Shown here: piece by piece, positions 1-64,000 of the stretch
Position numbering within the stretch: position 1 is the stretch's first letter
How the letters are laid out: each line of letters opens with the position of its first letter
Source: Comamonas suwonensis
Lineage (GTDB): Bacteria > Pseudomonadota > Gammaproteobacteria > Burkholderiales > Burkholderiaceae_C
DNA: 64,000 nt
Assembly: GCF_012844455.2 (NCBI RefSeq)
Contig: NZ_JABBCQ020000018.1
Coordinates: forward strand, 1 to 64,000
Reading direction: 5' to 3'
Translations under genes and position numbers: made by a program
Notes under the pieces: model-generated
Databases searched by the model: none
The model's input: the letters and a program-made list of their open reading frames with translations, nothing else
Told to the model about the DNA's origin: nothing

Positions 1-132
1 CTTGAGCCTCATGAAAAAATTCTGATGATTTCCACCCAGAAGTGTCCTACTGGGGAGGCATATAAAAACTTGGACTGGTTTTTATGCGGCTAGGTCCAGT
101 TCTTGTCAGAATTCCACAGGAACTTAACCTCC

Positions 133-960
133 CAGAGGTAGCTTGATACGTTTTCCGTTGTACCAGTGAATGTAAGTAGCGACAGCATCAATGAACTGCT
201 CAATGGTGGCGGCTGGTCAGTCGCGGGCATAGAACAGCCCATTCTTAAGCCGCCCGAACAAGCCTTCATAGACTGTATTGTCGGGCCAGTAGCCCTTGCA
301 TGGCATCAAACGCACCTGTTCTGCATCCGCGATTCGTGACAGTCATCCTGCTCAACGATAGTGGGCACCACGGTCGGAGCGAACCACAGGTTGCACTTCG
401 CTGCAATTCAGTGAGGCGATCACAGCATCCAGTATCCAGCATCGGTCAACCAGTTCAGCGTACGGCCTGGAGCCTCTAGACCAACTCACAACCATTCCAT
501 CGAAGCAATCGATCATGGGCGAAACGTAGACTTTTTCTGCGGGCAGCTGGAACGCAGAGTTGTCTGTAAACCACTTTAACTAAGTGCAATGGCGTTGAAG
601 TTACGGTTCAGCAAGCTCTCCTGCGCCGGACTGATTATCCAAAATAGAAACCGTAGCGGCGTCGTTTGGGTGCAGCAGCTAACAGCCCTTCCTGCGTCAT
701 CAGGCGCTGCACCACCTTCCCCGAGACCCATACACATTGTCTGACTAGCGAGGCCTGAATGCGACGATAGCCATAGCGCATTGGTTGCGTTCGAAGATAT
801 CGGCATTCGTACGGTGCACCGCGACATACTGCTCGTCCGCTTCAAGCCGTAGCGCGATGGTAGAGGTACGAGCTGCGAGCCAAGGCTAGCTAGGCGATCA
901 ACTCGGCCAGCGTGTAAGCATGGCGCATGGCATCAACCAGCAATGTCTTCTTCCAACTGG
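133..960 (-). pseudogene. Decayed IS3-family (IS150-like) transposase
   Basis: Translating the minus strand in shifting frames gives a recognisable IS3-type transposase in order: a start region like KKTLLVDAMRHAYTLAELI near 950-900, RYGYRRIQ near 770, a stretch like SLRFAHDRLLRWNGCELV near 530-480, and the C-terminal part near 300-133 ending YIHWYNGKRIKLPLGG and a stop. Several frameshifts and in-frame stops, including a TGA where tryptophan is usual after the GLFYARD motif, show that it is dead. No clean terminal repeats were found, so the element boundaries are unknown. It lies just beyond the 3' end of the ccm operon. Bases 961-1207 hold nothing I recognise. Confidence 0.75.
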
Positions 961-1207
961 TCAGAAGATGAAGGTCCATGCACTGGTCTTTTATGAAAAT
1001 CGTCGTGCGACGACACTCCAAGCACACGTGGCCGGGCTTGAGGATTGAGCACCTAAACCAAAGCGTGAAGAGAGGCCCGTGCAGCTCGTGTATGTATATG
1101 AACTTCTCTCAGTAGTCCAAGATCTCATCTCTATCCCCAGCGTGTCAGTCTTGCGTGGAAATCAACATTTATGTATCTGGGATTTATACAGAGGCCCCCT
1201 AAAGGAT

Positions 1208-2470
1208 CTAATTCAACTCCAGCAGCAAATTGGACGAGCCGGGAGTCACCACAATCGCCTGGCTGTAAACGTCCCCTGTTCGCGGCATGGCCTGCCCCTC
1301 CAGTGACAGCCGAGCCTGCAGGCGCAATACAGGAAATGTCGACAAGGAAACTGCAGAATCGAGCAGATTTTCTGGTCCTAGCGTGAAATGAACAGGCAAA
1401 GACACTGCCGGCAGGCGCAGCACAGCCACAGGGCGGGACTGTCCGTCAGCACGCACCACAACAAAGACTTGAGCCTTGGCCAGGCTGGCTGACCCAGATG
1501 GCATAGCCTGTGAGGCAGCCCAGCGCAGCTCGCCGCTCAGGCGACTTCTGGAGTCACCTGCTGCCTTGGTCGTAATAGTCTGGCTACCCGTAGAAGCCTG
1601 GGTTTCCAGCTTGAGCAGATCGTCCTGCACGCGCAGTGCCATATCCGATCCAGGCTCTAATTGATTCAGCAGGGCTTGCCAATGCTTTTGCGCCTCTTCC
1701 AGCTTGCCGTGGCGCACAGCAGCGCTGCCAGCAAGGGCTAAGGCTTTAGGTTGACTGGGCTGCAATTTCAGTGCCCGACTTATCGCTTCGCCGGCCTCGC
1801 CGTCCAGATCGCCGCCATGTGCGGATGCCAGCGCATCGGCCAAATCAGCCCATAGCCTGGCCTGGAATTCCTCATCTATCAGGCTGCGCTGTGCCTCGTG
1901 CAACGCTTGGCGATACGCTTGGGCCGCAACGTCATAACGCTCCAGGGTTTCGTAAGAGCGGGCCAACATCACCCAGCCAGGCAAATTTTGCGGTTGCTCT
2001 TCAAGGCGTCGGGCAAGCCCATCCACCATGGCCTGCACCTGTGCATCGCCCCCCGCCTCTCCGTGCGCGCCGGGTTGCTCCTGCGCCAGCTGTGCCGCAG
2101 CCTTGGGGTCTCCAACTTGCAAGTACAGAGAAAAAGCGGCTATAGGGAGAAACACCGCCAACAATAGCGCACTGCCACGGCGCAGCCATAGACTGTGGTG
2201 CCAGGCGACTGATGGCCTAGGCTTGTCCAATTCGCCAAGCAGACGACGCTGCAGCTCTTCGACAGCCTGAGCATAGTCAGCGTCGTTCAGCCGTCCGCCC
2301 AACCACTCCTGTTCCAACTCGACCAACTGTGTCTGGTACAGGCGGCGCAACGCTTCATCAGCTTCGCCAACGGGTGACAGGTTCTCGACCAGCAGGGGCG
2401 GTAGCAGTACCGCCAGACTCAGCAACATCAGGGCGATAGCACCCAACCACAACCAGTGCATGGAGGTCAT
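1208..2470 (-). CDS. ccmI: Cytochrome c biogenesis protein CcmI (CycH), apocytochrome chaperone
   Basis: CcmI binds the C-terminus of apocytochromes c and hands them to the CcmF/H haem lyase in the periplasm. The 420-residue product has an N-terminal membrane segment (about 5-27), a cytoplasmic linker, a second membrane segment (about 99-118) and then a periplasmic TPR-like part, the known CcmI layout. The start MTSMHW is chosen because its ATG overlaps the ccmH stop as ATGA; a longer upstream reading has no membrane start. It is the last gene of the nap-ccm run. The C-terminal half is weakly conserved in the family, which fits what is seen here. Confidence 0.88.
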   Translation of the reverse strand: MTSMHWLWLGAIALMLLSLAVLLPPLLVENLSPVGEADEALRRLYQTQLVELEQEWLGGRLNDADYAQAVEELQRRLLGELDKPRPSVAWHHSLWLRRGSALLLAVFLPIAAFSLYLQVGDPKAAAQLAQEQPGAHGEAGGDAQVQAMVDGLARRLEEQPQNLPGWVMLARSYETLERYDVAAQAYRQALHEAQRSLIDEEFQARLWADLADALASAHGGDLDGEAGEAISRALKLQPSQPKALALAGSAAVRHGKLEEAQKHWQALLNQLEPGSDMALRVQDDLLKLETQASTGSQTITTKAAGDSRSRLSGELRWAASQAMPSGSASLAKAQVFVVVRADGQSRPVAVLRLPAVSLPVHFTLGPENLLDSAVSLSTFPVLRLQARLSLEGQAMPRTGDVYSQAIVVTPGSSNLLLELN

Positions 2471-2940
2471 GGGCTTTCCTCCTGCGAAGAAGAGTCCAGC
2501 CACTGGCGCGCGCGGTCGCGCTGCTGCGGGGTCAGGGACGCATGCGACATACGCGTGCGGCGCAGTGTTCTGCGCAACAGGGCAAGGCCACCCAGTGCAA
2601 CAAGGAAAGGGCCGCTCCACAGCAGCCAGGTCGATGGCTTCCAGGGCGGGTTGTAGCGCACAAACGCACCGTAGCGCTGTTCAAAGAAAGCGATCACCTG
2701 ATCATTGCTGCGGCCCTGTTCGAGCTGGCTACGGATTTCGAGGCGCATGTCTTCGGCCATGGGTGCCCGCGATTCGGCCACAGTCTGGTTCTGGCAGACG
2801 ACGCAGCGCAGTTGAGCGGCCAGCTCCATTTCGCGGTCCTGCAACTCCTGGTCCTGCATGGGTGCGCTGGCCTGGACCAGCATCGCCATGCTAGCCAGTA
2901 CGGACGCAGCGAAGGCTGTGGCAGTTCTTCGCAGTTTCAT
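2467..2940 (-). CDS. ccmH: Cytochrome c maturation protein CcmH (CcmL type)
   Basis: CcmH is the membrane-anchored thioredox protein that reduces the apocytochrome CXXCH cysteines and works with CcmF and CcmI in haem ligation. The 157-residue product has a signal peptide (1-25), the family motif LRCVVCQNQ with redox cysteines 46 and 49, and one C-terminal membrane segment (about 105-122). Length matches the short CcmH form, and CcmI is a separate gene here, unlike the fused E. coli CcmH. Its start overlaps the ccmG stop and its stop overlaps the ccmI start, both as ATGA, pointing to translational coupling. Confidence 0.93.
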   Translation of the reverse strand: MKLRRTATAFAASVLASMAMLVQASAPMQDQELQDREMELAAQLRCVVCQNQTVAESRAPMAEDMRLEIRSQLEQGRSNDQVIAFFEQRYGAFVRYNPPWKPSTWLLWSGPFLVALGGLALLRRTLRRTRMSHASLTPQQRDRARQWLDSSSQEESP

Positions 2941-3455
2941 TCGAGACTCCTGATGACCGGCAACAGCCGGTCACGCCATATCTCTGAGGTGACCGGACCC
3001 ACATGGCGATAGCGCACGTGACCCTGGCCATCGATGACAAAGGTTTCAGGCACGCCCTGGATGCCGAAGTCCATACCCACGCGACCATCTCCGTCCATGG
3101 CCGAAGCCCTGTAGGGGTTGCCCGCCACCCGCAGCAGCGCACGCGCCTTGTCCGGTTGATCTTTGTAGTTCAGTCCGTAAACGGGGACCGCATCGCGTTT
3201 GGAAAGTTCGGCCAGCACGGGCAGTTCCTGGCGGCAAGGCGCGCACCACGAGGCCCAGACATTGAGCACCCAGGCCTGGCCACGCAGGTCCTGCAGTTGC
3301 AGGCGCTGCTGTGGGTCTTCGAGCAGCGGTCGATCTATGGCCGGCGCGGGTTGCTCTAGCAGCGCAGAGGGCAAAGCCCGGGGATCACGCTGCAGACCCA
3401 ACCCGAGCAAGACAGCAAGAGCTAAGAATATCGCTAGAGGCAAAACAAACCGCAT
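2937..3455 (-). CDS. ccmG: Thiol:disulfide interchange protein CcmG (DsbE)
   Basis: Membrane-tethered periplasmic thioredoxin that keeps CcmH and apocytochromes reduced. The 172-residue product has one N-terminal anchor (about 3-21) and a thioredoxin fold with the active site WCAPC at 70-74 and the cis-proline segment GVPETF near 134-139, a CcmG hallmark. The start MRFVLP is taken because its ATG shares one base with the ccmF stop (TGATG); the longer upstream reading overlaps ccmF by 120 bases and has no signal. It sits between ccmF and ccmH in the usual order. Confidence 0.93.
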   Translation of the reverse strand: MRFVLPLAIFLALAVLLGLGLQRDPRALPSALLEQPAPAIDRPLLEDPQQRLQLQDLRGQAWVLNVWASWCAPCRQELPVLAELSKRDAVPVYGLNYKDQPDKARALLRVAGNPYRASAMDGDGRVGMDFGIQGVPETFVIDGQGHVRYRHVGPVTSEIWRDRLLPVIRSLE

Positions 3456-5461
3456 CAAATAACCCCTTGCAGGGCCGCTGCACCAGACGGACGACGCGCA
3501 CGCTGCGCGGCCGTGCGAAAGCGCTGGTCCATAAGGCTCAGGCCCGCACCAAGCGCCATCATCAGTGTTCCTATCCATACCCAGTCCATGAAGGGCTTGA
3601 CCTGCAGGCGCACTGTCCAGCGCTGGCCTTGTTCGTCCAACGGGTCACCCAAGGCCACAAACACGTCGCGCGTCCAACCACTGTCTATGGCGGCCTGACT
3701 CAGCGCCATGCCCTGGGCGCGGTAAACCCGTTTCTCAGGGAACATATTCCAGTTGCCCTGCCCTTTCCGGCTGACGGTGAACTGGGCACGTTGTGCATCA
3801 TAGTTGGGGCCAGTGGTCGGGCCCAGGCTGTCAAAGCGGAAGCGGTAGCCGCCCGCTTCGGCGGTCTCGCCCTGCGCCAGCGTGGTCTCGTGACGACTCT
3901 CCAATCCGTCGGCCAGGCTTACCGCCAGCACGAACACCCCTGCGCCGGCATGCGCCATCAGCATGCCCCACCAGCCCCAAGGCTGGCGCGACAGTCGCTG
4001 GCCAAGATGACCAGCCCCCCTACCTTGGCCCAGACGCTGCCAGACATGGGCCAGCGTGCTCAACACACACCACAAACCCAAGGCAAGTCCCAGCAAGGTG
4101 GCCGGCGACAGACGCACTCCTGTCCACCCTCCGGCCAGCGCCAGCAAGGCGGCACATACCACGCTCAGCACCAGGGCCATGCGAAGGCGCCTCCACAGCT
4201 CTCCAGCTTGGCTGCTCTTCCAGCGCGTCACAGTACCCACTCCCATCAAGGCCAGGGCCGGTAGCACCAAAGGCAGGAAGACAGCTTGAAAGTACGGCGG
4301 CCCCACGGAGATCTTCTCGCCGCTCAGCACATCCAGCGCCAGCGGGTAAAGCGTGCCTATGAGCACGGCCAGCGCGGCGGCTGTAAAGAGCACGTTGTTG
4401 ATCAGCAAGAAGGTTTCGCGCGAAAGCATGGCGAACTCCCCCGAGCCTCGGCCTAGCTCCGGCGCACGCCAGGCAAACAACCAAAGCGAAGCGCCCACCA
4501 CGGCCACGACGAAGCACAGGATGAAGAGGCCCCGCCCCGGGTCTACGGCAAAGGCATGAACCGAGGTGAGCACACCCGAGCGCACGAGAAAAGTGCCCAG
4601 CAGACTCAGTGAAAAGGCACAGATGGCCAACAGGGCGGACCAACTGCGAAAGGCTCCACGCTGGTCAGTGACTATCAGCGAATGTACCAGCGCTGTGCCC
4701 ACCAGCCAGGGCATGAAAGAGGCGTTTTCCACCGGGTCCCAGAACCACCAGCCACCCCAGCCCAGCACGTAATAAGCCCAGGCACTGCCCAGCAGAATGC
4801 CCAGCGTCAGAAACCCCCAGGCCGCCAGCGTCCAGGAGCGCGACCAACGCGCCCAAGCCGCACCCAGCTCACCCGAGATCAACGCCGCCAGGGCAAACGC
4901 GAACGGCACGGCAAAGCCCACATAGCCCATGTACAGCAGCGGCGGATGCAGCACCATGCCGGGGTCCTGCAGCAATGGATTGAGGTCCTTGCCTTCGGCG
5001 GCAGCCGGCACCAGACGCGTAAAGGGGTTGGACAGAAACAGCAGAAACAGCAACAGGCCCACACTAATCCAACCCAGTACTGCGAGCACGCGCGCCACGA
5101 AAGCAGGCGGCAAGTCACGGCTACGCCATGCCACCGCCAGCGTCCACCCAGAAAGCATGAGCTGCCAAAGCAGCATGGAGCCCTCGTGCCCACCCCAGAA
5201 GGCAGCCAGCTTATAGGCCATGGGCAGATCACTGTGCGAGTTAGCGGCCACGTACAGCACTGAGAAATCTCCGCGCCAGAAGCACCAGAACAGACTCGCC
5301 GACGACAGCATGCAAAGCAGGCATTGCAATAACGCCGCGGGCCGAGCCAGTTTCACCCATCCTGCGAAGCCCCAATGAGCTCCTGCCAGCGGCAGCACCG
5401 CCAGCAAGCCCGCTGTTACCAGAGCCAGCACCAGAGCAAACACTCCAAGTTCAGCGATCAT
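3455..5461 (-). CDS. ccmF: Haem lyase membrane subunit CcmF
   Basis: CcmF is the large polytopic membrane protein that takes haem from holo-CcmE and attaches it to apocytochrome c. The product is 668 residues, normal for the family, with many hydrophobic segments throughout and the tryptophan-rich haem-handling motif [11 protein letters not shown] at about 235-245. A final membrane segment (about 630-650) precedes a basic tail. The start ATG overlaps the ccmE stop by four bases and the stop overlaps the ccmG start by one. Confidence 0.95.
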
Positions 5462-5958
5462 GTGCGCTCTCCCTTGGATGTGCCATCAGCGCTATCCTGA
5501 ACGGATTCGTCCTTGATCGATTTCTCTGGCGGTTTTCCGGCAGCATTCTTTAGGGCATGGGCCGCTTCAGGCGGCATGTAGTTCTCATCATGTTTGGCCA
5601 GTACCTCGGAGGCCTGGAAGGCTCCATCCGGCTGTAGACGGCCCGAGACCACTACGCCCTTGCCCTCACGGAACAAATCTGGCAGCAATCCCCGGTACTG
5701 CACCGGCACGCTGCGCACTTCATCAGTCACAGAAAAGCGCAGCAGCATTCCGTCGCCGCTGCGTTGCAACGACCCCTGCTCTACCAGTCCACCCAGACGG
5801 AAAGCCGCGCCCTGCGGAACTTCGCCCGCATGGACCTGGCTGGGACTGTAGAAGAACATCACATTAGAGTTGAGCGCGCGCAGCACTAACGTGACGGCGG
5901 CGGCCACCAGAACAAGTCCTGCCAAAACCCACAATAGACGACGCTGGCGCGGCTTCAT
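5458..5958 (-). CDS. ccmE: Haem chaperone CcmE
   Basis: CcmE covalently binds haem in the periplasm and carries it from CcmC/D to CcmF. The product has 166 residues with an N-terminal membrane anchor (about 8-27), an OB-fold domain, and the haem-binding histidine in AKHDENY (His123, with Tyr127 completing the HxxxY motif). The C-terminal tail is charged and disordered-looking, as usual. It overlaps ccmD and ccmF by four bases each (ATGA type), within the nap-ccm operon. Confidence 0.95.
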
Positions 5959-6098
5959 GGGCGCTCCTTGGTTGTGAGTCCAGACGCCGCTTCAGCCCTT
6001 AGGCGGTGGCTGCGCACAATTAAGCAGACCAGTTCAACGCCCAACGCTATCACGCTCACCCCGTAGGCCAGTGCAATGAAAAAGACATGGTCTTGCAT
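5955..6098 (-). CDS. ccmD: Small haem exporter subunit CcmD
   Basis: CcmD is a tiny single-span membrane protein that helps release holo-CcmE from CcmC. The 47-residue product begins [13 protein letters not shown], has one membrane segment (about 5-28) and then a basic stretch (RSHRLRAEA), the expected topology. The ATG at 6098 shares one base with the ccmC stop (TAATG), and the stop overlaps the ccmE start. A longer reading in this frame overlaps ccmC and is a shadow. Confidence 0.9.
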
Positions 6099-6859
6099 TA
6101 CAGAGTCTCCTCTCGGGCTCGCTCCAGAATCAGACAACGGGCCCGCACCAAGGCGACGGCCAGGGTATAGGCCCAGCAGGCCAGCGTCATCAGCAGCATA
6201 CCTGCCAACATCGTGTGCGTCATGCTGGGAGCTGCATCCATGCGAATGCTGGCACCTTGGTGCAAGGTGCTCCACCATTGCACCGAGAAATAGATGATGG
6301 GAATATTGACCACCCCAGCCAGCAGCACGATGGCACCGGCACCGTCGGCCCGGCGCGAATCCTCGATGGCAGAGACCATAGCCATATAGCCCAGATAGAG
6401 GAACAGCAGTATCAGCTCTGATGTCAGCCGGGCATCCCACACCCACCAGGCTCCCCAGGTCGGCTTCCCCCAAGCCGCTCCGGTCCAAAGGGCGATGGCA
6501 GTGAACAAAGCTCCGGTGGGCGCCAGAGCCCTTGCCAGCAGGGGCGAAAGTCGCGAACCGTAGACCAATCCCAAGGCAGCATGAACCGCAGCCACCAGAT
6601 AAATGAACATGGACATCCAAGCCGCCGGTACGTGCAAAAAGATGATGCGATAGACCTCGCCTTGCTGATGATCAGTAGGTGCCAACCCAAACCCGACCCA
6701 AAGGCCAGCGACCGCCAGCACGGTGGCCAACACAGCCATCCAGGGCCACACCCTGCCCGCCCAGTCGTAAAAAACCGGCGGTGAAGAGAGTTGGCGCCAT
6801 TTGCGGGAACCGGTCCCTGCAGCAGGTGTCGAAGAAGCATCGGAAGTCACGGAACTCAT
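6098..6859 (-). CDS. ccmC: Haem transporter/handling protein CcmC
   Basis: CcmC loads haem onto CcmE. The 253-residue product is a six-span membrane protein with the tryptophan-rich motif WGAWWVWD at about 135-142 and a periplasmic histidine near 76 (FLHVPAAW) that matches a conserved haem-ligand position in the family. The first 35 residues form a Ser/Thr/Ala-rich extension before the first span. It lies one base downstream of ccmB and overlaps ccmD by one base. Confidence 0.94.
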   Translation of the reverse strand: MSSVTSDASSTPAAGTGSRKWRQLSSPPVFYDWAGRVWPWMAVLATVLAVAGLWVGFGLAPTDHQQGEVYRIIFLHVPAAWMSMFIYLVAAVHAALGLVYGSRLSPLLARALAPTGALFTAIALWTGAAWGKPTWGAWWVWDARLTSELILLFLYLGYMAMVSAIEDSRRADGAGAIVLLAGVVNIPIIYFSVQWWSTLHQGASIRMDAAPSMTHTMLAGMLLMTLACWAYTLAVALVRARCLILERAREETL

Positions 6860-6860
6860 G

Positions 6861-7517
6861 TCACTCCAGCGCTAGGCGCAAGGCGCCTGCTATGGCCCAA
6901 GGTCCAGTCAGTACAGCCAAGCACAGGCTGGCTCCCAGCAGATTGAGGGCCGGCGCAGCACTAAGCCCTTGCTGAGCCTGAGCAACTGCATGGCTGCCAA
7001 AAATAAGAATGGGAACGCTCAGCGGCAGCACCACCAGCGCCAGCAGCAACTGCCCCCGCATACCCAGTGTCAGCGCCGCGCCCAAAGCCGCCAGCAGGTA
7101 CAGGCTAGGCGTCCCCAAGGCAAGCGAAGCCAGCAAAACTCCGACCACCGCCCCATTCAGGCCGTACTGCCATCCCAGCAATGGAGCCACCAGCAACAAT
7201 GGCAGCACACCCAATAACCAGTGCGTACCCACCTTGAGGCCCACTAACAGCGGCAAGGGCACCGGTGCCAGCAACCACTGCTCCAGTGATCCATCGGCCA
7301 TGTCGCTCTCGAACAGCCGGTGCTGCCCCAGCAACACGGCCAGCAATGCAGCCACCCACACGATGCCTGGCGCAACCTGCCTCAGCAAGGCCGCGTCCGG
7401 CCCCAATGCCAAAGGAAAAAGACTGCCCACCAGCACGAAAAAAAACACCCCTCCGAAAGCATCAGAAGGCCTTCGTGCAGCCAATTTCAACTCTCTTGCG
7501 CACACTGCCCTCAGCAA
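6861..7517 (-). CDS. ccmB: Haem exporter permease CcmB
   Basis: CcmB is the membrane partner of the CcmA ATPase; together with CcmC/D they drive release of haem-loaded CcmE. The 218-residue product has about six hydrophobic spans, beginning with an ARELKLAARRPSDAF-type N-terminus that is typical of CcmB. It overlaps the 3' end of ccmA by seven bases and is followed by ccmC after one base. Confidence 0.92.
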   Translation of the reverse strand: MLRAVCARELKLAARRPSDAFGGVFFFVLVGSLFPLALGPDAALLRQVAPGIVWVAALLAVLLGQHRLFESDMADGSLEQWLLAPVPLPLLVGLKVGTHWLLGVLPLLLVAPLLGWQYGLNGAVVGVLLASLALGTPSLYLLAALGAALTLGMRGQLLLALVVLPLSVPILIFGSHAVAQAQQGLSAAPALNLLGASLCLAVLTGPWAIAGALRLALE

Positions 7518-8200
7518 ACAGCCTCCCGCTCATTCTTCGACGCCCCCGCCAAGGCGAGGGACAAATCCAGTACTTTCACCCGAACTGCTGGCAACACAAG
7601 ATTGCGGTGCGAAGCCACCACTGCCATTCCTCCCGAGGACAGGTGCTGGTCCAGCGCATCGCCTAGATATTGCTCGCCCTGGACATCCAGGCAGTTGTCA
7701 GGTTCGTCCAGCAGCCACAGTGAACGCTCGCCCAGCAAAACACGGGCCAGCCCCAGCCGCCGACGCTGTCCCTGCGACAGACGACCGAAAGGCCGTGTGA
7801 CAACGCCCGACAACGACAGAACCTGCAAAACAGCTTGCACTCGTGCTTCATTCCAGTGCACAGCCATCAGATCCAGCGCAAAGCGCAGATTCTCCAGCCC
7901 GGTCAAAGCGTCGCTCATTCCAGCCTGATGTCCCATATAGACCAGCTGCCGCTGGTAGGCGGGATCACGGGGTGACAGAGTATCGCCACACCACTGGAGG
8001 CTTCCCGCACGCCACGGCAGCAGGCCGGCCAGACAACGCAGCAAACTGCTCTTGCCTGCTCCGTTATGACCTCTAAGCATCAGCAGCTGACCGGCACCGA
8101 GTTCAAAGCCCAGATCGCGCAACACCACGCGGCCGCCGCGCGCGCAGCCTAGGCTGGATATGGAAAGTAACGTGGAAGCAGCCGTGCTCAAACCCTTCAT
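7511..8200 (-). CDS. ccmA: Haem exporter ATP-binding protein CcmA
   Basis: ABC ATPase of the CcmABCD complex. The 229-residue product carries Walker A GHNGAGKS (44-51), an LSQGQ signature (141-145) and Walker B LWLLDEP (161-167). The start MKGLSTA is chosen because it lies four bases after napC; a longer reading runs deep into napC and shows no extra domain. This position, directly behind napC, ties the nitrate reductase genes to the maturation genes in one transcription unit. Confidence 0.93.
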   Translation of the reverse strand: MKGLSTAASTLLSISSLGCARGGRVVLRDLGFELGAGQLLMLRGHNGAGKSSLLRCLAGLLPWRAGSLQWCGDTLSPRDPAYQRQLVYMGHQAGMSDALTGLENLRFALDLMAVHWNEARVQAVLQVLSLSGVVTRPFGRLSQGQRRRLGLARVLLGERSLWLLDEPDNCLDVQGEQYLGDALDQHLSSGGMAVVASHRNLVLPAVRVKVLDLSLALAGASKNEREAVC

Positions 8201-8204
8201 AACG

Positions 8205-8852
8205 CTACTGCACCGAAGCAACCGAAGCGCCAGCTGACCCCGGCACCTTCTGACCTGGAGAATCGCTGGGACCTTGTCCGGGGGGGATATGAGGCAACTT
8301 GTGGGCAATACCCTTGTGGCAGTCGATACAGGTTTTTTCCTTGCTGTCCAGATAGGTGCTATGCATGTTCTGCGCACGTAAACTCTGCCGCGTCAAATCC
8401 ATGGAGTCGTAGTTATGGCAGTTGCGACACTCCAGCGAATCGTTGGCCTTGAACCGAGCCCACTCGTGCTGCGCCAACTCCAGCCGCTTGGCCTCGAACT
8501 TTTCAGGCGTATCGATTGTTCCGAAGATTTTGCCCCACACCTCCTTAGAGGCCTGCATCTTGCGAGCTATCTTGTCGGTCCAGTCGTGCGGCACATGACA
8601 GTTTGAGCAAACGGCACGTACGCCCGAACGGTTGGTGTAGTGGATCGTGCTCTTGAGCTCGGCAAATACGTTGTCCCGCATCTCATGGCAACCCGTGCAA
8701 AATTTCTCCGTATTCGTCAACTCCATGGCCGTGTTGAACGCGCCCCAGAAGAGAATACCGCCGATGAAGCCGCCAATGGTCAGAAAGCCCAGACTGAAAT
8801 GAACACTGGGGCGACGAATCACCGCCCAATAACGCTTGAGTAGTGTCAACAT
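8205..8852 (-). CDS. napC: Tetrahaem quinol dehydrogenase NapC
   Basis: NapC oxidises quinol in the membrane and passes electrons to NapB and NapA. The 215-residue product has an N-terminal membrane anchor (about 20-42) and four CXXCH haem sites at 52-56 (CTGCH), 82-86 (CSNCH), 142-146 (CRNCH) and 175-179 (CIDCH), the NapC/NirT pattern. A Pro/Ser/Gly-rich tail follows. It sits between napB and ccmA; all four haems depend on the ccm genes encoded just downstream. Confidence 0.96.
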
Positions 8853-8876
8853 AGATGAACCTCGTACGCCGCAGCG

Positions 8877-9383
8877 TCAATTTTTCTTGGATGCCTTGCC
8901 CGACTGTGACTGCAGGGCCTTCAAAATCACGGTGTCCACGTCTTCGAAGGTGTTGCTGACTATGGGGCGGACGGCATCTTGGGCCACATGACATTGCTGG
9001 CAGAAATAGCGTCGCGTGGATACCTGCCCCAACATGCGCCCGTCACGATCCATATAGTGCGTTACCGAAACTGGCACGGCCTGCGAGACTTCAGCCTTGG
9101 TTCGCGAATGACAGTCCATGCATTTGTTGAAGTTCTTGTCTACCTGATAGCCGTCAACACGATGGGGAATCGTTGGAGGTTGCCAGGTGTAGTTTCGCGT
9201 GCGGCGCACGTCGTCGTTGATGGCATTCCCCAGCACTGGCGGCTTGGTTGCCTGCATGATCGGCGTAGGGCCTCGCGCTGCGTCATAAAAGGTCTCAGCG
9301 ACAGCAGATGGTGCCCATGTCATACCTATATTTAGCATGAGCAGCATGCCCACAATACGGATGAAATTACGGAAGAAGTTCAT
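8877..9383 (-). CDS. napB: Dihaem cytochrome c NapB, electron-transfer subunit
   Basis: Small periplasmic subunit that transfers electrons from NapC to NapA. From the ATG at 9383 the product has 168 residues with a signal peptide (about 1-29, cleaved near SAVA-ET) and two CXXCH sites at 88-92 (CMDCH) and 128-132 (CQQCH). The start is set by a strong ribosome site (AGGGAGG) a few bases upstream; a longer reading would overlap napA without adding a domain. Confidence 0.95.
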   Translation of the reverse strand: MNFFRNFIRIVGMLLMLNIGMTWAPSAVAETFYDAARGPTPIMQATKPPVLGNAINDDVRRTRNYTWQPPTIPHRVDGYQVDKNFNKCMDCHSRTKAEVSQAVPVSVTHYMDRDGRMLGQVSTRRYFCQQCHVAQDAVRPIVSNTFEDVDTVILKALQSQSGKASKKN

Positions 9384-9400
9384 GGCCAACCTCCCTTTAG

Positions 9401-11890
9401 TCAAACCTTGGTGACCTTCACAGCGCACTTCTTGAAGTCCGTCTGCAACGAAATCGGGTCGGTTGCATCCAGCGTCACCTTGTTGATCAGCTGACTGGCG
9501 TCAAACCAGGGTACATAGACCAATCCGCGTGGTGGCTTATTGCGACCGCGAGTCTCGACGCGCGTGCGCATGGCTCCACGCCGCGAGGACACTTCCACTT
9601 CGCTACCACGGCGCACGCCCAGCGCCTTGGCATCGTCAGGATGCATGTAGCACAGTGCATTAGGCACGGCACGGTGCAGTTCAGGTACGCGCCGAGTCAT
9701 GGAGCCCGAGTGCCAGTGCTCAAGCACTCGACCCGTGGATAGCCAGAATGGGTATTCCTTGTCCGGAGCTTCTGCCGGCGGCTCATACGGCAATGCAAAA
9801 ATGTTGGCCTTGCCGTCGGTATTGCCGTAAAACTGGTAGCCCGTACCGGCCTTCACATAAGGGTCCGAGCCTTCCCGGTAACGCCAGCGGGTTTCCTTGC
9901 CGTTGACCACGGGCCAGCGCAAGCCCCGTACCTTGTGATATTGGTCGAATGGCGCTAGATCATGACCATGGCCACGACCGAACGAGGCGTACTCTTCGAA
10001 CAGGCCTTTTTGCGGATAAAAGCCAAAGGCCTTGGCCTCATCATTTCCATAGGCAGGATCCATTTCAGCCAATGGAAATTTGTCCACATTGCCGTTGCGG
10101 TACAGCACTTCGAACAAAGTCTTGCCGCGCAATTGTGGCTTCTTGGCCAGTAGCTCCTCAGGCCAGACTTCTTCGACTTTGAAGCGCTTGGAAAACTCCA
10201 TCAACTGCCACAGGTCAGAACGAGCCTCCCCCGGAGCTTCGACCAGTTGGTGCCAAAAGTGAGTGCGGCGCTCGGCATTGCCATAGGCACCTTCCTTCTC
10301 GACCCACATGGCCGACGGCAAGATCAGATCAGCGGCCACAGCTGTGACTGTGGGATAAACATCTGACACCACCACGAAGTTATCGGGATTACGGTAGCCC
10401 GGATAGCCTTCCTGCGCCAGGTTGGCACCAGCCTGAATGTTGTTGTTGACCATTACCCAGTAGGCATTGAGCCTGCCGTCCTTGAGTGCACGGTTTTGTT
10501 CCACGGCGTGGTAGCCGGGCTTGGGCGGAATCGTGCCTTCGGGCAGTTTCCAGATAGTTTCAGCGGTCTTGCGATGCTCGGGATTCGTCACAACCATGTC
10601 AGCAGGTAGGCGGTGCGAGAACGTTCCCACCTCACGGGCCGTTCCACAGGCTGAAGGCTGCCCCGTCAGCGAGAACGGGCTATTGCCGGGTGTTGCGATC
10701 TTTCCCAGAAGCAAGTGGATGTTGTAGACCATATTATTGGCCCAGGTACCGCGCGTATGCTGGTTGAAACCCATGGTCCAGAACGACATCACCTTGCTGT
10801 TGGGATCTGCGTAGAGTTCAGCCAAAGCCTTGAGGCGGTTAGCTGGAACCCCCGTGAGCTTCGTCGTGTAATCAAGCGTATAGGTAGATACGAACTTGGC
10901 GTATTCCTCATAGCCTATGGGCTTTGCACCGTTGGGATCGTTGGCGTTTTTAGCCGCCTTCTGCAGCGGATGCTCTGGACGCAGACCGTAGCCGATGTCA
11001 GCGTTGCCGAGCTTGAAGTTGCAGTGTTTGGAGACAAAGTCCTTGTTGACTCGCCCCGTGCTGATGATGTGGTTGGCGATGTAATTGAGAATGGCCAAGT
11101 CGGTCTGAGGTTTAAAAGTCAGAGACATGTCAGCCAGTTCGTACGAGCGGTGCTCGAAGGTCGACAGCACGGCCACCTTTACACCAGGCGTGGACAAACG
11201 TCGATCCGTGACGCGCGTCCACAGCACCGGATGCATTTCAGCCATGTTTGAGCCCCAGAGCACGAAGGCCGTCGCAGCCTCGATGTCGTCATAGCAGCCC
11301 ATGGGCTCGTCCATGCCGAAGGTGCGCATGAAGCCCGTCACAGCAGATGCCATGCAGTGCCGAGCGTTGGGGTCGATGTTGTTCGATCGAAAGCCGGCCT
11401 TGAACAACTTGGAGGCAGCATAGCCTTCCCACACCGTCCACTGGCCAGAGCCGAACATGCCCACTGCATCGGAACCCTTGGCCTTGAGCGTCTTTTTAAA
11501 CTGCTCTGCCATAACGTCGAAGGCCGTATCCCAAGAGACATGTTGGAATTCGCCGTCCTTTGCATAGCGACCATTCTTCATGCGAAGCAGTGGCTTGGTT
11601 AGACGGTCACCTCCGTACATGATCTTAGACAGAAAGTAACCCTTGACGCAGTTCAGCCCTCGGTTGACCTCGGCCTCAGGGTCACCCTGAGTGGCAACTA
11701 CTCGGTTGTTCTTGACAGCAACCATGACGCCACATCCCGTGCCACAAAATCGGCATGGTGCCTTGGACCACTTCAGATCAGTGGTTGTTGCACCTGCGTC
11801 TTGAGATATAACTTCTATGGGGATACCAGCAACCGCCCCTGCAGCAGCGGCCGCAGATTGACGGACAAAATCACGCCTAGTGCTAGTCAT
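9401..11890 (-). CDS. napA: Periplasmic nitrate reductase catalytic subunit NapA
   Basis: Molybdopterin enzyme reducing nitrate to nitrite in the periplasm. The 829-residue product begins with a twin-arginine signal (TRRDFVRQ, residues 4-11), followed by the 4Fe-4S ligands Cys46, 49, 53 and 81 and the molybdenum-ligating cysteine at about 179 in RHCMASAV. The rest matches the bis-MGD domain organisation, with full family length. It overlaps napD by eight bases; NapD is the chaperone that binds this Tat signal. No NapF/G/H genes are present, so electrons enter through NapC. Confidence 0.97.
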
Positions 11891-12185
11891 GTGTTACCTC
11901 TTGGTTTAACGACTGCCAGTTCTCAACGTGCTGGTAAACCAGGGATGCGTTGATCACTCCATCAAGCAGCTCAATTTGAGATACGCAATCAAGTATGTCC
12001 CTTGCATGGTGCGCCTCCAAGGTAATCACCAGCTTTCCGGCTGGATGACTTCCATGTATTTGAGCGCCTTTAATCTTTATGATTCCAACGACTACCTGCT
12101 CCAAAGCTTTGGGGAGCACATGCACAACCAGGCTGGTGATATGCAAGTCTGTATTCGCGTCAATTGGGTCAGATTCTTCATGCAT
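11883..12185 (-). CDS. napD: NapD, Tat-signal chaperone for NapA
   Basis: NapD binds the NapA twin-arginine peptide and prevents export before cofactor loading. The 100-residue product contains the family segment [17 protein letters not shown] near the N-terminus and a ferredoxin-like alternation of helices and strands. An ATG at 12185 is preferred; a GTG four codons upstream (12197) is also possible. It overlaps napE upstream and napA downstream by eight bases each. Confidence 0.88.
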
Positions 12186-12339
12186 GTGGCGGTCCACCGA
12201 TGATCATCTGATAAAACCAGATAGAGAAACCGAATGCAGCAATGAGTACAACGGCCAATATGGGCGCCATAACAACTGCGAGAAATGCGAAGCTGCGCAG
12301 TTCCTCAGCGCGAGTCGATTCAGACTGAGATTCTGTCAT
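12178..12339 (-). CDS. napE: NapE, small membrane protein of the nitrate reductase operon
   Basis: A 53-residue single-span protein (hydrophobic about 18-45) with the family-like charged N-terminus EELRSFAFLAVVMAPIL and the ending IIGGPPHA. Its role in Nap function is not established. The start at 12339 is supported by an upstream AGGGAG; the longer reading to 12426 adds an unrelated leader. It is the first gene of the nap-ccm run, 122 bases from an FNR-like box. Confidence 0.85.
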   Translation of the reverse strand: MTESQSESTRAEELRSFAFLAVVMAPILAVVLIAAFGFSIWFYQMIIGGPPHA

Positions 12340-12933
12340 TAGTAATCTCCCTTGGCTTGGATGTATCAGCACCCGTGATTTGGCGATAGAGATCAGACAA
12401 CGAAACTTTGCCACGAGATTACACACAAATGCGGGTCAAAACAAGGCACTTCTCAACTCGTTGAGCTACATCAACTTCTTTATCGAGAGGCGTTGCTGCA
12501 TTCGCTCGCCAGTATCGCAATATTGATGCCCAGACATTGCAGATCAGAGTCGTCTGTTTGAATTCAAACAATGTGAACGATGCTTCAGTCCTGCCTAACT
12601 TGCCGGACGAGTGATATACCGAACCTTTGAACGTCAAATCAACAAGCTGTATATCAGAGCAGCCATTTTTGAATTGATTTACAGAGTTGGTTCGTCCTCA
12701 GATGGTAGCCATGGCGAGGGTTTTGAATAGCTCGCTTTAAATTGGATTTGTGCAACAGAGCCATGTCTCGAAAATCAAGTAAATAAAATAACCCTTGCTA
12801 TGCAAAACATAGCATTGGTTCTTCTTTTTTTTCCCAATGTCACCACCATGCAACAAGCAGCACATCGCTTTTAAAGTTTGCTACACTTCCACACTTGGCA
12901 ATCACGCAAAAACACATGCAAAAGGGATTCACG
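12340..12933. other. Intergenic region between napE and cobF
   Basis: About 590 bases with no convincing gene on either strand. Locally A+T-rich around 12770-12840. It holds the putative nap promoter with an FNR-like site (12461-12474) and the 3' flank of cobF. No clear intrinsic terminator was seen for the cob operon here. Confidence 0.6.
12461..12474 (-). promoter_or_regulatory. FNR/ANR-like box upstream of napE
   Basis: TTGAGCTACATCAA differs from the FNR consensus TTGAT-N4-ATCAA at one base. It lies 122 bases upstream of the napE start, a distance that leaves room for a start site about 41 bases downstream and a leader of roughly 85 bases. Oxygen control of nap by FNR-family proteins is well known. 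No good -10 box is obvious, so the promoter itself is not proven. Confidence 0.5.
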
Positions 12934-13683
12934 CTACCTCCTGCGCAGCAGGTAAATGTCCATGATCCAGCCGTGCAACTGGCGGGCTTGCTGGCGCTTG
13001 GCACTGATGCTGTCCTTGACCTCTGCCAGTCGCCCTTGCATCAATATTTGCTGCGGCATACCGAGATAGGCGCCCCAGAAAATATCGATATCGGGCTCTG
13101 TTAGCTGCTCGTAAGAAGACTGTCCATCAAGCATCACGACCAGCGTATTAATGCCCTGCGGCCAGCCAGATTCGCGCAGCTGCCGCCCCGTTGTCACCAG
13201 AAATGGAGCACCGATTTCATTGAGCGCAATGCCATGCGCGCTGCAAAGTACCTGCATGGAGGTAATCCCCGGCACCACATGTACCTGGGCCTTGCTCAAG
13301 CCCAGTCGGGACGCAATGCGCAAGGTGCTGTCGTAGAGTGCAGGATCACCCCACACCAGCAGTGCGACGCGACCAAAGCCTGCAGGCAGATGAGAACTCA
13401 GGCATTCATTCCAGCGCTGGGCAATGGCGTCATGCCATTCATCGACCTGCTGGTCGTAGTCATCGCCTTGCTGGCGGCGCACAGGCATATCGAAATGCGC
13501 AATGCGCGGCTCCTGCACGGCCAGGCTCTCCAAAAGCGTCAGGCGCACCTGCGCCAGCTCGGCCTTGCTGTCGTCCTTGTGCGGCAACAGCACCAGATCC
13601 GCCTGCTCGATGGCCTTCTCGGCCTGCCGCGTGATGTGATCGGGGTTGCCAGTCCCGATACCAATGAGAAACAGTTCCAGCAT
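12934..13683 (-). CDS. cobF: Precorrin-6A synthase (deacetylating) CobF
   Basis: SAM-dependent C1-methyltransferase of the aerobic corrin pathway, converting precorrin-5 to precorrin-6A with loss of acetate. The 249-residue product starts LFLIGIGTGNPDHIT, a glycine-rich methyltransferase loop, and carries LLVWGDPALYDS and a VVPGITSMQ segment typical of CobF. Full length. Its ATG shares one base with the cobM stop (TGATG). CobF occurs only in the aerobic pathway, so it marks the route used. Confidence 0.93.
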   Translation of the reverse strand: MLELFLIGIGTGNPDHITRQAEKAIEQADLVLLPHKDDSKAELAQVRLTLLESLAVQEPRIAHFDMPVRRQQGDDYDQQVDEWHDAIAQRWNECLSSHLPAGFGRVALLVWGDPALYDSTLRIASRLGLSKAQVHVVPGITSMQVLCSAHGIALNEIGAPFLVTTGRQLRESGWPQGINTLVVMLDGQSSYEQLTEPDIDIFWGAYLGMPQQILMQGRLAEVKDSISAKRQQARQLHGWIMDIYLLRRR

Positions 13684-14477
13684 CAGTTAGCCTCGGTTCC
13701 GGAAGGAAATCTCGGCTCTTCGCCACGCGGGCGGTAGCGGCGGTCATAGTCATCAGCATAGAGGCGACTCAGACCAAAACCCTCCTGGCTCAGCGTACGT
13801 CCAACCAGAATCAAGGCGCTGCGCTGCAGTGCATTGGCCTGAGCCGCTGCCGCAATCTCCCCCACTGAGGTACGTACCACTCGCTCATCGGGCCAAGAGG
13901 CACGCCAGACAATCGCCGCCGGGCAATCGGCCCCGTAGTGAACCAGCAATTCGTGCTGCACCTGTTGCGCCACATGGACCGACAGGTGAATCGCCAGCAC
14001 CGCCCCGGTCGCGGCAAAAGCGGCCAGCGTTTCACCATCGGGCATGCTGGAGGCGCGCCCCGAGGTACGCGTCAGCACCACCGACTGGCAAGAGCCGGGC
14101 AAGGTCAGTTCAGCTTCCAGCGCAGCAGCCGCAGCGCTGAACGAGGGCACGCCAGGCGTTACCGTATAGGGAATCTCCAGCTCGCGCAGACGGCGCAGCT
14201 GCTCGCCCATGGCCGACCAGATGCTGAGATCTCCCGAATGCAGACGCGCCACATCCAGGCCTTGTGCATGGGCTGCAGCCATCTCTGCCACGATGTCTTG
14301 CAGCGACAGCGGCGCGGTGTTGATCAAGCGCACGCCAACGGGGCAATGCGCAAGCAACTCAGCGGGCACCAAAGATCCAGCGTACAAACACACGGGGCAG
14401 GAAGCCAGTAGATCGCGCCCTCGTACCGTGATCAGATCCGCGGCGCCAGGGCCTGCGCCAATAAAGTGAACTGTCAA
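13683..14477 (-). CDS. cobM: Precorrin-4 C11-methyltransferase CobM
   Basis: Methylates C11 of precorrin-4 with SAM. The 264-residue product begins [16 protein letters not shown], has [15 protein letters not shown] and [15 protein letters not shown], all CobM/CbiF signatures. The start codon is TTG at 14477, overlapping the cobE stop (TTGA), and is supported by a strong ribosome site (AGGAG, seven bases upstream). No ATG alternative exists before the first motif. Confidence 0.94.
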
Positions 14478-14983
14478 GAAATAACTCCTGTTTCAAAACA
14501 AGGGGAAGCCGGCGCAAAGCCCGCCACAGCGGCAATCGCCAGCGTGGCCTGTCGATCGGCGGACACCATGCGCGGCAGAATCAGCCGGATGTTTGGCGCA
14601 ATATGCGAGGCATCTGCTATATATTCAGGTGCAAAAACCCATTGCTGAATAAGCTTTTCCACCCCAATAACGGCCAAGGCCTCGGAGACGCTGCCGCAGC
14701 CAAAACGCTGCTGTACGCGTGCAGACGCGGTCTGCGTGGTGACCTGTTGAATATCGGTTTCCTTGCACCGCAGCAACTCGGCGTCAGGCGTTTGCTCGGC
14801 CGCCCAGGCCGTAAACTCGGCCCAGGCCGGAGTCTGTGCCCGAGTCTCCAGCAAGGCATGAGCCCAATGCGCATGCGCCACCTGTGCCGCTGAAAGAGCC
14901 TGACGCACCTGCAGCCAGCAGCTGGAAAAGGACTGCTGCACCGCACTGGATTGAAAGCCCCAGCCAGCCACCAGACGCATCAT
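14474..14983 (-). CDS. cobE: CobE / CbiG C-terminal-domain protein
   Basis: A protein of about 169 residues resembling the CbiG C-terminal domain, called CobE in aerobic clusters; its exact step is not settled. The N-terminus [14 protein letters not shown] fits the family opening, and a segment near [13 protein letters not shown] matches the conserved cobE centre (cf. GxxSVxEAxA). Start is ambiguous: ATG at 14983 overlaps the cobL stop as ATGA, and another ATG at 14992 lies three codons upstream. It is coupled to cobL and cobM by overlaps. Confidence 0.75.
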
Positions 14984-16173
14984 GTCTGCCATAGCCACTG
15001 CACCACGGGTCTGGCGGCTTGCCAGGACTGCATGCGCCCCAGCGGCACGGCTTCGCTCCACTGCAGTTGCAGCAACTGTCCACCATGCAGGCGATGCAGC
15101 TCCATGAGCAGCGCTTGCGTCTCCAGTGCCACAGCATTCACGACCAGTCGCCATGGCGCATGCAAGCGTTGGCGCAAGGCATTGAACAAATTCAGCTCGA
15201 AACCGCCGCCGACAAAGACCGCCTGTGGGGGCGAACCGAGTTGATCCAGCAGGGTCAAACTATCGCCATGAAGCACCTGTAGCGGCAATGCATAGCGCTC
15301 GGCGTTCTGCTCGATGCCCGCAACCCGCGTCGCATGCTGCTCCACGCAAATAGCCCGACCACCGGCCAGACACCACTCCACCGAGACCGATCCGGAACCC
15401 GCGCCCAGATCCCACAGGCATTCACCCCGGCGCGGTGCCAGCGCTGCCAGTGTCATGGCACGCACGGGGCTTTTGGTGATCTGGCCGTCATGCACAAACT
15501 GGTCGGTGCTGCGGCCCGCCACCTGGACCAAACCATGGCCACCGCGTGCTTCAAAGGCCGCTGCGACTGGGGCTGAAACGGGATCGCCATCCAGCTGCTG
15601 AGCGAGCTGATGGGCCAGGCCATGGCGAATCTGCTGCGCCTCGCTGCCCGCATGGGACACAAGCCACAGCGGGCTATCACCCCAGCCTTGCTCCGCCAGC
15701 CAGAGCGCCAGTTGCCGAGCCGCCGAACCATCGCGCAGCAAACAGATGAAACGCTGACCCTTGGCCAGCAAAGCAGTCAATGTCTCCAGAGGCCGCGCGT
15801 GCAGACCCAGGCAATGGGTATGTTCTTGTGACCAGCCCAGATCTCCGGCAATCAAGGAAAACGTCGAAGGCTGCGGATAATTGCGCCACTCGCCCACTTC
15901 AAGGTGCTTGGACAGCGATGCGCCCGCGCCGAAATGAAAAGGGTCGCCCGAGACAAGGACGGCCACTTTTTCCTGGTGGCGTAGTTGCAGCACGGGCTCC
16001 ACATCAAAAGGCACAGGCCAGGGGTGGCCCCGCTCGCCGACCTGCCCCAGCGCCAGATGGCGTGGACTACCGAACACCACGCTGGCATCATCGAGCGCCT
16101 GCCGGGCCGCTGCACTCAGCGCATCTCGGCCGGATGGATGTATACCGATTATCGAAAGCCACGGATTGGCCAT
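14980..16173 (-). CDS. cobL: Precorrin-6Y C5,15-methyltransferase (decarboxylating) CobL
   Basis: Bifunctional enzyme that methylates C5 and C15 and decarboxylates precorrin-6B to precorrin-8. The 397-residue product fuses a CbiE-type N-terminal domain (about 1-200) with a CbiT-type SAM domain carrying LWDLGAGSGSVSVEW near residue 250. The ATG at 16173 has a good ribosome site (AGGAGA). It overlaps the start codon of divergent cobK: both lie in the same CATG at 16171-16174. Confidence 0.94.
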   Translation of the reverse strand: MANPWLSIIGIHPSGRDALSAAARQALDDASVVFGSPRHLALGQVGERGHPWPVPFDVEPVLQLRHQEKVAVLVSGDPFHFGAGASLSKHLEVGEWRNYPQPSTFSLIAGDLGWSQEHTHCLGLHARPLETLTALLAKGQRFICLLRDGSAARQLALWLAEQGWGDSPLWLVSHAGSEAQQIRHGLAHQLAQQLDGDPVSAPVAAAFEARGGHGLVQVAGRSTDQFVHDGQITKSPVRAMTLAALAPRRGECLWDLGAGSGSVSVEWCLAGGRAICVEQHATRVAGIEQNAERYALPLQVLHGDSLTLLDQLGSPPQAVFVGGGFELNLFNALRQRLHAPWRLVVNAVALETQALLMELHRLHGGQLLQLQWSEAVPLGRMQSWQAARPVVQWLWQT

Positions 16174-16906
16174 GACCCAAGTTCTCCTGTTAGGCGGCAC
16201 GTTTGATGCCTATCTCTTGTCCACTCGCCTGCATGAAGCCGGTATCCAAGCCATTTACTCGTATGCCGGTGCCACGCAGACTCGCCGTCAACCCGCCCTG
16301 CCCAGCCGTGTGGGTGGGTTTGGCGGCGTCGAAGGCTTGATGCACTATCTGCGGGAGCAGCAAATCAGCCATGTGATTGATGCCACCCATCCGTTTGCCG
16401 CGCAAATGAGCCGCAACGCCATTGCCGCCTGCAAGGCGCTGGGCATTCCGCTGCTGTCCATGGAGCGCCCGGCCTGGCAAGCGCAAGCCGGTGACCAATG
16501 GACGCATGTGCCGGATATGGCCACCGCCGCTGCAGCGCTGCCGCCGGGGCTCAAAAATGTTTTCCTGGCCATTGGTCGCAAGCAGCTGCCGGCCTTCAGC
16601 GACCAGACTGCACGGCATCACTTTTTGCTGCGCGTGATAGACCCGGTGGATGTGGCCCTGCCTGCATCCAGCTGCACGCTGTTGATTGCACGCGGACCGT
16701 TTCAGCTGCAGGACGAACTGGCTCTGCTGCAACAACATGCCATAGCCTGTATGGTCAGTAAAAATGCGGGCGGCACCGACACCTATGCCAAGCTTGAAGC
16801 GGCAAGGCAGCTGCAGATTCCCGTCATCATGGTCGACCGTCCCCGATTGCCCGCGCGCGTGCAATGCGAGACACCGCAGCAGGCCATGGAATGGTTGAAG
16901 CGCTAG
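16172..16906 (+). CDS. cobK: Precorrin-6A reductase CobK
   Basis: NADPH-dependent reduction of precorrin-6A. From ATG at 16172 the product has 244 residues, opening TQVLLLGGTFDAYLL with a nucleotide-binding glycine loop, then ISHVIDATHPFAAQMS and VSKNAGGTDTYAKLEAA, all CobK/CbiJ motifs. It is the only cob gene here on the plus strand, facing cobJ tail to tail with 9 bases between. A TTG at 16166 is an alternative start. No clear ribosome site precedes either, so translation may be weak or leaderless. Confidence 0.93.
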   Translation: MTQVLLLGGTFDAYLLSTRLHEAGIQAIYSYAGATQTRRQPALPSRVGGFGGVEGLMHYLREQQISHVIDATHPFAAQMSRNAIAACKALGIPLLSMERPAWQAQAGDQWTHVPDMATAAAALPPGLKNVFLAIGRKQLPAFSDQTARHHFLLRVIDPVDVALPASSCTLLIARGPFQLQDELALLQQHAIACMVSKNAGGTDTYAKLEAARQLQIPVIMVDRPRLPARVQCETPQQAMEWLKR

Positions 16907-16915
16907 CACTAAGCG

Positions 16916-17698
16916 TTAGCGGCTGCCCGCCACTCCATAACTGCGCGGCGTATAGACATAACGACCCACCTGGCGCGTCTGGCTGTTGCCCACAATGACC
17001 ACGGTGCGCATATCCGCCATCTCGGCCTGTACATCCTGCAGCTGTACCACGCGCAGCGTTTCATCGGCATGACTGACATTGCGGGCAAAGCAGATCAGGC
17101 GCTGGGGTTCACATTCCTGCCTCAGCACCCGCAACGCCCGCTCAAAGCCCTCGGGCCGAGATTTGGAGCAGGGGTTGTAGAAGGCCATGGCAAAGTCGGC
17201 CTGCGCTGCCAGCTGGATGCGGCGTTCGATCACGGCCGCAGGCTTGAGGTTGTCCGACAGGTTGATGGCGCAAAAATCATGACCCAGCGGGGCACCCAGT
17301 CTTGCCGCCGCCGCCAGCATGGCCGTGATACCGGGCTGAACATCGATATCCACGGCCACCCAGCGCGCCAGCTCCTCGGGCCCTGCTTCATCCAGCACCT
17401 CGAACACCGCACTGGCCATGGCAAAGACACCCGGGTCGCCCGACGACAGCATCAGCACTTTCCGACCTTGTGCGGCCAGATTCAAGGCGCTGCGCGCACG
17501 CCCCAGCTCTTCGCGGTTGTCACTGCCATGCAAGGTCAGATGGCCGAGACCCGAAAGACGCTCGACATAGGGAAAATAGCCAAACGCATCCGTTGCGCCA
17601 GCAATAGCACTGCGCACGCTATCCGTCAGCAGCGCATCGGCTCCGGGCCCCAGGCCCACGACGCGAAGGCTGCCGCGCTGTGTTGTATGAGTTATCAC
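16916..17698 (-). CDS. cobJ: Precorrin-3B C17-methyltransferase CobJ
   Basis: Ring-contracting methyltransferase that makes precorrin-4. The 260-residue product shows VVGLGPGADALLT at the N-terminus, LSSGDPGVFAMAS, VQPGITAMLAAAARLG and FYNPCSKSRPEG, diagnostic of CobJ/CbiH. It starts with GTG, preceded by AAGG at a normal distance and nine bases after cobI. Length is normal and no extra domain is fused. Confidence 0.95.
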   Translation of the reverse strand: MITHTTQRGSLRVVGLGPGADALLTDSVRSAIAGATDAFGYFPYVERLSGLGHLTLHGSDNREELGRARSALNLAAQGRKVLMLSSGDPGVFAMASAVFEVLDEAGPEELARWVAVDIDVQPGITAMLAAAARLGAPLGHDFCAINLSDNLKPAAVIERRIQLAAQADFAMAFYNPCSKSRPEGFERALRVLRQECEPQRLICFARNVSHADETLRVVQLQDVQAEMADMRTVVIVGNSQTRQVGRYVYTPRSYGVAGSR

Positions 17699-17707
17699 CG
17701 CTGGCCC

Positions 17708-18448
17708 TTACATGTCATTGGCAGGACGTCGCCCCTGCCCATGAACAATCACGATGGCAAAGTACGGGCAACGCTCGGGCGCATCACGCAAGGGCATGAC
17801 TTGCTGATCCGCCATGGTGCCGTTGATCACCAACCAACCCTGGTCGAGCTTGCCCAGCTCGGTCAGCAGTCCGCGGATACGGCCCAGGTGACGCCCCACT
17901 TTCATGATGACCAAGGCATCAGATCGCGCCATATGCTGACGTAGTTGAGCATCGGGCAAGGTGGCCGGCAGCACGCTCATGACGTCGTCGCCCCAGGTGA
18001 CAGGAATCCCCGTCGCATGCCAGCACCCCACCATGCCTGGAATGCCGGGCAGTACTTCGACAAGCACCACACTCGCCTGGCGCAGGCGCACATACAAGTG
18101 CATGAAGGAACCATAGAAAAACGGGTCGCCTTCGCAGAGCACCACCACATCTTCGCTGCGCGTCAGCTCCGTCAACCTGGATTGCCAGCCCAGATAGAAA
18201 TCCGAGAGCTGCGCGATGTAGCGCGGATCGTCGTGCGGAATTTCGGTGGTCACCGGGTACTCCATCGGGTACTCGGTGACCTCGGCATGCAGCATGCCAT
18301 TGACCAGTTGCCGCGCCTTGCCAGGGTGTCCGCGCTTGCGAAAGAAAGCCACATGCCGCGCGTTGCGCAGTAGTCGATCGGCCTTGACGCTCATGAGTTC
18401 CGGATCGCCGGGACCCAGTCCCACACAGATGATTTTTCCACGATTCAT
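17708..18448 (-). CDS. cobI: Precorrin-2 C20-methyltransferase CobI
   Basis: Commits precorrin-2 to corrins by methylating C20. The 246-residue product opens GKIICVGLGPGDPELMSVKA, with LCEGDPFFYGSF and VLPGIPGMVGCWHATGIP following, as in CobI/CbiL. The ATG at 18448 is chosen for its AAGGA ribosome site; a TTG at 18466 would overlap cobH but adds nothing conserved. It belongs to the riboswitch-headed cob run. Confidence 0.95.
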   Translation of the reverse strand: MNRGKIICVGLGPGDPELMSVKADRLLRNARHVAFFRKRGHPGKARQLVNGMLHAEVTEYPMEYPVTTEIPHDDPRYIAQLSDFYLGWQSRLTELTRSEDVVVLCEGDPFFYGSFMHLYVRLRQASVVLVEVLPGIPGMVGCWHATGIPVTWGDDVMSVLPATLPDAQLRQHMARSDALVIMKVGRHLGRIRGLLTELGKLDQGWLVINGTMADQQVMPLRDAPERCPYFAIVIVHGQGRRPANDM

Positions 18449-18458
18449 GATGCGTCCT

Positions 18459-19088
18459 TCACTCAATCACGCTGCCCAGCGCATTGACGGCCGCCACCGT
18501 GATGGCAGAGCCTCCCAACCGGCCCTTCACCACGGCAAAGGGAATGCCACCCCATTGCTCCAGTGCATCCTTGGACTCCGCTGCGCCCACAAAGCCCACC
18601 GGGCAGCCGATGATGGCCGCCGGGCGCGGACAGTCAGGGTTTTGCAGCATATTTAGCAGATGAAACAGCGCAGTCGGCGCATTGCCAATGGCCACCACGG
18701 CGCCTGCCAGATGCGGCCGCCACAGCTCCAGTGCAGCAGCGCTTCGGGTGTTGCCCATTTGTTTCGCCAGATCGGGAACAGCTGGATCGTTCAGGGTGCA
18801 GATGATGGGATTGCTGGCGGGCATGCGCTTGCGCGTGATGCCTTCGCTGACCATGCGGGCGTCGCAAAGAATGGGGGCGCCGCGCTGCAGCGCCGACTCG
18901 GCGGCCACTGCAAAGTCAGGCGAGAAGCGAATATGCGCAGCCAGCTCGACCATGCCTGCGGCATGAATCATGCGACAGGCCACACGCTCTTCCAGAGTGG
19001 TAAAGCGCTTTAGATCGGCTTCCCGGCGAATGATGGCAAAGGACTGCCGGTAAATCTCGTCACCTTGGGTTTCGTATGTGTAGGTCAT
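18459..19088 (-). CDS. cobH: Precorrin-8X methylmutase CobH
   Basis: Moves the C11 methyl to C12, giving hydrogenobyrinate. The 209-residue product contains RMIHAAGMVE with the catalytic histidine (His42), then DARMVSEGI and GNAPTALFHLL, all conserved in CobH/CbiC. The start ATG lies 29 bases inside the end of cobG, a larger overlap than elsewhere in this operon, but no later ATG fits the family N-terminus. Confidence 0.95.
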   Translation of the reverse strand: MTYTYETQGDEIYRQSFAIIRREADLKRFTTLEERVACRMIHAAGMVELAAHIRFSPDFAVAAESALQRGAPILCDARMVSEGITRKRMPASNPIICTLNDPAVPDLAKQMGNTRSAAALELWRPHLAGAVVAIGNAPTALFHLLNMLQNPDCPRPAAIIGCPVGFVGAAESKDALEQWGGIPFAVVKGRLGGSAITVAAVNALGSVIE

Positions 19089-20352
19089 GAATGAGGGTCG
19101 AAATATGGCTCGGCTCTTGACGCAATGCCTGAGTCGAAATTTGAGAAAACGGTTGCTGGGGCAGATTCGGCCAGCTCAGATTCAGCAGCGCTTGCCCTGA
19201 GTCACCAGCGGGCACCCCAGTTCCAATCAAGACTGCCGTGGCCTCCGGCGAAAGTGCGCAGCACTTGGCACAGCCGCTGACATGAACATGGGTCTGAGGC
19301 GGTACATGGGGCGCCAACACCAGGGCCAGCTCCCGCGACGCCAGCACTGCCTGGGTGCATCGCGGTGCCCCGGTGCAGGCAGAAACCCGTAAACGGGCAT
19401 CGTCTGCCTCTGTGATCCAGTGCGCGGACGAGAAAAACCGCGCAGCAATGGCCTCGTCCGCGCAGAACAAAGAGCGCCACGGCGTAACGCGGATCTCTGT
19501 CTGAGGTGATATAGGTTTCAAGGCCTCAAGCAAAGCCGCCGCGCTGATTCGGCCCATGGGCGCGCCGATCACGTGACCGGACTGCGCCCATTGACCAGGC
19601 AGGGCAGCAACTGCTGCCACCGAGTTGTCAGCCCTAAACTCCGCCAACTTGAGACAGGGCAGCTTCAACGCATGCAGCGGCAGCAGCTGGCGCAAACGAG
19701 TGAAAGTGGGGACGGGGATGGGCGCAATAGCTGTACGCTCTTTGGCAAACCACAGCGCCACCGCCAATGCCGCGGCAACCACTTCGGCTGCGCCGTCAAA
19801 CGCATACCAGCCAGATTGCTCGCCCAGCGCCAGCCCGTAGCGCTCGTCCGCCGTCACCCAGACGGATATATCGGCGGCAATACCTCGCATACGTCGCTGT
19901 GCATCATCCACCGCCAAGCCAAATTTACTGGGCAATGCATCGACTCCCTGACGTTGCAGTGCATTCGGCGAAAGTTGAGCCATCACTGCCTGCGACAGCA
20001 ACAAGGCAAGGGCATGGGTCAAATCCCCCTGCTTATAAAACGGCGTGCAATGCACGGCCGGAGCCTGATCGGCATCGGCATCTGCGGGCACCAGTCGCGC
20101 CTCAACCAGTCTTGAGCGAACTGCTGACAAATGCGCTTCGCTGACGCCGCGCAACTGCACGCTGCCCAGCCTTGTCAGCTCGATCTCGGGGTGAGCACAG
20201 GACAGCGACAGCTCGGCCAGTACCGTCCATTGCTGGGCGTTAATGGATGCGCAATGCGGGCGCACGCGCACAATCCAGCCGTCCTGCGCCTGCATGGGAG
20301 CCCACGCCGTAGGGCACCAGCCCTGCACCTTGATGGCCGCACTCTTATGCAT
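19060..20352 (-). CDS. cobG: Precorrin-3B synthase CobG (oxygen-dependent)
   Basis: Iron-sulfur monooxygenase that uses O2 to form precorrin-3B, marking the aerobic pathway. The 430-residue product has sulfite/nitrite reductase-like repeats and the 4Fe-4S cysteine set: Cys326 and Cys332 (ACTGAPRC), then Cys361 and Cys364/365 (GCAKCC). The start MHKSAAIK overlaps the end of the VWA frame by eight bases. A longer frame reaching 20502 lies inside the upstream gene and is ignored. Confidence 0.92.
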   Translation of the reverse strand: MHKSAAIKVQGWCPTAWAPMQAQDGWIVRVRPHCASINAQQWTVLAELSLSCAHPEIELTRLGSVQLRGVSEAHLSAVRSRLVEARLVPADADADQAPAVHCTPFYKQGDLTHALALLLSQAVMAQLSPNALQRQGVDALPSKFGLAVDDAQRRMRGIAADISVWVTADERYGLALGEQSGWYAFDGAAEVVAAALAVALWFAKERTAIAPIPVPTFTRLRQLLPLHALKLPCLKLAEFRADNSVAAVAALPGQWAQSGHVIGAPMGRISAAALLEALKPISPQTEIRVTPWRSLFCADEAIAARFFSSAHWITEADDARLRVSACTGAPRCTQAVLASRELALVLAPHVPPQTHVHVSGCAKCCALSPEATAVLIGTGVPAGDSGQALLNLSWPNLPQQPFSQISTQALRQEPSHISTLIHDLHIRNPR

Positions 20353-20935
20353 CGCTGACCTCGTCCAGACTGATGCACTGTGCCTGCCAATGCTCGGCCA
20401 GCGCCTGGCAACGCTGCAGCCGCAGCCCATCAAGCTCCAGGTCCACAATCGTGCAACGGTCCATGCCCTGCGGCTTTTCAGGCAGTTGCGCAAAACGCCC
20501 ATCGGTCAGCAGCCAGACATGGGTTAAACGATCGGCTTTCTGGATGGCAGGCGCGAGCAATTGCAAACCCGACTCCAGAGGCGTTCCGCCGCTGCCGCCC
20601 AAAGGCGCAATCCAGCTGTCATTGAAGGCCTGAGCCTTGCCGGGCCGGGCCAGCCAGTAAGCCCCCTGACCGCCAAAGCTGATCACCCCGACATGCTCGC
20701 GATCGCGATACGCCTGCTGCATCAAGGCCAGCAAACAGCCCTTGGCACTGGCCAACTTTCCGGCACGCAGCATGGAAGCCGACATATCGAGCAGCACCAG
20801 ATGCACAACGGCAGAGCCTGCTCCATGCCTGCGATAGCGAAAATGCTCTGCGGCCAAGGCTTGCGCACCTTTGCACGTCAGAGTCCTGACCCAATCCATA
20901 CGCTGATCATTGATGGCTTGTGACCGCCCTTTCAA
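20345..20935 (-). CDS. chlD: VWA-domain part of cobalt chelatase ChlD, reached by frameshift
   Basis: This frame encodes a von Willebrand A domain with a complete MIDAS: DxSxS at residues 50-54, Thr118 in GGTPL, and Asp145 in LLTDGR (numbered from the TTG at 20935). The TTG has no ribosome site, and the frame stays open upstream past it into the end of the ChlI-like gene, with no ATG or GTG in between. It is therefore best read as the C-terminal part of a 575-residue ChlD made by a minus-one shift from the upstream frame, not as an independent gene. ChlD acts with ChlI to drive metal insertion by CobN. Confidence 0.85.
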   Translation of the reverse strand: MKGRSQAINDQRMDWVRTLTCKGAQALAAEHFRYRRHGAGSAVVHLVLLDMSASMLRAGKLASAKGCLLALMQQAYRDREHVGVISFGGQGAYWLARPGKAQAFNDSWIAPLGGSGGTPLESGLQLLAPAIQKADRLTHVWLLTDGRFAQLPEKPQGMDRCTIVDLELDGLRLQRCQALAEHWQAQCISLDEVSDA

Positions 20936-20949
20936 GACAGGGCTTGGTC

Positions 20950-21001
20950 CGCGCCCTGTTCTGGTTTTACCGGGGTGAACAGGACGCGTCAGGCTTTTTT
21001 T
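20950..21001 (-). promoter_or_regulatory. Putative programmed -1 frameshift signal in chlD
   Basis: On the minus strand the ChlI-like frame ends ACA AAA AAA GCC TGA: a run of seven A (20995-21001) forms the slippery A_AAA_AAA. Six bases later begins a stem-loop whose 12-base arms (20977-20988 and 20950-20961) pair completely, with one G-U, around a 15-base loop. A minus-one slip continues AGC CTG ACG into the open VWA frame. A purine-rich GAGTTGAGG lies about 11 bases upstream, like the stimulator in dnaX. Programmed frameshifting in chlD cobalt chelatase genes is, from memory, described by Antonov. Confidence 0.85.
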
Positions 21002-22071
21002 GTGTGTAGCGGCCTCAACTCTTTGATGGTTTGAATGCCCACTTGCTGCGGCGCGGCCATGCCGCCCCAGCCGTCGGAGTTCGCAGCACCGCCACTATCC
21101 TGTGGAGCATCAGTCGACGCTGCAGACGGCTCGGGTTGGCTCTGGGCTTGCGAATCTTCGAGCTGCGACTGCGGCTTTTCCGCAGGCGGAACCGGCGGGT
21201 GAACCTGAGGATGGCGGCGATGGGCCAAGGCCAGCTCTGCCACCTTGGCCACGTCAGAACCCGCCACCTCGGCGCGGCTCTGCAGCGCTGCATGGGCACG
21301 AGCGGCGCGCAACATGACCAGATCGGCACGCACGCCCTCGACTTGCGCCTGCTGACAGAGATCGGCCACCTGATCGAAGACCGACTCAGGCCAGCTCACC
21401 GCATCAAGCCTTGCCCTGGCCTGGAGCACCTGCTCAGCCAGTTGCGCTTGCGCATCGGCATGACGGGCGACAAACAAAGACGGCTCTGCATCAAACGCCA
21501 TGCGGGTGCGCACAATGCGCTTGCGTGCCTGTGCATCGAGCACATTCGTCAGGCGCACAAAGAGGCCGAATCGGTCCAGCAGCTGTGGGCGCAGCTGCCC
21601 CTCTTCCGGGTTCATGGTGCCCGCTAGAGCGATGCGAGCCGCATGCTGATGCGATACACCATCGCGTTCGACGCGATTGATGCCGCTGGCGCTGACATCC
21701 AACAGCAGATCCACCAAGCCATCGGGCAGCAGATTGACCTCATCCACATACAGCAGGCCCTGATGCGCCTGTGCCAGCAAACCGGGCTTGAACTGCACTT
21801 CGGAATGCTTGAGCGCAGCCTGTAAATCCAGCGAGCCCTGCAGCTGTTCCTCGGTCGTACCCAGCGGCAGGTTCACAAAGCGGCCGGCGGGCAACAAGTC
21901 GGCCAACGCACGGGCCGCCGTGGACTTGGCGGTACCGCGCGGCCCTTCCACCAGCACGCCGCCCAATAGCGGGTCCACCGCCAGCAGCAGCAAAGCCAGC
22001 TGCAACTGAGGCTGGCCTTCAATCGCCGTGAACGGAAAACAAGGCATTTCGTTCTTGGGTGCAGCGCTCAT
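20989..22071 (-). CDS. chlD: ChlI-like AAA+ ATPase subunit of cobalt chelatase (frame-0 product of chlD)
   Basis: AAA+ motor for cobalt insertion by CobN. The 360-residue frame-0 product has Walker A GPRGTAKS (43-50), Walker B LLYVDEVN (106-113) and the arginine-finger/lid region up to about 285. Residues 291-355 form a Pro/Gln/Ser-rich linker that a plain ChlI would lack but that joins the AAA+ and VWA domains in ChlD. It stops two codons after a slippery A7. The ATG overlaps the cobN stop (ATGA). No cobS/cobT are seen, so the ChlI/ChlD type of chelatase is used. Confidence 0.9.
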   Translation of the reverse strand: MSAAPKNEMPCFPFTAIEGQPQLQLALLLLAVDPLLGGVLVEGPRGTAKSTAARALADLLPAGRFVNLPLGTTEEQLQGSLDLQAALKHSEVQFKPGLLAQAHQGLLYVDEVNLLPDGLVDLLLDVSASGINRVERDGVSHQHAARIALAGTMNPEEGQLRPQLLDRFGLFVRLTNVLDAQARKRIVRTRMAFDAEPSLFVARHADAQAQLAEQVLQARARLDAVSWPESVFDQVADLCQQAQVEGVRADLVMLRAARAHAALQSRAEVAGSDVAKVAELALAHRRHPQVHPPVPPAEKPQSQLEDSQAQSQPEPSAASTDAPQDSGGAANSDGWGGMAAPQQVGIQTIKELRPLHTKKA

Positions 22072-25000
22072 CGCATCTCCAGCATCTGCTCTGTCTGCAG
22101 CAAATGCTGCTCCAGCATGGGTTGATAGTCGGCAGCGTCCTGCCACAGGCCGCGCTGAATGGCTTCCAGCAGGCGCTCGCACATGCCCTGAAAGGCCTGC
22201 GGGTTGTGCTTTTGCATGAAGGCCCGGGTGTGCTCATCGCTCACAAAGGCATCGGTGACGCGCGCATATTGGTCATCGCGCACCACACGGGCCGTGGCAT
22301 CAAAGGCAAACAGATAGTCCACCGTGGCGGCAATCTCAAAAGCGCCTTTGTAGCCATGGCGCTTGACGCCATCTATCCATTTGGGATTGGTCACGCGGGA
22401 GCGCACCACGCGGCTGATCTCCTCCTGCAGCGTGCGCATGCGCGGCGATTCAGGATTGCTGTGATCACCAAAGTACAGGGTCGGCTGCTGACCGCTGAAA
22501 TGGCGCACCGCCGCCGCCATGCCGCCTTGAAACTGGTAGTAGTCGTCAGAGTCCAGCAAGTCATGCTCGCGGTTATCCTGGTTGTGCACCACCAGCTGCA
22601 TATCGGAGAGCCGACGCACAAAGGTCTCGGGCACGGCCGTGCCATCATCCTTTTGCCCGTAGGCATAGGCACCCCAGTTGCGATAGGCAGTGGCCAGGTC
22701 TTCGTCGCTGTCCCAGTTGCGCCCGTCGATCAGCCCTTGCAAACCCGCGCCATAGCTGCCGGGCTTGGCACCAAAGACACGCAACCCGGCCTGATGGCGG
22801 GCATCCGCCTGCTCCATGCCTCGCGCGCTCAGCAGCTGAGCCTCACGCAGTACGCGCGCCCGGATGGGGTTGGTGAATTCATCCTCGTCCTCAAGAGCCG
22901 CCACCTTCTGCACGGCGGCATCAAACAAGCGAATGACATTGGTGAATGCATCGCGAAAAAAGCCAGACACACGCAGCGTCACATCGACCCGCGGGCGCCC
23001 TACCACCGACATGGGCAGCACTTCGAAATCACTGACGCGCCAGCTGCCGCCCGCCCAGGTCGGGCGCACACCCAGCAAGGCCAGGGCCTGGGCGATATCG
23101 TCACCGCCAGTGCGCATGGTGGCCGTGCCCCAGACCGACAGGCCAATGGACTTGGGGTACTCGCCATGCTCCTGCGCATATTTTTCCACCAGCAAATTGG
23201 CGGATTTCAAACCCAGCGTCCAACTGGTGGGTGTGGGGACAGAACGCGTATCGACCGAGAAAAAATTGCGCCCGGTGGGCAGCACATCGGGTCGGCCGCG
23301 CGTGGGGGCACCGCTGGGGCCCGCCGGAACAAAGCGCCCGGCCAGACCGCGCATCAGCTGCAGCAATTCCTGCGGGCCACATTGATTGAGGCGCGGACGC
23401 AGGTCCTGCTCCACGCGCTGCAGCACGGCCTGGGTTTGGATGAAATACGGCTCCAGCGCTTGATGAATAAGCGCATCACGCTCCAGTATCGATAGCGCCA
23501 ACAGCTCCAGTCGCTCGCGCGTATCGCCGGTATTGCGCCAGGCTTGTTCATCCACCTGCGCCAGCAAGGCGGGGCGATTGCCTGTCCATGGCTTGGCCCA
23601 GTCGGCATCCAGCGGATCAAAGTCGGCACCGAGCTTCAAGTCCTGCGCCAAAGCGCGAATCAGGCTGGCATGGGCGCCCTTGCCATTGCCAACGGGGTGG
23701 CGTGCCAGCGCCAGCAAGGTATCGCGCTCCAGTCGGTCCTGAGGCGAGCAGCCGAAGACATGCAGCCCATCGCGTATCTGGCTTTCCTTGAGCTCGCACA
23801 GATAGGCATCGGTCTTGTTGAGCAGAAGCTGCTCGTCTTCCTCAGAGCGCGGTGCGGCCAGTCCCAGATCCTGGTGCAGGTCGTGGGCCACGATGTGCGC
23901 CAGAATCTGCTTGCGCAGGAGCTTGGCGCGCCGCCCGTCCAGCGTCACCGCTTCGTAATACTCGTCCACCATGCGCTCCAGATCCCGCGTCGCACCATAG
24001 CTTTCGGCACGCGTCAGCGGCGGCATCAGGTGATCGATGATGACGGCCTGGGCGCGGCGCTTGGCCTGCGTTCCCTCACCCGGATCGTTGACGATGAAGG
24101 GGTAGAGATGCGGCATGGGCCCAAAGACCAGATCTGGCCAGCAGGTCTGAGACAAGGCCACGCTTTTCCCCGGCAGCCACTCCATATTGCCGTGCTTGCC
24201 CACGTGCACAAAGGCATCTGCTGCCCACGCGCTGCGCAGCCAGAAGTAAAACGCCAGGTAGTAGTGCGGCGGCACCAGATCGGGATCGTGGTAGCTGGCC
24301 ATAGCATCGAGCTGATAGCCACGCGCGGGCTGAATGCCTACGAACACCTGACCCAGACGCAGACCCGCAATCATGAAGCGGCTGTTGCGCAGCATGGGGT
24401 CTTGCTGGGGCGTTCCCCAGCGCTGCAGAACAGCTTGCCGGTTTTCATCGGGCAGGCTGTCAAAAAAGCGCTGATAGCTCTCCAGATCCAGACTTTGCCA
24501 GGCAGGCCGCAGCTGCCAGGAATCCGGATCGTTGGTCACACCATGCTGCAGCTGCTCCATCAGGGCATCGCCATCGGCAGGCAGGGCATCCAGCGCATAG
24601 CCCTGGCGTTCCAGCTCCTGCAGGATTTGAATGACCGAGGCCGGTGTATCCAGTCCCACGCCGTTGCCGATGCGCCCTTCCTTGGTCGGGTAGTTGGCCA
24701 GAATCAGCGCCAGCCGTTTGTCAGCATTGGACTTGGCGCGCAAGTCGCACCAGCGCCTTGCCAGCTCCACCACAAAGCCCATGCGCTCGGTATGCGCCTG
24801 GTACTGCACCACATCGGACTGCGTAAGTTCGCTGCGATGCGACAGCCCCTTGAAGCTGATGGCCCGCGTGATGATGCGACCATCCACCTCAGGCATGGCG
24901 ACATGCATGGCGATGTCGCGTGGCTGCAGACCATGCGCATCATTGAGCCAGCTTTGCTCGTTGCCGCCCGACAGAATCAGTTGCAGCACCGGAATATCAC

Positions 25001-25877
25001 CCGCCAGCGCATAATCGCCCGGGGCCTCCAGTGAGGACTGAGAAAACGCCGTGGTATTGAGAATCAGCGCCACCTGATGCTCAGCGCAAAGGCCATGCAG
25101 CATCTCAAGGCAGGCAGCATCCTTGAGTGACAGCAACGCCAAGGGCAAGGGATTCAAGCCATTGGCCAGCAATTGCGCACACAAGGCATCAAAAACCTGG
25201 GTGTTGCCAGACTGCAAATGCGCGCGGTAGAAGACCACCAGTACCACGGGTGCGCCAGCGTCCCAGCGCATGCCTGCGCCTTGCTGCCAGCACTCTACCG
25301 AAGCATGCCCATCCGGGTGGTACATCGAGACGGCAGGCAGCGGTCTTGGCGGCAATGGCTGCTGCGGGCCCTGCAGAAATTCCTGCCACAGATAACAGAA
25401 CAGCTCGCGCGCATTCGCGGCCCCGCCTTCACGCAGATAGCGCCACAGCGTGCGACATTGCTCTTTGCTGGCCGTGCTTTTCTGCAGCAGATTCAAGTCT
25501 TCGGTGGTATCACCCGAGAACATCACCAGCGCAATGCCCTTGCTGCGGCAAATTTCGCGCACGCGATCGGTGCCATAGGGCCAGTAGCTTTCCCCTCCAA
25601 GGTGGTCAATCACAATCACCTTGGCATGCTGCAGCACCTCGTCGACATACAGATCGACCGAGGCGGGCTGGCGCAAATACATCAGATTGGCGAGGCGCAC
25701 CGTCGGCAACTGCTCACCGTTCACTCCCGATTGCAGCTGCGCATACGCATCGGCCAGCAACGCCAGCGTGGTATCCGCCGCGCTCAGAATCACGATCTGG
25801 CCGGGCGTCTGCGCCATGCTGGCAACAAAGGCTTCATCATCGACAAAGCCACCGGGTTGAACGGCAAGCAGATGCAT
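22068..25877 (-). CDS. cobN: Cobaltochelatase large subunit CobN
   Basis: CobN binds hydrogenobyrinic acid a,c-diamide and inserts cobalt with help from the AAA+/VWA subunits. The 1269-residue product is full length for the family, with GGESYWPYGTDRVREI near the N-terminus, a central stretch with VHVGKHGNMEWLPGKS and a late WGTATMRTGGDDIAQA, all typical of the CobN/BchH group. The start shares one base with the cobW stop. It lies between cobW and chlD as in many proteobacterial clusters. Confidence 0.96.
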   Translation of the reverse strand: MHLLAVQPGGFVDDEAFVASMAQTPGQIVILSAADTTLALLADAYAQLQSGVNGEQLPTVRLANLMYLRQPASVDLYVDEVLQHAKVIVIDHLGGESYWPYGTDRVREICRSKGIALVMFSGDTTEDLNLLQKSTASKEQCRTLWRYLREGGAANARELFCYLWQEFLQGPQQPLPPRPLPAVSMYHPDGHASVECWQQGAGMRWDAGAPVVLVVFYRAHLQSGNTQVFDALCAQLLANGLNPLPLALLSLKDAACLEMLHGLCAEHQVALILNTTAFSQSSLEAPGDYALAGDIPVLQLILSGGNEQSWLNDAHGLQPRDIAMHVAMPEVDGRIITRAISFKGLSHRSELTQSDVVQYQAHTERMGFVVELARRWCDLRAKSNADKRLALILANYPTKEGRIGNGVGLDTPASVIQILQELERQGYALDALPADGDALMEQLQHGVTNDPDSWQLRPAWQSLDLESYQRFFDSLPDENRQAVLQRWGTPQQDPMLRNSRFMIAGLRLGQVFVGIQPARGYQLDAMASYHDPDLVPPHYYLAFYFWLRSAWAADAFVHVGKHGNMEWLPGKSVALSQTCWPDLVFGPMPHLYPFIVNDPGEGTQAKRRAQAVIIDHLMPPLTRAESYGATRDLERMVDEYYEAVTLDGRRAKLLRKQILAHIVAHDLHQDLGLAAPRSEEDEQLLLNKTDAYLCELKESQIRDGLHVFGCSPQDRLERDTLLALARHPVGNGKGAHASLIRALAQDLKLGADFDPLDADWAKPWTGNRPALLAQVDEQAWRNTGDTRERLELLALSILERDALIHQALEPYFIQTQAVLQRVEQDLRPRLNQCGPQELLQLMRGLAGRFVPAGPSGAPTRGRPDVLPTGRNFFSVDTRSVPTPTSWTLGLKSANLLVEKYAQEHGEYPKSIGLSVWGTATMRTGGDDIAQALALLGVRPTWAGGSWRVSDFEVLPMSVVGRPRVDVTLRVSGFFRDAFTNVIRLFDAAVQKVAALEDEDEFTNPIRARVLREAQLLSARGMEQADARHQAGLRVFGAKPGSYGAGLQGLIDGRNWDSDEDLATAYRNWGAYAYGQKDDGTAVPETFVRRLSDMQLVVHNQDNREHDLLDSDDYYQFQGGMAAAVRHFSGQQPTLYFGDHSNPESPRMRTLQEEISRVVRSRVTNPKWIDGVKRHGYKGAFEIAATVDYLFAFDATARVVRDDQYARVTDAFVSDEHTRAFMQKHNPQAFQGMCERLLEAIQRGLWQDAADYQPMLEQHLLQTEQMLEMR

Positions 25878-26953
25878 CAGATCGCTCCGACCGACAGGGC
25901 GTTCAATTCAGCAGTGATGGCACTTTCATCAAGGTCATGACCGATGAAAACCAGATAGGTCTGACGCTCTTCGCCTGCGCGCCACATGCGGTCAAAGTAG
26001 CTGTCAAAGCGCTTGCCTACGCCATGGATCACCAGTCGCATCGGTTTACCTGGCAAAGCCACAAAGCCCTTGATGCGGTAGACCGTGTGCTCAGCCACGA
26101 TCTTTTCCATGGCCTGAAACAAGGCTGCGCGCTCCAACTCGGGCAGCTTGATGACGATGGAGTCAAAGTCGTCGTGGTCATGTTCATCATGGGAATGACC
26201 GTCTTCGTGCTCATGGTGGCCCATGCGCTGGTCAATCGTTTCCTCCGATGCGCTGGACAGACCCAGCACCACATCCAGATCAATACGGCCATGGTCGGCG
26301 GCCACAATCTTGACCTGCGCGGGTACTTCCTCGCGCACGATTTCTTCGACCCGGGCGCGATCTTCGGCCCTCGCCTGATCCAGCTTGGTCAGCACCACCA
26401 GGTCGGCAGAGATCAACTGGTCTTCAAACAGCTCATGCAGCGGTGATTCATGATCGAGATTCGGATCCTGTTTGCGCTGCGCATCCACCGCTGCCGGGTT
26501 GGCGGCAAACTGGCCAGCGGCAGTGGCGGGAACATCGACCACCGTAATCACGGCATCCACCGTACAGGCGTTCTTGATCTCGGGCCAGTTAAAGGCTTGG
26601 ACCAGAGGCTTGGGCAAAGCCAGACCACTGGTCTCGATCAGGATATGGTCAATCTCACCGCGTCGCTCAATCAGCTCGCGCATCACGGGATAGAACTCTT
26701 CCTGCACCGTGCAGCACAGGCAGCCATTGGCCAGCTCATAGAGCTTGCCGCCCTGCTCGCCAGCCTCGTCTTCGCACCCAATCCCGCAGCCGCGCAAAAT
26801 GTCGCCGTCAATGCCCAGCTCGCCAAACTCGTTGACGATGACGGCAATGCGACGGCCGTTGGCGTTTTGCAAAATGTGGCGCAATAAAGTCGTTTTACCG
26901 CTACCCAGAAAGCCAGTCACGATGGTGGCGGGGATTTTTTTACTGCTATTCAA
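25877..26953 (-). CDS. cobW: CobW, G3E-family GTPase, presumed cobalt chaperone
   Basis: CobW is thought to supply Co(II) to CobN. With a TTG start at 26953 (GGAG seven bases upstream) the product has 358 residues: Walker A GFLGSGKT at 14-21, the metal-site motif CLCC at 78-81, a TKLD guanine motif, a His/Asp-rich loop ([17 protein letters not shown]) and the CobW C-terminal domain. An ATG at 27073 would add 40 residues without similarity to the family. A second cysteine pair (about 56 and 60) lies before CLCC. First gene after the riboswitch. Confidence 0.93.
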
Positions 26954-27501
26954 AGCTCTACTCCAGTTATTCAAGGTGAGAGGAAGCCGCTGGTTCTTGC
27001 TCGTTGTCGCTGCGGCAGTACCGGTTTGCAGTGCATGTGACTCACTCAGGCTCACTCGCCTTTGAGGAACCACCGCTGCTTGTCGTCAAAGGCGCACAGC
27101 TCTACCGCAAAGCCCTTGATGACTTGCACTAATAGGTATGGGTGAGTGCTGTGCTGGCCATGCGTGCCGAAGTCACGGAGTGATCGTCAGCAGCCGCAGA
27201 GGCTCGCCACAGATTTCGCAGAAAACGCAGTGGTATGGGCTTTGCCCAGACGCCATTGAAAATGGACGCCTCGCAGCGCTGTGCAGACAGGTTGTCTGCA
27301 GGCGGTTTGCTGGCTGGCTTGTTTGGATGCGTCATGCATTGCGCATGCGCTTGAATGAACTGTTCGTCCATGCTCTCCCCGAGCTAAAGGCGATAAAACC
27401 CATTCCGAGGAGCGAACGACAGCCAGGGAAACCATGACGTGCATCAGAGTACACATAGCTTCGCCCGCGAACACCACGCCCCGTGGAACAAGACCGAGAA
27501 C
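26954..27501. other. Long leader between riboswitch and cobW
   Basis: About 550 bases. On the minus strand a reading frame 27129-27371 (80 codons, ATG preceded closely by GGGGAGA) could be translated, but its product has no membrane segment, no repeated motif and no family I know, so it is not called as a gene. No CbtA/CbtB-type cobalt transporter was found here. A GC-rich hairpin (CCACG/CGTGG, near 27475) lies just after the riboswitch without a U-run. Confidence 0.5.
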
Positions 27502-27690
27502 GAACAGGTCGGTATTCTGGCTCGCCGTCATCCAGCTCACATCACCTTCCCGGTTTGTCAAACCAGTGGTATTTCGATGTGACTGTCAGGCTTACAGCAG
27601 CGGGGGCTGCGCCGGAATCATGAAGAGCAAGCTTCACTGCACCGGACTTCCCGTTTCAACTGGCCTACTGAAAGGCCAAGTCTCCTGATC
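27502..27690 (-). ncRNA. Cobalamin riboswitch heading the cob operon
   Basis: Read on the minus strand the segment contains the aptamer landmarks in order: a closing helix (GATCAGG with CCTGTTC), GGGAAGTCCGGTG, the CAGCCCCCGCTGCTGTAA block, an ACCACTGG box, CGGGAAGG and GAGCCAGAATACCGACCTG. A TATAAT at 27706-27701 sits just upstream, so transcription probably starts near 27694. Adenosylcobalamin binding would lower expression of cobW and the genes behind it. Confidence 0.92.
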
Positions 27691-27700
27691 GCGTACTCGG

Positions 27701-27706
27701 ATTATA
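27701..27706 (-). promoter_or_regulatory. -10 box of the riboswitch/cob promoter
   Basis: TATAAT on the minus strand, about ten bases before the predicted first aptamer base. The -35 region is poor: the nearest TTGCCC is 21 bases upstream of it, too far for a standard spacer. Confidence 0.5.
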
Positions 27707-27745
27707 GAAGCGTACTCACACAGTACCGGGCAAGGCGAAGCAGTG

Positions 27746-28576
27746 TTACGCGTCAGATTTTTGCTGCACGCCCGTTACGCTTGCAGGCCCATGGACACAC
27801 AAGTGTTCATTGACCTGGCCTTGCCGCACATGCTGGGTTAACACCCGCTCAATATCCGCTTCAGCAAGCGGCCCGTACCACGCACCAGCGGGGTAGACAA
27901 TCATCAGCGGGCCATGGTTGCATGGAAACTGGCAGCTGGTTTGCAGCGGCATGACGCTATTTTTAAGACCGGGCGTATCACGTATCGTTTTGACAAGTTG
28001 TGGCCAGAGTTGAACCGAGCCCTTGGCTGCACAACGCGGCCCCACACACCACAGCACATGGTGCTGATGCTCGGGCACAGCAGACCAGCCCGCAGGGTCG
28101 TGCTCCCAGCGGTCATCATCAACAACGGCAGGCACATCGGGCTGAGTCAAGGCGTCTTCCACGGTACGCGCCAGCACATCGGCCAGATACGGTGTTTGCA
28201 GCAGTGGCTCGGCAAAGACAAGGCGTGGGCAATGCGCGCCTTCCATGCTCTGCATTGGATGAGCCCGCCAGCGCATGATGAGCTTGTGCAGCCAGCGGCG
28301 TAGCGAAGGCTCGTCGGGCACCATCACCGGCACGATGATGATGGTCTGCGCTTTGGCACACAGATCAAGTGCTTGGGGCAAAGCGGGTTGAGACCGGTCC
28401 ACAAAGGCAGGCTGCACCAGCAAGGGCGCTCTGCCTTGCACCGTCAGCGCGGCATGCAGGCGATCTGCCAGCGCAGTCAGCTCAGTGGCTCCGTTGGCAT
28501 AGGCTGCGCCACGGCTCAGAAGAATGATGGCCGTGGGGGCATCGCTGGTGGTGGAGCCTTGAGTCAGTGACGTCAT
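27746..28576 (-). CDS. CbiX-like domain fused to a 2Fe-2S ferredoxin-type domain
   Basis: The 276-residue product has an N-terminal CbiX/sirohydrochlorin-chelatase-like half (about 14-145) and a C-terminal thioredoxin-like 2Fe-2S half with Cys177, Cys182, Cys215 and Cys219 (C-x4-C and C-x3-C). The metal-binding histidine usual in CbiX (in a GHGS-type motif) is replaced: the text here reads LLSRGAA, and the second histidine near VPVMVPDEP is also missing, so chelatase activity is doubtful. Its ATG overlaps the ATPase gene stop, making it the last gene of the B12-uptake operon. Function unknown; a redox or metal-handling role in corrin metabolism is inferred from context. Confidence 0.75.
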   Translation of the reverse strand: MTSLTQGSTTSDAPTAIILLSRGAAYANGATELTALADRLHAALTVQGRAPLLVQPAFVDRSQPALPQALDLCAKAQTIIIVPVMVPDEPSLRRWLHKLIMRWRAHPMQSMEGAHCPRLVFAEPLLQTPYLADVLARTVEDALTQPDVPAVVDDDRWEHDPAGWSAVPEHQHHVLWCVGPRCAAKGSVQLWPQLVKTIRDTPGLKNSVMPLQTSCQFPCNHGPLMIVYPAGAWYGPLAEADIERVLTQHVRQGQVNEHLCVHGPASVTGVQQKSDA

Positions 28577-29367
28577 AACAACTCGTCCGGCATAAATTCA
28601 ATCAGTGGCTTGCCGCTGCGCGGACTGGGGCGCACCAGGGCGCGCACGCCGTAGACATCGGCAATGATTTCGGGTGTCAGCACCTCGGAGGGCGTGCCCT
28701 CTGCAACGAGCACACCGTCTTTGAGCAGGTACAGACGATCGCAGTAATGCGCGGCCAGGGGCAGCTCGTGCAGTGCCGCCAATGCCGTCAAGCCCAGGCT
28801 GCGGATCAGGTTCATCAGCTCGAACTGGTGGCGAACATCGAGATGGTTGGTGGGCTCATCCAGCACCAGCAGCGGTGCCTGCTGGGCCAGCGCGCGGGCC
28901 ATGAGCACACGCTGCTTTTCGCCACCGGAAAGGGTGGAAAACATTCGCTCGGACAGGTATTTCGCGTCCACCCGTTCCAGCGCCTGTGCGACGATATGAA
29001 AGTCCTCCGCGCTATCGCGGGCAAAAGGCGACTGGTGGGGGGTGCGACCCATCAGCACTACATCGCGCACCAGTAACTCGAACTCACTGGTATTTTCCTG
29101 CGCCAGTACGGCCATGGCACGGGCGTTGTCGCGGGCACTGCTGCGCCAGACATCGCTACCACTCACTTCCACGCTGCCACTGGCGGGCTTGAGGATGCGG
29201 TAAATCATGCGCAGCAGCGTGGATTTTCCGCTGCCGTTGGGGCCTAGCAGGCCGACCAACTCGCCTTGTGCCACATGCAGGCTGACGTCGCGCAAGATGT
29301 GGGCTGCAGCGGCCTGCCAGCATAAGTGACTGGCCTGCAGATGTGCGCTTGGCAAGGTCTCGCTCAT
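28573..29367 (-). CDS. btuD: Cobalamin-type ABC transporter ATPase (BtuD/FecE family)
   Basis: Cytoplasmic ATPase of an importer for corrinoids (inferred) across the inner membrane. The 264-residue product has Walker A GPNGSGKS (42-49), signature LSGGE (146-150) and Walker B LLVLDEP (166-172) followed by TNHLD, the FecE/BtuD style. Start MSETLPS overlaps the permease stop as ATGA. Iron-siderophore ATPases look very similar; the cobalamin assignment rests on the riboswitch and neighbours. Confidence 0.85.
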   Translation of the reverse strand: MSETLPSAHLQASHLCWQAAAAHILRDVSLHVAQGELVGLLGPNGSGKSTLLRMIYRILKPASGSVEVSGSDVWRSSARDNARAMAVLAQENTSEFELLVRDVVLMGRTPHQSPFARDSAEDFHIVAQALERVDAKYLSERMFSTLSGGEKQRVLMARALAQQAPLLVLDEPTNHLDVRHQFELMNLIRSLGLTALAALHELPLAAHYCDRLYLLKDGVLVAEGTPSEVLTPEIIADVYGVRALVRPSPRSGKPLIEFMPDELL

Positions 29368-30449
29368 GCCACCAACCTTTCGCGAGCGTTCTTGCGGCAC
29401 AGCATCCAGACAAAGAAGGGGCCGCCCAGCAGCGAGGTGATGACGCCCACTGGCACCTCCGCCGGGGCAAAGGTGATGCGCGAAAACACGTCTACCCAGA
29501 CCAGAAAAATGGCACCTGTCAGCGCAGCCACAGGCAGCACGCTGCGGTGCTCGGCACCCACCAGCATGCGCGTGACATGGGGCACGATCAGGCCCACAAA
29601 GCCGATCGGTCCGGTCAAGGCCACGAGCACGCCGGTGACCAGCGAGACCAGCACAAACAGCCAGCGCCTTGTGCGCGTGGTGTCCACCCCCAGCGTTGCA
29701 GCACTCTCCTCGCCCGACAGCAAGGCGTTGAGCGAGCGTGCCTGCGTCAGCAGCAAAGCAGCGCCGATCACCAGCAGTGCTGCCGGCAGGCCCAGCTCAT
29801 CCCAGCGCGTGCCGGCCAGACTGCCCAGCGTCCAGGTCAGCACCGAGTTGGCCAGCTCGCGCTGATCTGCGGTGAGCACGATGAGGCTGGTGATACCGCC
29901 CAGGCAATAGGCAATCGCCACACCACCCAGAATCAGGCGCGAGGCCTGCAAGCGCCCATTGGCATAGGCCAGAAAATACACAGCCATGCAGGCGGCCAAC
30001 GCGCCACCAAATGCGCCCAGCGGCAGGGCCAGCTCGCCCGCAAACGCCAGAGAACCAAATGCAATCACGCTGACCGCACCCACCGATGCGCCAGACGACA
30101 CGCCCAGCAAATACGGATCGGCCAGCGGGTTGCGCACCATGGCCTGCATAGCAACTCCCACCAGTGCCAGGCCCGCGCCGACGAGGGCCGCAAGCAGCAC
30201 ACGCGGCATGCGCACACGCCAGACGATTTGAAATTGGGCCGATGTCCAGTCGCCAGGCTGCAAATCCAGCCCCAGGCGCACGCCGATCTCATGCGCCGTG
30301 ATCAACCAGGCCTGTTGCGACGAAATACGCACGGGTCCCAGCGTAATGGCCAAGGTGAGCGACACCAGCAGCAAGGCCAGCAGGGCCGCCAGCCACAGCG
30401 ACAGACGGCGGCGCTGCAGTGCAAAGGCCAAGGTGGAGGATGTGCTCAT
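29364..30449 (-). CDS. btuC: Cobalamin-type ABC transporter permease (FecCD/BtuC family)
   Basis: The 361-residue product has about nine to ten membrane spans with family motifs GPVRIS near the first periplasmic loop, RLPRVL-like RMPRVLLAALVGAGLALVG, NPLADPYLLGVSSGAS and GPIGFVGLIVPH. These place it in FecCD/BtuC. Its ATG overlaps the stop of the binding-protein gene, and its stop overlaps the ATPase start. Substrate, as for the ATPase, is inferred from the riboswitch. Confidence 0.88.
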   Translation of the reverse strand: MSTSSTLAFALQRRRLSLWLAALLALLLVSLTLAITLGPVRISSQQAWLITAHEIGVRLGLDLQPGDWTSAQFQIVWRVRMPRVLLAALVGAGLALVGVAMQAMVRNPLADPYLLGVSSGASVGAVSVIAFGSLAFAGELALPLGAFGGALAACMAVYFLAYANGRLQASRLILGGVAIAYCLGGITSLIVLTADQRELANSVLTWTLGSLAGTRWDELGLPAALLVIGAALLLTQARSLNALLSGEESAATLGVDTTRTRRWLFVLVSLVTGVLVALTGPIGFVGLIVPHVTRMLVGAEHRSVLPVAALTGAIFLVWVDVFSRITFAPAEVPVGVITSLLGGPFFVWMLCRKNARERLVA

Positions 30450-31501
30450 GGCCGTGGAATGTGCGCGGGGTGCAAGGCGTGTGCCAGCCTGCGCGTGGCT
30501 TCCACATTGCGCGGGCCAGGCGTGGCCTCGGAGAAGTCCATCAGCACGAATTTCTGCTCGCGGATGGCTTTTAGCTGAGACAGTTCAGGCTTGGCTAAAA
30601 GAAACTGGCGCTTGCCGTCAGCAGTGGGCCTGTCGTTGTCGACGATGACAATCCAGTCCGGGTCGCGCGCAATCACATCTTCCCAGTTGCCACGCATCCA
30701 GCTGCTGTTCAGATCGTCAAAAATATTGCTGCCCCCCGCCGCTTCGATCATGGCATGCGGCATGGCGTAGCGGCCCGTGGTCACGGGAATATCAGTGCCG
30801 CTGTCAAACACAAACACCCTGGGTTTATCCACCTGGTCTTTGAGCGCATCGGTGATGCGCTGCAGCTCGGCGCGCTGGCCTCTGACCAAGGCTCCGGCCC
30901 TCGCTTCGATATCAAAAATACGACCCAGATTAAGCAGGTCGCTGAATGTGTCCTCCAGTGACACGCGCTCTCGTGCAACCTGGCGGATGCAGGATTCGCT
31001 GAGCACATAGCTGGCAATACCCAGCTCTTGCAAGCTGGCGGGCGTGATCTGGCCTTGCCTGAAGCCGTAGGACCAGCCGCTGAAGACAAAATCGGGCTCG
31101 GCATTAAGCAAGGTCTCAAGGTTCATGCCCTGGCTGGACAGGTCTGGCACTTGGGCCAGCAGCGGCTGCATGGCTTTGGGCAGGCGCTGGATATCGCGCA
31201 AACCACCGTAGCCAACGAGTCGATCCTGCAGGCCGAGTGCCAGAAACATCTCCAGCAGATTGATGCCGTGAACCACGGCGCGCTGCGGCACCTTGTCGTA
31301 GACCACGGGCCGACCGCAGACCTCGATGGAGAGCGGCGCACGTGCCGCCTTGCCTGGCATAACCGAGGTGTCTTCGGTGCGATGGTCGGAGCAGGCGGAA
31401 AGCGTCAAAGCCAGCGCCAGACTGGCCATCGTCATGAGAGCAGAACGCTTCAGGCAGCAAGAAACCAGGAGCTGCTTGCGCATATATCTATTGGATTTCA
31501 T
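30446..31501 (-). CDS. btuF: Periplasmic corrinoid-binding lipoprotein (BtuF/FecB-like)
   Basis: Substrate-binding protein of the ABC importer. The 351-residue product has a signal ending in the lipobox LSAC (Cys about 37), so it is probably a lipoprotein, and then a two-lobed BtuF/FepB-like fold with KVPQRAVVHGINLLEMFLALG and a late DWIVIVDND motif. Internal ATGs at codons 7 and 23 are also possible starts; none has a clear ribosome site. It lies 73 bases after the TonB-receptor gene. Confidence 0.85.
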   Translation of the reverse strand: MKSNRYMRKQLLVSCCLKRSALMTMASLALALTLSACSDHRTEDTSVMPGKAARAPLSIEVCGRPVVYDKVPQRAVVHGINLLEMFLALGLQDRLVGYGGLRDIQRLPKAMQPLLAQVPDLSSQGMNLETLLNAEPDFVFSGWSYGFRQGQITPASLQELGIASYVLSESCIRQVARERVSLEDTFSDLLNLGRIFDIEARAGALVRGQRAELQRITDALKDQVDKPRVFVFDSGTDIPVTTGRYAMPHAMIEAAGGSNIFDDLNSSWMRGNWEDVIARDPDWIVIVDNDRPTADGKRQFLLAKPELSQLKAIREQKFVLMDFSEATPGPRNVEATRRLAHALHPAHIPRP

Positions 31502-31574
31502 GGCATTTTATGTCTGAATTCAAGTAAATACATACGCTAGTCGCTACTGTTTTTAAACTTCTGAAGAACGCGTT

Positions 31575-33725
31575 TTAGAACGCGAACTCTGCCGTCAGAT
31601 CCACTCGGCGACCTTCACCCGGATAGGCCTGAGCCGCCCTGGCACTGGAGACTGCCGAGTAGGTGTAGAGCTTGTCGGTGAGATTGCGCACAGACAGGCG
31701 GTAGGTGCTGCGTGCCTGAGGGCGCCAGCTCAAAGCGGCATCCCAGACGGTGTAGCCGCCGCTGAGAGCGGTGTTGGCGTTGTCGGCAAAGCGGCTGCCC
31801 ACGGCGCGCGCGCCCAGCGATGCCTGCCAGCGACCGATGCTGCTATGCATGGTGTAGTGGGCCCACAGATTGGCGGTGTTGCGCGCCACATTGCTGGGGC
31901 GATTGCCCGATCGGTCGGCACCGCCGGCCTCGATCAACTGGTCGTATTTGGCATCGACAAAGGCGTAGTTGCCTTCCACGCGCCAGCTGGGCGAGAGGCG
32001 CATCACCGCACTCAGCTCCAGTCCCTGGGAATGCTGCTTGCCGCCTTGCACAGACAGCAGGGCGTTGTTCGGGTCGCGGGTGATGATGTCTTTTTTCTCG
32101 ATGCGATAGGCGGCAGCCGTCCATTCGCCCTGGCCCTGGGCGAACTGCTGCTTCAGGCCGATTTCGATCTGGCGCGCCGTGGTCAGCTTGAAATCCCGAT
32201 TGGCGAGGTTCAGGGTCAGGATGTTGGTGACCGGGTCATGGCCTTGCGAGACCTGGCCATACAGGCTGGTCTGTGCGTTGAGCTTGTGCGTCAGGCCCAG
32301 GCGCCAGGCGGTGCCACCCAGGCTTTTGTCAAACGTGCCGCTGCCGACCAGATCCTTGCGGTCAAAGTCCGTCAGATCGCGGCGAATGCCGGCCAACAAC
32401 AGCCATTTGTCGCTGAGCGTCCAGGCGTCCTCGACATAGAAGTCATGCGTGGTGGCCTGCGTGCGATAGTTGGGCAGCATGTCTGAGGTATTGGGCCAGT
32501 AGCTCAGCGAGGACTCACTCACACCAATGATCGTGCTGCCGGCGTAGTCGTTGCGCGCAAAGTTGAACCGGGCGCGACTCACCTCCCAGCCCGCGACCAG
32601 CTTGTGTGCGCCGGCCTGCAGGGTGGTCTCCAGGCGGTTGCCGGTCTGCTCCAGATCATGGGCCAGCTCCAGATAATCCCCCAACGTGACTTGCTGCTTG
32701 CTGGGGTTGTAGCTATAGGCTTCGATATTGCGCCAGTAACGGTCAGCCTTGAAGTGGTAGAGCTCGTTGCTCACGCTCAGCCAGTCGTTGACTTGGTACT
32801 GGGCGCGGGCGCGCACGCGCTTGTCCTTGATGCGGATATCGCTGTCAGAGGTGTTGAAGTTGCGGCCCAGCAACTCGGGCACGATGGCTCCATTGACGGT
32901 GGGCGTGCCAAAGTAGCGCGTGGGCTTTTCATCACTGATATCTGCCAGCAGCTCCATGCGCAGCGCGGCCGTGGGCTGCCAGCGCAGCGTGCTCATCAGT
33001 TTGCTGCCGCTGGCGCGGCTCATGTCGTGCTCGCCGTTGGTGTAGTGGCCGTAAGCGTCAACCCGGTAGCTCAGGGTGTCGCTGAGCGCGCCGCCCATGC
33101 CCAGTCCCAGTTTGGCCGAACCATGCGAGCCGGCACCGACCAGCACGTCGCGAACCGTCTCGCGCGTGGGCTGCTTGCGCACCACATTGGCGGTGGCCCC
33201 CACAGTTCCAGAGCCATAAACGATGGAGGCCGGGCCGCGCAGCACTTCCACACGCTCATAGCCCCAGCTATTGGCAGGGTAAGGCGTGGTGGAAGACGCG
33301 ACACCCAGGCGCACACCGTCTTCAGCAATGCCCACGGAGTTGGTGCCCGTGAAGCCGCGCGTGCTAAAGGACAGGCTGCTGTAGCTGGTCGCAGACAGGG
33401 GCGTCATGCCCACGGTGCGGCCAATGATGTCGGCCATGCGGCTGTCGCCGCGCTCCTGCCAGGTCTGTTCATTCACATGATCCAGACTGGCTGGCAAATC
33501 AAGCGTGGCAATGCCGGTGCGGCTGCCAGAGACCGTGGGCAACGAAAGGCCCTGGCCTCCTTCGGCAGTGTCAATGACTTGAACGGTTGGAAGTTGCGCC
33601 GCAGGTGCAACGCTAGCAGCACGGGTGGCTGAAGCTTGCGTGGGCTGGGCCACGGGTTCTGCGGCCAGGGCCAGTGCAGCGGGGACCAGGCCGATCAGTG
33701 CGGCAGGCAAGGTGAGGTGATTCAT
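31575..33725 (-). CDS. TonB-dependent receptor, siderophore-receptor type, under B12 control
   Basis: Outer-membrane gated barrel importing a chelate with TonB energy. From MNHLTLP the product has 716 residues: signal peptide (1-22), a TonB-box-like start (PTVQVID, about 48-54), plug domain with RGFTGTNSVGIAEDGVRLG and VEVLRGPASIVYGSGTVGATANVV, then the barrel ending in AEFAF with the terminal phenylalanine needed for assembly. The plug resembles the FhuE/FpvA-type siderophore receptors more than classical BtuB, yet a cobalamin riboswitch precedes it and BtuFCD-like genes follow. The start is chosen for the signal peptide; a longer frame enters the leader. Confidence 0.85.
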   Translation of the reverse strand: MNHLTLPAALIGLVPAALALAAEPVAQPTQASATRAASVAPAAQLPTVQVIDTAEGGQGLSLPTVSGSRTGIATLDLPASLDHVNEQTWQERGDSRMADIIGRTVGMTPLSATSYSSLSFSTRGFTGTNSVGIAEDGVRLGVASSTTPYPANSWGYERVEVLRGPASIVYGSGTVGATANVVRKQPTRETVRDVLVGAGSHGSAKLGLGMGGALSDTLSYRVDAYGHYTNGEHDMSRASGSKLMSTLRWQPTAALRMELLADISDEKPTRYFGTPTVNGAIVPELLGRNFNTSDSDIRIKDKRVRARAQYQVNDWLSVSNELYHFKADRYWRNIEAYSYNPSKQQVTLGDYLELAHDLEQTGNRLETTLQAGAHKLVAGWEVSRARFNFARNDYAGSTIIGVSESSLSYWPNTSDMLPNYRTQATTHDFYVEDAWTLSDKWLLLAGIRRDLTDFDRKDLVGSGTFDKSLGGTAWRLGLTHKLNAQTSLYGQVSQGHDPVTNILTLNLANRDFKLTTARQIEIGLKQQFAQGQGEWTAAAYRIEKKDIITRDPNNALLSVQGGKQHSQGLELSAVMRLSPSWRVEGNYAFVDAKYDQLIEAGGADRSGNRPSNVARNTANLWAHYTMHSSIGRWQASLGARAVGSRFADNANTALSGGYTVWDAALSWRPQARSTYRLSVRNLTDKLYTYSAVSSARAAQAYPGEGRRVDLTAEFAF

Positions 33726-33887
33726 TCGTGTCAGTCGATGCTGACCGCCTGCTGGTGACGAGATCATGCCAAGGGCATGGGCTCGCGTTGAACGAACCTG
33801 CCGCAGGCTTGTTGCCGTCACGCTGCTCCCCGCAGACGGTCGTTGCAAATGCTGGCAGCAGGGTTGGACCCGGCAACGCGCAGCGCT

Positions 33888-34111
33888 TTACAGGCCGGTA
33901 TCCGGGCTGGCAGATGGCTTGGTGCCTGCCGACTCGCCTTCCCGATGTTTCCGCGCGCCTCATATAAGAGAAGAGGCCACGTAAAACATCAGTGACTGGC
34001 TCTTGCGCTGCAAAAGCCGTGAGTCGGTTTGATCTGCTTACCGTTGCGGGGGCAGCCAGGGCTTTACACCCTGTTCCCGTTTAACCCGGGACTTAGCCCG
34101 AGCACCTGTAA
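33888..34111 (-). ncRNA. Cobalamin riboswitch heading the receptor/transporter operon
   Basis: Minus-strand landmarks: closing helix TTACAGG with CCTGTAA (perfect, the two ends given here), ACGGGAACAGGGTG, CTGCCCCCGCAACGGTAA, CAGTCACTG, CGGGAAGGCGAGTCGG and GCCAGCCCGGATACCGGCC. The arrangement is the standard AdoCbl aptamer, with a long variable arm between GTCACTG and CGGGAAGG. About 160 bases separate it from the receptor start, enough for an expression platform that hides the ribosome site. Bases 34112-34435 hold nothing else I recognise. Confidence 0.94.
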
Positions 34112-34416
34112 CATGAAATTGAAGCGGGAGCACCGAACGCATTCAATACGTCGGAAATTCTTCTTCAAATCGCCGCGCAGTATATCGTAGCAACGCCCCG
34201 ATGTAGGAGCTGGCTTTCAGCGCCTGTGCATCAGCAGCTTCATCAAGCAAGCGGTAGGAAAAGTGGAACGCATCTAAGCGCCCATTCAAGGTGCAGTGGC
34301 AAAAGCAGCCGCCTTCTTCCGTTCATTTCATCAGCAACTCTGCCCATTCGAAGAAGCCTGAATTGAGCAGTGATGGCATTCATCGCCAGAATTTTCTAAA
34401 TTCATAGCAAAATTGC

Positions 34417-34424
34417 TATACAAT
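34417..34424 (+). promoter_or_regulatory. -10 region of the tRNA-Gln promoter
   Basis: TATACAAT lies 12 bases before the mature tRNA 5' end. A clear -35 box was not seen. Confidence 0.45.
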
Positions 34425-34435
34425 ACGCATCTTCT

Positions 34436-34512
34436 AGGGGAGTCGCCAAGTTGGTTAAGGCACTGGATTTTGATTCCAGCATGCGAAGGTTCGAGTCCTT
34501 CTTCCCCTGCCA
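34436..34512 (+). tRNA. tRNA-Gln (anticodon TTG)
   Basis: Full cloverleaf: acceptor AGGGGAG with TTCCCCT, anticodon stem CTGGA/TCCAG around the loop TTTTGAT (anticodon TTG), T-arm GAAGG-TTCGAGT-CCTTC, discriminator G and an encoded CCA. A strong terminator follows nine bases later, so it is a single-gene unit. Confidence 0.96.
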
Positions 34513-34520
34513 GAACATCT

Positions 34521-34555
34521 AAAAGCCTTGATTGCTCACGCAATCAAGGCTTTTT
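34521..34555 (+). terminator. Intrinsic terminator of tRNA-Gln
   Basis: A 15-bp perfect stem (arms 34521-34535 and 34540-34554) with a four-base loop and a run of T at the end. Confidence 0.92.
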
Positions 34556-34901
34556 GCTTTCGCAGCCCGTATGCGTTTCTGCGATGCAAGGGCCAATCGA
34601 CGCCTCGCCTCAGGGCAAACGCTCACCATCGCCCCAACACCCTTGGAATTTGCCTATCAAGGGGCAATGCTTTATAATCCTCAGGTTTGCTGCATGGAAC
34701 TTGCCTCATGCAGCATCAACGGCAGATCTCACGTTGCCTCATGCTCGGCTCCGTATAGCCTGAGTGTTTCTCTTCGGCAAGAAGCAAAGCCACCCTCAAG
34801 CGGCTGGCTCACTTGATCCAAGCTCACTCAAGCAGGATCTTTTTCATTTTTTCAGTGGATGGCATGGCCCATGTCTGGGTTTGCGCCACCGCTGACACGA
34901 T
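34556..34901 (+). other. Promoter and long leader before the small gene/infA
   Basis: No gene found. Contains the promoter at 34650-34678; a transcript from there would carry a leader of about 215 bases before the small gene, with several short inverted stretches but no known RNA family recognised. Confidence 0.55.
34650..34678 (+). promoter_or_regulatory. Sigma-70 promoter for the small gene and infA
   Basis: TTGCCT and TATAAT separated by exactly 17 bases. It is the only near-consensus promoter upstream of the two plus-strand genes that follow. Confidence 0.7.
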
Positions 34902-35120
34902 ATGCACAAAGAACAAATTACAGAGCGTGTCGGCAACTACATTGTGACTGCCCTCACCAACATCACCCACTCCGGCAAGGTAGCTGCAGCGGTTTCCATC
35001 CGCCGTGGCGAATATGACCGGATTTTCAGCTTCATTCGACAGTTTGATACACCGGATATGGCCAGCAAATATGCACTCGCCGAAGGGCGTTGCATGGTGC
35101 TGGAAAACCAGTTGAACTGA
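34902..35120 (+). CDS. Small conserved-looking protein of unknown function
   Basis: A 72-residue product, mixed alpha/beta in appearance, without signal or membrane segment; third-position base use is like that of the surrounding genes, which supports coding. I do not recognise a family. It lies between a good sigma-70 promoter and infA, 22 bases upstream of the infA start, so the two are probably co-transcribed. No clear ribosome site precedes its ATG. Confidence 0.6.
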   Translation: MHKEQITERVGNYIVTALTNITHSGKVAAAVSIRRGEYDRIFSFIRQFDTPDMASKYALAEGRCMVLENQLN

Positions 35121-35142
35121 GTCTTTCTAAAAAGGAATTGTT

Positions 35143-35409
35143 TTGGCCAAAGAAGAATTGATTGAGATGCAAGGCAGAGTCGACGAAGTGTTGCCCGATG
35201 CCCGTTTTCGTGTAACGCTGGATAACGGCCACCAGTTGATCGCCTACTCCGGCGGCAAGATGCGCAAGCACCGCATTCGCGTGCTGGCCGGTGACAAGGT
35301 CACTCTGGAAATGTCGCCCTACGATCTGAACAAAGGTCGCCTGACTTTCCGTCACATCGAGCGTTCGGGCAGCGGCCCTGCGCCTCAAGGTCAGCAGCGC
35401 AAGCGCTAA
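35143..35409 (+). CDS. infA: Translation initiation factor IF-1, long-tailed copy, TTG start
   Basis: IF-1 binds the 30S A site during initiation. The 88-residue product carries the S1/OB-fold core with [43 protein letters not shown] and the end of the core LTFRH, then a basic tail ([11 protein letters not shown]) beyond the usual 72 residues. It starts with TTG, preceded by AAAGGA at a normal distance. Beta-proteobacteria often have such a second IF-1 besides the ribosomal-operon copy. Its stop touches the convergent LacI-like gene (next base). Confidence 0.93.
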
Positions 35410-36333
35410 TCAACGAGCAAGCGATTTGGTGGAGGCTCTGGCCACCAACTCCGGCATGGGGGCTTGCGCCACCTGCCGGACGCTGACACCCCTGAGGTGC
35501 TCAGCCAGCAGGTCAATCGCCAGACGAGCGACCTGATCCAGATGCAAATTCACGGCTGTCAGCGCGGGCTCGCAAGTCCGCGCTCGCATTCCGTCGTAGC
35601 GGGTGGCAATTTTGATGTCATGAGGCACTCTCAAGCCGATTTGATGTACATGCTGCATCACACCGACGGCAAGCACATCGACCAAGACCAGTAATGCGTC
35701 AATCTGCGGATAACTCGCCAGCAGTTGGCGGGCCGCATCGCGGCCGCCAGCTTCGCCCAGGGCATCATCCACGCGCAGCACCCTGTACTCCATCCTCATG
35801 AGATGGGCCATGCGCTGATAGGCCGCTTCCGCCTGCGCATAAGAGTCACGCTCGGCCGCCCCCAGAATCATGGCGATTTGCCGTGCGCCTTGCGCCTGCA
35901 AGTGCTCCAGCAATAGCTGCACCGAATCGCCAGGGCGCAAATCTACATAGGGAACGGTATTGAAGCCGTGGCCTCCGGGCTTGCCAATGGAGACGACGGG
36001 CAAGCCACGTACCGTCAGATCCATGAGCAGCTTGTCATTGGCCGCCGGCTCAATCAGCAGCACGCCATCCACACTCATGAAGTCCAGCGAACGCTGACCT
36101 GACTCCAGCGGAGGCACCAGCACCATGGCCATGCCCTGCTCCAGCGCGCAGCCCGCAGCAACAGATGCCACCTCCATCATGAAGCCCAGACGCGACGGGC
36201 CACCAGCGACTGCGTACGGCATGGAAGACATCAGCGCAACCATGCGCGACGCTTCTCCATGCCGCGACTGCGTCAGGCGCCCGGGCTGCCAGCCAAGTAC
36301 CTTGGTCACGTCAGCCATTGTTGTACCGGGCAT
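35410..36333 (-). CDS. LacI-family-like regulator with shortened DNA-binding region
   Basis: The 307-residue product has the periplasmic-binding-like sensor domain of LacI/GalR proteins (about 50-295): DGVLLIEPAANDKLL, VDLRPGDSVQLLLEHL, DALLVLVDVLAVGVMQ and IATRYDGMR. The start at 36333 has an excellent ribosome site (AAGGAGA). The N-terminal 45 residues (TTMADVTKVLGWQPGRLT...) are short and lack the usual VSxxTVSRxLN recognition helix and hinge, so DNA binding is uncertain. No obvious target operon is adjacent. Confidence 0.75.
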   Translation of the reverse strand: MPGTTMADVTKVLGWQPGRLTQSRHGEASRMVALMSSMPYAVAGGPSRLGFMMEVASVAAGCALEQGMAMVLVPPLESGQRSLDFMSVDGVLLIEPAANDKLLMDLTVRGLPVVSIGKPGGHGFNTVPYVDLRPGDSVQLLLEHLQAQGARQIAMILGAAERDSYAQAEAAYQRMAHLMRMEYRVLRVDDALGEAGGRDAARQLLASYPQIDALLVLVDVLAVGVMQHVHQIGLRVPHDIKIATRYDGMRARTCEPALTAVNLHLDQVARLAIDLLAEHLRGVSVRQVAQAPMPELVARASTKSLAR

Positions 36334-36637
36334 AAAAATGTCTCCTTCACTTCTATTTGTTGAACACTTTGCAGCGCCAGATCCGCTATCAACAAAATAG
36401 CTGCTTGCGCTGGTTTCATCTTCTTTTAATGCATCAAGCACTCAAGAATTCAATGATAGAAATCGCAAGCCGCTCACATTTTTGAGAGCTTCGTCACCCA
36501 CTACCCTGCAGCCTTGATGAGTATTGCGATTGCTGCTCATGAATTGATACAGCATCTTTGGCGCATTGGGCTTAAGCTCGCAGCATTTTGAACCTCTGTG
36601 CATGGCGTGACTTGCCTGCTGCGCTGCACCACTCTCC
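36334..36637. other. Intergenic region
   Basis: About 300 bases without a gene. Near 36385-36400 the string AATAGCTGCTTGCGCTG resembles one arm of the interspersed repeat seen at 43036, 54846 and 63847. A longer minus-strand frame here is only an upstream extension of the regulator gene. Confidence 0.45.
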
Positions 36638-36952
36638 ATGAAACGAATCCTTGCCCTCGCCTCTATTTGCCTGCCCATTGCGCTGATCGCCACGCCACTC
36701 ACCAGCCAGGCGCACGATCATCGGCATCACCACCATCACAAGCGCGAACACAAAGAAGAGTATTGGGATGGTCAGTGCAAGGTGGAGCGCAAGTGGAAGA
36801 GCAATGGCGAATACAAGGAAAAGCGCAAGTGCAAAAACCGCTCCCACCACCACGCGCCTCACCCTGTTTATATGGCACCGCCCCAGCCCGTATATGTCAC
36901 ACCCCAGCCACAGGGGCTGGTGATTGACTCGCGCATTGTGCTCAGACCCTGA
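36638..36952 (+). CDS. Small exported His-rich protein
   Basis: A 104-residue product with a clear signal peptide (1-25, cleaved after SQA), then a His/Lys cluster (six consecutive His within residues 30-36), a Trp/Lys-rich centre with two cysteines (GQCKVERKW and KRKCKN) and a Pro/Tyr-rich tail (PPQPVYVTPQPQG). Histidine clusters suggest metal binding in the periplasm, but this is inference. The gene stands alone, tail to tail with the LysR gene nine bases away. Confidence 0.7.
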   Translation: MKRILALASICLPIALIATPLTSQAHDHRHHHHHKREHKEEYWDGQCKVERKWKSNGEYKEKRKCKNRSHHHAPHPVYMAPPQPVYVTPQPQGLVIDSRIVLRP

Positions 36953-36960
36953 AGGCGCTC

Positions 36961-37896
36961 TTATTCATCCAGCAGATTCAACGCTTCGGCAGCAATTAGG
37001 TCCCAGACCAAGTGCGCGACGGGTGATAGCTCGCGCTGCTGGCGCTTGACCAGCATGATGCTGCGCTGGACCTTGGGTACCAACCGGCGGCTGAGCAGCA
37101 CGGCGCTACCCGCTGATTTGGACGATGTCGCTGCCTGCTTGCCCCAGCCCACAGGAATAGCCAGCCGTGGCACCACGCTCAAACCCAACCCTTGCTGCAC
37201 CATGCTGTAGATCGTGGCTGTATGCCCCACATCCTGCACCACCGAGGCGACGGCCCCATGCGCCTGCAGCGCAGCATCAATCAGGCGACGGCTGCCAGAA
37301 GCATGGTCGAGCAGCACCAGCGACTCACCCGCCAGATCTGACCAGTGCACCTCTTTCTTGCGCGCCAGCCGATGCGATGAGAGGCAGACCAGACAAAAAG
37401 GCTCAGCCACAATGGTCTGCGCATCCAGGTCCTGCTTTTCTGACGGGTCAATCACCACGCCGAAATCCACTTCGCCGCTGCGCACGCTGAGCAAGACATC
37501 GCTTTGAATACGGTCCAGCAATTGGATGTTGACGTCCGGCATCTGCTGCTTGCCACGCGCAATGCACTGCGGCAGCAGATGGGCCGACAAGGTGGGACTA
37601 CTGGCCACTTTGACCCGCCCCTTGCGCTGCGTGGCCAGCCCCTGCACTTCCTGCAAGCAGGCATCCAGATCTTCAAGTACACGCGAAACACTGCCCAGCA
37701 GCAAACGGCCCGCCTCAGTCAACTCCACCTCGCGCGTAGTGCGGTGCAGCAGTTGCAGGCCCATAGCCTGCTCCAGATCCGTGACATTGCGACTCACCGC
37801 CGGTTGCGTCAGGGCCAGCGCATCCGCCGCACGACTGAAGCTGCTGCTTTCAGCCACGGCCACAAAAACACGCAATTGACGCAGACTTACATTCAT
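36961..37896 (-). CDS. LysR-type regulator next to a BASS transporter
   Basis: The 311-residue product has the N-terminal winged helix (LRQLRVFVAVAESSSFSRAADALALTQPAVSRNVTDLE, residues 5-42 in outline) and the effector-binding domain after about 90. It is divergent from the transporter gene with about 118 bases between, the classic layout for a LysR protein controlling its neighbour. Effector unknown. Confidence 0.88.
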   Translation of the reverse strand: MNVSLRQLRVFVAVAESSSFSRAADALALTQPAVSRNVTDLEQAMGLQLLHRTTREVELTEAGRLLLGSVSRVLEDLDACLQEVQGLATQRKGRVKVASSPTLSAHLLPQCIARGKQQMPDVNIQLLDRIQSDVLLSVRSGEVDFGVVIDPSEKQDLDAQTIVAEPFCLVCLSSHRLARKKEVHWSDLAGESLVLLDHASGSRRLIDAALQAHGAVASVVQDVGHTATIYSMVQQGLGLSVVPRLAIPVGWGKQAATSSKSAGSAVLLSRRLVPKVQRSIMLVKRQQRELSPVAHLVWDLIAAEALNLLDE

Positions 37897-38014
37897 ATCA
37901 AAAAATTATAGATCTATCGAATAAATCCATTTCTCTTTTGAATGGATTGCGTATCCAATACACAGCCATCACGCACCCCATCGGTGCTTTGCATGAATGG
38001 TCAGAGTTCGAAAT

Positions 38015-39019
38015 ATGTCGCGCCCTCGCTTTATCCCCGATAACTTCACGCTGGCATTGATTGTCACCGTCATCATCGCCAGCTTTTTACCCGCCTCCGG
38101 CAAGATAGCCGAGTATGTAGAACTGGCCACCACGGCCATTGTCAGCCTGCTGTTCTTTCTGCACGGCGCCAAGCTTTCTCGCCAGGCGATTCTGGCGGGC
38201 ATAGGGCACTGGCGGCTGCATCTGTGCATCTTCATCGCCACCTTTGTCATGTTCCCGGTTCTGGGTCTGGCGCTGCGCCCGCTACTCTCGCCTTTGGTCA
38301 CTACCGAGATGTATATCGGCGTCATCTTCCTCTGCACCCTGCCCGCCACGGTGCAATCCGCCATTGCCTTCACATCCATGGCGCGCGGCAATGTGCCCGC
38401 GGCAGTCTGCAGTGCCTCGGCCTCGACCTTGCTGGGCATTCTGGTAACGCCCATTCTGGTCAGCTTGCTGCTCAATAAAAATGCCGAAGGCGGCGATGCA
38501 TTGCACGCCGTTGGCAAGATTGCGATGACGCTGCTACTGCCCTTTGTCGTTGGCCACTTGCTGCGCCCCTTGATTGGCGGTTTTTTGCAGCACCGCGCAT
38601 CTGTCATCAAGCTGGTAGATCAGGGCTCGATTCTGTTTGTGGTCTACGCCGCATTCAGTGCAGCCGTCATTAGCGGCTTGTGGAAGCAGACTCCCATCCC
38701 TTCGCTCATCGGCCTGACTGTGCTGTGCTGCATCTTGCTGGCCGTTGTGCTCGTCGTCACGACCTGGAGTGCACGTCGCCTTGGCTTTAACAAAGAAGAT
38801 GAGATCACGCTGGTATTTTGCGGCTCCAAAAAGAGCATGGTCAGTGGCATCCCCATGGCGAACGTGCTATTCCCCGCCGCGTCTGTCGGCGCGATTGTGC
38901 TGCCGCTGATGCTTTTCCACCAGATCCAGCTGATGGTCTGTGCCGCGCTGGCCCAGCGCTATGCCCAGCGGCCGCAAAGCACCGAAGAAAGCACTGAGGA
39001 AACAGCCATTGGCGCTTGA
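38015..39019 (+). CDS. Bile acid:sodium symporter family (YfeH-like) transporter
   Basis: A 334-residue inner-membrane protein with about ten spans, opening SRPRFIPDNFTLALI as in the YfeH/SBF-like group, with FLHGAKLSR, LPATVQSAIAFTSMARGNVP and CGSKKSMVSGIPMA motifs of the family crossover helices. Substrate unknown; BASS relatives move organic anions with sodium. An ATG six codons upstream (37997) is an alternative. A strong terminator follows, and a divergent LysR gene probably regulates it. Confidence 0.85.
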   Translation: MSRPRFIPDNFTLALIVTVIIASFLPASGKIAEYVELATTAIVSLLFFLHGAKLSRQAILAGIGHWRLHLCIFIATFVMFPVLGLALRPLLSPLVTTEMYIGVIFLCTLPATVQSAIAFTSMARGNVPAAVCSASASTLLGILVTPILVSLLLNKNAEGGDALHAVGKIAMTLLLPFVVGHLLRPLIGGFLQHRASVIKLVDQGSILFVVYAAFSAAVISGLWKQTPIPSLIGLTVLCCILLAVVLVVTTWSARRLGFNKEDEITLVFCGSKKSMVSGIPMANVLFPAASVGAIVLPLMLFHQIQLMVCAALAQRYAQRPQSTEESTEETAIGA

Positions 39020-39042
39020 AGTGCCGCACACGTAATCCAGAC

Positions 39043-39073
39043 AAAAAAGGGGCGCTAGTGGCGCCCCTTTTTT
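39043..39073 (+). terminator. Intrinsic terminator after the BASS gene
   Basis: Thirteen-base arms (39043-39055 and 39061-39073) with a five-base loop, A-run before and T-run after, so it may work in both directions. Confidence 0.92.
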
Positions 39074-39197
39074 TGTTGAGAACGCACTGCCTCAAGCAAA
39101 CGCCGTCAGCGCATGCTGCTTGTACAGCCACTCTTGCGCTTGCACATTCATCGCTACCGTCACAACAACCTGAAGGCTGGGCACTCGGGGTTATAAC

Positions 39198-39560
39198 TAT
39201 GATTTTGAGTAAATGCAAAGTGGCATTGGAGACGGTGCGCGGTGAGTACAACATTGCCGAACTGGCTCAGCAATATGAATCACCTCTTCCCGAATGCTGA
39301 TTAAAAACAACTACTTCAGGCACGGGCTACCGATGTATTGGCGTAGCCCCACCGCTGTAGCCCATGTCGTGAACTTGAAGGGCATGCACAGCATGGGTTG
39401 ACCAGCTCGCCCTGAGGAAGGATTTTTGCAGTTTTTCCTGGATCTTATGCAAGAGGTTATTGCCTGCTGTGGCAGGCCTGCGATATTCAATACCGATCAA
39501 GGCAGGCAGTACGCTGCAGCTATTTTTAAGAGATCACGCTCCTCAGCCATCTCAAGCGCT
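39198..39560 (+). pseudogene. IS3-family transposase relic
   Basis: Two fragments in order on the plus strand. First, KCKVALETVRGEYNIAELAQQYE near 39200-39275 resembles the helix-turn-helix start of an IS3 OrfA. Second, GRPAIFNTDQGRQYAAAIFK near 39470-39530 resembles the OrfB catalytic region around the second Asp (usually PEIFNTDQGSQFT). The part between them is almost all deleted and stops are frequent. No ends were found. Confidence 0.65.
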
Positions 39561-39608
39561 TCAACGCCCTGGTAATTTAGGCATCACTTCAAAGAAAATA
39601 CACAAACA

Positions 39609-39640
39609 AAAACGCCCTGCAAAAAATTGCAGGGCGTTTT
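39609..39640 (-). terminator. Intrinsic terminator after the tRNA-His pair
   Basis: Perfect hairpin: 39609-39622 pairs with 39627-39640 (AAAACGCCCTGCAA/TTGCAGGGCGTTTT), located five bases past the 3' end of the second-transcribed tRNA-His. Confidence 0.88.
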
Positions 39641-39645
39641 AAATT

Positions 39646-39722
39646 TGGGGTGGCTGATGGGGCTCGAACCCACGACAACAGGAATCACAATCCTGGACTC
39701 TACCAACTGAGCTACAGCCACC
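39646..39722 (-). tRNA. tRNA-His (anticodon GTG), copy 1
   Basis: Cloverleaf with the extra 5' G opposite C73 that marks tRNA-His, anticodon loop ATTGTGA (anticodon GTG), T-arm CGTGGGTTCGAGCCCCA region and encoded CCA. Identical in sequence to the copy at 39839-39915. Confidence 0.96.
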
Positions 39723-39838
39723 GTAGAAGTTTTTATTTTACTCCAGTTTTAGCACTCTTAAATCAAATTTAAGAGCAATAAACACTGATGTTTAAATGAT
39801 CTAAAGCATTTTGCTTTGCAAGTGCACTTTAAAAAATC

Positions 39839-39915
39839 TGGGGTGGCTGATGGGGCTCGAACCCACGACAACAGGAATCACAATCCTGGACTCTACCAAC
39901 TGAGCTACAGCCACC
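39839..39915 (-). tRNA. tRNA-His (anticodon GTG), copy 2
   Basis: Identical to the neighbouring copy over the whole 77 bases including CCA; the two are 116 bases apart and probably lie in one transcript with ppiD upstream or their own promoter. Confidence 0.96.
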
Positions 39916-39978
39916 GTAGAAGCATCTATTGTAATGCAGAAATCAGGTCCGAAATAATTCAAACCTGATTTATCTGCC

Positions 39979-41877
39979 TTACTGCGGACGCGGCACCTTG
40001 ATCTGAACCTTGAAGTCTTTTTTCAACTGTTCATAGTAGGCCATGACTTCCGCCATGGAAGCCCACTGTGTGAACTGTGACTTCTGCTGCTCGATCACCT
40101 GAGCATCTTGGGCTGGGCGCTCGGCAATGCGATTGATCTTGATGACGGCATAGCCAGCATTACCCAAATCAACACCCTCCCACGCAGGCAATGCATTGGT
40201 TGGGGCGCGCAGCGCTGCATCCAGCACTTCACGGGGCAGGTCCTTTGCCTGATCGCGACCCACTTCCACTGCAGCAGGAAGTTGAGCCGCTTCAGGCTTG
40301 GCCTTCCACTCGGCCATCTTGGCCTTGGCATCCTGCTTAGCCAGTTCTGCAGACTGATGAACCACATAGAGTTGCTTGAGCTTCTCACCCACTTCATCCA
40401 TAGATTGGGTATGCGCAGGGGAATAACTCAGCACACGCCCGGCCACCAGAGTGCTTGGAGCCAGCTCTACAGCATCAGTATTGCGCTTGTTTTCCAGTGA
40501 GTCAGCAGAGAACAATGCCTCCAGGAAACGTTTGTTTGCCAAGGGTCCTTGTGCACCTGGCGCAGGCTCGCGCGTCACATTCTCTGCCTTGTGAATGGTC
40601 AGCTTGAATTTTTCAGCCACAGGCTTGAGGCTGTCAGACTGCTCATAGACACCATTGGTGAAGGCTTCAGCAGCTTCGGCAAACTTGCGCTGTGCCTGCT
40701 GCTGCGTGAGATCTGCCTCCAGCTTGGGACGCATTTCTTCAAACGATGGCACCTTGGGTTGCTTGATGCCTGTCAGCTTGATGATGTGAAAGCCAAAATC
40801 AGACTCAATCACATCGCTGATTTCGCCTTCCTTCATCTTGAAAACGGCTTCCTCAAACGGCTTGACCATCGCGTCGCGACCAAAGTAGCCCAGATCACCG
40901 CCATTGGCTGCCGAGCCAGGATCCTGCGAGTTGGCCTTTGCAAGCTGTGCAAAGCTCTTGGGATCTTTACGCACTTCGGCCAGCAATTCTGAAGCCTTGG
41001 CTTTGGCTTTTTCACGCTCAGCAGCAGGCATATCCTTGCTGGCATTGATCAAGATGTGGCTGGCTCGGCGTTCTTCCGGGCCGGCCAGACGCGCTGCATT
41101 TTCTTTGTAATAGGTGCGCAGATCGTCTTCGCTGAGCACAATGCCTTGCTGCACTGCAGCCAGATCCAGCTGCAGGTATTCCACAGTGGCTGCTTCTACT
41201 TGCTTGAACTGGCTTGTGTGTGCGTCGTAGAACGCCTTGAGTTCAGCTTCGGTAGGCTGCACCTTGCTCGCATAGGCGGCAGCATCAAAGCTCGCAACCT
41301 GAATTTCGCGACGCTGATACAGCGCATTCATCGCTTGCTGAAGCTGCGCACTCGTCGTAAAGCTGGTCGACGTCACACCGCCCAGCACCTGGTTGAGAGC
41401 CAGTTCACGGCGCAGGTTCGCCTCAAAGCCTTCAGGGGTCATGCCTTGCGATCCCACCAAGGCCTTATAGGCTTCTGCATCGAGAGAGCCATCGGGCTTT
41501 TGCAAAGCGGCAATCGCAGGAATCTCACGCAAGGTACGCACCAATTGCGCATCCGGTGTGGTCAAGTGCATCTTGTTGGCAGCAGCCGCCAGCACGCGAT
41601 CGCGTACCAGTTTCTCCAGCGTCGCATAGCGCGCCTCTGGCGAATCAAGCAACTTGGCATCCATGGTCGGATTCTGCGCACGCAGTCGATCACTTTCAGC
41701 CCGGTGAGCGTTGTCCCAATCTTGCTGGGTAATGTCATGACCATCCACACGAGCCACAGCCTGGCTGGATTCGGTGAAGTAGTTCTGATTGACCCCGACA
41801 AAAATGAAAGAGGGAATAATCAGCAAGAACAACAAGATCATGATGAACTTGGAATGCTTGCGGATGGATTCGAACAT
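39979..41877 (-). CDS. ppiD: Peptidyl-prolyl isomerase PpiD (SurA-like chaperone)
   Basis: Inner-membrane-anchored periplasmic folding factor near the Sec translocon. The 632-residue product has a short cytoplasmic start (MFESIRKHSK), one membrane span (about 11-31), SurA_N-like chaperone regions and a parvulin domain in the middle (ASHILINASKD ... GGDLGYFGRDAMVKPFEEA ... ESDFGFHIIKL). ATG at 41877 is preferred over a TTG two codons earlier. In E. coli ppiD directly follows hupB; here about 9.6 kb of foreign-looking DNA separates them. Confidence 0.93.
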   Translation of the reverse strand: MFESIRKHSKFIMILLFLLIIPSFIFVGVNQNYFTESSQAVARVDGHDITQQDWDNAHRAESDRLRAQNPTMDAKLLDSPEARYATLEKLVRDRVLAAAANKMHLTTPDAQLVRTLREIPAIAALQKPDGSLDAEAYKALVGSQGMTPEGFEANLRRELALNQVLGGVTSTSFTTSAQLQQAMNALYQRREIQVASFDAAAYASKVQPTEAELKAFYDAHTSQFKQVEAATVEYLQLDLAAVQQGIVLSEDDLRTYYKENAARLAGPEERRASHILINASKDMPAAEREKAKAKASELLAEVRKDPKSFAQLAKANSQDPGSAANGGDLGYFGRDAMVKPFEEAVFKMKEGEISDVIESDFGFHIIKLTGIKQPKVPSFEEMRPKLEADLTQQQAQRKFAEAAEAFTNGVYEQSDSLKPVAEKFKLTIHKAENVTREPAPGAQGPLANKRFLEALFSADSLENKRNTDAVELAPSTLVAGRVLSYSPAHTQSMDEVGEKLKQLYVVHQSAELAKQDAKAKMAEWKAKPEAAQLPAAVEVGRDQAKDLPREVLDAALRAPTNALPAWEGVDLGNAGYAVIKINRIAERPAQDAQVIEQQKSQFTQWASMAEVMAYYEQLKKDFKVQIKVPRPQ

Positions 41878-42148
41878 GGTCAATCTTTCTGCGGCAGCAA
41901 AAATAAAGGCGAACTTGCGTTCGCCTCATTAACAATGGTGAAAGCCGTGCGACCCGAGTGCGCCACTGACCGGGCCTCTACAGGGCATTGAAGCACTACA
42001 GAACTGCCATCCAACCTCCACCAACAGGGTTAGGCTAATCTCACTCATTCTAACTGCGCACTTTTCAATTGCTGCAGTCGCGCAAGCGCATCGTGCACAG
42101 AAATACCCTCAACCAGCCCCCGAGGGCATGAATGCAAGTGCCAAACGC

Positions 42149-42177
42149 AAAAAGGCTTAAAAACGCTAAGCCTTTTT
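42149..42177 (-). terminator. Hairpin beside the tRNA-Val relic
   Basis: Arms 42149-42159 and 42167-42177 (AAAAAGGCTTA/TAAGCCTTTTT). It resembles the hairpin beyond the intact tRNA-Val at 51391-51430 in both sequence and position. Confidence 0.7.
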
Positions 42178-42186
42178 GCCCTTTAG

Positions 42187-42217
42187 TGGTCGGTCCTGAA
42201 GGTCTCGAAACGTCACC
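42187..42217 (-). repeat. Degenerate tRNA-Val 3'-end copy, possible attachment-site relic
   Basis: In the same orientation as the intact tRNA-Val (51441-51516), this stretch matches its CCA end, acceptor and T-arm at 24 of 29 aligned bases, then diverges. A terminator-like hairpin follows, as at the intact gene. It cannot form a full tRNA. Together with the intact gene it brackets the 42-51 kb accessory stretch. Confidence 0.6.
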
Positions 42218-42535
42218 CTGTTCCTTGCAAAAAATTATAAGATTTTTACAAATCAACACCTTAAGCAGAACTCCACCCCCACTCACCCACTCGGTGCAAA
42301 TTTGCCCCCTTGGAGGATGTAGCAGTCTCTAGCTGGTGATTTCGCGCACGCGCGCATCATCACAAGGGTAGATGCCGTGCATGCGCCTGTTGAACCAGAC
42401 GCCGGAAATCACCAAGCAAACAAGGTATGGGTGAACAGCACAAACTGCGCACACTGGGTAAACAGATCCTCTGGGCATCAACAGCAAACCATCTTGCAAG
42501 AAGCCCACCCCGATCGTCACAAACGGGAGAATCGT
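42218..42535. other. Intergenic region at the left edge of the accessory stretch
   Basis: About 320 bases with no supported gene. A minus-strand frame covering 42329-43087 is the shadow of the exported-protein gene and is not called. Confidence 0.5.
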
Positions 42536-42946
42536 ATGAAGCGCTTCCAACCGATGCTTGCAACCGCCGGCCTCCTCGGCCTTATCAGCCCATTGCTTGG
42601 CAACGCCGCCATGGCCCAGGTGAACTCCAGCTACAGCACACTTGGCGCGCCCACGAGCAGCTACAGCGGCCAGATCACCGGCAATGGTGTCGTGCAATAC
42701 GGGCTGGATACTCGGCCGCACCAGCAACTGACCGTCCAACTCAACACCAACAACCCCAGCAGCCGCATCAATGTGGTTAAGGACGGCTCTGCAAAACCGC
42801 TGTGCCAAAGCTCCGCCTCCCAAAACACCTGCAGCTTTCGCACAGAGCCAGATGCGAACTACCGAGTGCTTGTCAGCCTGACGCCCGAGGCCGCCCAGCG
42901 CGGCGAAAGCGCACGCTTTACGCTCACCGTCGCGCAAGGCATTTGA
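42536..42946 (+). CDS. Small exported protein, lysozyme-inhibitor-like pattern (weak)
   Basis: A 136-residue product with a signal peptide (1-28, ending NAAMAQ) and ribosome site GGGAGA eight bases before the ATG. The mature part is beta-rich; YSGQITGNGVVQYGLDTRPHQQLTVQL and ANYRVLVSLTPEAAQRGESA recall the layout of periplasmic inhibitors of g-type lysozyme (YSGxI..., ...YxxRVxxxxxxxR), but the match is by eye only. Two cysteines (CQSSASQNTC) may form a disulfide. It stands alone in the accessory stretch. Confidence 0.65.
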   Translation: MKRFQPMLATAGLLGLISPLLGNAAMAQVNSSYSTLGAPTSSYSGQITGNGVVQYGLDTRPHQQLTVQLNTNNPSSRINVVKDGSAKPLCQSSASQNTCSFRTEPDANYRVLVSLTPEAAQRGESARFTLTVAQGI

Positions 42947-43035
42947 CATGCAACGCAGATGCCAGCACCTGATCGTATAAGCAAGAAACCACACCAACCA
43001 TCCCCCGACAGTGGTACATGGCGTCCAAACAATCT

Positions 43036-43087
43036 GTTTTCGATAGCTGTCAGCGCTTATTTTATAAGGGCTAGAGTCTGTTTTCAT
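43036..43087 (+). repeat. Interspersed repeat, copy A
   Basis: TCGATAGCTGTCAGCGCTTA followed by TTTTATAAGGGCTAGAGTCTG and a T-run. The two GCTG/GGGCTA halves make an imperfect hairpin. The same pattern recurs at 54846-54898 and 63847-63900. The rest of 42947-43422 holds no supported gene. Confidence 0.65.
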
Positions 43088-43444
43088 GCTATGCCTTCCT
43101 CGCTGAACAAGGCAGTGCTAACCAGTTCGCTTGCTTTTCAGGCCATGGGTTGTGAAGGCGGGCTTTGTCCGGACGAGTCAGGCAGTGATAAAAACGAAGC
43201 TGCCCCCAAAGTTGCACCATCCGCATCTGCGCAAACGGTCCTATTTTGATAGCATGAAGCGATTTACAGACAAGGGATGGAGGCTGATTTTACTTAAGAT
43301 GGTGGGTTCTAATGCTCATTAAAACCCGCAAAAATGCGCGCAATGAGGTGTTGCATTCGCTACGCCTGGGTGCGACCAGGGACTCAGCAATCGCTTTATT
43401 TCATCGCATAAGGAGGCTGGAAATGTTCAAGCACATTCCTATTC

Positions 43445-44416
43445 CTACATGTCGCATCCCAGAGGATCATATGGCCGCTTGTGAAACAGGTGCGGGTGCG
43501 TCTGATACCACTCTTTCATTGCCTGCATAGGCGTGCTGCTCTTGAGCGCTGACTGCGGCAACTGGTGGTTGTACAGGGCCACATAACGCAGCAAGGTCTG
43601 CGCCATATCCTCGCGGCTGTTGAATCGGTGGGTCTTGAGCACATCGGCAATACGGCCGTTGAACCTCTCCACCATGCCGTTGGTCCTCGGGGTCCTGGGC
43701 TTGGTCAGCCGGTGCTCTATGCCAAACTCCCGGCACAGCTGATCGAACTCATGGTTGCCGCTGGGCTCGCGCTCCCTGCTGGCAAACAGGCGATCTGTGA
43801 ATTCCTTGCCGTTGTCGGTCAGCAGCTTGTTGATCTTGATCGGGCAGGCCTTGTGCAATGCCTTCAGAAAGGCCTGTGCGCTAGCGGCCGTCTTGTTGCT
43901 CAAGAGTCGCACGAACACCCACCGTGTGGCCCGGTCGATGGCCACGAACAGGTAGCGCCTGCTGCTCTCATCTTGCATCTGGGGCAGGTACTTCACATCC
44001 ATGTGCACATAGCCTGGCTCATAGCTCTTGAAGGCCTTGTGGGTCACCGCAGACTCCTGGGGCCTGAGGGCGTTGAGGTTGCCCGCTCCGTGGCGGCGCA
44101 GGCACCTGTCCAGGCACGAGCGTGAGACATGGGGGCAAATGAACTCCCGCGTGACCGCCAGCAGGTCATCAAGAGGCAACAGCAAGGTACGCCGCAAGTG
44201 GACCACCACACTCTCTTGTGCTGGCGTAAGAACGGTCTGCAGGCGGTGCGCCGTGTGCGAGCGGTCGCCAAAGACAGAGCGCTTCTTCCATTTGTAGACC
44301 GTCTGCTCGGTGATGCCAAAGCGTTGGGCCAGTGCACTGGCGGTCTCGCTGCTGGCTGCTATCTCGGCACGTACGGCAGGCGTGGTGCGGGCGTTCTTGT
44401 GCAGGGCTATCAGCAT
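43445..44416 (-). CDS. IS481-family transposase
   Basis: DDE transposase of 323 residues. It has an N-terminal helix-turn-helix (AQRFGITEQTVYKWKKR, about 28-44) and a catalytic core with the Asp of HMDVKYLP, the Asp of LLTDNGKEF and the Glu of NGMVERFNGR. The ATG at 44416 has GGGAG eight bases upstream. The reading frame runs through the left terminal repeat and its TAG (43445-43447) lies in the duplicated target, outside the element. It looks intact and may be active. Confidence 0.93.
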   Translation of the reverse strand: MLIALHKNARTTPAVRAEIAASSETASALAQRFGITEQTVYKWKKRSVFGDRSHTAHRLQTVLTPAQESVVVHLRRTLLLPLDDLLAVTREFICPHVSRSCLDRCLRRHGAGNLNALRPQESAVTHKAFKSYEPGYVHMDVKYLPQMQDESSRRYLFVAIDRATRWVFVRLLSNKTAASAQAFLKALHKACPIKINKLLTDNGKEFTDRLFASREREPSGNHEFDQLCREFGIEHRLTKPRTPRTNGMVERFNGRIADVLKTHRFNSREDMAQTLLRYVALYNHQLPQSALKSSTPMQAMKEWYQTHPHLFHKRPYDPLGCDM

Positions 44417-44526
44417 GGCTTTGCTCCCGAAGTCGATTGCAAGGACTCTATCAACTCCCGCAGCACGGCCCGCGCCATGAAGAGCGGATAGCGGTTTGAT
44501 GCAATGCAATCATCTGGGATGCGACA
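43450..44526 (-). mobile_element. Complete IS481-family insertion sequence with 6-bp target duplication
   Basis: 1077 bases bounded by 18-base inverted repeats (TGTCGCATCCCAGA[G/T]GAT; 43450-43467 and 44509-44526, one mismatch). It is flanked on both sides by CCTACA (43444-43449 and 44527-44532), a target duplication. It carries a single transposase gene and sits inside a universal stress protein gene. Confidence 0.95.
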
Positions 44527-45236
44527 CCTACAGACGGATCCAAAATCTCTGAGGCGTGTAGAGCGCTCAGGCATTCAGCTGACCAAGGTGCAAGGTGCCC
44601 AAGTGACGGCACTGTACGTGATGCTGGACGACTCCGCCATGATCTATAGCGCCGATGCGTTAATGACATATAACGCGGCGGAGTTCGAGAACGGCACCCG
44701 GAAGAACGCCGACAAGGTGCTGCAGCTTGCAGTCGACATCGCCAAAGCCGAAGGCGTGGAATGCAAGACGGGGCGAGTGATGAATATTTCCGTCAACCAG
44801 GCGACCGTGCCGCAGGCACAAGACAGCCAGCGCGACCTGATCTACATGGCCTCTCACGGGCGCAAGGGCATCGCCGGCATTCTGCTGGGCAGCGAAACCC
44901 AGCGCGTTCTGGTCAACAGCAAAGTACCGGTTCTGCTGCATCGGCCTGTGGTGTAGGGCTGACGAGCGACAGCCTAGTCTCGATGTCTGCGTATGCCAAG
45001 TCTTGCTGCATCAGGCGGCGACTTCATGATCACTATAAAGTGTGGAAATCAGTTCAGACAACTGCAACACCCAGGCGCTGGATGGGCTGAACGGCAATGG
45101 CCAAGTAGGCTTGGGGGCGCGTTGCATGGGTCTGGAGCGCAAAAAGCTATCACCCAGCCACTGGACCTGTTAAAAAAGCCAAACATCGCTCTTGCCGAAG
45201 CAGAATTTTTGGATATCAGCAGACCCGTCTTTGTCA

Positions 45237-45470
45237 TCACGGGAGGCTCAAGTCCATCCCGAGCATCTTGGCAAGGCCAAAAGTGAAAAGCAACACAGCC
45301 GTGAGCGCAAGCAAGAAGATGGCAGCCAGCTTGCCGCCCGTGCGTAGCAGCGCGCGCTTATCCATCCGCTTCTTGCCTTGGTCGTAATGCCACTTGATGG
45401 CGAAGAACATGCACGCGCCGAATATGAGAACCTTGAACGCAACGAAGACTACGGGGATCCAATCGATCAT
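45237..45470 (-). CDS. Small two-span membrane protein, unknown
   Basis: A 77-residue product starting MIDWIPVVFVAFKVLIFGACMF, with hydrophobic segments at about 4-26 and 48-72 separated by a basic loop (KWHYDQGKKRMDKR). No family recognised. It is divergent from the MocR-type regulator with 159 bases between, so it could be its target. An upstream start (45557) is possible but adds a non-hydrophobic leader. Bases 44957-45236 hold nothing I recognise. Confidence 0.55.
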   Translation of the reverse strand: MIDWIPVVFVAFKVLIFGACMFFAIKWHYDQGKKRMDKRALLRTGGKLAAIFLLALTAVLLFTFGLAKMLGMDLSLP

Positions 45471-45623
45471 TTGAAAATTTCCAGCCTGTGACTTGACACC
45501 GCCTATCGTGAGGAACACTGCCTCCCAGACGTGATAGACGAAAACATCAGCGACCAATACACAAGGATATGTCCGGCTGAATGTTCAAGGACATACTACT
45601 CAAAAGCAATTTCCATACATTGA

Positions 45624-45634
45624 GACAAATTGTC
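45624..45634. promoter_or_regulatory. Palindrome at the MocR gene start
   Basis: GACAAATTGTC is a perfect odd palindrome overlapping the TTG start codon of the regulator. GntR/MocR proteins bind such short palindromes and often control themselves; no second copy was found within the 159-base divergent region. Confidence 0.35.
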
Positions 45635-47042
45635 CCAGTCAATACCCATACAAGGCAAAAATTTGCCACTCTGGCTGCCGCAATTAACCGCGCAGGGCGG
45701 ACCCCGTTTTCTGCAGATCGCCGATGCGCTTCAGGCGGCAGTGACGGACGGATCGCTGAACCCGGGTGATCGCCTACCTCCTCAGCGCCGGCTGGCAGAA
45801 CAACTGAATGTCGATCTAACGACGATCACGCGCGCATACGATGAAGCCAGACGCCGCCATTTGCTGGAAGGGCGCGGCGCCCGCGGCACTTATGTCTCGG
45901 CGCCGAAAGTCGAATTGACCTCCATCCTCGACCTGAGCATGAATACCCCACCTCCGCCGGATGGCGTGGACTTCGACGACATGTTAAAACAAGGTTTGTC
46001 TCAAGTATTGATGCGCACAGATGCTGAATTGCTAATGACTTACCACTTGGGCGGGGGAAGCAACTCTGACCGTAAGGCTGCGGCCCAATGGCTTGAGCCC
46101 ATGTTTGGCGTTCTGGATTCTGAGCAGGTTGTTGTCTGTCCGGGTGCACAAGCAGCGATAGCCGCTTTGATTCTTGCACTGACGCAGCTTGGCGATGTAA
46201 TCCTGGCAGAGCCGACCAGTTATCCAGGCTTGCGTGTCGCAGCGACCCAGTTAGGCCGACGCATCATTACGGTGGAAGCAGATAAGCACGGGATGCTTCC
46301 CGAGATGCTGAGCCAAGCTTGCCGCCAGCACAAACCGGCGCTGCTCTACCTTAATCCAACATTACAGAACCCAACCGCCATCACCATTCCGCAACGCCGA
46401 CGCAAGGAACTCGCCAGCATCGCGAAGCGCTGCAATGTACGCATCATTGAGGATGACCCTTATTGGTTGCTTGCCGATGCCCCGCCACCACCTATTGCCA
46501 CGTTTGCCCCGGAACAGGTGGCCTATATCTCGACTCTGTCGAAATGCCTGACGCCAGGCTTGCGTGTCGCGTTCGTACTCATACGAGACCTGCACGAACG
46601 CGAACGTTTTCTGACTGCACTCAGATCCTTTGCGCTGATGACTGCACCCTTGACAGCCGCACTAACCACGCAATGGATCCTTGACGGTTCGGCTGCCAGA
46701 TTAATGGAGGGCATACGCAAGGAGGCCCGTCTGCGCCACTGGATGGCCAGGGATATTCTGGCGGGTCGATACACCGGCACTGGAGACGGCCTGCATGTAT
46801 GGCTCGAGCTGCCGGGATATTGGAACTCCTTGCAGCTTGCGCGCGCTGCCGACCGCGAAGGCATCGCCATCACTCCGGCGGAGGCATTCGCTACCGATCA
46901 TGGATCCAGCAGCGGATCCGTGAATGCGATTCGGATCTCTTTGGGCAGCATGAAAGACCGTGGACGCTTACAGGCAGGTCTTCAACGACTGTCTCATCTG
47001 CTTGCGCGTCTACCCGAGACGTTCAGTACTGCTGTGGTTTAG
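45630..47042 (+). CDS. MocR-type regulator: GntR DNA-binding domain fused to aminotransferase fold
   Basis: The 470-residue product has a GntR winged helix (about 25-90, with LPPQRRLAEQLNVDLTTITRAYDEARRRHLLEGRGARGTYV in outline) and a class-I aminotransferase-like domain with Asp275 (IIEDDPYW) and the PLP lysine Lys305 (STLSKCLTPG). Such proteins sense PLP or amino-acid derivatives and regulate a neighbouring gene. It starts at TTG, the first possible codon after an in-frame stop; no good ribosome site is seen. Target unknown. Confidence 0.85.
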   Translation: MSQSIPIQGKNLPLWLPQLTAQGGPRFLQIADALQAAVTDGSLNPGDRLPPQRRLAEQLNVDLTTITRAYDEARRRHLLEGRGARGTYVSAPKVELTSILDLSMNTPPPPDGVDFDDMLKQGLSQVLMRTDAELLMTYHLGGGSNSDRKAAAQWLEPMFGVLDSEQVVVCPGAQAAIAALILALTQLGDVILAEPTSYPGLRVAATQLGRRIITVEADKHGMLPEMLSQACRQHKPALLYLNPTLQNPTAITIPQRRRKELASIAKRCNVRIIEDDPYWLLADAPPPPIATFAPEQVAYISTLSKCLTPGLRVAFVLIRDLHERERFLTALRSFALMTAPLTAALTTQWILDGSAARLMEGIRKEARLRHWMARDILAGRYTGTGDGLHVWLELPGYWNSLQLARAADREGIAITPAEAFATDHGSSSGSVNAIRISLGSMKDRGRLQAGLQRLSHLLARLPETFSTAVV

Positions 47043-47190
47043 CCTGCCCAGGAAGTGCGTCCATCATTCAGGAGCTCTACCAAATAGCATTCCGGTCGGC
47101 ACCGTTAGCTTCGTTGCCCGCGATGCCTTGGCCTGCCCCGGCATGCATGACAAGACTGCGCAGTGCCTAAAGAAAAGTCACTGACGAGTA

Positions 47191-47634
47191 TCAAGGACTA
47201 CCGTTGAACATTTTGTCCCGTTGATTAATCAGTACGCGGCTCATTACTTGATCGACTGCATCCAAGTACTGATCATTCGCAACTTGCCCTCGACCGTTAG
47301 GTTTGAGCCATATGCGGCCTCGCTTAGAAACGGATTCAGTGTAGAAATACTGCTCCAAGGGCGTTCCTGTGTACGTCACACTAACCGCAATACGGCGTGA
47401 CGCGAAGTCCAAATAGAGACAAAAGTCACGCGGCACCCTCCAGCACTCAGACACAGCGTCGGCCAGCCCCGATATGCCGCTCTTCCTGTAAACCTGCAAC
47501 GCGTCAAAAACCGCTCTCTTTACCTCGCTGGAAACTGTACTGGCAACCTCGCTGGTGTCCTGTGCAATCGCTTTTTCAGACAGGGTGGTAAAACAGATTG
47601 AGGCGAGTAAGAACGCAATGGCTTTTGTTTTCAT
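47191..47634 (-). CDS. Exported protein of unknown function
   Basis: A 147-residue product with a signal peptide (1-24, ending KAIAQ) when started at 47634; then a predicted helical first half with VSSEVKRAVFDALQVYRKSGISGLADAVSECW and a beta-like second half. Two cysteines (SECWRVPRDFC) lie mid-protein. No family recognised. It stands alone in the accessory stretch. Confidence 0.5.
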   Translation of the reverse strand: MKTKAIAFLLASICFTTLSEKAIAQDTSEVASTVSSEVKRAVFDALQVYRKSGISGLADAVSECWRVPRDFCLYLDFASRRIAVSVTYTGTPLEQYFYTESVSKRGRIWLKPNGRGQVANDQYLDAVDQVMSRVLINQRDKMFNGSP

Positions 47635-48187
47635 AACATGACACACAAGAAGCAATCCTGATAACTCAATTTTTTATCTGCATTCAATTCTGCAGCTACT
47701 CGCCCCCTGAAGTATTTCAGTGAATAAAAAAGCCCGCCCCTCAATCAGCGGTTTTTATGGGGGCATCGGTTTTTAAAAGCAGGATCATTTATCGCATTGC
47801 CGAGAGCTGGCAAGGCGATCTGGAGGTGCTGCTTAATGCCCAGCAAAAGACAGTGTTTGGCGAGTGTTGCAAGACCTAAGAGCGTTCGGTGGGCTGGGTG
47901 CCGCCACGCAACAGTAGTACCGCATAGCGTGTCTGTATCGACCCGCAGGGGCGTACCCTAATACTCGAACGAGCACCCCACCAGGGCCGCATTGAGGAAG
48001 TAGTCAGGCTGCTGACTAGAAAGCCTATTTGAATCAGGACTACAAAGATCCAGTACTTCACATCGAAACAGCTTGTCATGCACCGCGACAAGATGTATTA
48101 ATACCGACTGTTAGTTGTAGCTCTTGCACTCGAGAGTGCAAGCAATGCTGTTCCATTGCGGTCTTTAATCGAGGAGGTCACGATCAG
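47635..48187. other. Intergenic region before the GGDEF gene
   Basis: About 550 bases with no supported gene. A small perfect hairpin TAGTCAG/CTGACTA lies at 48001-48018. Short coding-like scraps (VRLLTRKPI near 48000) do not add up to a family I can name. Confidence 0.4.
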
Positions 48188-49387
48188 ATGTTCGCGCACA
48201 GTGACTACTTGATTCTCATGCCGTCGTTGGCCATGCTGGCTTTGGCGACAATGTTGGTCATTGCTTGGATCATTCAACGTTCCCAGAGCTTCTTACTATG
48301 GCAATCTGGCGCATATTCACTGACTGCACTTCCACTTGGAATGCAAAGCCTACTAAGCCTGGAAGTTCTCAATCGCTACGTACTCGTCATTGGCTGTTTC
48401 TACTTGCTTGGAGCTTGGTGTCTTGCCAACAGCTGGGCTGAAAGGTGGAAGGTATCTGTTCAACAGAATGCAGCAGTAATTATCGCCATCTTCACGCTAG
48501 CGACCCTTCATTACTTCAGCAGTATCGAGCAAAACGTCTGGGCTCGAGTGAGCTCTTTTAGCATCGGCTCTGGCCTCATCTTGCTACTCCCGATCTTGAG
48601 AATCAGAGCAAAGAAAATCTCATTTGATTGGCTCGATAGGTCACTGCTATGGCTAAGCATCATCTTCACGGCCTATACCTTCACTCGCCCCATTTTGATA
48701 TGGCTACTGGGATACTCGGATCTTGGGTCGCTTCCAAAGTCACCATATTGGCTCTTGACGCTAATGAGCGTTCTAAGCTTCTCAATCCTTTTCACCGTGG
48801 TGATGATCGCCATTGCCGTCAAAGAGATCATCTGCAAGCTGCGCGAAGAACGCGATCACGATGCATTGACAAAAATTCTGAACCGCCGCGCTTTTCAAGA
48901 ACATGCCCAGAAGCGCCTTGCTGACAGACGGCTTTATCCAATGGCAGTTCTGAGCTGTGACATGGATCACTTCAAGCGCATTAACGACACTTGGGGCCAC
49001 GAGCGTGGCGATCAGGTGCTGCAACTTACTTCGGCGACTCTTCAAAAGAATGTCCGGGAGCACGACTTGGTCGCGCGGTTTGGCGGTGAAGAATTTGTGC
49101 TTTTATTGATCGACACAACTCTGCCTGATGCAGAGCTAATTGCCCAGCGAATCCAACGCGACCTCGGATCAAGTAATACCGTTCTTCCATCCGGTCCAAA
49201 ACTCACCATGAGCTTTGGAATTTCATCCGTCGTTAACCCTCTCCAGCTAGAACAAGCCTTAAAAGAAGCCGATCAACTCCTTTATCAAGCAAAAAATGCT
49301 GGTCGCGATCGAGTGCATGTATCTGGAATGACCTATCCAGATATCTGGATCGAGGGTACCCACCCGCAAAATGCAGTTGCAGTCTGA
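48188..49387 (+). CDS. Membrane-bound diguanylate cyclase (GGDEF)
   Basis: Makes cyclic di-GMP from GTP. The 399-residue product has six to seven membrane spans in the first 215 residues (a MASE-like sensor of unknown ligand) and a GGDEF domain (about 222-385) with active GGEEF at 299-303, the metal-binding Asp258 (SCDMDHFK) and a complete RxxD inhibitory site at 290-293 (REHD). The ATG at 48188 follows GAGGAGG. Catalytic and feedback sites are intact, so activity is likely. Codon use looks more A+T-rich than in the cob region. Confidence 0.88.
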   Translation: MFAHSDYLILMPSLAMLALATMLVIAWIIQRSQSFLLWQSGAYSLTALPLGMQSLLSLEVLNRYVLVIGCFYLLGAWCLANSWAERWKVSVQQNAAVIIAIFTLATLHYFSSIEQNVWARVSSFSIGSGLILLLPILRIRAKKISFDWLDRSLLWLSIIFTAYTFTRPILIWLLGYSDLGSLPKSPYWLLTLMSVLSFSILFTVVMIAIAVKEIICKLREERDHDALTKILNRRAFQEHAQKRLADRRLYPMAVLSCDMDHFKRINDTWGHERGDQVLQLTSATLQKNVREHDLVARFGGEEFVLLLIDTTLPDAELIAQRIQRDLGSSNTVLPSGPKLTMSFGISSVVNPLQLEQALKEADQLLYQAKNAGRDRVHVSGMTYPDIWIEGTHPQNAVAV

Positions 49388-49983
49388 TCTGCCCCAGCGC
49401 CATCGGTCAGCGATAGGCCCGAGGACCTCGGTAAGTGGTAGTCGAGCCAGAATCGAAGTAATCACTTCTGCCCGCCACTGCAGGCTTTTCTCATTCTGGG
49501 GGCCCTCCATGCAGAGAGTGACACAGCTTCAGTCCCGCGTACCGGGATAAGGGTAGAGCGATTCTGGTATGCGAAAATTTTGGAACCAAGGAAGTCGCAT
49601 ACCGCTTGGCCGTCATTGCGACAGACCGAACTACAGCAATCGTCACACTCGTCAAATGGGCAGCACAGCACGCTCAAATATAGAAAGGCCAAGCATGAGC
49701 AACAAACTTCTATCCGACAAAAAATTGCACGCGACAACGCCGTAAACCTTGGATTTCCCAAAGGTGCACTGCATAGCTCGTGCTTCAGTTGTTATCGCCG
49801 TACCGCCGAAAAAATGCCAACCACACGCTAAAGCCACTCGAGTTTGGCAAACGATGCCTAGCGAGGATTGAGCCATGAGCCACCGAGCCCGCGACCAAGG
49901 CAACAGCGTGGCAGAGGGCGTGAACCAATCAACCATCCCGCACCCCTCCCCTATGAACTACCCCTTAAAGTTGGACAGTTAAA
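49388..49983. other. Gene-poor stretch
   Basis: About 600 bases without a supported gene. A plus-strand segment near 49541-49682 reads as a coherent but headless frame (ILVCENFGTKEVAYRLAVI...) that I cannot assign. Probably decayed mobile DNA. Confidence 0.4.
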
Positions 49984-50120
49984 TTACGGGTATTTGGCCT
50001 GAGTTCGGTATTGCACCGGGCTCAGACTGTTCAATTTCATCTTGGTTCGATGATGGTTGATGTAGCGCACCAGTTCACCTTGCAGGTACTCAGGGTGCAA
50101 AGCATTCTTCCGGTATCCGA
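49984..50120 (-). pseudogene. IS3-family transposase C-terminal relic
   Basis: The minus strand reads YLQGELVRYINHHRTKMKLNSLSPVQYRTQA, a typical IS3-family OrfB end (YINYYNxxRIQxKLxGLSPVQYR). The rest of the transposase is missing. AAAGTTGGACAGTTAA at 49966-49981 beyond the stop may be part of the element end. Confidence 0.75.
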
Positions 50121-50159
50121 GCTTTACAAACATCGCGTACCGAGCCAAACGCGAAGAAT

Positions 50160-50457
50160 TTGAGGAAAGCGATAGCTTCCTCTGGGTGCCAAAGTGGACA
50201 CCTGCAATTCGCAAATCCAAGTGGGCTACACGACGCTCGCTGAAGATAGCCGGCGTTCAAGTGGAGAGCCTGAAATCCATCAGCCGAGGCGATGCCATTT
50301 CAGAATGGATGTCTACTCTCCAACATGGCCGATGGAGTGGAGCCTCGTGAATAGTTTGCCGAAATCCAGTAATTCACTGGCGGTAACTAAACCGCAAGTC
50401 CATGAGTCTGGGCGATCGACTTCAAGCACATCGAAAAGTCACGATAACCAGCACTAG
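50160..50457 (+). pseudogene. Broken phage-type gene (ASCH-like pattern)
   Basis: Joining frames on the plus strand gives LWVPKWTPAIRKSKWATRR, then SLKIAGVQVESLKSISRGDAISEW, and finally VWAIDFKHIEKSR plus stop. This pattern (PxIHMPRWASR ... ITxVRVExLQDISExDAxxEG ... WVWVIxF) is one I know from phage-encoded proteins. At least two frame breaks and a missing centre make it non-functional. Confidence 0.5.
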
Positions 50458-50856
50458 CGCGGTAGGCCTTTCAAAAGGCCAAGCCTACTGATCCAGCACG
50501 TTAACTGCCCCTACTGCATATTTGCCAAGGCAATACCGGGCAAGCAGGCGCACTACCAAGAAGGCCGCCGCTTTTGGAACCTCTATTTAAAAGCCTGCCA
50601 AGCGCAAGAATGTAACCCTACAAGCGCTCCACCGAGCCGGGATGGTGGCAGGCATTGATCATCAACCAACCGAAGCAGGTCAAACCTACTTCAACGCCCC
50701 TAACCCGACAGGGGCGTGACGCCAGCGCTGCCGAAGAAGGGACACGCTTGATCTTATTCTGGAAGATTTTCTCTCCAGATTCACATAGCTCTAGCGCAGA
50801 CTGAATATTCTGCGCAAACGCATCACTGACTCAACGGCATGCATTCCAGAGCGGCT
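50458..50856. other. Unassigned stretch with a decayed frame
   Basis: A plus-strand frame near 50505-50660 (NCPYCIFAKAIPGKQAHYQEGRRFW...) is open for about 50 codons without a start I can support; it may be a further phage or plasmid relic. Otherwise nothing recognised. Confidence 0.35.
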
Positions 50857-51282
50857 TCATCGCGGCATAGTCAAAAAGACCTTGCGCATCGCCCAGCCTG
50901 TGGCGCGGTCCAGTACCCTAACCTTCCACTGGATGCTGGTGGCTGCAATCCTGTTTATGCGTTTCATCATCAAATCCAGTTGTCCGCCCAATTTACATTG
51001 ATTTCCCGGTCGCAGGACTTTGATGATCGTGTGAAGTGCGGAGAAGTCTTTAGCGAATGGGTGCGCTTCCCGCTCATATTCCCGGGTTAGGCCGCTAACC
51101 GTAAGCACTATGTCGGAGACGGGCGCTCCAGGGGCGATCTCCCGCACAAGTAGCGCCTCCAACCTGGCAGCACATTCGCTTCCCTCGGCCTCTGCAGAAA
51201 ACCTGAGAAACAGCGGCCTCTCGAGCACACCGTTTTCAACGTGAATTACCAGAAGCCGTTGGAAATTGTTTTTGCCTGCCAT
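50857..51282 (-). CDS. Hypothetical protein near tRNA-Val
   Basis: A 141-residue product from MAGKNNFQRLLV (a start eight codons earlier is possible). The first two thirds read like a real protein (FLRFSAEAEGSECAARLEALLVREIAPGAP, TVSGLTREYEREAHPFAKDFSALHTI); the last 40 residues are basic and less convincing. No family recognised. Its position just inside the tRNA-Val end of the accessory stretch is where an integrase would be expected, but I see no recombinase motif. Confidence 0.45.
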   Translation of the reverse strand: MAGKNNFQRLLVIHVENGVLERPLFLRFSAEAEGSECAARLEALLVREIAPGAPVSDIVLTVSGLTREYEREAHPFAKDFSALHTIIKVLRPGNQCKLGGQLDLMMKRINRIAATSIQWKVRVLDRATGWAMRKVFLTMPR

Positions 51283-51390
51283 ACCTAACCTCATGAAAAG
51301 AGGCACTTTGCTAATCCATGCAAGCTGGTAGACAACGATTTTCGGTTGGTAGAGGCGGCTTTTGGCGGCCTATTCGTGGGTTGCCAGCCC

Positions 51391-51430
51391 AAAGAAAAAG
51401 GGCTTAGATTGCTCTAAGCCCTTTTTCTTT
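51391..51430 (-). terminator. Intrinsic terminator after tRNA-Val
   Basis: Perfect 18-base arms (51391-51408 and 51413-51430) around TTGC, with A-runs and T-runs at both sides. Confidence 0.9.
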
Positions 51431-51440
51431 GCTTTTAAAG

Positions 51441-51516
51441 TGGTGGGTCCTGACGGTCTCGAACCGCCGACCTACTCCGTGTAAAGGAGCCGCTCTACCA
51501 ACTGAGCTAAGGACCC
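51441..51516 (-). tRNA. tRNA-Val (anticodon TAC)
   Basis: Complete cloverleaf with acceptor GGGTCCT/AGGACCC, anticodon stem CTCC/GGAG around TTTACAC (anticodon TAC), T-arm with GGTTCGAGACC and encoded CCA. It lies 15 bases after hupB and was probably transcribed with it. Its 3' end is duplicated in decayed form at 42187-42217. Confidence 0.96.
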
Positions 51517-51531
51517 ACTTAAACTTTTTTG

Positions 51532-51804
51532 TCAGTTCAGAGCATCTTTCAATGCTTTGCCCGGACGGAATTTTGGCACTTTGGCCGCTTTGATTTTGAT
51601 GGACTCACCAGTACGTGGATTACGACCGGTGCGAGCTGCTCGTTTGCCAACCGCAAATGTTCCAAAACCAACAAGCGATACTGTACCACCTTTTTTCAGT
51701 GTTTTCTTCACTGCGTCGATCGTAGAGTCCAGAGCGCGCGCTGCGGCTGCCTTGGAAATATCGGCGTTGTTAGCGATGTGCTCAATCAGTTCGGTTTTAT
51801 TCAC
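51532..51804 (-). CDS. hupB: HU-family DNA-binding protein
   Basis: Nucleoid protein that bends DNA as a dimer. The 90-residue product starts [26 protein letters not shown], has [26 protein letters not shown] with the DNA-intercalating arm proline, and ends [12 protein letters not shown], full length for HU. In E. coli hupB is followed directly by ppiD. Here tRNA-Val and the accessory stretch intervene. Confidence 0.95.
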
Positions 51805-52161
51805 AAGATGCCTCTCGAGAAATCAGTAAATGGAATGTCTCTTCTAGCGCAAACTTTGCACAGCAAGAAACCAGTCGCGATGAAGACAAATTTCAGCGCT
51901 TCAGTTTGAGTATTTTTGCACCCATTTTTAACTTGAAGCGGCTGACGTTCTTGATGTCAGTTCACGCTGCGCATTCCAGCGACAGGACCAGATTCTATGC
52001 GGTTTTTGAGCCAGTTCTGCCATTCATCACGGCTTTTTTAAACGATAGTTTCGTGTCGGCTTCACCGATTGACAATCAGCCGCAAAGCCTGCAGCCCTGC
52101 AACGATCCAGCATCTGTCATCAAATCACACCAAACACCTCTAAAACTACGAAATAGATAGC
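51805..52161. other. Intergenic region upstream of hupB
   Basis: About 360 bases, presumably with the hupB promoter; no gene and no recognised motif. A plus-strand frame at 51906-52160 has no support. Confidence 0.5.
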
Positions 52162-52188
52162 AAAAAGCGCTTGACAGGCAAGCGCTTT
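52162..52188 (-). terminator. Intrinsic terminator after pgsA
   Basis: Ten-base arms AAAGCGCTTG (52164-52173) and CAAGCGCTTT (52179-52188) with a five-base loop, followed on the minus strand by a T-run. Confidence 0.85.
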
Positions 52189-52208
52189 GAGGTAATCAGA
52201 ATCGAAAT

Positions 52209-52772
52209 TCAGAGTCTGGCTCTGATTTCTGGCAGTGCTTTTTTCAGGTAATAAACCATGGACCATACCGTGAGGACGGCGGCAATCCAGATCAGCCACT
52301 GCCCCCAGACGCCTGTATCCATCACGCCAAAGGCTACGCCGTCGTAGAGAAGAAAGGGAATGGCAACCATCTGTGCCATGGTCTTGAGCTTGCCGATCAT
52401 ATGGACCGCAACGCTCTTGCTGGCACCCAGATGCGCCATCCATTCGCGCAACGCAGAGATCGCTATTTCGCGGCCGATGATGATCAACGCGACAAACACG
52501 TCGGTGCGCTGCAGATGAACCAGCACCAGCAGGGCTGCGCAGACCAGAAATTTGTCGGCCACCGGGTCAAGAAACGCACCAAAAGCCGATGTCTGATTGA
52601 GCTTGCGTGCCAGATAGCCATCAAACCAGTCGGTGGCAGCGAACACAATGAACATGATGGTCGCAATGAGGTTGCGAGTCGGTGTATCCAGCGGCGCATA
52701 AAACACCCCGACGATGAGCGGAATCGCCACTATCCGCGTACAGGTCAGCAAGGTTGGGATGGTCAGGAACAT
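52209..52772 (-). CDS. pgsA: CDP-diacylglycerol--glycerol-3-phosphate 3-phosphatidyltransferase
   Basis: Commits CDP-diacylglycerol to phosphatidylglycerol synthesis in the inner membrane. From MFLTIPTLLTCTRI the product has 187 residues with about four to five spans and the CDP-alcohol transferase motif D-G-x2-A-R-x8-G-x3-D-x3-D (Asp51, Gly52, Ala55-Arg56, Gly65, Asp69, Asp73). ATGs three and thirteen codons upstream are possible. It follows uvrC, the same pairing as in E. coli. Confidence 0.94.
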   Translation of the reverse strand: MFLTIPTLLTCTRIVAIPLIVGVFYAPLDTPTRNLIATIMFIVFAATDWFDGYLARKLNQTSAFGAFLDPVADKFLVCAALLVLVHLQRTDVFVALIIIGREIAISALREWMAHLGASKSVAVHMIGKLKTMAQMVAIPFLLYDGVAFGVMDTGVWGQWLIWIAAVLTVWSMVYYLKKALPEIRARL

Positions 52773-52836
52773 GAGCGCCATTGTGTCACGCGCAGCAGCA
52801 CACAACGGCATATCCCGCTACATGCACTGCTGTCAC

Positions 52837-54807
52837 TCAGTGCAGCGCGCGGTAAATTTCTTCGGCCAATGTGGCAGATATGCCTTCAACCGTCATGAGA
52901 TCTTCCACACTCGCGTCACCCACGCCACGCACACCACCAAAACGCTGCAACAGACGCGCACGTTTTTTAGGGCCCACGCCCGGAATTTCTTCCAGGCTGC
53001 TAGAGCCCGTGCGCACCTTGGCTCGCGCCGCGCGCATGCCGGTGATGGCAAAGCGGTGGGCTTCGTCCCGTATCTGCGCCACCAGCATCAGCGCCGCAGA
53101 GTCGTGGCCCAGGTAGACCTTTTCTCGTCCATCGGCAAACACCAGCTCTTCCAGGCCGACCTTGCGGCCCTCGCCTTTTTCCACGCCCACGATGCGCGAC
53201 AGATCAAGCCCCAGCTCGGTAAACACTTCGCGCGCCATGCTGACCTGGCCCTTGCCGCCATCGACCAGCACCAGGTCCGGCAGGTGTGGTTGCTTGCCTG
53301 AGAGCTCGGCACCACCCGCTTCGCGCTGAGCATCGGCCACCGGCTTGTAGCGGCGCGTCAACACCTGGCGCATGGCTGCATAGTCGTCGCCGCCGGTAAT
53401 GCCTTCGATATTGAATCGGCGGTAGTCGCTACTCTGCATCTTGTGGTGATGAAACACCACGCAGGAAGCCTTGGTGCTTTCGCCGCTGGTGTGCGAGATG
53501 TCAAAGCACTCAATGGTCAAGGTATCCAGATTCTCAACAGGCAGATCCAGTGCTTCAACCAGTGCGCGCGTGCGGGCCTGTTGCGAGCCTTCCTCGGCCA
53601 GCAAACGCGCCAGCTGAATATCCGCATTTTTTTGCGCCATCTCCAGCCAGATACGACGCTGCTCGCGCGGCTGCTGCACCACCGTGATGCGGACACCGGT
53701 CTGCTCAGTCAGCAGTCCAATCAGCTTTTTCTCTACGAAGTGGCTGACGATCAGGGTGGGCGGCACGGCAACATCTACATAGTGCTGCGCAATAAAGGCT
53801 TCCAGCACCAGCTCTTCCACAGGACGCTCTTGCACGGCGACATCAGCCTCTTCTTCGCTGAAGTAGACCGAGGTGGCATCACCCAGATTGACGGGAAAGT
53901 AAGGCCGATCGCCCAGATGCCGCCCGCCCCGCACCATGGCAAGGTTGACGCAGGCACGACCGCCCTGGACCTTCACCGCGAGAATATCCACATCCTTATC
54001 GTCTGCTGTTTCAATCACCTGCTGATGCAGCACGCGCGATAGCGCTGTGATCTGGTTGCGCACTTCGGCGGCCTGCTCAAACTCCAGCTGGTCGGAGTGG
54101 GCCATCATGCGCACTTCCAGCTGCTTGAGCAGTTCGCTGGTTTCGCCGCGCAGCATGGCTTCGGCATTGCGCACATCGAGCGCATAGGCCTCGGGCGAGA
54201 TCAAATCCACGCAGGGGCCGCTGCAGCGCTTGATTTGATAAAGCAGGCAAGGCCGCGTGCGGTTGGCATAAACCGTGTCTTCGCAGGTACGCAGGCGAAA
54301 GACTTTTTGCAGCAGCTGAATGCTTTCTTTGACCGCCCATGCACTGGGATAAGGGCCAAAGTAGCGGTGTTTTTTGTCCACTGCACCGCGGTAGTAGGCG
54401 ATGCGGGGGAACTCCTGAAACGCCGGCTCGCCCTCCTTGCCATCCCGATGCGCGACACCGGTGATCTTGAGATAGGGATAGCTTTTGTCATCCCTGAACA
54501 AGATGTTGTACTTGGGGTGCAGCGTCTTGATGAGGTTGTTTTCCAGCAGCAGCGCTTCGGCCTCAGAGCGCACCACCGTGGTCTCCATGCGCACGATCTT
54601 GCTGACCATATGGCCAATGCGCGTGCCGCCATGGTCTTTCTGGAAATAGCTGGAGACGCGGCGCTTGAGGTTGATGGCCTTGCCTACATAGAGCAGGACC
54701 TCTGCAGCATCGAAATAGCGATAGACACCGGGCAGTGGCGGCAGCGCAGCCACCTGGGCCAGCAGTTCAGCGGAGTGCATGGAGGAAGACATAAGCGCTA
54801 TTTTCAT
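52837..54807 (-). CDS. uvrC: Excinuclease ABC subunit C UvrC
   Basis: Makes both incisions in nucleotide excision repair. The 656-residue product has an N-terminal GIY-YIG nuclease ([18 protein letters not shown], about 27-44), the UVR region that binds UvrB, an RNase-H-like endonuclease domain ([34 protein letters not shown]) and a C-terminal double helix-hairpin-helix ([18 protein letters not shown]). ATGs at codons 6 and 10 are alternative starts; none has a strong ribosome site. Full family length. Confidence 0.96.
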
Positions 54808-54845
54808 GCGCTTTGACTGCCAAAACCCATCAAAACAAAAACTAT

Positions 54846-54898
54846 GCTTTTGATAGCTGCTAGCGCTTTATCTATATGCACTACCGCCTTTTTTCATC
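54846..54898 (+). repeat. Interspersed repeat, copy B
   Basis: TTTTGATAGCTGCTAGCGCT followed by a short spacer and CACTACCGCC with a T-run. Same pattern as 43036-43087 and 63847-63900; lies between uvrC and the terminator of the TctC gene. Confidence 0.6.
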
Positions 54899-54924
54899 AA
54901 AAAAGGCCTGACAAATCAGGCCTT
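54899..54924 (-). terminator. Intrinsic terminator after the TctC gene
   Basis: Arms AAGGCCTGA (54903-54911) and TCAGGCCTT (54916-54924), then a T-run on the minus strand. Confidence 0.88.
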
Positions 54925-54954
54925 GAGTGTGCGCTAGCGCACGGAAGCGACGAC

Positions 54955-55941
54955 TTATTCCGCTTCGATTTTGGAAGACTTCACCACCTGCGCCCAGTTG
55001 GCGTATTCGGTCTTGACCATGGCACCCAGCTGCTGCGGGTTCATATAGTCAGCGCGGGCGCCCTGCTCTTCGGCTTTTTTCTTGAAAGCGGGGTCTTCCA
55101 CCACTTTTTTGATGTCGGCGGTCAGCTTGTCAATCACCGGCTGGGGCGTGGCTTTGGGTGCAAAAATGGCAAACCACGATGTGGCGTTGACGCCGGCATA
55201 CCCCGCTTCGGCCGTGGTCGGCACTGCAGGCAAGCTGGGCAGACGCTGTTTGCCCGTCACCGCCAGCACACGCAGCTTGCCGCTTTGCACATGGGGCATA
55301 AAGGGCGGCGCGGTGCCGAAGGTCAGATCCACCTGACCACCCAGCAAATCTTGCAGCGCCGGGCCTGTCCCCTTGTACGGCACGTGCACCATCTTGGCAC
55401 CAGCCTGCTGCTCCAGCATGGCACCCGTCACATGCTGCAGCGAGCCATTGCCCGACGAGGCGTAGTTGAGCTTGCCGGGGTTCGCCTTGGCATAGCTGAC
55501 CAGCTCAGCCAGCGTTTTCACCGGCAAATCAGCGCGCACCACAATGATCTGCGGAGCGGACAGCACATTGGCCACAGGCGCAAAGTCACCCTGCTCCCAG
55601 CTCTTGACCTTGACCAGATGGGGCGAGATGACGTGATAGCCCGAGTACTGCATCAGCAGGGTGTAGCCATCGGCATCGGCACGCTTGACCAGATTGGCAG
55701 CAATGGCACCATTGCCACCGCCTTTGTTATCCACCACCACCGACTGGCCAAGCACCGGGGCCAGTGCCTGCGCCGCCATGCGGCCGGAAAGGTCTGTCGT
55801 CCCGCCCGCAGCGGTTGGGACGATCAGCAGCACGGGCTTGCTGGGGTAAGCGCCCTGCGCCATGGCTGGCGCGGCACTGAGCCCTGCGGCGGCAGCCGCC
55901 ACAGCAAGCACGAAAGATAGGCGTTGACGTTGAAATGTCAT
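54955..55941 (-). CDS. Bug/TctC-family periplasmic binding protein
   Basis: Binds a carboxylate in the periplasm; such Bug proteins are very numerous in this bacterial group. From MTFQRQRL (ribosome site AAGGAGA) the product has 328 residues: signal peptide (1-28, ending PAMAQ), then PVLLIVPTAAGGTTDLSGR with the carboxylate-pinching loop and the late VPTTAEAGYAG motif. No TctA/TctB membrane genes are adjacent, so it either uses distant ones or senses ligand. It is third in the run CaiB, lyase, TctC. Confidence 0.9.
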   Translation of the reverse strand: MTFQRQRLSFVLAVAAAAAGLSAAPAMAQGAYPSKPVLLIVPTAAGGTTDLSGRMAAQALAPVLGQSVVVDNKGGGNGAIAANLVKRADADGYTLLMQYSGYHVISPHLVKVKSWEQGDFAPVANVLSAPQIIVVRADLPVKTLAELVSYAKANPGKLNYASSGNGSLQHVTGAMLEQQAGAKMVHVPYKGTGPALQDLLGGQVDLTFGTAPPFMPHVQSGKLRVLAVTGKQRLPSLPAVPTTAEAGYAGVNATSWFAIFAPKATPQPVIDKLTADIKKVVEDPAFKKKAEEQGARADYMNPQQLGAMVKTEYANWAQVVKSSKIEAE

Positions 55942-56020
55942 GTTGTCTCCTTGTTGGTATATCTGACAGCGCCAGCCCTTTCCCCCGAAAGAGCTGCCAC
56001 TGTGTTGCATCTGCGCAGGC

Positions 56021-57001
56021 TCAGGCCTTGGCCAGAGCACGCTCTTGGATGTCTGCAAAATCTGCTGGCGGCTGGTGCAGATCCCAGCGTGTGCCAGCCT
56101 TGACAATCTGGCTGGGTGTCTCATGCCCGATCAGCGCAGGCAAGGCCCTTGCAGCCGCGACGATCTGCGCCAGATCGGTGCCGGTGTCATAGCCCATGAG
56201 CTGCAGTGCATGCACGATCTCTTCGGTGCAGGCATTGCCCGAAGCACCAGGCGCATAAGGGCAGCCACCCAGCCCGCCAATGGATGCATCAAACCTGTCA
56301 GCACCGGCATCAATAGAAGCCAGCACATTTGCAAGTGCCATGCCGCGTGTGTTGTGAAAGTGCAGCGTCACGCCCAGTTGTGGCCAGCGTGTCTTGAAGG
56401 CCTTCACCATGGCGTGCACCTGACTCGGGTAGGCCATGCCCGTGGTGTCGCACAGGGTGATGCCCTGCACACCCAGATCCGCAAAGCGCTGCACCCAGCC
56501 CAGCACTTCGGCCTCAGGCACATCGCCCTCCATGGGGCAGCCAAAGCAGCAAGACAGCGAGACGTTGACGGGCGTTGCCGCCTGCTGCGCCACAGCGATG
56601 ACCTGTTTGAGCGCTTCAAACGACTGACTGCGCTGCATGCGCAGATTGCAGAGGTTATGCGTCTCGCTGACGGACATCACCAAATTCAACTCATCGGTAT
56701 GCGCATCAATGGCGCGCTCCGCTCCGCGCACATTGGGTACCAGCGCCGTATAGATGGTGCCCGGCTGGCGCTCGATCTCGCGCATCACAATCTCGCCATC
56801 GCGCAGCGCGGGGATGGCCTTGGGCGAGACAAAAGCCGTCACTTCAATCTTGGACAGCCCAGCTTGCGACAGCGCATTGATCAGCGCAATCTTGTCCTCA
56901 GTCGGTACAAACGCAGCCTCCATCTGCAAGCCATCACGCGTGCCGACTTCGTTGATATAGATACGGCGAGCCTCGCCATTCCAGACATTCCGGCTGTTCA
57001 T
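56021..57001 (-). CDS. Hydroxymethylglutaryl-CoA lyase family enzyme
   Basis: Cleaves a 3-hydroxyacyl-CoA of HMG-CoA type in a TIM barrel. The 326-residue product has NEVGTRDGLQ (catalytic Arg22, metal-binding Asp23), the paired-histidine motif LHFHNTRGMALANV and the signature loop IGGLGGCPYAPGASGN with the active-site cysteine. Together with the adjacent CaiB-type CoA-transferase this suggests activation then cleavage of a branched or hydroxylated dicarboxylate, for example citramalate-like; the true substrate is unknown. Its ATG overlaps the CaiB-gene stop. Confidence 0.9.
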   Translation of the reverse strand: MNSRNVWNGEARRIYINEVGTRDGLQMEAAFVPTEDKIALINALSQAGLSKIEVTAFVSPKAIPALRDGEIVMREIERQPGTIYTALVPNVRGAERAIDAHTDELNLVMSVSETHNLCNLRMQRSQSFEALKQVIAVAQQAATPVNVSLSCCFGCPMEGDVPEAEVLGWVQRFADLGVQGITLCDTTGMAYPSQVHAMVKAFKTRWPQLGVTLHFHNTRGMALANVLASIDAGADRFDASIGGLGGCPYAPGASGNACTEEIVHALQLMGYDTGTDLAQIVAAARALPALIGHETPSQIVKAGTRWDLHQPPADFADIQERALAKA

Positions 57002-58230
57002 TGAATGATTCCCTTGGCGCGCAGTTGTGCAATCTGCTCGGCGCTCAGGCCTACTTCGGCCAGCACGGCGTCGGTGTCATCACCCACATGCGGCGCACTG
57101 CTGCGCACGGTACCGGGCGTCAGCGAGAGCTTGGGCACCACACCAGGCACTTTCACCTCAAAACCATCGCGGGTGCGCTGGGTCAAGATCATCTCGCGGG
57201 CGTGGTAATGCGGGTCTTCTGCGATATCTTTGGCGGTGTAGACCTTGCCTGCGGGAACGCGGGCATTGCCCAGCTCGTCCATCACCGCCTGCACGGTGCG
57301 GACTCGCGTCCAGTCACCAATCGCACCATCAATGGTTGCCACTCGAGCCACACGACCTGCGTTATCGGCCAAGTCGGGCGCATCGGCCAAGTCCTGGCGA
57401 CCAATCGCAGTCATCAGCCGCTTGAAGATGGAATCTCCATTGCCCGCAACCAGCACCCAGCCGTCCAGACAAGGGTAAGCATTCGACGGAGCAATACCCG
57501 GTAGCGCACTGCCTGCGGCTTCGCGCACAGCACCAAAGGCGCTGTATTCAGGGAGCAGACTTTCCATGATGTTGAACACGGCCTCATGCAGGGCCACATC
57601 AATCACCTGGCCGGGGCCGCCACTCACCTTGCGGTGGTACAAGGCCATCATCACGCCTACCACGCCGTGCAAAGCTGCTAGCGTGTCTCCAATCGAGACC
57701 CCCACACGCACAGGCACGCGACCCGGCTCAGCCGTCAGGTGACGCAGCCCGCCCATGGCCTCACCAATCACGCCAAAGCCCGGCAGATCCCGGTAGGGGC
57801 CAGTCTGACCGTAGCCCGAAATGCGCAGAATCACCAGACCGGGGTTGATGGCATGCAGCTCTTCAGGCGACATACCCCAGCCCTCCAGTGTGCCGGGGCG
57901 GAAGTTTTCCACCAGCACATCGGCCTCGGCAATCAATTTTCTGGCCACGTCCTGCGCTTCTTGCTGACGCAAATCCAGCGCCACCGATCGTTTGTTGCGC
58001 GACTGCACCTGCCACCAGACGGAGGTGCCTTCCTTGATCAGGCGCCAGTTGCGCAGCGGGTCGCCCGCGCCGGGGGCCTCGATCTTGATCACATCAGCGC
58101 CAAATTCACCCAGCGTCTTGCCGCAGAACGGACCGGCAATCAGTTGCCCCATTTCCACAACCTTCACGCCCTCAAGCGCACGCGGCGTGGAAGTTTGCGT
58201 TGCGGGGTCTTTGATATTCATCATTGTCAT
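56998..58230 (-). CDS. CaiB/BaiF family (class III) CoA-transferase
   Basis: Moves CoA between carboxylic acids through an aspartyl intermediate. The 410-residue product has LEGVKVVEMGQLIAGPFCGKTLGEFGADVIKIEAPGAGDP in outline at the N-terminus and the catalytic Asp182 in VSIGDTLAALHG, in the usual place. First gene of a three-gene minus-strand run with the lyase and the TctC protein, divergent from a LysR gene. Substrate unknown. Confidence 0.92.
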   Translation of the reverse strand: MTMMNIKDPATQTSTPRALEGVKVVEMGQLIAGPFCGKTLGEFGADVIKIEAPGAGDPLRNWRLIKEGTSVWWQVQSRNKRSVALDLRQQEAQDVARKLIAEADVLVENFRPGTLEGWGMSPEELHAINPGLVILRISGYGQTGPYRDLPGFGVIGEAMGGLRHLTAEPGRVPVRVGVSIGDTLAALHGVVGVMMALYHRKVSGGPGQVIDVALHEAVFNIMESLLPEYSAFGAVREAAGSALPGIAPSNAYPCLDGWVLVAGNGDSIFKRLMTAIGRQDLADAPDLADNAGRVARVATIDGAIGDWTRVRTVQAVMDELGNARVPAGKVYTAKDIAEDPHYHAREMILTQRTRDGFEVKVPGVVPKLSLTPGTVRSSAPHVGDDTDAVLAEVGLSAEQIAQLRAKGIIQ

Positions 58231-58367
58231 TGTTTGTCTCTTGCTATGCCGTTTTGCGTTACCCAGAGCAGCTTTTCAATCATCTTGCCGTTTAGACCGG
58301 TTCTCGCAAAACGCTGATATGCGAAGCTGCCATCGCATTTAGGCATAGCTGGGATAATGCACACCTC

Positions 58368-59282
58368 ATGAAGCTGGACCCAATCACCCTGAGCCTGTTT
58401 GTTGCCGTGATGGAAGAAAACGCCATCGCCCGCGCCGCTGCACGCGAGCACATTGCGCCGTCTGCCGCCAGCCGCCGCTTGGCAGAGCTGGAAAGTCAGC
58501 TGCAGGTAGAACTCTTTACCCGCAGCAACCGCGGCAGTGCACCTACGGCAGCGGCCTATGCGCTGCTGAACATGGCACGCGGCGTGCTCAATGAAATGGA
58601 TGGCATTGCCACGCAGATGAAGGACTATGCGCAAGGCGGCCAAGAAGGCCTGCGCGGCCATGTGCGGGTAATGGCCAACATCTCCAGCATCACGCAGTTT
58701 CTGCCAGCGCAGTTGCAGCGCTTTTTAAGTCAGCACCCGCATGTCGATGTGCGCCTGCAAGAGCGCGTGAGCACCGATATTGCGCGCGCCGTGGCGGATA
58801 ACGAGGCCGATATCGGCCTGCTCAACAATGGCAGCTACGGCAATAAGATCAGCCTACGCCCCTACCGGCGCGACCGACTGGCCGTCGTCATGCCGCAATC
58901 CCATCCGCTAGCGCGTAAGCGCAGCCTGCGACTGGAACAAGTCGTGACGCATGACCTGATTGGTATGCACGCCGACAGCGCTCTCAACCATCTCATTACC
59001 CGCGCAGCCGCAGACCAAGGCTTGCAGCCGCGCCTGCGTATGAAGGTGACCGGCTATGACGCGCTGTGCCTGATGGTGGCGTCAGGCCTGGGCATAGGCA
59101 TCCTCCCCAAGGGCAGCGCACGTATTTACATGGGCACGCTGCCGCTGCGCTGCATCCGGCTGGATGAAAGCTGGGCCGAGCGCCAGTTAATGCTGTGCGT
59201 GCGCTCGCAAGACGCACTCTCGCCTGTGGCGCAATTGCTGGCCGAGCACCTGTGCCAGCTCGAAGAAACTCATAAAGACTAA
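58368..59282 (+). CDS. LysR-type regulator of the CaiB-lyase-TctC run (inferred)
   Basis: The 304-residue product has an N-terminal winged helix (LDPITLSLFVAVMEENAIARAAAREHIAPSAASRRLAELE in outline) and a LysR effector domain with a late VASGLGIGILPKG motif. It faces the CoA-transferase gene across about 137 bases, so it probably controls that run. It is followed four bases later by earP, but this is likely coincidental read-through order. Confidence 0.9.
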   Translation: MKLDPITLSLFVAVMEENAIARAAAREHIAPSAASRRLAELESQLQVELFTRSNRGSAPTAAAYALLNMARGVLNEMDGIATQMKDYAQGGQEGLRGHVRVMANISSITQFLPAQLQRFLSQHPHVDVRLQERVSTDIARAVADNEADIGLLNNGSYGNKISLRPYRRDRLAVVMPQSHPLARKRSLRLEQVVTHDLIGMHADSALNHLITRAAADQGLQPRLRMKVTGYDALCLMVASGLGIGILPKGSARIYMGTLPLRCIRLDESWAERQLMLCVRSQDALSPVAQLLAEHLCQLEETHKD

Positions 59283-59286
59283 AGCC

Positions 59287-60399
59287 ATGCTGGATTTTTT
59301 ACCGCTGCCAGAAGCGAATGTGACGACCCAACACCCATCTCTGACCTGGGATATTTTTTGCCAGGTCATTGATAACTTTGGCGATGTGGGCGTGTGCTGG
59401 CGCACTGCAGCAGAACTGGTTGCACGCGGCCAGCAAGTACGGCTGTGGATGGACGATGCCAGCGCCTTGCAGTGGATGACCCCGCAGCCCTGGCCCAAAG
59501 GCCTCAGTGTCCATGCATGGCCTGCGCTGATGGTCGACATCCCCGCCGTGGTCGGTGACGTGGTGGTTGAAGCCTTTGGCTGCGAGATTCCCCAACCGTT
59601 TGCCTTCGCCATTGCACGCAAGGCAGAGCAAGGTCTGCCACCGGTCTGGATCAACCTCGAATACCTGTCTGCCGAAGATTACGTAGAACGCTGCCACCGC
59701 CTGCCGTCGCGCATCATGTCCGGCCCGGCAGCAGGGCTGACTCGCTGGTTTTTCTACCCTGGTTTTACCAGCGCAACAGGCGCACTGGTACGCGAGCTGA
59801 ATCTGAGCCAGCGCCAGAGTCGCTTTGCGGGTGAGCGCCTGCAATGGCGCGCAGCGCAAGGCGTTCAAGCCGATGAATGCGCTGTCTCGCTGTTTTGCTA
59901 TGAGCCAACAGCCTTGCCACAGTTTCTGGAACAAACACCCACTCTCAACACCAGACTGCTGGTCACACCCGGCCGTGCTACAGCAGCTGTTCAGGCATTG
60001 CCAGCCGCTCAATCATTGAACATACAGTATCTGCAACCCTGCCCACAACCCCAGTTTGATGAAATGCTCTGGGCCTGTGACCTGAATCTGGTGCGCGGCG
60101 AAGACTCTCTGGTTCGCGCCATCTGGGCAGGTCAGCCTTTTGTCTGGCATATCTACCCGCAGCATGACAATGCCCACCACCACAAGCTCAACGCTTTTCT
60201 TGACTGGCTGGGCGCACCTGAAAGCCTGGTGCGCTTTCACCGCGCCTGGAACGGCATGACCGCACCGCAAACATTGCCTTTACTGAGTCGTGAAATATTG
60301 GCTGAATGGGCCTTGTGCATAAGGGCTGGACGAGAAAAATTAGCGCTTCAGACTGACTTGATTGAGCAGCTTCAAGCTTTTGTCGCCGAAAAAAGCTAA
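59287..60399 (+). CDS. earP: EF-P arginine rhamnosyltransferase EarP
   Basis: Transfers rhamnose from dTDP-rhamnose to Arg32 of EF-P, needed for rescue of stalled polyproline synthesis. The 370-residue product has an early GT-B fold with [19 protein letters not shown] (residues 21-39 in outline) and late [27 protein letters not shown], the EarP nucleotide-sugar motif. The start near MLDFLPLP fits the family. It lies directly before efp, its substrate. Confidence 0.95.
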
Positions 60400-60593
60400 A
60401 ATCGACGTTTTGCCTCTCTGAGGGCAAGCGTACCCGGCCCGCCGAGCGATCTTGCTTACCAGGGTCGCGCCCCGCCGCGGTACACGCGGCAGGCCCCGCC
60501 GCCGCACTATTGATGCGTTGCTGTCTCAGCAACCATTGCGAACAGCTTGCCTGCCGTGTAGAGCGGCTCCAACCTTTCAAACGCAAGCAAGCC

Positions 60594-61148
60594 ATGAAAA
60601 TCGCTCAAGAAATCCGCGCAGGCAATGTGATCATGTTCGGCAAGGACCCCATGATCGTTCTGAAGACCGAATACGCTCGTGGCGGCCGTGGCGCTGCTAC
60701 CGTGCGCATGAAGCTCAAGAGCCTGATCGGCAACTTCGGCACGGAAAACGTGTTCAAGGCCGACGACAAGATCGACAACGTGATCCTGGACAAGAAGGAT
60801 TGCACCTACTCCTACTTCGCCGACCCCATGTACGTGTGGATGGACGAAGAGTTCAACCAGTACGAAGTCGAAGCCGAAAACATGGCTGACGCACTGAACT
60901 ATCTGGAAGACGGCATGACTGCCGAAGTGGTGTTCTATGACGGCAAGGCCATCTCCGTCGAACTGCCCACCACCATCGTGCGCGAAATCACCTGGACCGA
61001 GCCAGCCGTCAAGGGCGATACCTCCGGCAAGGTTCTGAAGCCCGCCAAGATCGCTACCGGCTTCGAAGTGGCCGTGCCCCTGTTCGTGTCCCAAGAAGAC
61101 AAGATCGAAATCGACACCCGCACCGGCGAATACCGCAAGCGCGTTTAA
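60594..61148 (+). CDS. efp: Elongation factor P with rhamnosylatable Arg32
   Basis: Stimulates peptide bonds at proline stretches. The 184-residue product from the ATG at 60594 starts [15 protein letters not shown] and has [14 protein letters not shown] with Arg at position 32, the residue modified by EarP in bacteria of this type (no Lys34 modification pathway expected). C-terminus GEYRKRV. About 195 bases separate it from earP, so it may also have its own promoter. A terminator follows. Confidence 0.97.
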
Positions 61149-61181
61149 TGCGGCTGCAGCTCTTGCAGCTGCTCGCTCATC

Positions 61182-61209
61182 AAAAAGGCTTCCTGATGGA
61201 AGCCTTTTT
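61182..61209 (+). terminator. Intrinsic terminator after efp
   Basis: Arms 61182-61193 and 61198-61209 (AAAAAGGCTTCC/GGAAGCCTTTTT) with a four-base loop and a T-run. Confidence 0.93.
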
Positions 61210-61346
61210 TGTTGTCGCTCAAAAATAGGGGCGTTGAGCCCGCACGCCAAGCAGTCCGTCAGCAGCCCCCCCCCTGTTCTGCACATATTCACAAAATGCG
61301 CCAAGTCTGTGCAAGACTAAAGTCTCTCCATCAACCCCATCGGCAA

Positions 61347-62096
61347 ATGACGCATTCCCTGCCTTGGCTGCAGCCTGAACAAGAATTCCCACCGATCGAT
61401 CAGACTTGGGGCGAGCAAGATCCGATTCCCGGACTATTGGCAGCAGGCAGCACCCTGGATGCAGCACACCTGCGCGCAGCCTACGGCCAGGGAATTTTCC
61501 CCTGGTTCAGTGAGGGACAACCGGTGCTCTGGTGGTCCCCCAACCCGCGCATGATTCTTCGCCCTGACGAGTTCCGGCTTCGCCGCAGTTTGCGCAAGTC
61601 ACTACAAAAATTTCGCGACGCCCCTGGCTGCGAGATTCGCATCGACAGTTCCTTCTCAACCGTGATGCAGCACTGCGCCCAAGCCCCGCGCGATGGACAA
61701 AACGGTACCTGGATTGTTCAAAGCATCATCGAAGCCTATACCGAGCTGCACCAGCAAGGTGCAGCGCACAGCGTAGAGACCTGGGTGAATGGCAAGCTGG
61801 TGGGGGGCCTTTACTGCGTGGCACTGGGCAAGGCGGTGTTTGGCGAATCCATGTTTGCGCTGCAAACCGATGCGTCAAAGATTGCCCTGTCTGCGCTGGT
61901 TGCGCTATGTCACGCCCATCAGGTTCCGCAAATTGACTGCCAGCAAGCCACTGCTCACCTGTCATTCATGGGCGGCCGCGAAATCCCCAGAGAGCAATTT
62001 GCACAGACCGTCAGAGCACAAGCTCAGTTGCCCGATATGCACTGGCAATTTGCCCCCCTATACTGGGATCAATTGCTGAGCACTCCTGAAGTTTGA
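61347..62096 (+). CDS. aat: Leucyl/phenylalanyl-tRNA--protein transferase Aat
   Basis: Adds Leu or Phe to N-terminal Arg/Lys for ClpS/ClpAP degradation. From MTHSLPWL the product has 249 residues with [23 protein letters not shown] and [21 protein letters not shown] and [13 protein letters not shown], all family motifs. A start further upstream (61209) adds an unconserved leader. It is followed by bpt; both act in the N-end rule pathway. Confidence 0.95.
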
Positions 62097-62125
62097 CGCA
62101 CCTCATCTGCAGCACCGGCCTGATC

Positions 62126-62893
62126 ATGACGCACCCAAACGACCTACCGCTACATGCCCTGCAGTTTTATGCTACGGCAGCCTATCCCTGCAGCTATCTG
62201 CCGGGGCGACTGGCCCGTTCACAGGTCGCAACACCCAGCCATCAAATTCAGAATGCGGTTTATTCAGAGCTGGTCACCATGGGGTTTCGTCGCAGTGGCA
62301 TGTTTACCTACCGCCCTTATTGCGACGGGTGCCAGGCCTGCATTCCGCTGCGCATCATCAGCAATGAATTTCGCCCCAACCGCAGCCAGCGGCGCTCGGC
62401 CAGGCAGCACGGTCAGCTGATGACCTCCATACAGCGGCTGCACTACTCTGACGAGCACTACCAGCTTTATTTGCGATATCAGCAGCACCGCCACAGCGGT
62501 GGTGGCATGGACAACGACAGCGTCGATCAGTACACGCAATTCTTGCTACAAAGCCGCGTCAATTCACGCTTGGTAGAGTTTCGTGAGCCGACCGACACCG
62601 GGGCACCCGGCGTGCTAAAGATGCTCTCGATTCTGGATGTGCTGGAAGACGGCCTGTCTGCGGTCTACACCTTTTATGACCCGGAAGATCACGCCAGCTA
62701 CGGCACCTTCAATGTGCTGTGGCAAATTCAGCAAGCCAAGGCCATGAACCTGCCTTATGTGTACCTCGGCTACTGGATCTCGGACAGCCAGAAGATGCGC
62801 TACAAAGCCAGCTTTTTGCCGCATGAGATTCGTCAGGGTGAACAATGGCGACGCGTTGACAGACAAAGCATTGCGCGCTCACAAATTGATTGA
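62126..62893 (+). CDS. bpt: Aspartate/glutamate leucyltransferase Bpt
   Basis: Adds Leu to N-terminal Asp/Glu in the N-end rule pathway. From MTHPNDLP the product has 255 residues with [44 protein letters not shown] (metal- or fold-related cysteines) and [26 protein letters not shown] at 62093 overlapping the aat stop is an alternative start. Tandem aat-bpt is common in beta-proteobacteria. Confidence 0.95.
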
Positions 62894-62994
62894 TGTTGCT
62901 GAAAAACTCAGCACATGGATATATGAGCAGATGACATGCCTGCGCGGCTATAGCACCGCTAGAATGCCTTCATCCCGCAAAGTATCTCCAACGC

Positions 62995-63831
62995 ATGAAA
63001 AAAGACGACCTATCGGCCTCCGCAAAGCCCAGCGTCCAGGTTCTGGAACGCATGTTCACGTTGATCGACGTGCTGGCATCGCGTGAGGAAGCGGTTTCTT
63101 TGAAGGAGATCAGCGAACGCACAGGCCTGCATCCCTCGACAACGCACCGCATCCTCAACGATCTGGCTCTGGGCCGATTTGTGGATCGCCCCGAATCCGG
63201 CAGCTATCGCCTGGGCATGCGTTTTCTGGAGCTTGGCAATCTGGTCAAGGCCCGCCTGAATGTGCGCGAGGTAGCACTGACGCCCATGCGCCAGCTCTAC
63301 AAGCAGATTCAGCAGCCCATCAGCCTCTCTGTGCGCCAGGGCGATGAAATCGTGTATGTGGAGCGCGCGTACAGCGAGCGCTCCGGCATGCAGGTGGTGC
63401 GTGCCATCGGCGGCCATGCGCCACTGCATTTGACCTCTAACGGCAAGCTGTTTCTGGCCGCTGACAATTCCCAGCAAGTGCGCGCCTATGCCACACGCAC
63501 CGGTTTGCCCGGCAAGACCCACTTCAGCATTACCCAGCTGGGTGAACTGGAGCATGAGCTAGCCAAAGTGCGCCAGTACGGTATTGCACGCGACAATGAA
63601 GAGCTGGAGCTGGGCGTGCGCTGCATGGCCGCTGGCATTTATGACGACCAAGGCAAGCTGATTGCCGGCCTGTCCATTTCAGCCCCCGCAGATCGTCTTG
63701 ATGAAAGCTGGGCACCGAGACTGCAGGCAACTGTGCAGGAGATTTCTTCTGCGCTTGGCTGCGCCAGTGCACGCACGCCAAACACGCAGCCCGCAGCTGA
63801 TACTTACAGCCGCAGCCACCAGCAGGGCTGA
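62995..63831 (+). CDS. IclR-family transcriptional regulator
   Basis: The 278-residue product has an IclR winged helix (VLERMFTLIDVLASREEAVSLKEISERTGLHPSTTHRILNDL, about 17-57 in outline) and a GAF-like effector domain with LTSNGKLFLA and GIARDNEELELGVRCMAAGI, including the conserved Cys in the last motif. A basic/polar tail follows. Target and effector unknown; no catabolic genes are adjacent in the window. Confidence 0.92.
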   Translation: MKKDDLSASAKPSVQVLERMFTLIDVLASREEAVSLKEISERTGLHPSTTHRILNDLALGRFVDRPESGSYRLGMRFLELGNLVKARLNVREVALTPMRQLYKQIQQPISLSVRQGDEIVYVERAYSERSGMQVVRAIGGHAPLHLTSNGKLFLAADNSQQVRAYATRTGLPGKTHFSITQLGELEHELAKVRQYGIARDNEELELGVRCMAAGIYDDQGKLIAGLSISAPADRLDESWAPRLQATVQEISSALGCASARTPNTQPAADTYSRSHQQG

Positions 63832-63846
63832 TCGCCATCTGCTTCA

Positions 63847-63900
63847 TATTTGTGAGCTTTCAGCGCAATCCCTGCAAGGGATAGAGCCTGATTTTTTATA
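63847..63900 (+). repeat. Interspersed repeat, copy C
   Basis: TATTTGTGAGCTTTCAGCGC then AATCCCTGCAAGGGATAGAG and CCTGATTTTTTAT; arms CCCTGCAAGGG form a local hairpin. Same family as copies A and B, between iclR and its terminator. Confidence 0.6.
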
Positions 63901-63910
63901 AAGCAGCCAT

Positions 63911-63942
63911 AAAAAAGCGCTACCTCGAGTAGCGCTTTTTTG
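63911..63942. terminator. Intrinsic terminator after iclR
   Basis: AAAAAAGCGCTAC and GTAGCGCTTTTTT with a short loop; A- and T-runs on both sides, so possibly two-way. Bases 63943-64000 show only a short minus-strand frame end (stop at 63967-63969), too short to assign. Confidence 0.88.
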
Positions 63943-64000
63943 TGACCTCCTTCAAAGGCCAGATGCCTATTCAGGATGGTTACCCGCGAATACGCTGTCC

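Follow-up and report, generated by a model that had tools for sequence, protein, structure and literature searches.

A single minus-strand gene of Comamonas suwonensis, lying in the 64,000-nucleotide stretch of DNA analysed here (the window), very probably makes both a ChlI-like and a ChlD-like partner for the adjacent CobN by programmed −1 ribosomal frameshifting, and we place the probability of this reading at about 0.88. The phenomenon is already published, and the gene is a further fs-chlD (fs-chlID) case. Most ribosomes would stay in frame 0 and stop at a TGA codon, giving a 360-aa ChlI-like AAA+ ATPase. A fraction of the ribosomes would pause on the heptamer A_AAA_AAA while tRNA-Lys occupies both the P and the A site, the pause being held by pairing of a Shine–Dalgarno (SD)-like GAGG with 16S rRNA behind and by a 12-bp stem ahead. 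A back-slip of one base would then lead to a 575-aa ChlD-like protein that contains the shared AAA+ part, a linker and a VWA domain. Together, the two products would form an AAA+ motor working with CobN in the oxygen-dependent B12 pathway. What we observed is the sequence signal, its conservation, compensatory changes in the stem and the gene context.

Junction architecture and gene context

Read directly from the minus strand, the junction is CTA CAC ACA AAA AAA GCC TGA. The slippery heptamer A_AAA_AAA occupies 20995–21001 in the register for a shift from frame 0 to −1, and the frame-0 stop TGA (20989–20991) is the second codon past the slip codons. A 6-nt spacer, GCCTGA, separates the heptamer from a 12-bp stem, the putative stimulator, whose arms, identified from RNA folding and from pairing and covariation across loci, lie at 20977–20988 (5′) and 20950–20961 (3′). 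Folding of the 81 nt at 20930–21010 gives exactly this stem at −23.8 kcal/mol (z = −2.48; three of 200 shuffles were equally stable). The frame-0 ORF (20989–22071, minus strand) starts at the ATG 22071–22069, which overlaps the cobN stop as ATGA, and encodes 360 aa: a ChlI-like AAA+ ATPase followed by a Gln/Pro/Ser-rich linker with the C-terminus HTKKA-stop. The −1 frame (20345–20995, minus strand) reads AGC CTG ACG and remains open for 216 codons, from AGC (20995–20993) to TAA (20347–20345), encoding a linker and a VWA (MIDAS) domain of 216 aa in total that matches Pfam VWA_2. Its first ATG, GTG or TTG past the slip is the TTG at 20935, and the interval from the SD-like site to the stem of the C. 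suwonensis gene contains no start codon. With the shift, the predicted product is 575 aa. The first-pass annotation had claimed a heptamer in the right frame, a stop two codons on, a six-base spacer, a stem-loop that folding should recover, a −1 frame open without ATG or GTG, and products of 360 and 575 aa; all of this holds, and the stem-loop agrees base for base.

The identity of the two halves was assessed separately. The frame-0 part matches Pfam AAA_lid_2 and AAA_5, and its best solved relative is the 38 kDa Mg-chelatase subunit ChlI (1g8p; 252 bits), while the −1 part matches the VWA domain of ChlD, the 60 kDa subunit (2x31; 45 bits). We take GPRGTAKST to be Walker A, LLYVDE to be Walker B and DMSAS to be the MIDAS motif. 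Against the putative cobaltochelatase model TIGR02442, the halves scored separately reach 389 and 56 bits; both are below the cut-off of 779, as expected when the gene is split.

Directly upstream on the same strand lies cobN (22068–25877), the aerobic cobaltochelatase large subunit (TIGR02257, 1618 bits; cut-off 822), followed by cobW (25877–27073, minus strand; TIGR02475, 517 bits, above the cut-off). Downstream is a cobG-like gene (19060–20352, minus strand) that scores 179 bits with TIGR02435, under the cut-off of 234.8. We chose the ATG 20352–20350 as its likely start; the ORF list opens further up, at 20502. CobH-, CobI- and CobJ-like enzymes are also among the neighbours, and the surroundings of the fs-chlD gene, judged from these sequence matches, form an aerobic B12 cluster. 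Since the VWA frame ends in an overlap with the probable ATG of cobG (20345–20352), only frameshifted ribosomes would terminate beside the cobG start. Translational coupling of cobG to the slip event is possible.

Conservation of the heptamer, stop, stem and SD-like element

An orthologue was found in 39 of 53 genomes of the genus, including C. suwonensis (E = 3.7e-43 or better); the remaining 14 gave no match or one of E = 1.9e-10 and worse. The genus as used here takes in Delftia, and named records with this protein include Comamonas and Delftia. All 39 loci were analysed (L042 lacks its start because of a contig end), and every one of them has A AAA AAA in the slip register and the VWA part in the −1 frame. 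The search of the family covered 250 genomes and returned 66 matches at E ≤ 1e-50. Two of them belong to the genus itself, 25 come from other genera with E = 6.4e-86 or better, and the remaining 39 are weaker (1.1e-63 to 1.9e-53). The 25 orthologues from other genera show the same heptamer in register and the same −1 relation without exception. Three of the weaker matches were examined (L068–L070); they look BchI-type and were left out of the 25. The DNA examined for L069 and L070 contains no VWA match, and that for L068 has one only about 1.2 kb distant. The N-terminal parts of the 64 family orthologues (68,528 nt) contain no other A7, and AAA accounts for just 62 of their 254 other lysine codons, whereas A7 stands in the slip register in 64/64. 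The in-register conservation of the heptamer is thus far above chance.

At the phylum level, a match at E ≤ 1e-65 was present in 29 of the 398 genomes, of which four are the own genome and three orthologues already analysed. The 25 new orthologues are 19 frameshift genes (four with A7 and 15 with A6G) and six in-frame fusions. Five further distant loci were chosen for their split ORF, namely four Pseudomonas records and one from Lampropedia (L083). All 24 distant frameshift loci have the heptamer in register with a −1 VWA part, as A7 in four, A6G in 19 and A6C in one; the four named Pseudomonas records are all A6G. The Lampropedia locus (about 4121–4140 of L083) has A_AAA_AAC, retains the 6-nt spacer and the stem, and has ATGA at the stop. 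An in-register heptamer is therefore kept by every non-fused orthologue analysed in the genus, family, phylum and named-record sets. More distant loci include in-frame fusions (e.g. in Pedobacter and several archaea) and separate chlI and chlD genes, and L109, L110 and L112 are three further split loci with A runs.

A frame-0 stop soon past the heptamer is kept in all 64 family orthologues, 3 or 24 nt after it. Counted from the first base of the heptamer, the stop is at 10 nt in 24 of the 39 genus loci and at 31 nt in the other 15; among the 25 loci from other genera, the corresponding numbers are 23 and two. The 31-nt layout, found in 17/64 family orthologues (L026, L028–L041, L058 and L064), places the stop within the stem-loop and not between the heptamer and the stem.

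Conservation of the stem was tested with the 5′ arm fixed 6 nt past the heptamer and the eight outer pairs scored. All eight pairs form in 37 of the 39 genus loci and seven in the other two, and 11 other offsets give eight pairs in 0–4 of 39. The 25 loci from other genera have eight pairs in 12 cases, seven in nine and six in four; pairing of seven out of eight is frequent by chance in G+C-rich DNA (5–18 of 39 at control offsets). Among the 24 frameshift loci further afield, 23 have all eight pairs at the 6-nt offset. The 64 loci provide 33 distinct arm pairs, in which 95.1% of cells pair compared with 64.5% after shuffling (0/500), a figure that is inflated by the choice of the best-pairing 3′ arm. 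In the same arm pairs, 77 cells carry two-sided changes versus 28.3 in shuffles (0/500), and the pairs with two-sided changes, seven of eight versus 5.8 (33/500), are unremarkable. We also used an unfitted alignment of ten distinct native sequences out of the 19 distinct among the 24 near-stop genus loci; nine rows that were more divergent or had a longer loop were dropped before counting. Here, 92.5% of cells pair versus 85.0% in shuffles, and changes on both sides occur in 12 cells versus 3.6 (both 0/500); the pairs with two-sided changes (4 versus 2.5; 74/500) and the further pair types (12 versus 10.3; 86/500) are unremarkable. Folding of the 60 nt past the heptamer gave a mean z of −2.77 over 63 distinct family junctions (60 shuffles each), with values below −2 in 46 and below 0 in 61. 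On this comparative evidence, a downstream structure is present at 6 nt and has undergone compensatory changes, and we regard it as the putative stimulator. Alignment of relatives had been proposed earlier as a check on the A7, the stop and compensation in the stem, and it upholds all three: the A7 and a nearby stop in 64/64, and the two-sided changes in both cell counts.

The earlier annotation overlooked an SD-like GAGG at 21016–21013 on the minus strand, 11 nt 5′ of the heptamer. In the family this position corresponds to a conserved dip in the anti-SD pairing energy. Averaged over the 63 distinct junctions, the energy has a single sharp minimum of −5.49 kcal/mol at −15, and the lowest mean among 580 control positions (−600 to −21) is −2.06. 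Between −18 and −12, 44 of the 63 junctions have a strong site (−5 or better) and 19 lack one; the 83 control windows average 7.5 of 63 and never exceed 15. A second test used the motif list and the 6–17 nt spacing given in PMC4066793; 43 of the 64 family orthologues qualify, including the C. suwonensis site, compared with 9.6 on average and never more than 18 of 64 for the 48 control positions. At the −5 threshold, the strong site is found in three of the four order-level A7 loci and in none of the 19 A6G (Pseudomonas-type) loci. Thus, the A7 lineages mostly have a dnaX-like SD element and the A6G lineage does not. In E. coli, A_AA.A_AA.G is one of the most efficient heptamers (PMC4066793), which makes a trade-off between a stronger heptamer and an SD booster plausible. 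The chelatase passages of PMC3711429 and PMC5009743 do not mention an SD-like element, and the word 'Shine' is absent from PMC9227772.

Source of the small subunit and other readings of the junction

Of the 53 genus genomes, the 39 with fs-chlD all have CobN (E = 0) and 0/14 of the others do; five of these 14 have only a 31–36% identical CobN/BchH-like match. Within the genus CobN always lies beside fs-chlD, although in genome G006 it is interrupted by a contig end. No second ChlI was found in the C. suwonensis genome: PF01078 finds only the fs-chlD gene and a full-length Mg_chelatase-domain protein, which we take to be of the ComM/YifB type. Likewise, the 39 fs-chlD genomes of the genus contain no second match better than E = 4.3e-9. 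The genome does carry a CobS-like gene (499 bits; cut-off 558.6) on contig C67 and, adjoining it, a CobT-like gene (71 bits; cut-off 26.1). This AAA+ and VWA pair (L071 and L072; C67:60262–61810 of G000, minus strand) is outside the cob cluster and could in principle supply a motor.

The pair bears on a reading in which the frameshifting is real but its main output is the fused ChlD-like protein, with the short form being a by-product or a regulatory dead end and the small subunit coming from elsewhere (e.g. the CobS-like gene) or not being needed. We consider this reading unlikely, although it deserves more weight than the others discussed below. The CobS-like gene (E ≤ 1e-60) is present in 18 of the 53 genus genomes, 16 of the 39 with fs-chlD and two of the 14 that lack both fs-chlD and CobN, and 23 of the 39 have no CobS-like match at that threshold. 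Since its distribution does not track CobN, the CobS-like gene is, in our opinion, probably not the cobalt chelatase motor, and the same would hold for the pair. Nearby genes on C67 look like an IclR-type regulator and xsc, and a literature search returned nothing connecting xsc, CobS, taurine and AAA ATPase. Possibly, the pair represents mis-named cobaltochelatase genes with another job. A second argument for the same reading comes from six class-level relatives (L126, L134, L135, L136, L137 and L138), which have an in-frame fused ChlI–VWA gene together with CobN and no visible small-subunit gene, a second ChlI being absent at E ≤ 1e-15 and CobS at E ≤ 1e-30. Of the 19 frameshift genomes examined alongside them, none has a second ChlI at E ≤ 1e-15 either, and four have a CobS-like match (E ≤ 1e-30). 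A separate small subunit may therefore not be essential everywhere: in the fused-only relatives, either the fused protein suffices, or the short form arises otherwise, or the small subunit is too diverged. Against the short form being a by-product stands the nearby frame-0 stop of all 64 family orthologues, which a by-product would not need. The first-pass claim that one gene makes ChlI-like and ChlD subunits is supported; the CobS/CobT-like pair and the fused-only relatives weaken the case for the short form as an indispensable small subunit.

We also looked in the fused relatives for an inverted, dnaX-style slip that could shorten the product. The linkers of L134, L135, L136 and L138 contain no A/T slip site. 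L137 has a single A_AAA_AAT followed at once by a −1 stop; it lacks a stem, other A runs are present, and we judged it not credible. L126 has an A7 with GTCTGA in another phase and no clear stem, which we take to be a relic encoding KKSL.

Transcriptional slippage is a much less probable account, in which RNA polymerase would add or drop As at the A7 and a mixed mRNA pool would encode both products. The run is indeed a homopolymer; moreover, E. coli genes contain AAAAAAA less often than expected, whichever the frame, with slippage as one suggested reason (PMC4066793), and frameshift efficiency increases with A-run length (PMC3711429), a relation that either mechanism could give. However, the stem fixed at 6 nt and the SD-like site at about 10–11 nt in most family members have the geometry of ribosomal stimulators, and the Pseudomonas-type A6G, at the same distance from the stem, is a shorter run, yet a good ribosomal heptamer.

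The chance is slighter still that the VWA part is a separate gene, expressed from its own start or by termination–reinitiation with no fusion. The −1 frame does hold the TTG at 20935, a −1-frame ATG overlaps the frame-0 stop in two of the 64 family orthologues (TGATG in L006 and ATGA in L066, both beside the A7), as it does in the Lampropedia locus, and some of the cassettes tested in PMC3711429 gave downstream initiation as well as frameshifting, the clusters being unspecified in the passages concerned. On the other hand, 35 of the 64 family orthologues have no −1-frame ATG, GTG or TTG between about −84 and +93 relative to the heptamer, and no start position in that frame is common to more than five of the 64, so internal initiation at the fs-chlD junction (ALTERNATIVES) is unlikely. 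A separate gene would also leave the in-register heptamer conservation unexplained. The refuting case named earlier, a disrupted A7 with a separate VWA gene that has its own start, was not found in the family set. The ATG at the stop of L006, L066 and Lampropedia suggests that reinitiation may add output in a few species, and there frameshifting and reinitiation may coexist. Finally, errors that break the frame by one base are frequent at A runs, but a broken gene or a sequencing error at the homopolymer has a negligible probability because the identical A7/−1 relation recurs in 64/64 family orthologues, each from another genome, with a co-varying stem, and this conservation excludes a decayed gene.

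Relation to known frameshifting systems and chelatases

Programmed −1 frameshifting thus remains our reading of the fs-chlD junction; slipping in C. suwonensis, its rate and the joining of both products to CobN are what we infer from the signal and its context. More tentatively, and with the odds against it as a whole, the lineages may tune the ChlI:ChlD ratio by swapping parts of the signal, the Burkholderiales using A_AAA_AAA, mostly with an SD booster, and the Pseudomonas type a stronger A_AAA_AAG without one, with the stem unchanged at 6 nt. Because the VWA frame extends to the start of cobG, the slip rate would also govern the coupled translation of that gene. Within the class, some distant relatives would have lost the frameshift and kept the fused protein only, the small subunit being dispensable or otherwise made.

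The programmed −1 frameshift family of fs-chlD was reportedly described by Antonov in 2020 (Mol Biol Evol). A prior report of chlD frameshifting, which the first-pass annotation credited to that author, is borne out by Antonov's 2013 GeneTack study (PMC3711429), whose magnesium chelatase cluster comprises 23 −1 frameshift genes from six genera, including Delftia, Pseudomonas and Burkholderia. Reporter frameshifting in E. coli was 63, 40 and 10% for three members, the 10% belonging to the 7-A site (PMC3711429). A 2016 review gives the same with A_AAA_AAR and structure potential (PMC5009743), a 2021 review mentions archaeal cases (PMC8211752), and the model of a small plus a medium subunit has been laid out with citation of Antonov 2020 (PMC9227772, Kuznetsov 2022). 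Neither PMC3711429 nor PMC9227772 names Comamonas, and a literature search returned nothing on frameshifting in Comamonas cobN. The present gene adds a cleanly documented case and an extra putative stimulator to the few cellular gene families in which −1 frameshifting is known to yield two functional subunits. With its two main heptamers, presence or absence of the SD-like site, two stop positions and in-frame fusions, the orthologue set offers a comparison for testing why a constant subunit ratio is maintained. It also carries a warning for annotation: such genes can be mistaken for broken ones, and fs-chlD genes have been annotated as two adjacent genes (PMC3711429).

With the fs-chlD family, the C. 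suwonensis gene shares the ChlI-like AAA+ part in frame 0, the VWA part in −1, the A-rich heptamer, the downstream structure and the CobN partner. The family typically, though not obligatorily, lacks a separate small-subunit gene; in C. suwonensis no second ChlI was found, and the below-cut-off CobS-like gene is present on C67. E. coli dnaX is alike in having an SD-like site upstream, an A-rich heptamer and a stem-loop downstream (PMC3711429 and PMC5600365). However, its polarity is reversed, frame 0 yielding the longer protein and the shift the shorter (PMC5009743), the opposite of fs-chlD; its heptamer is A_AAA_AAG instead of A_AAA_AAA, and the genes are unrelated. The closest functional parallels are the CobNST cobaltochelatase and the ChlIDH/BchIDH Mg-chelatases, to which the adjoining CobN and the matches of the products to ChlI and to the ChlD VWA domain correspond. 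In those enzymes, the small and medium subunits come from two genes, whereas here both would be produced from one.
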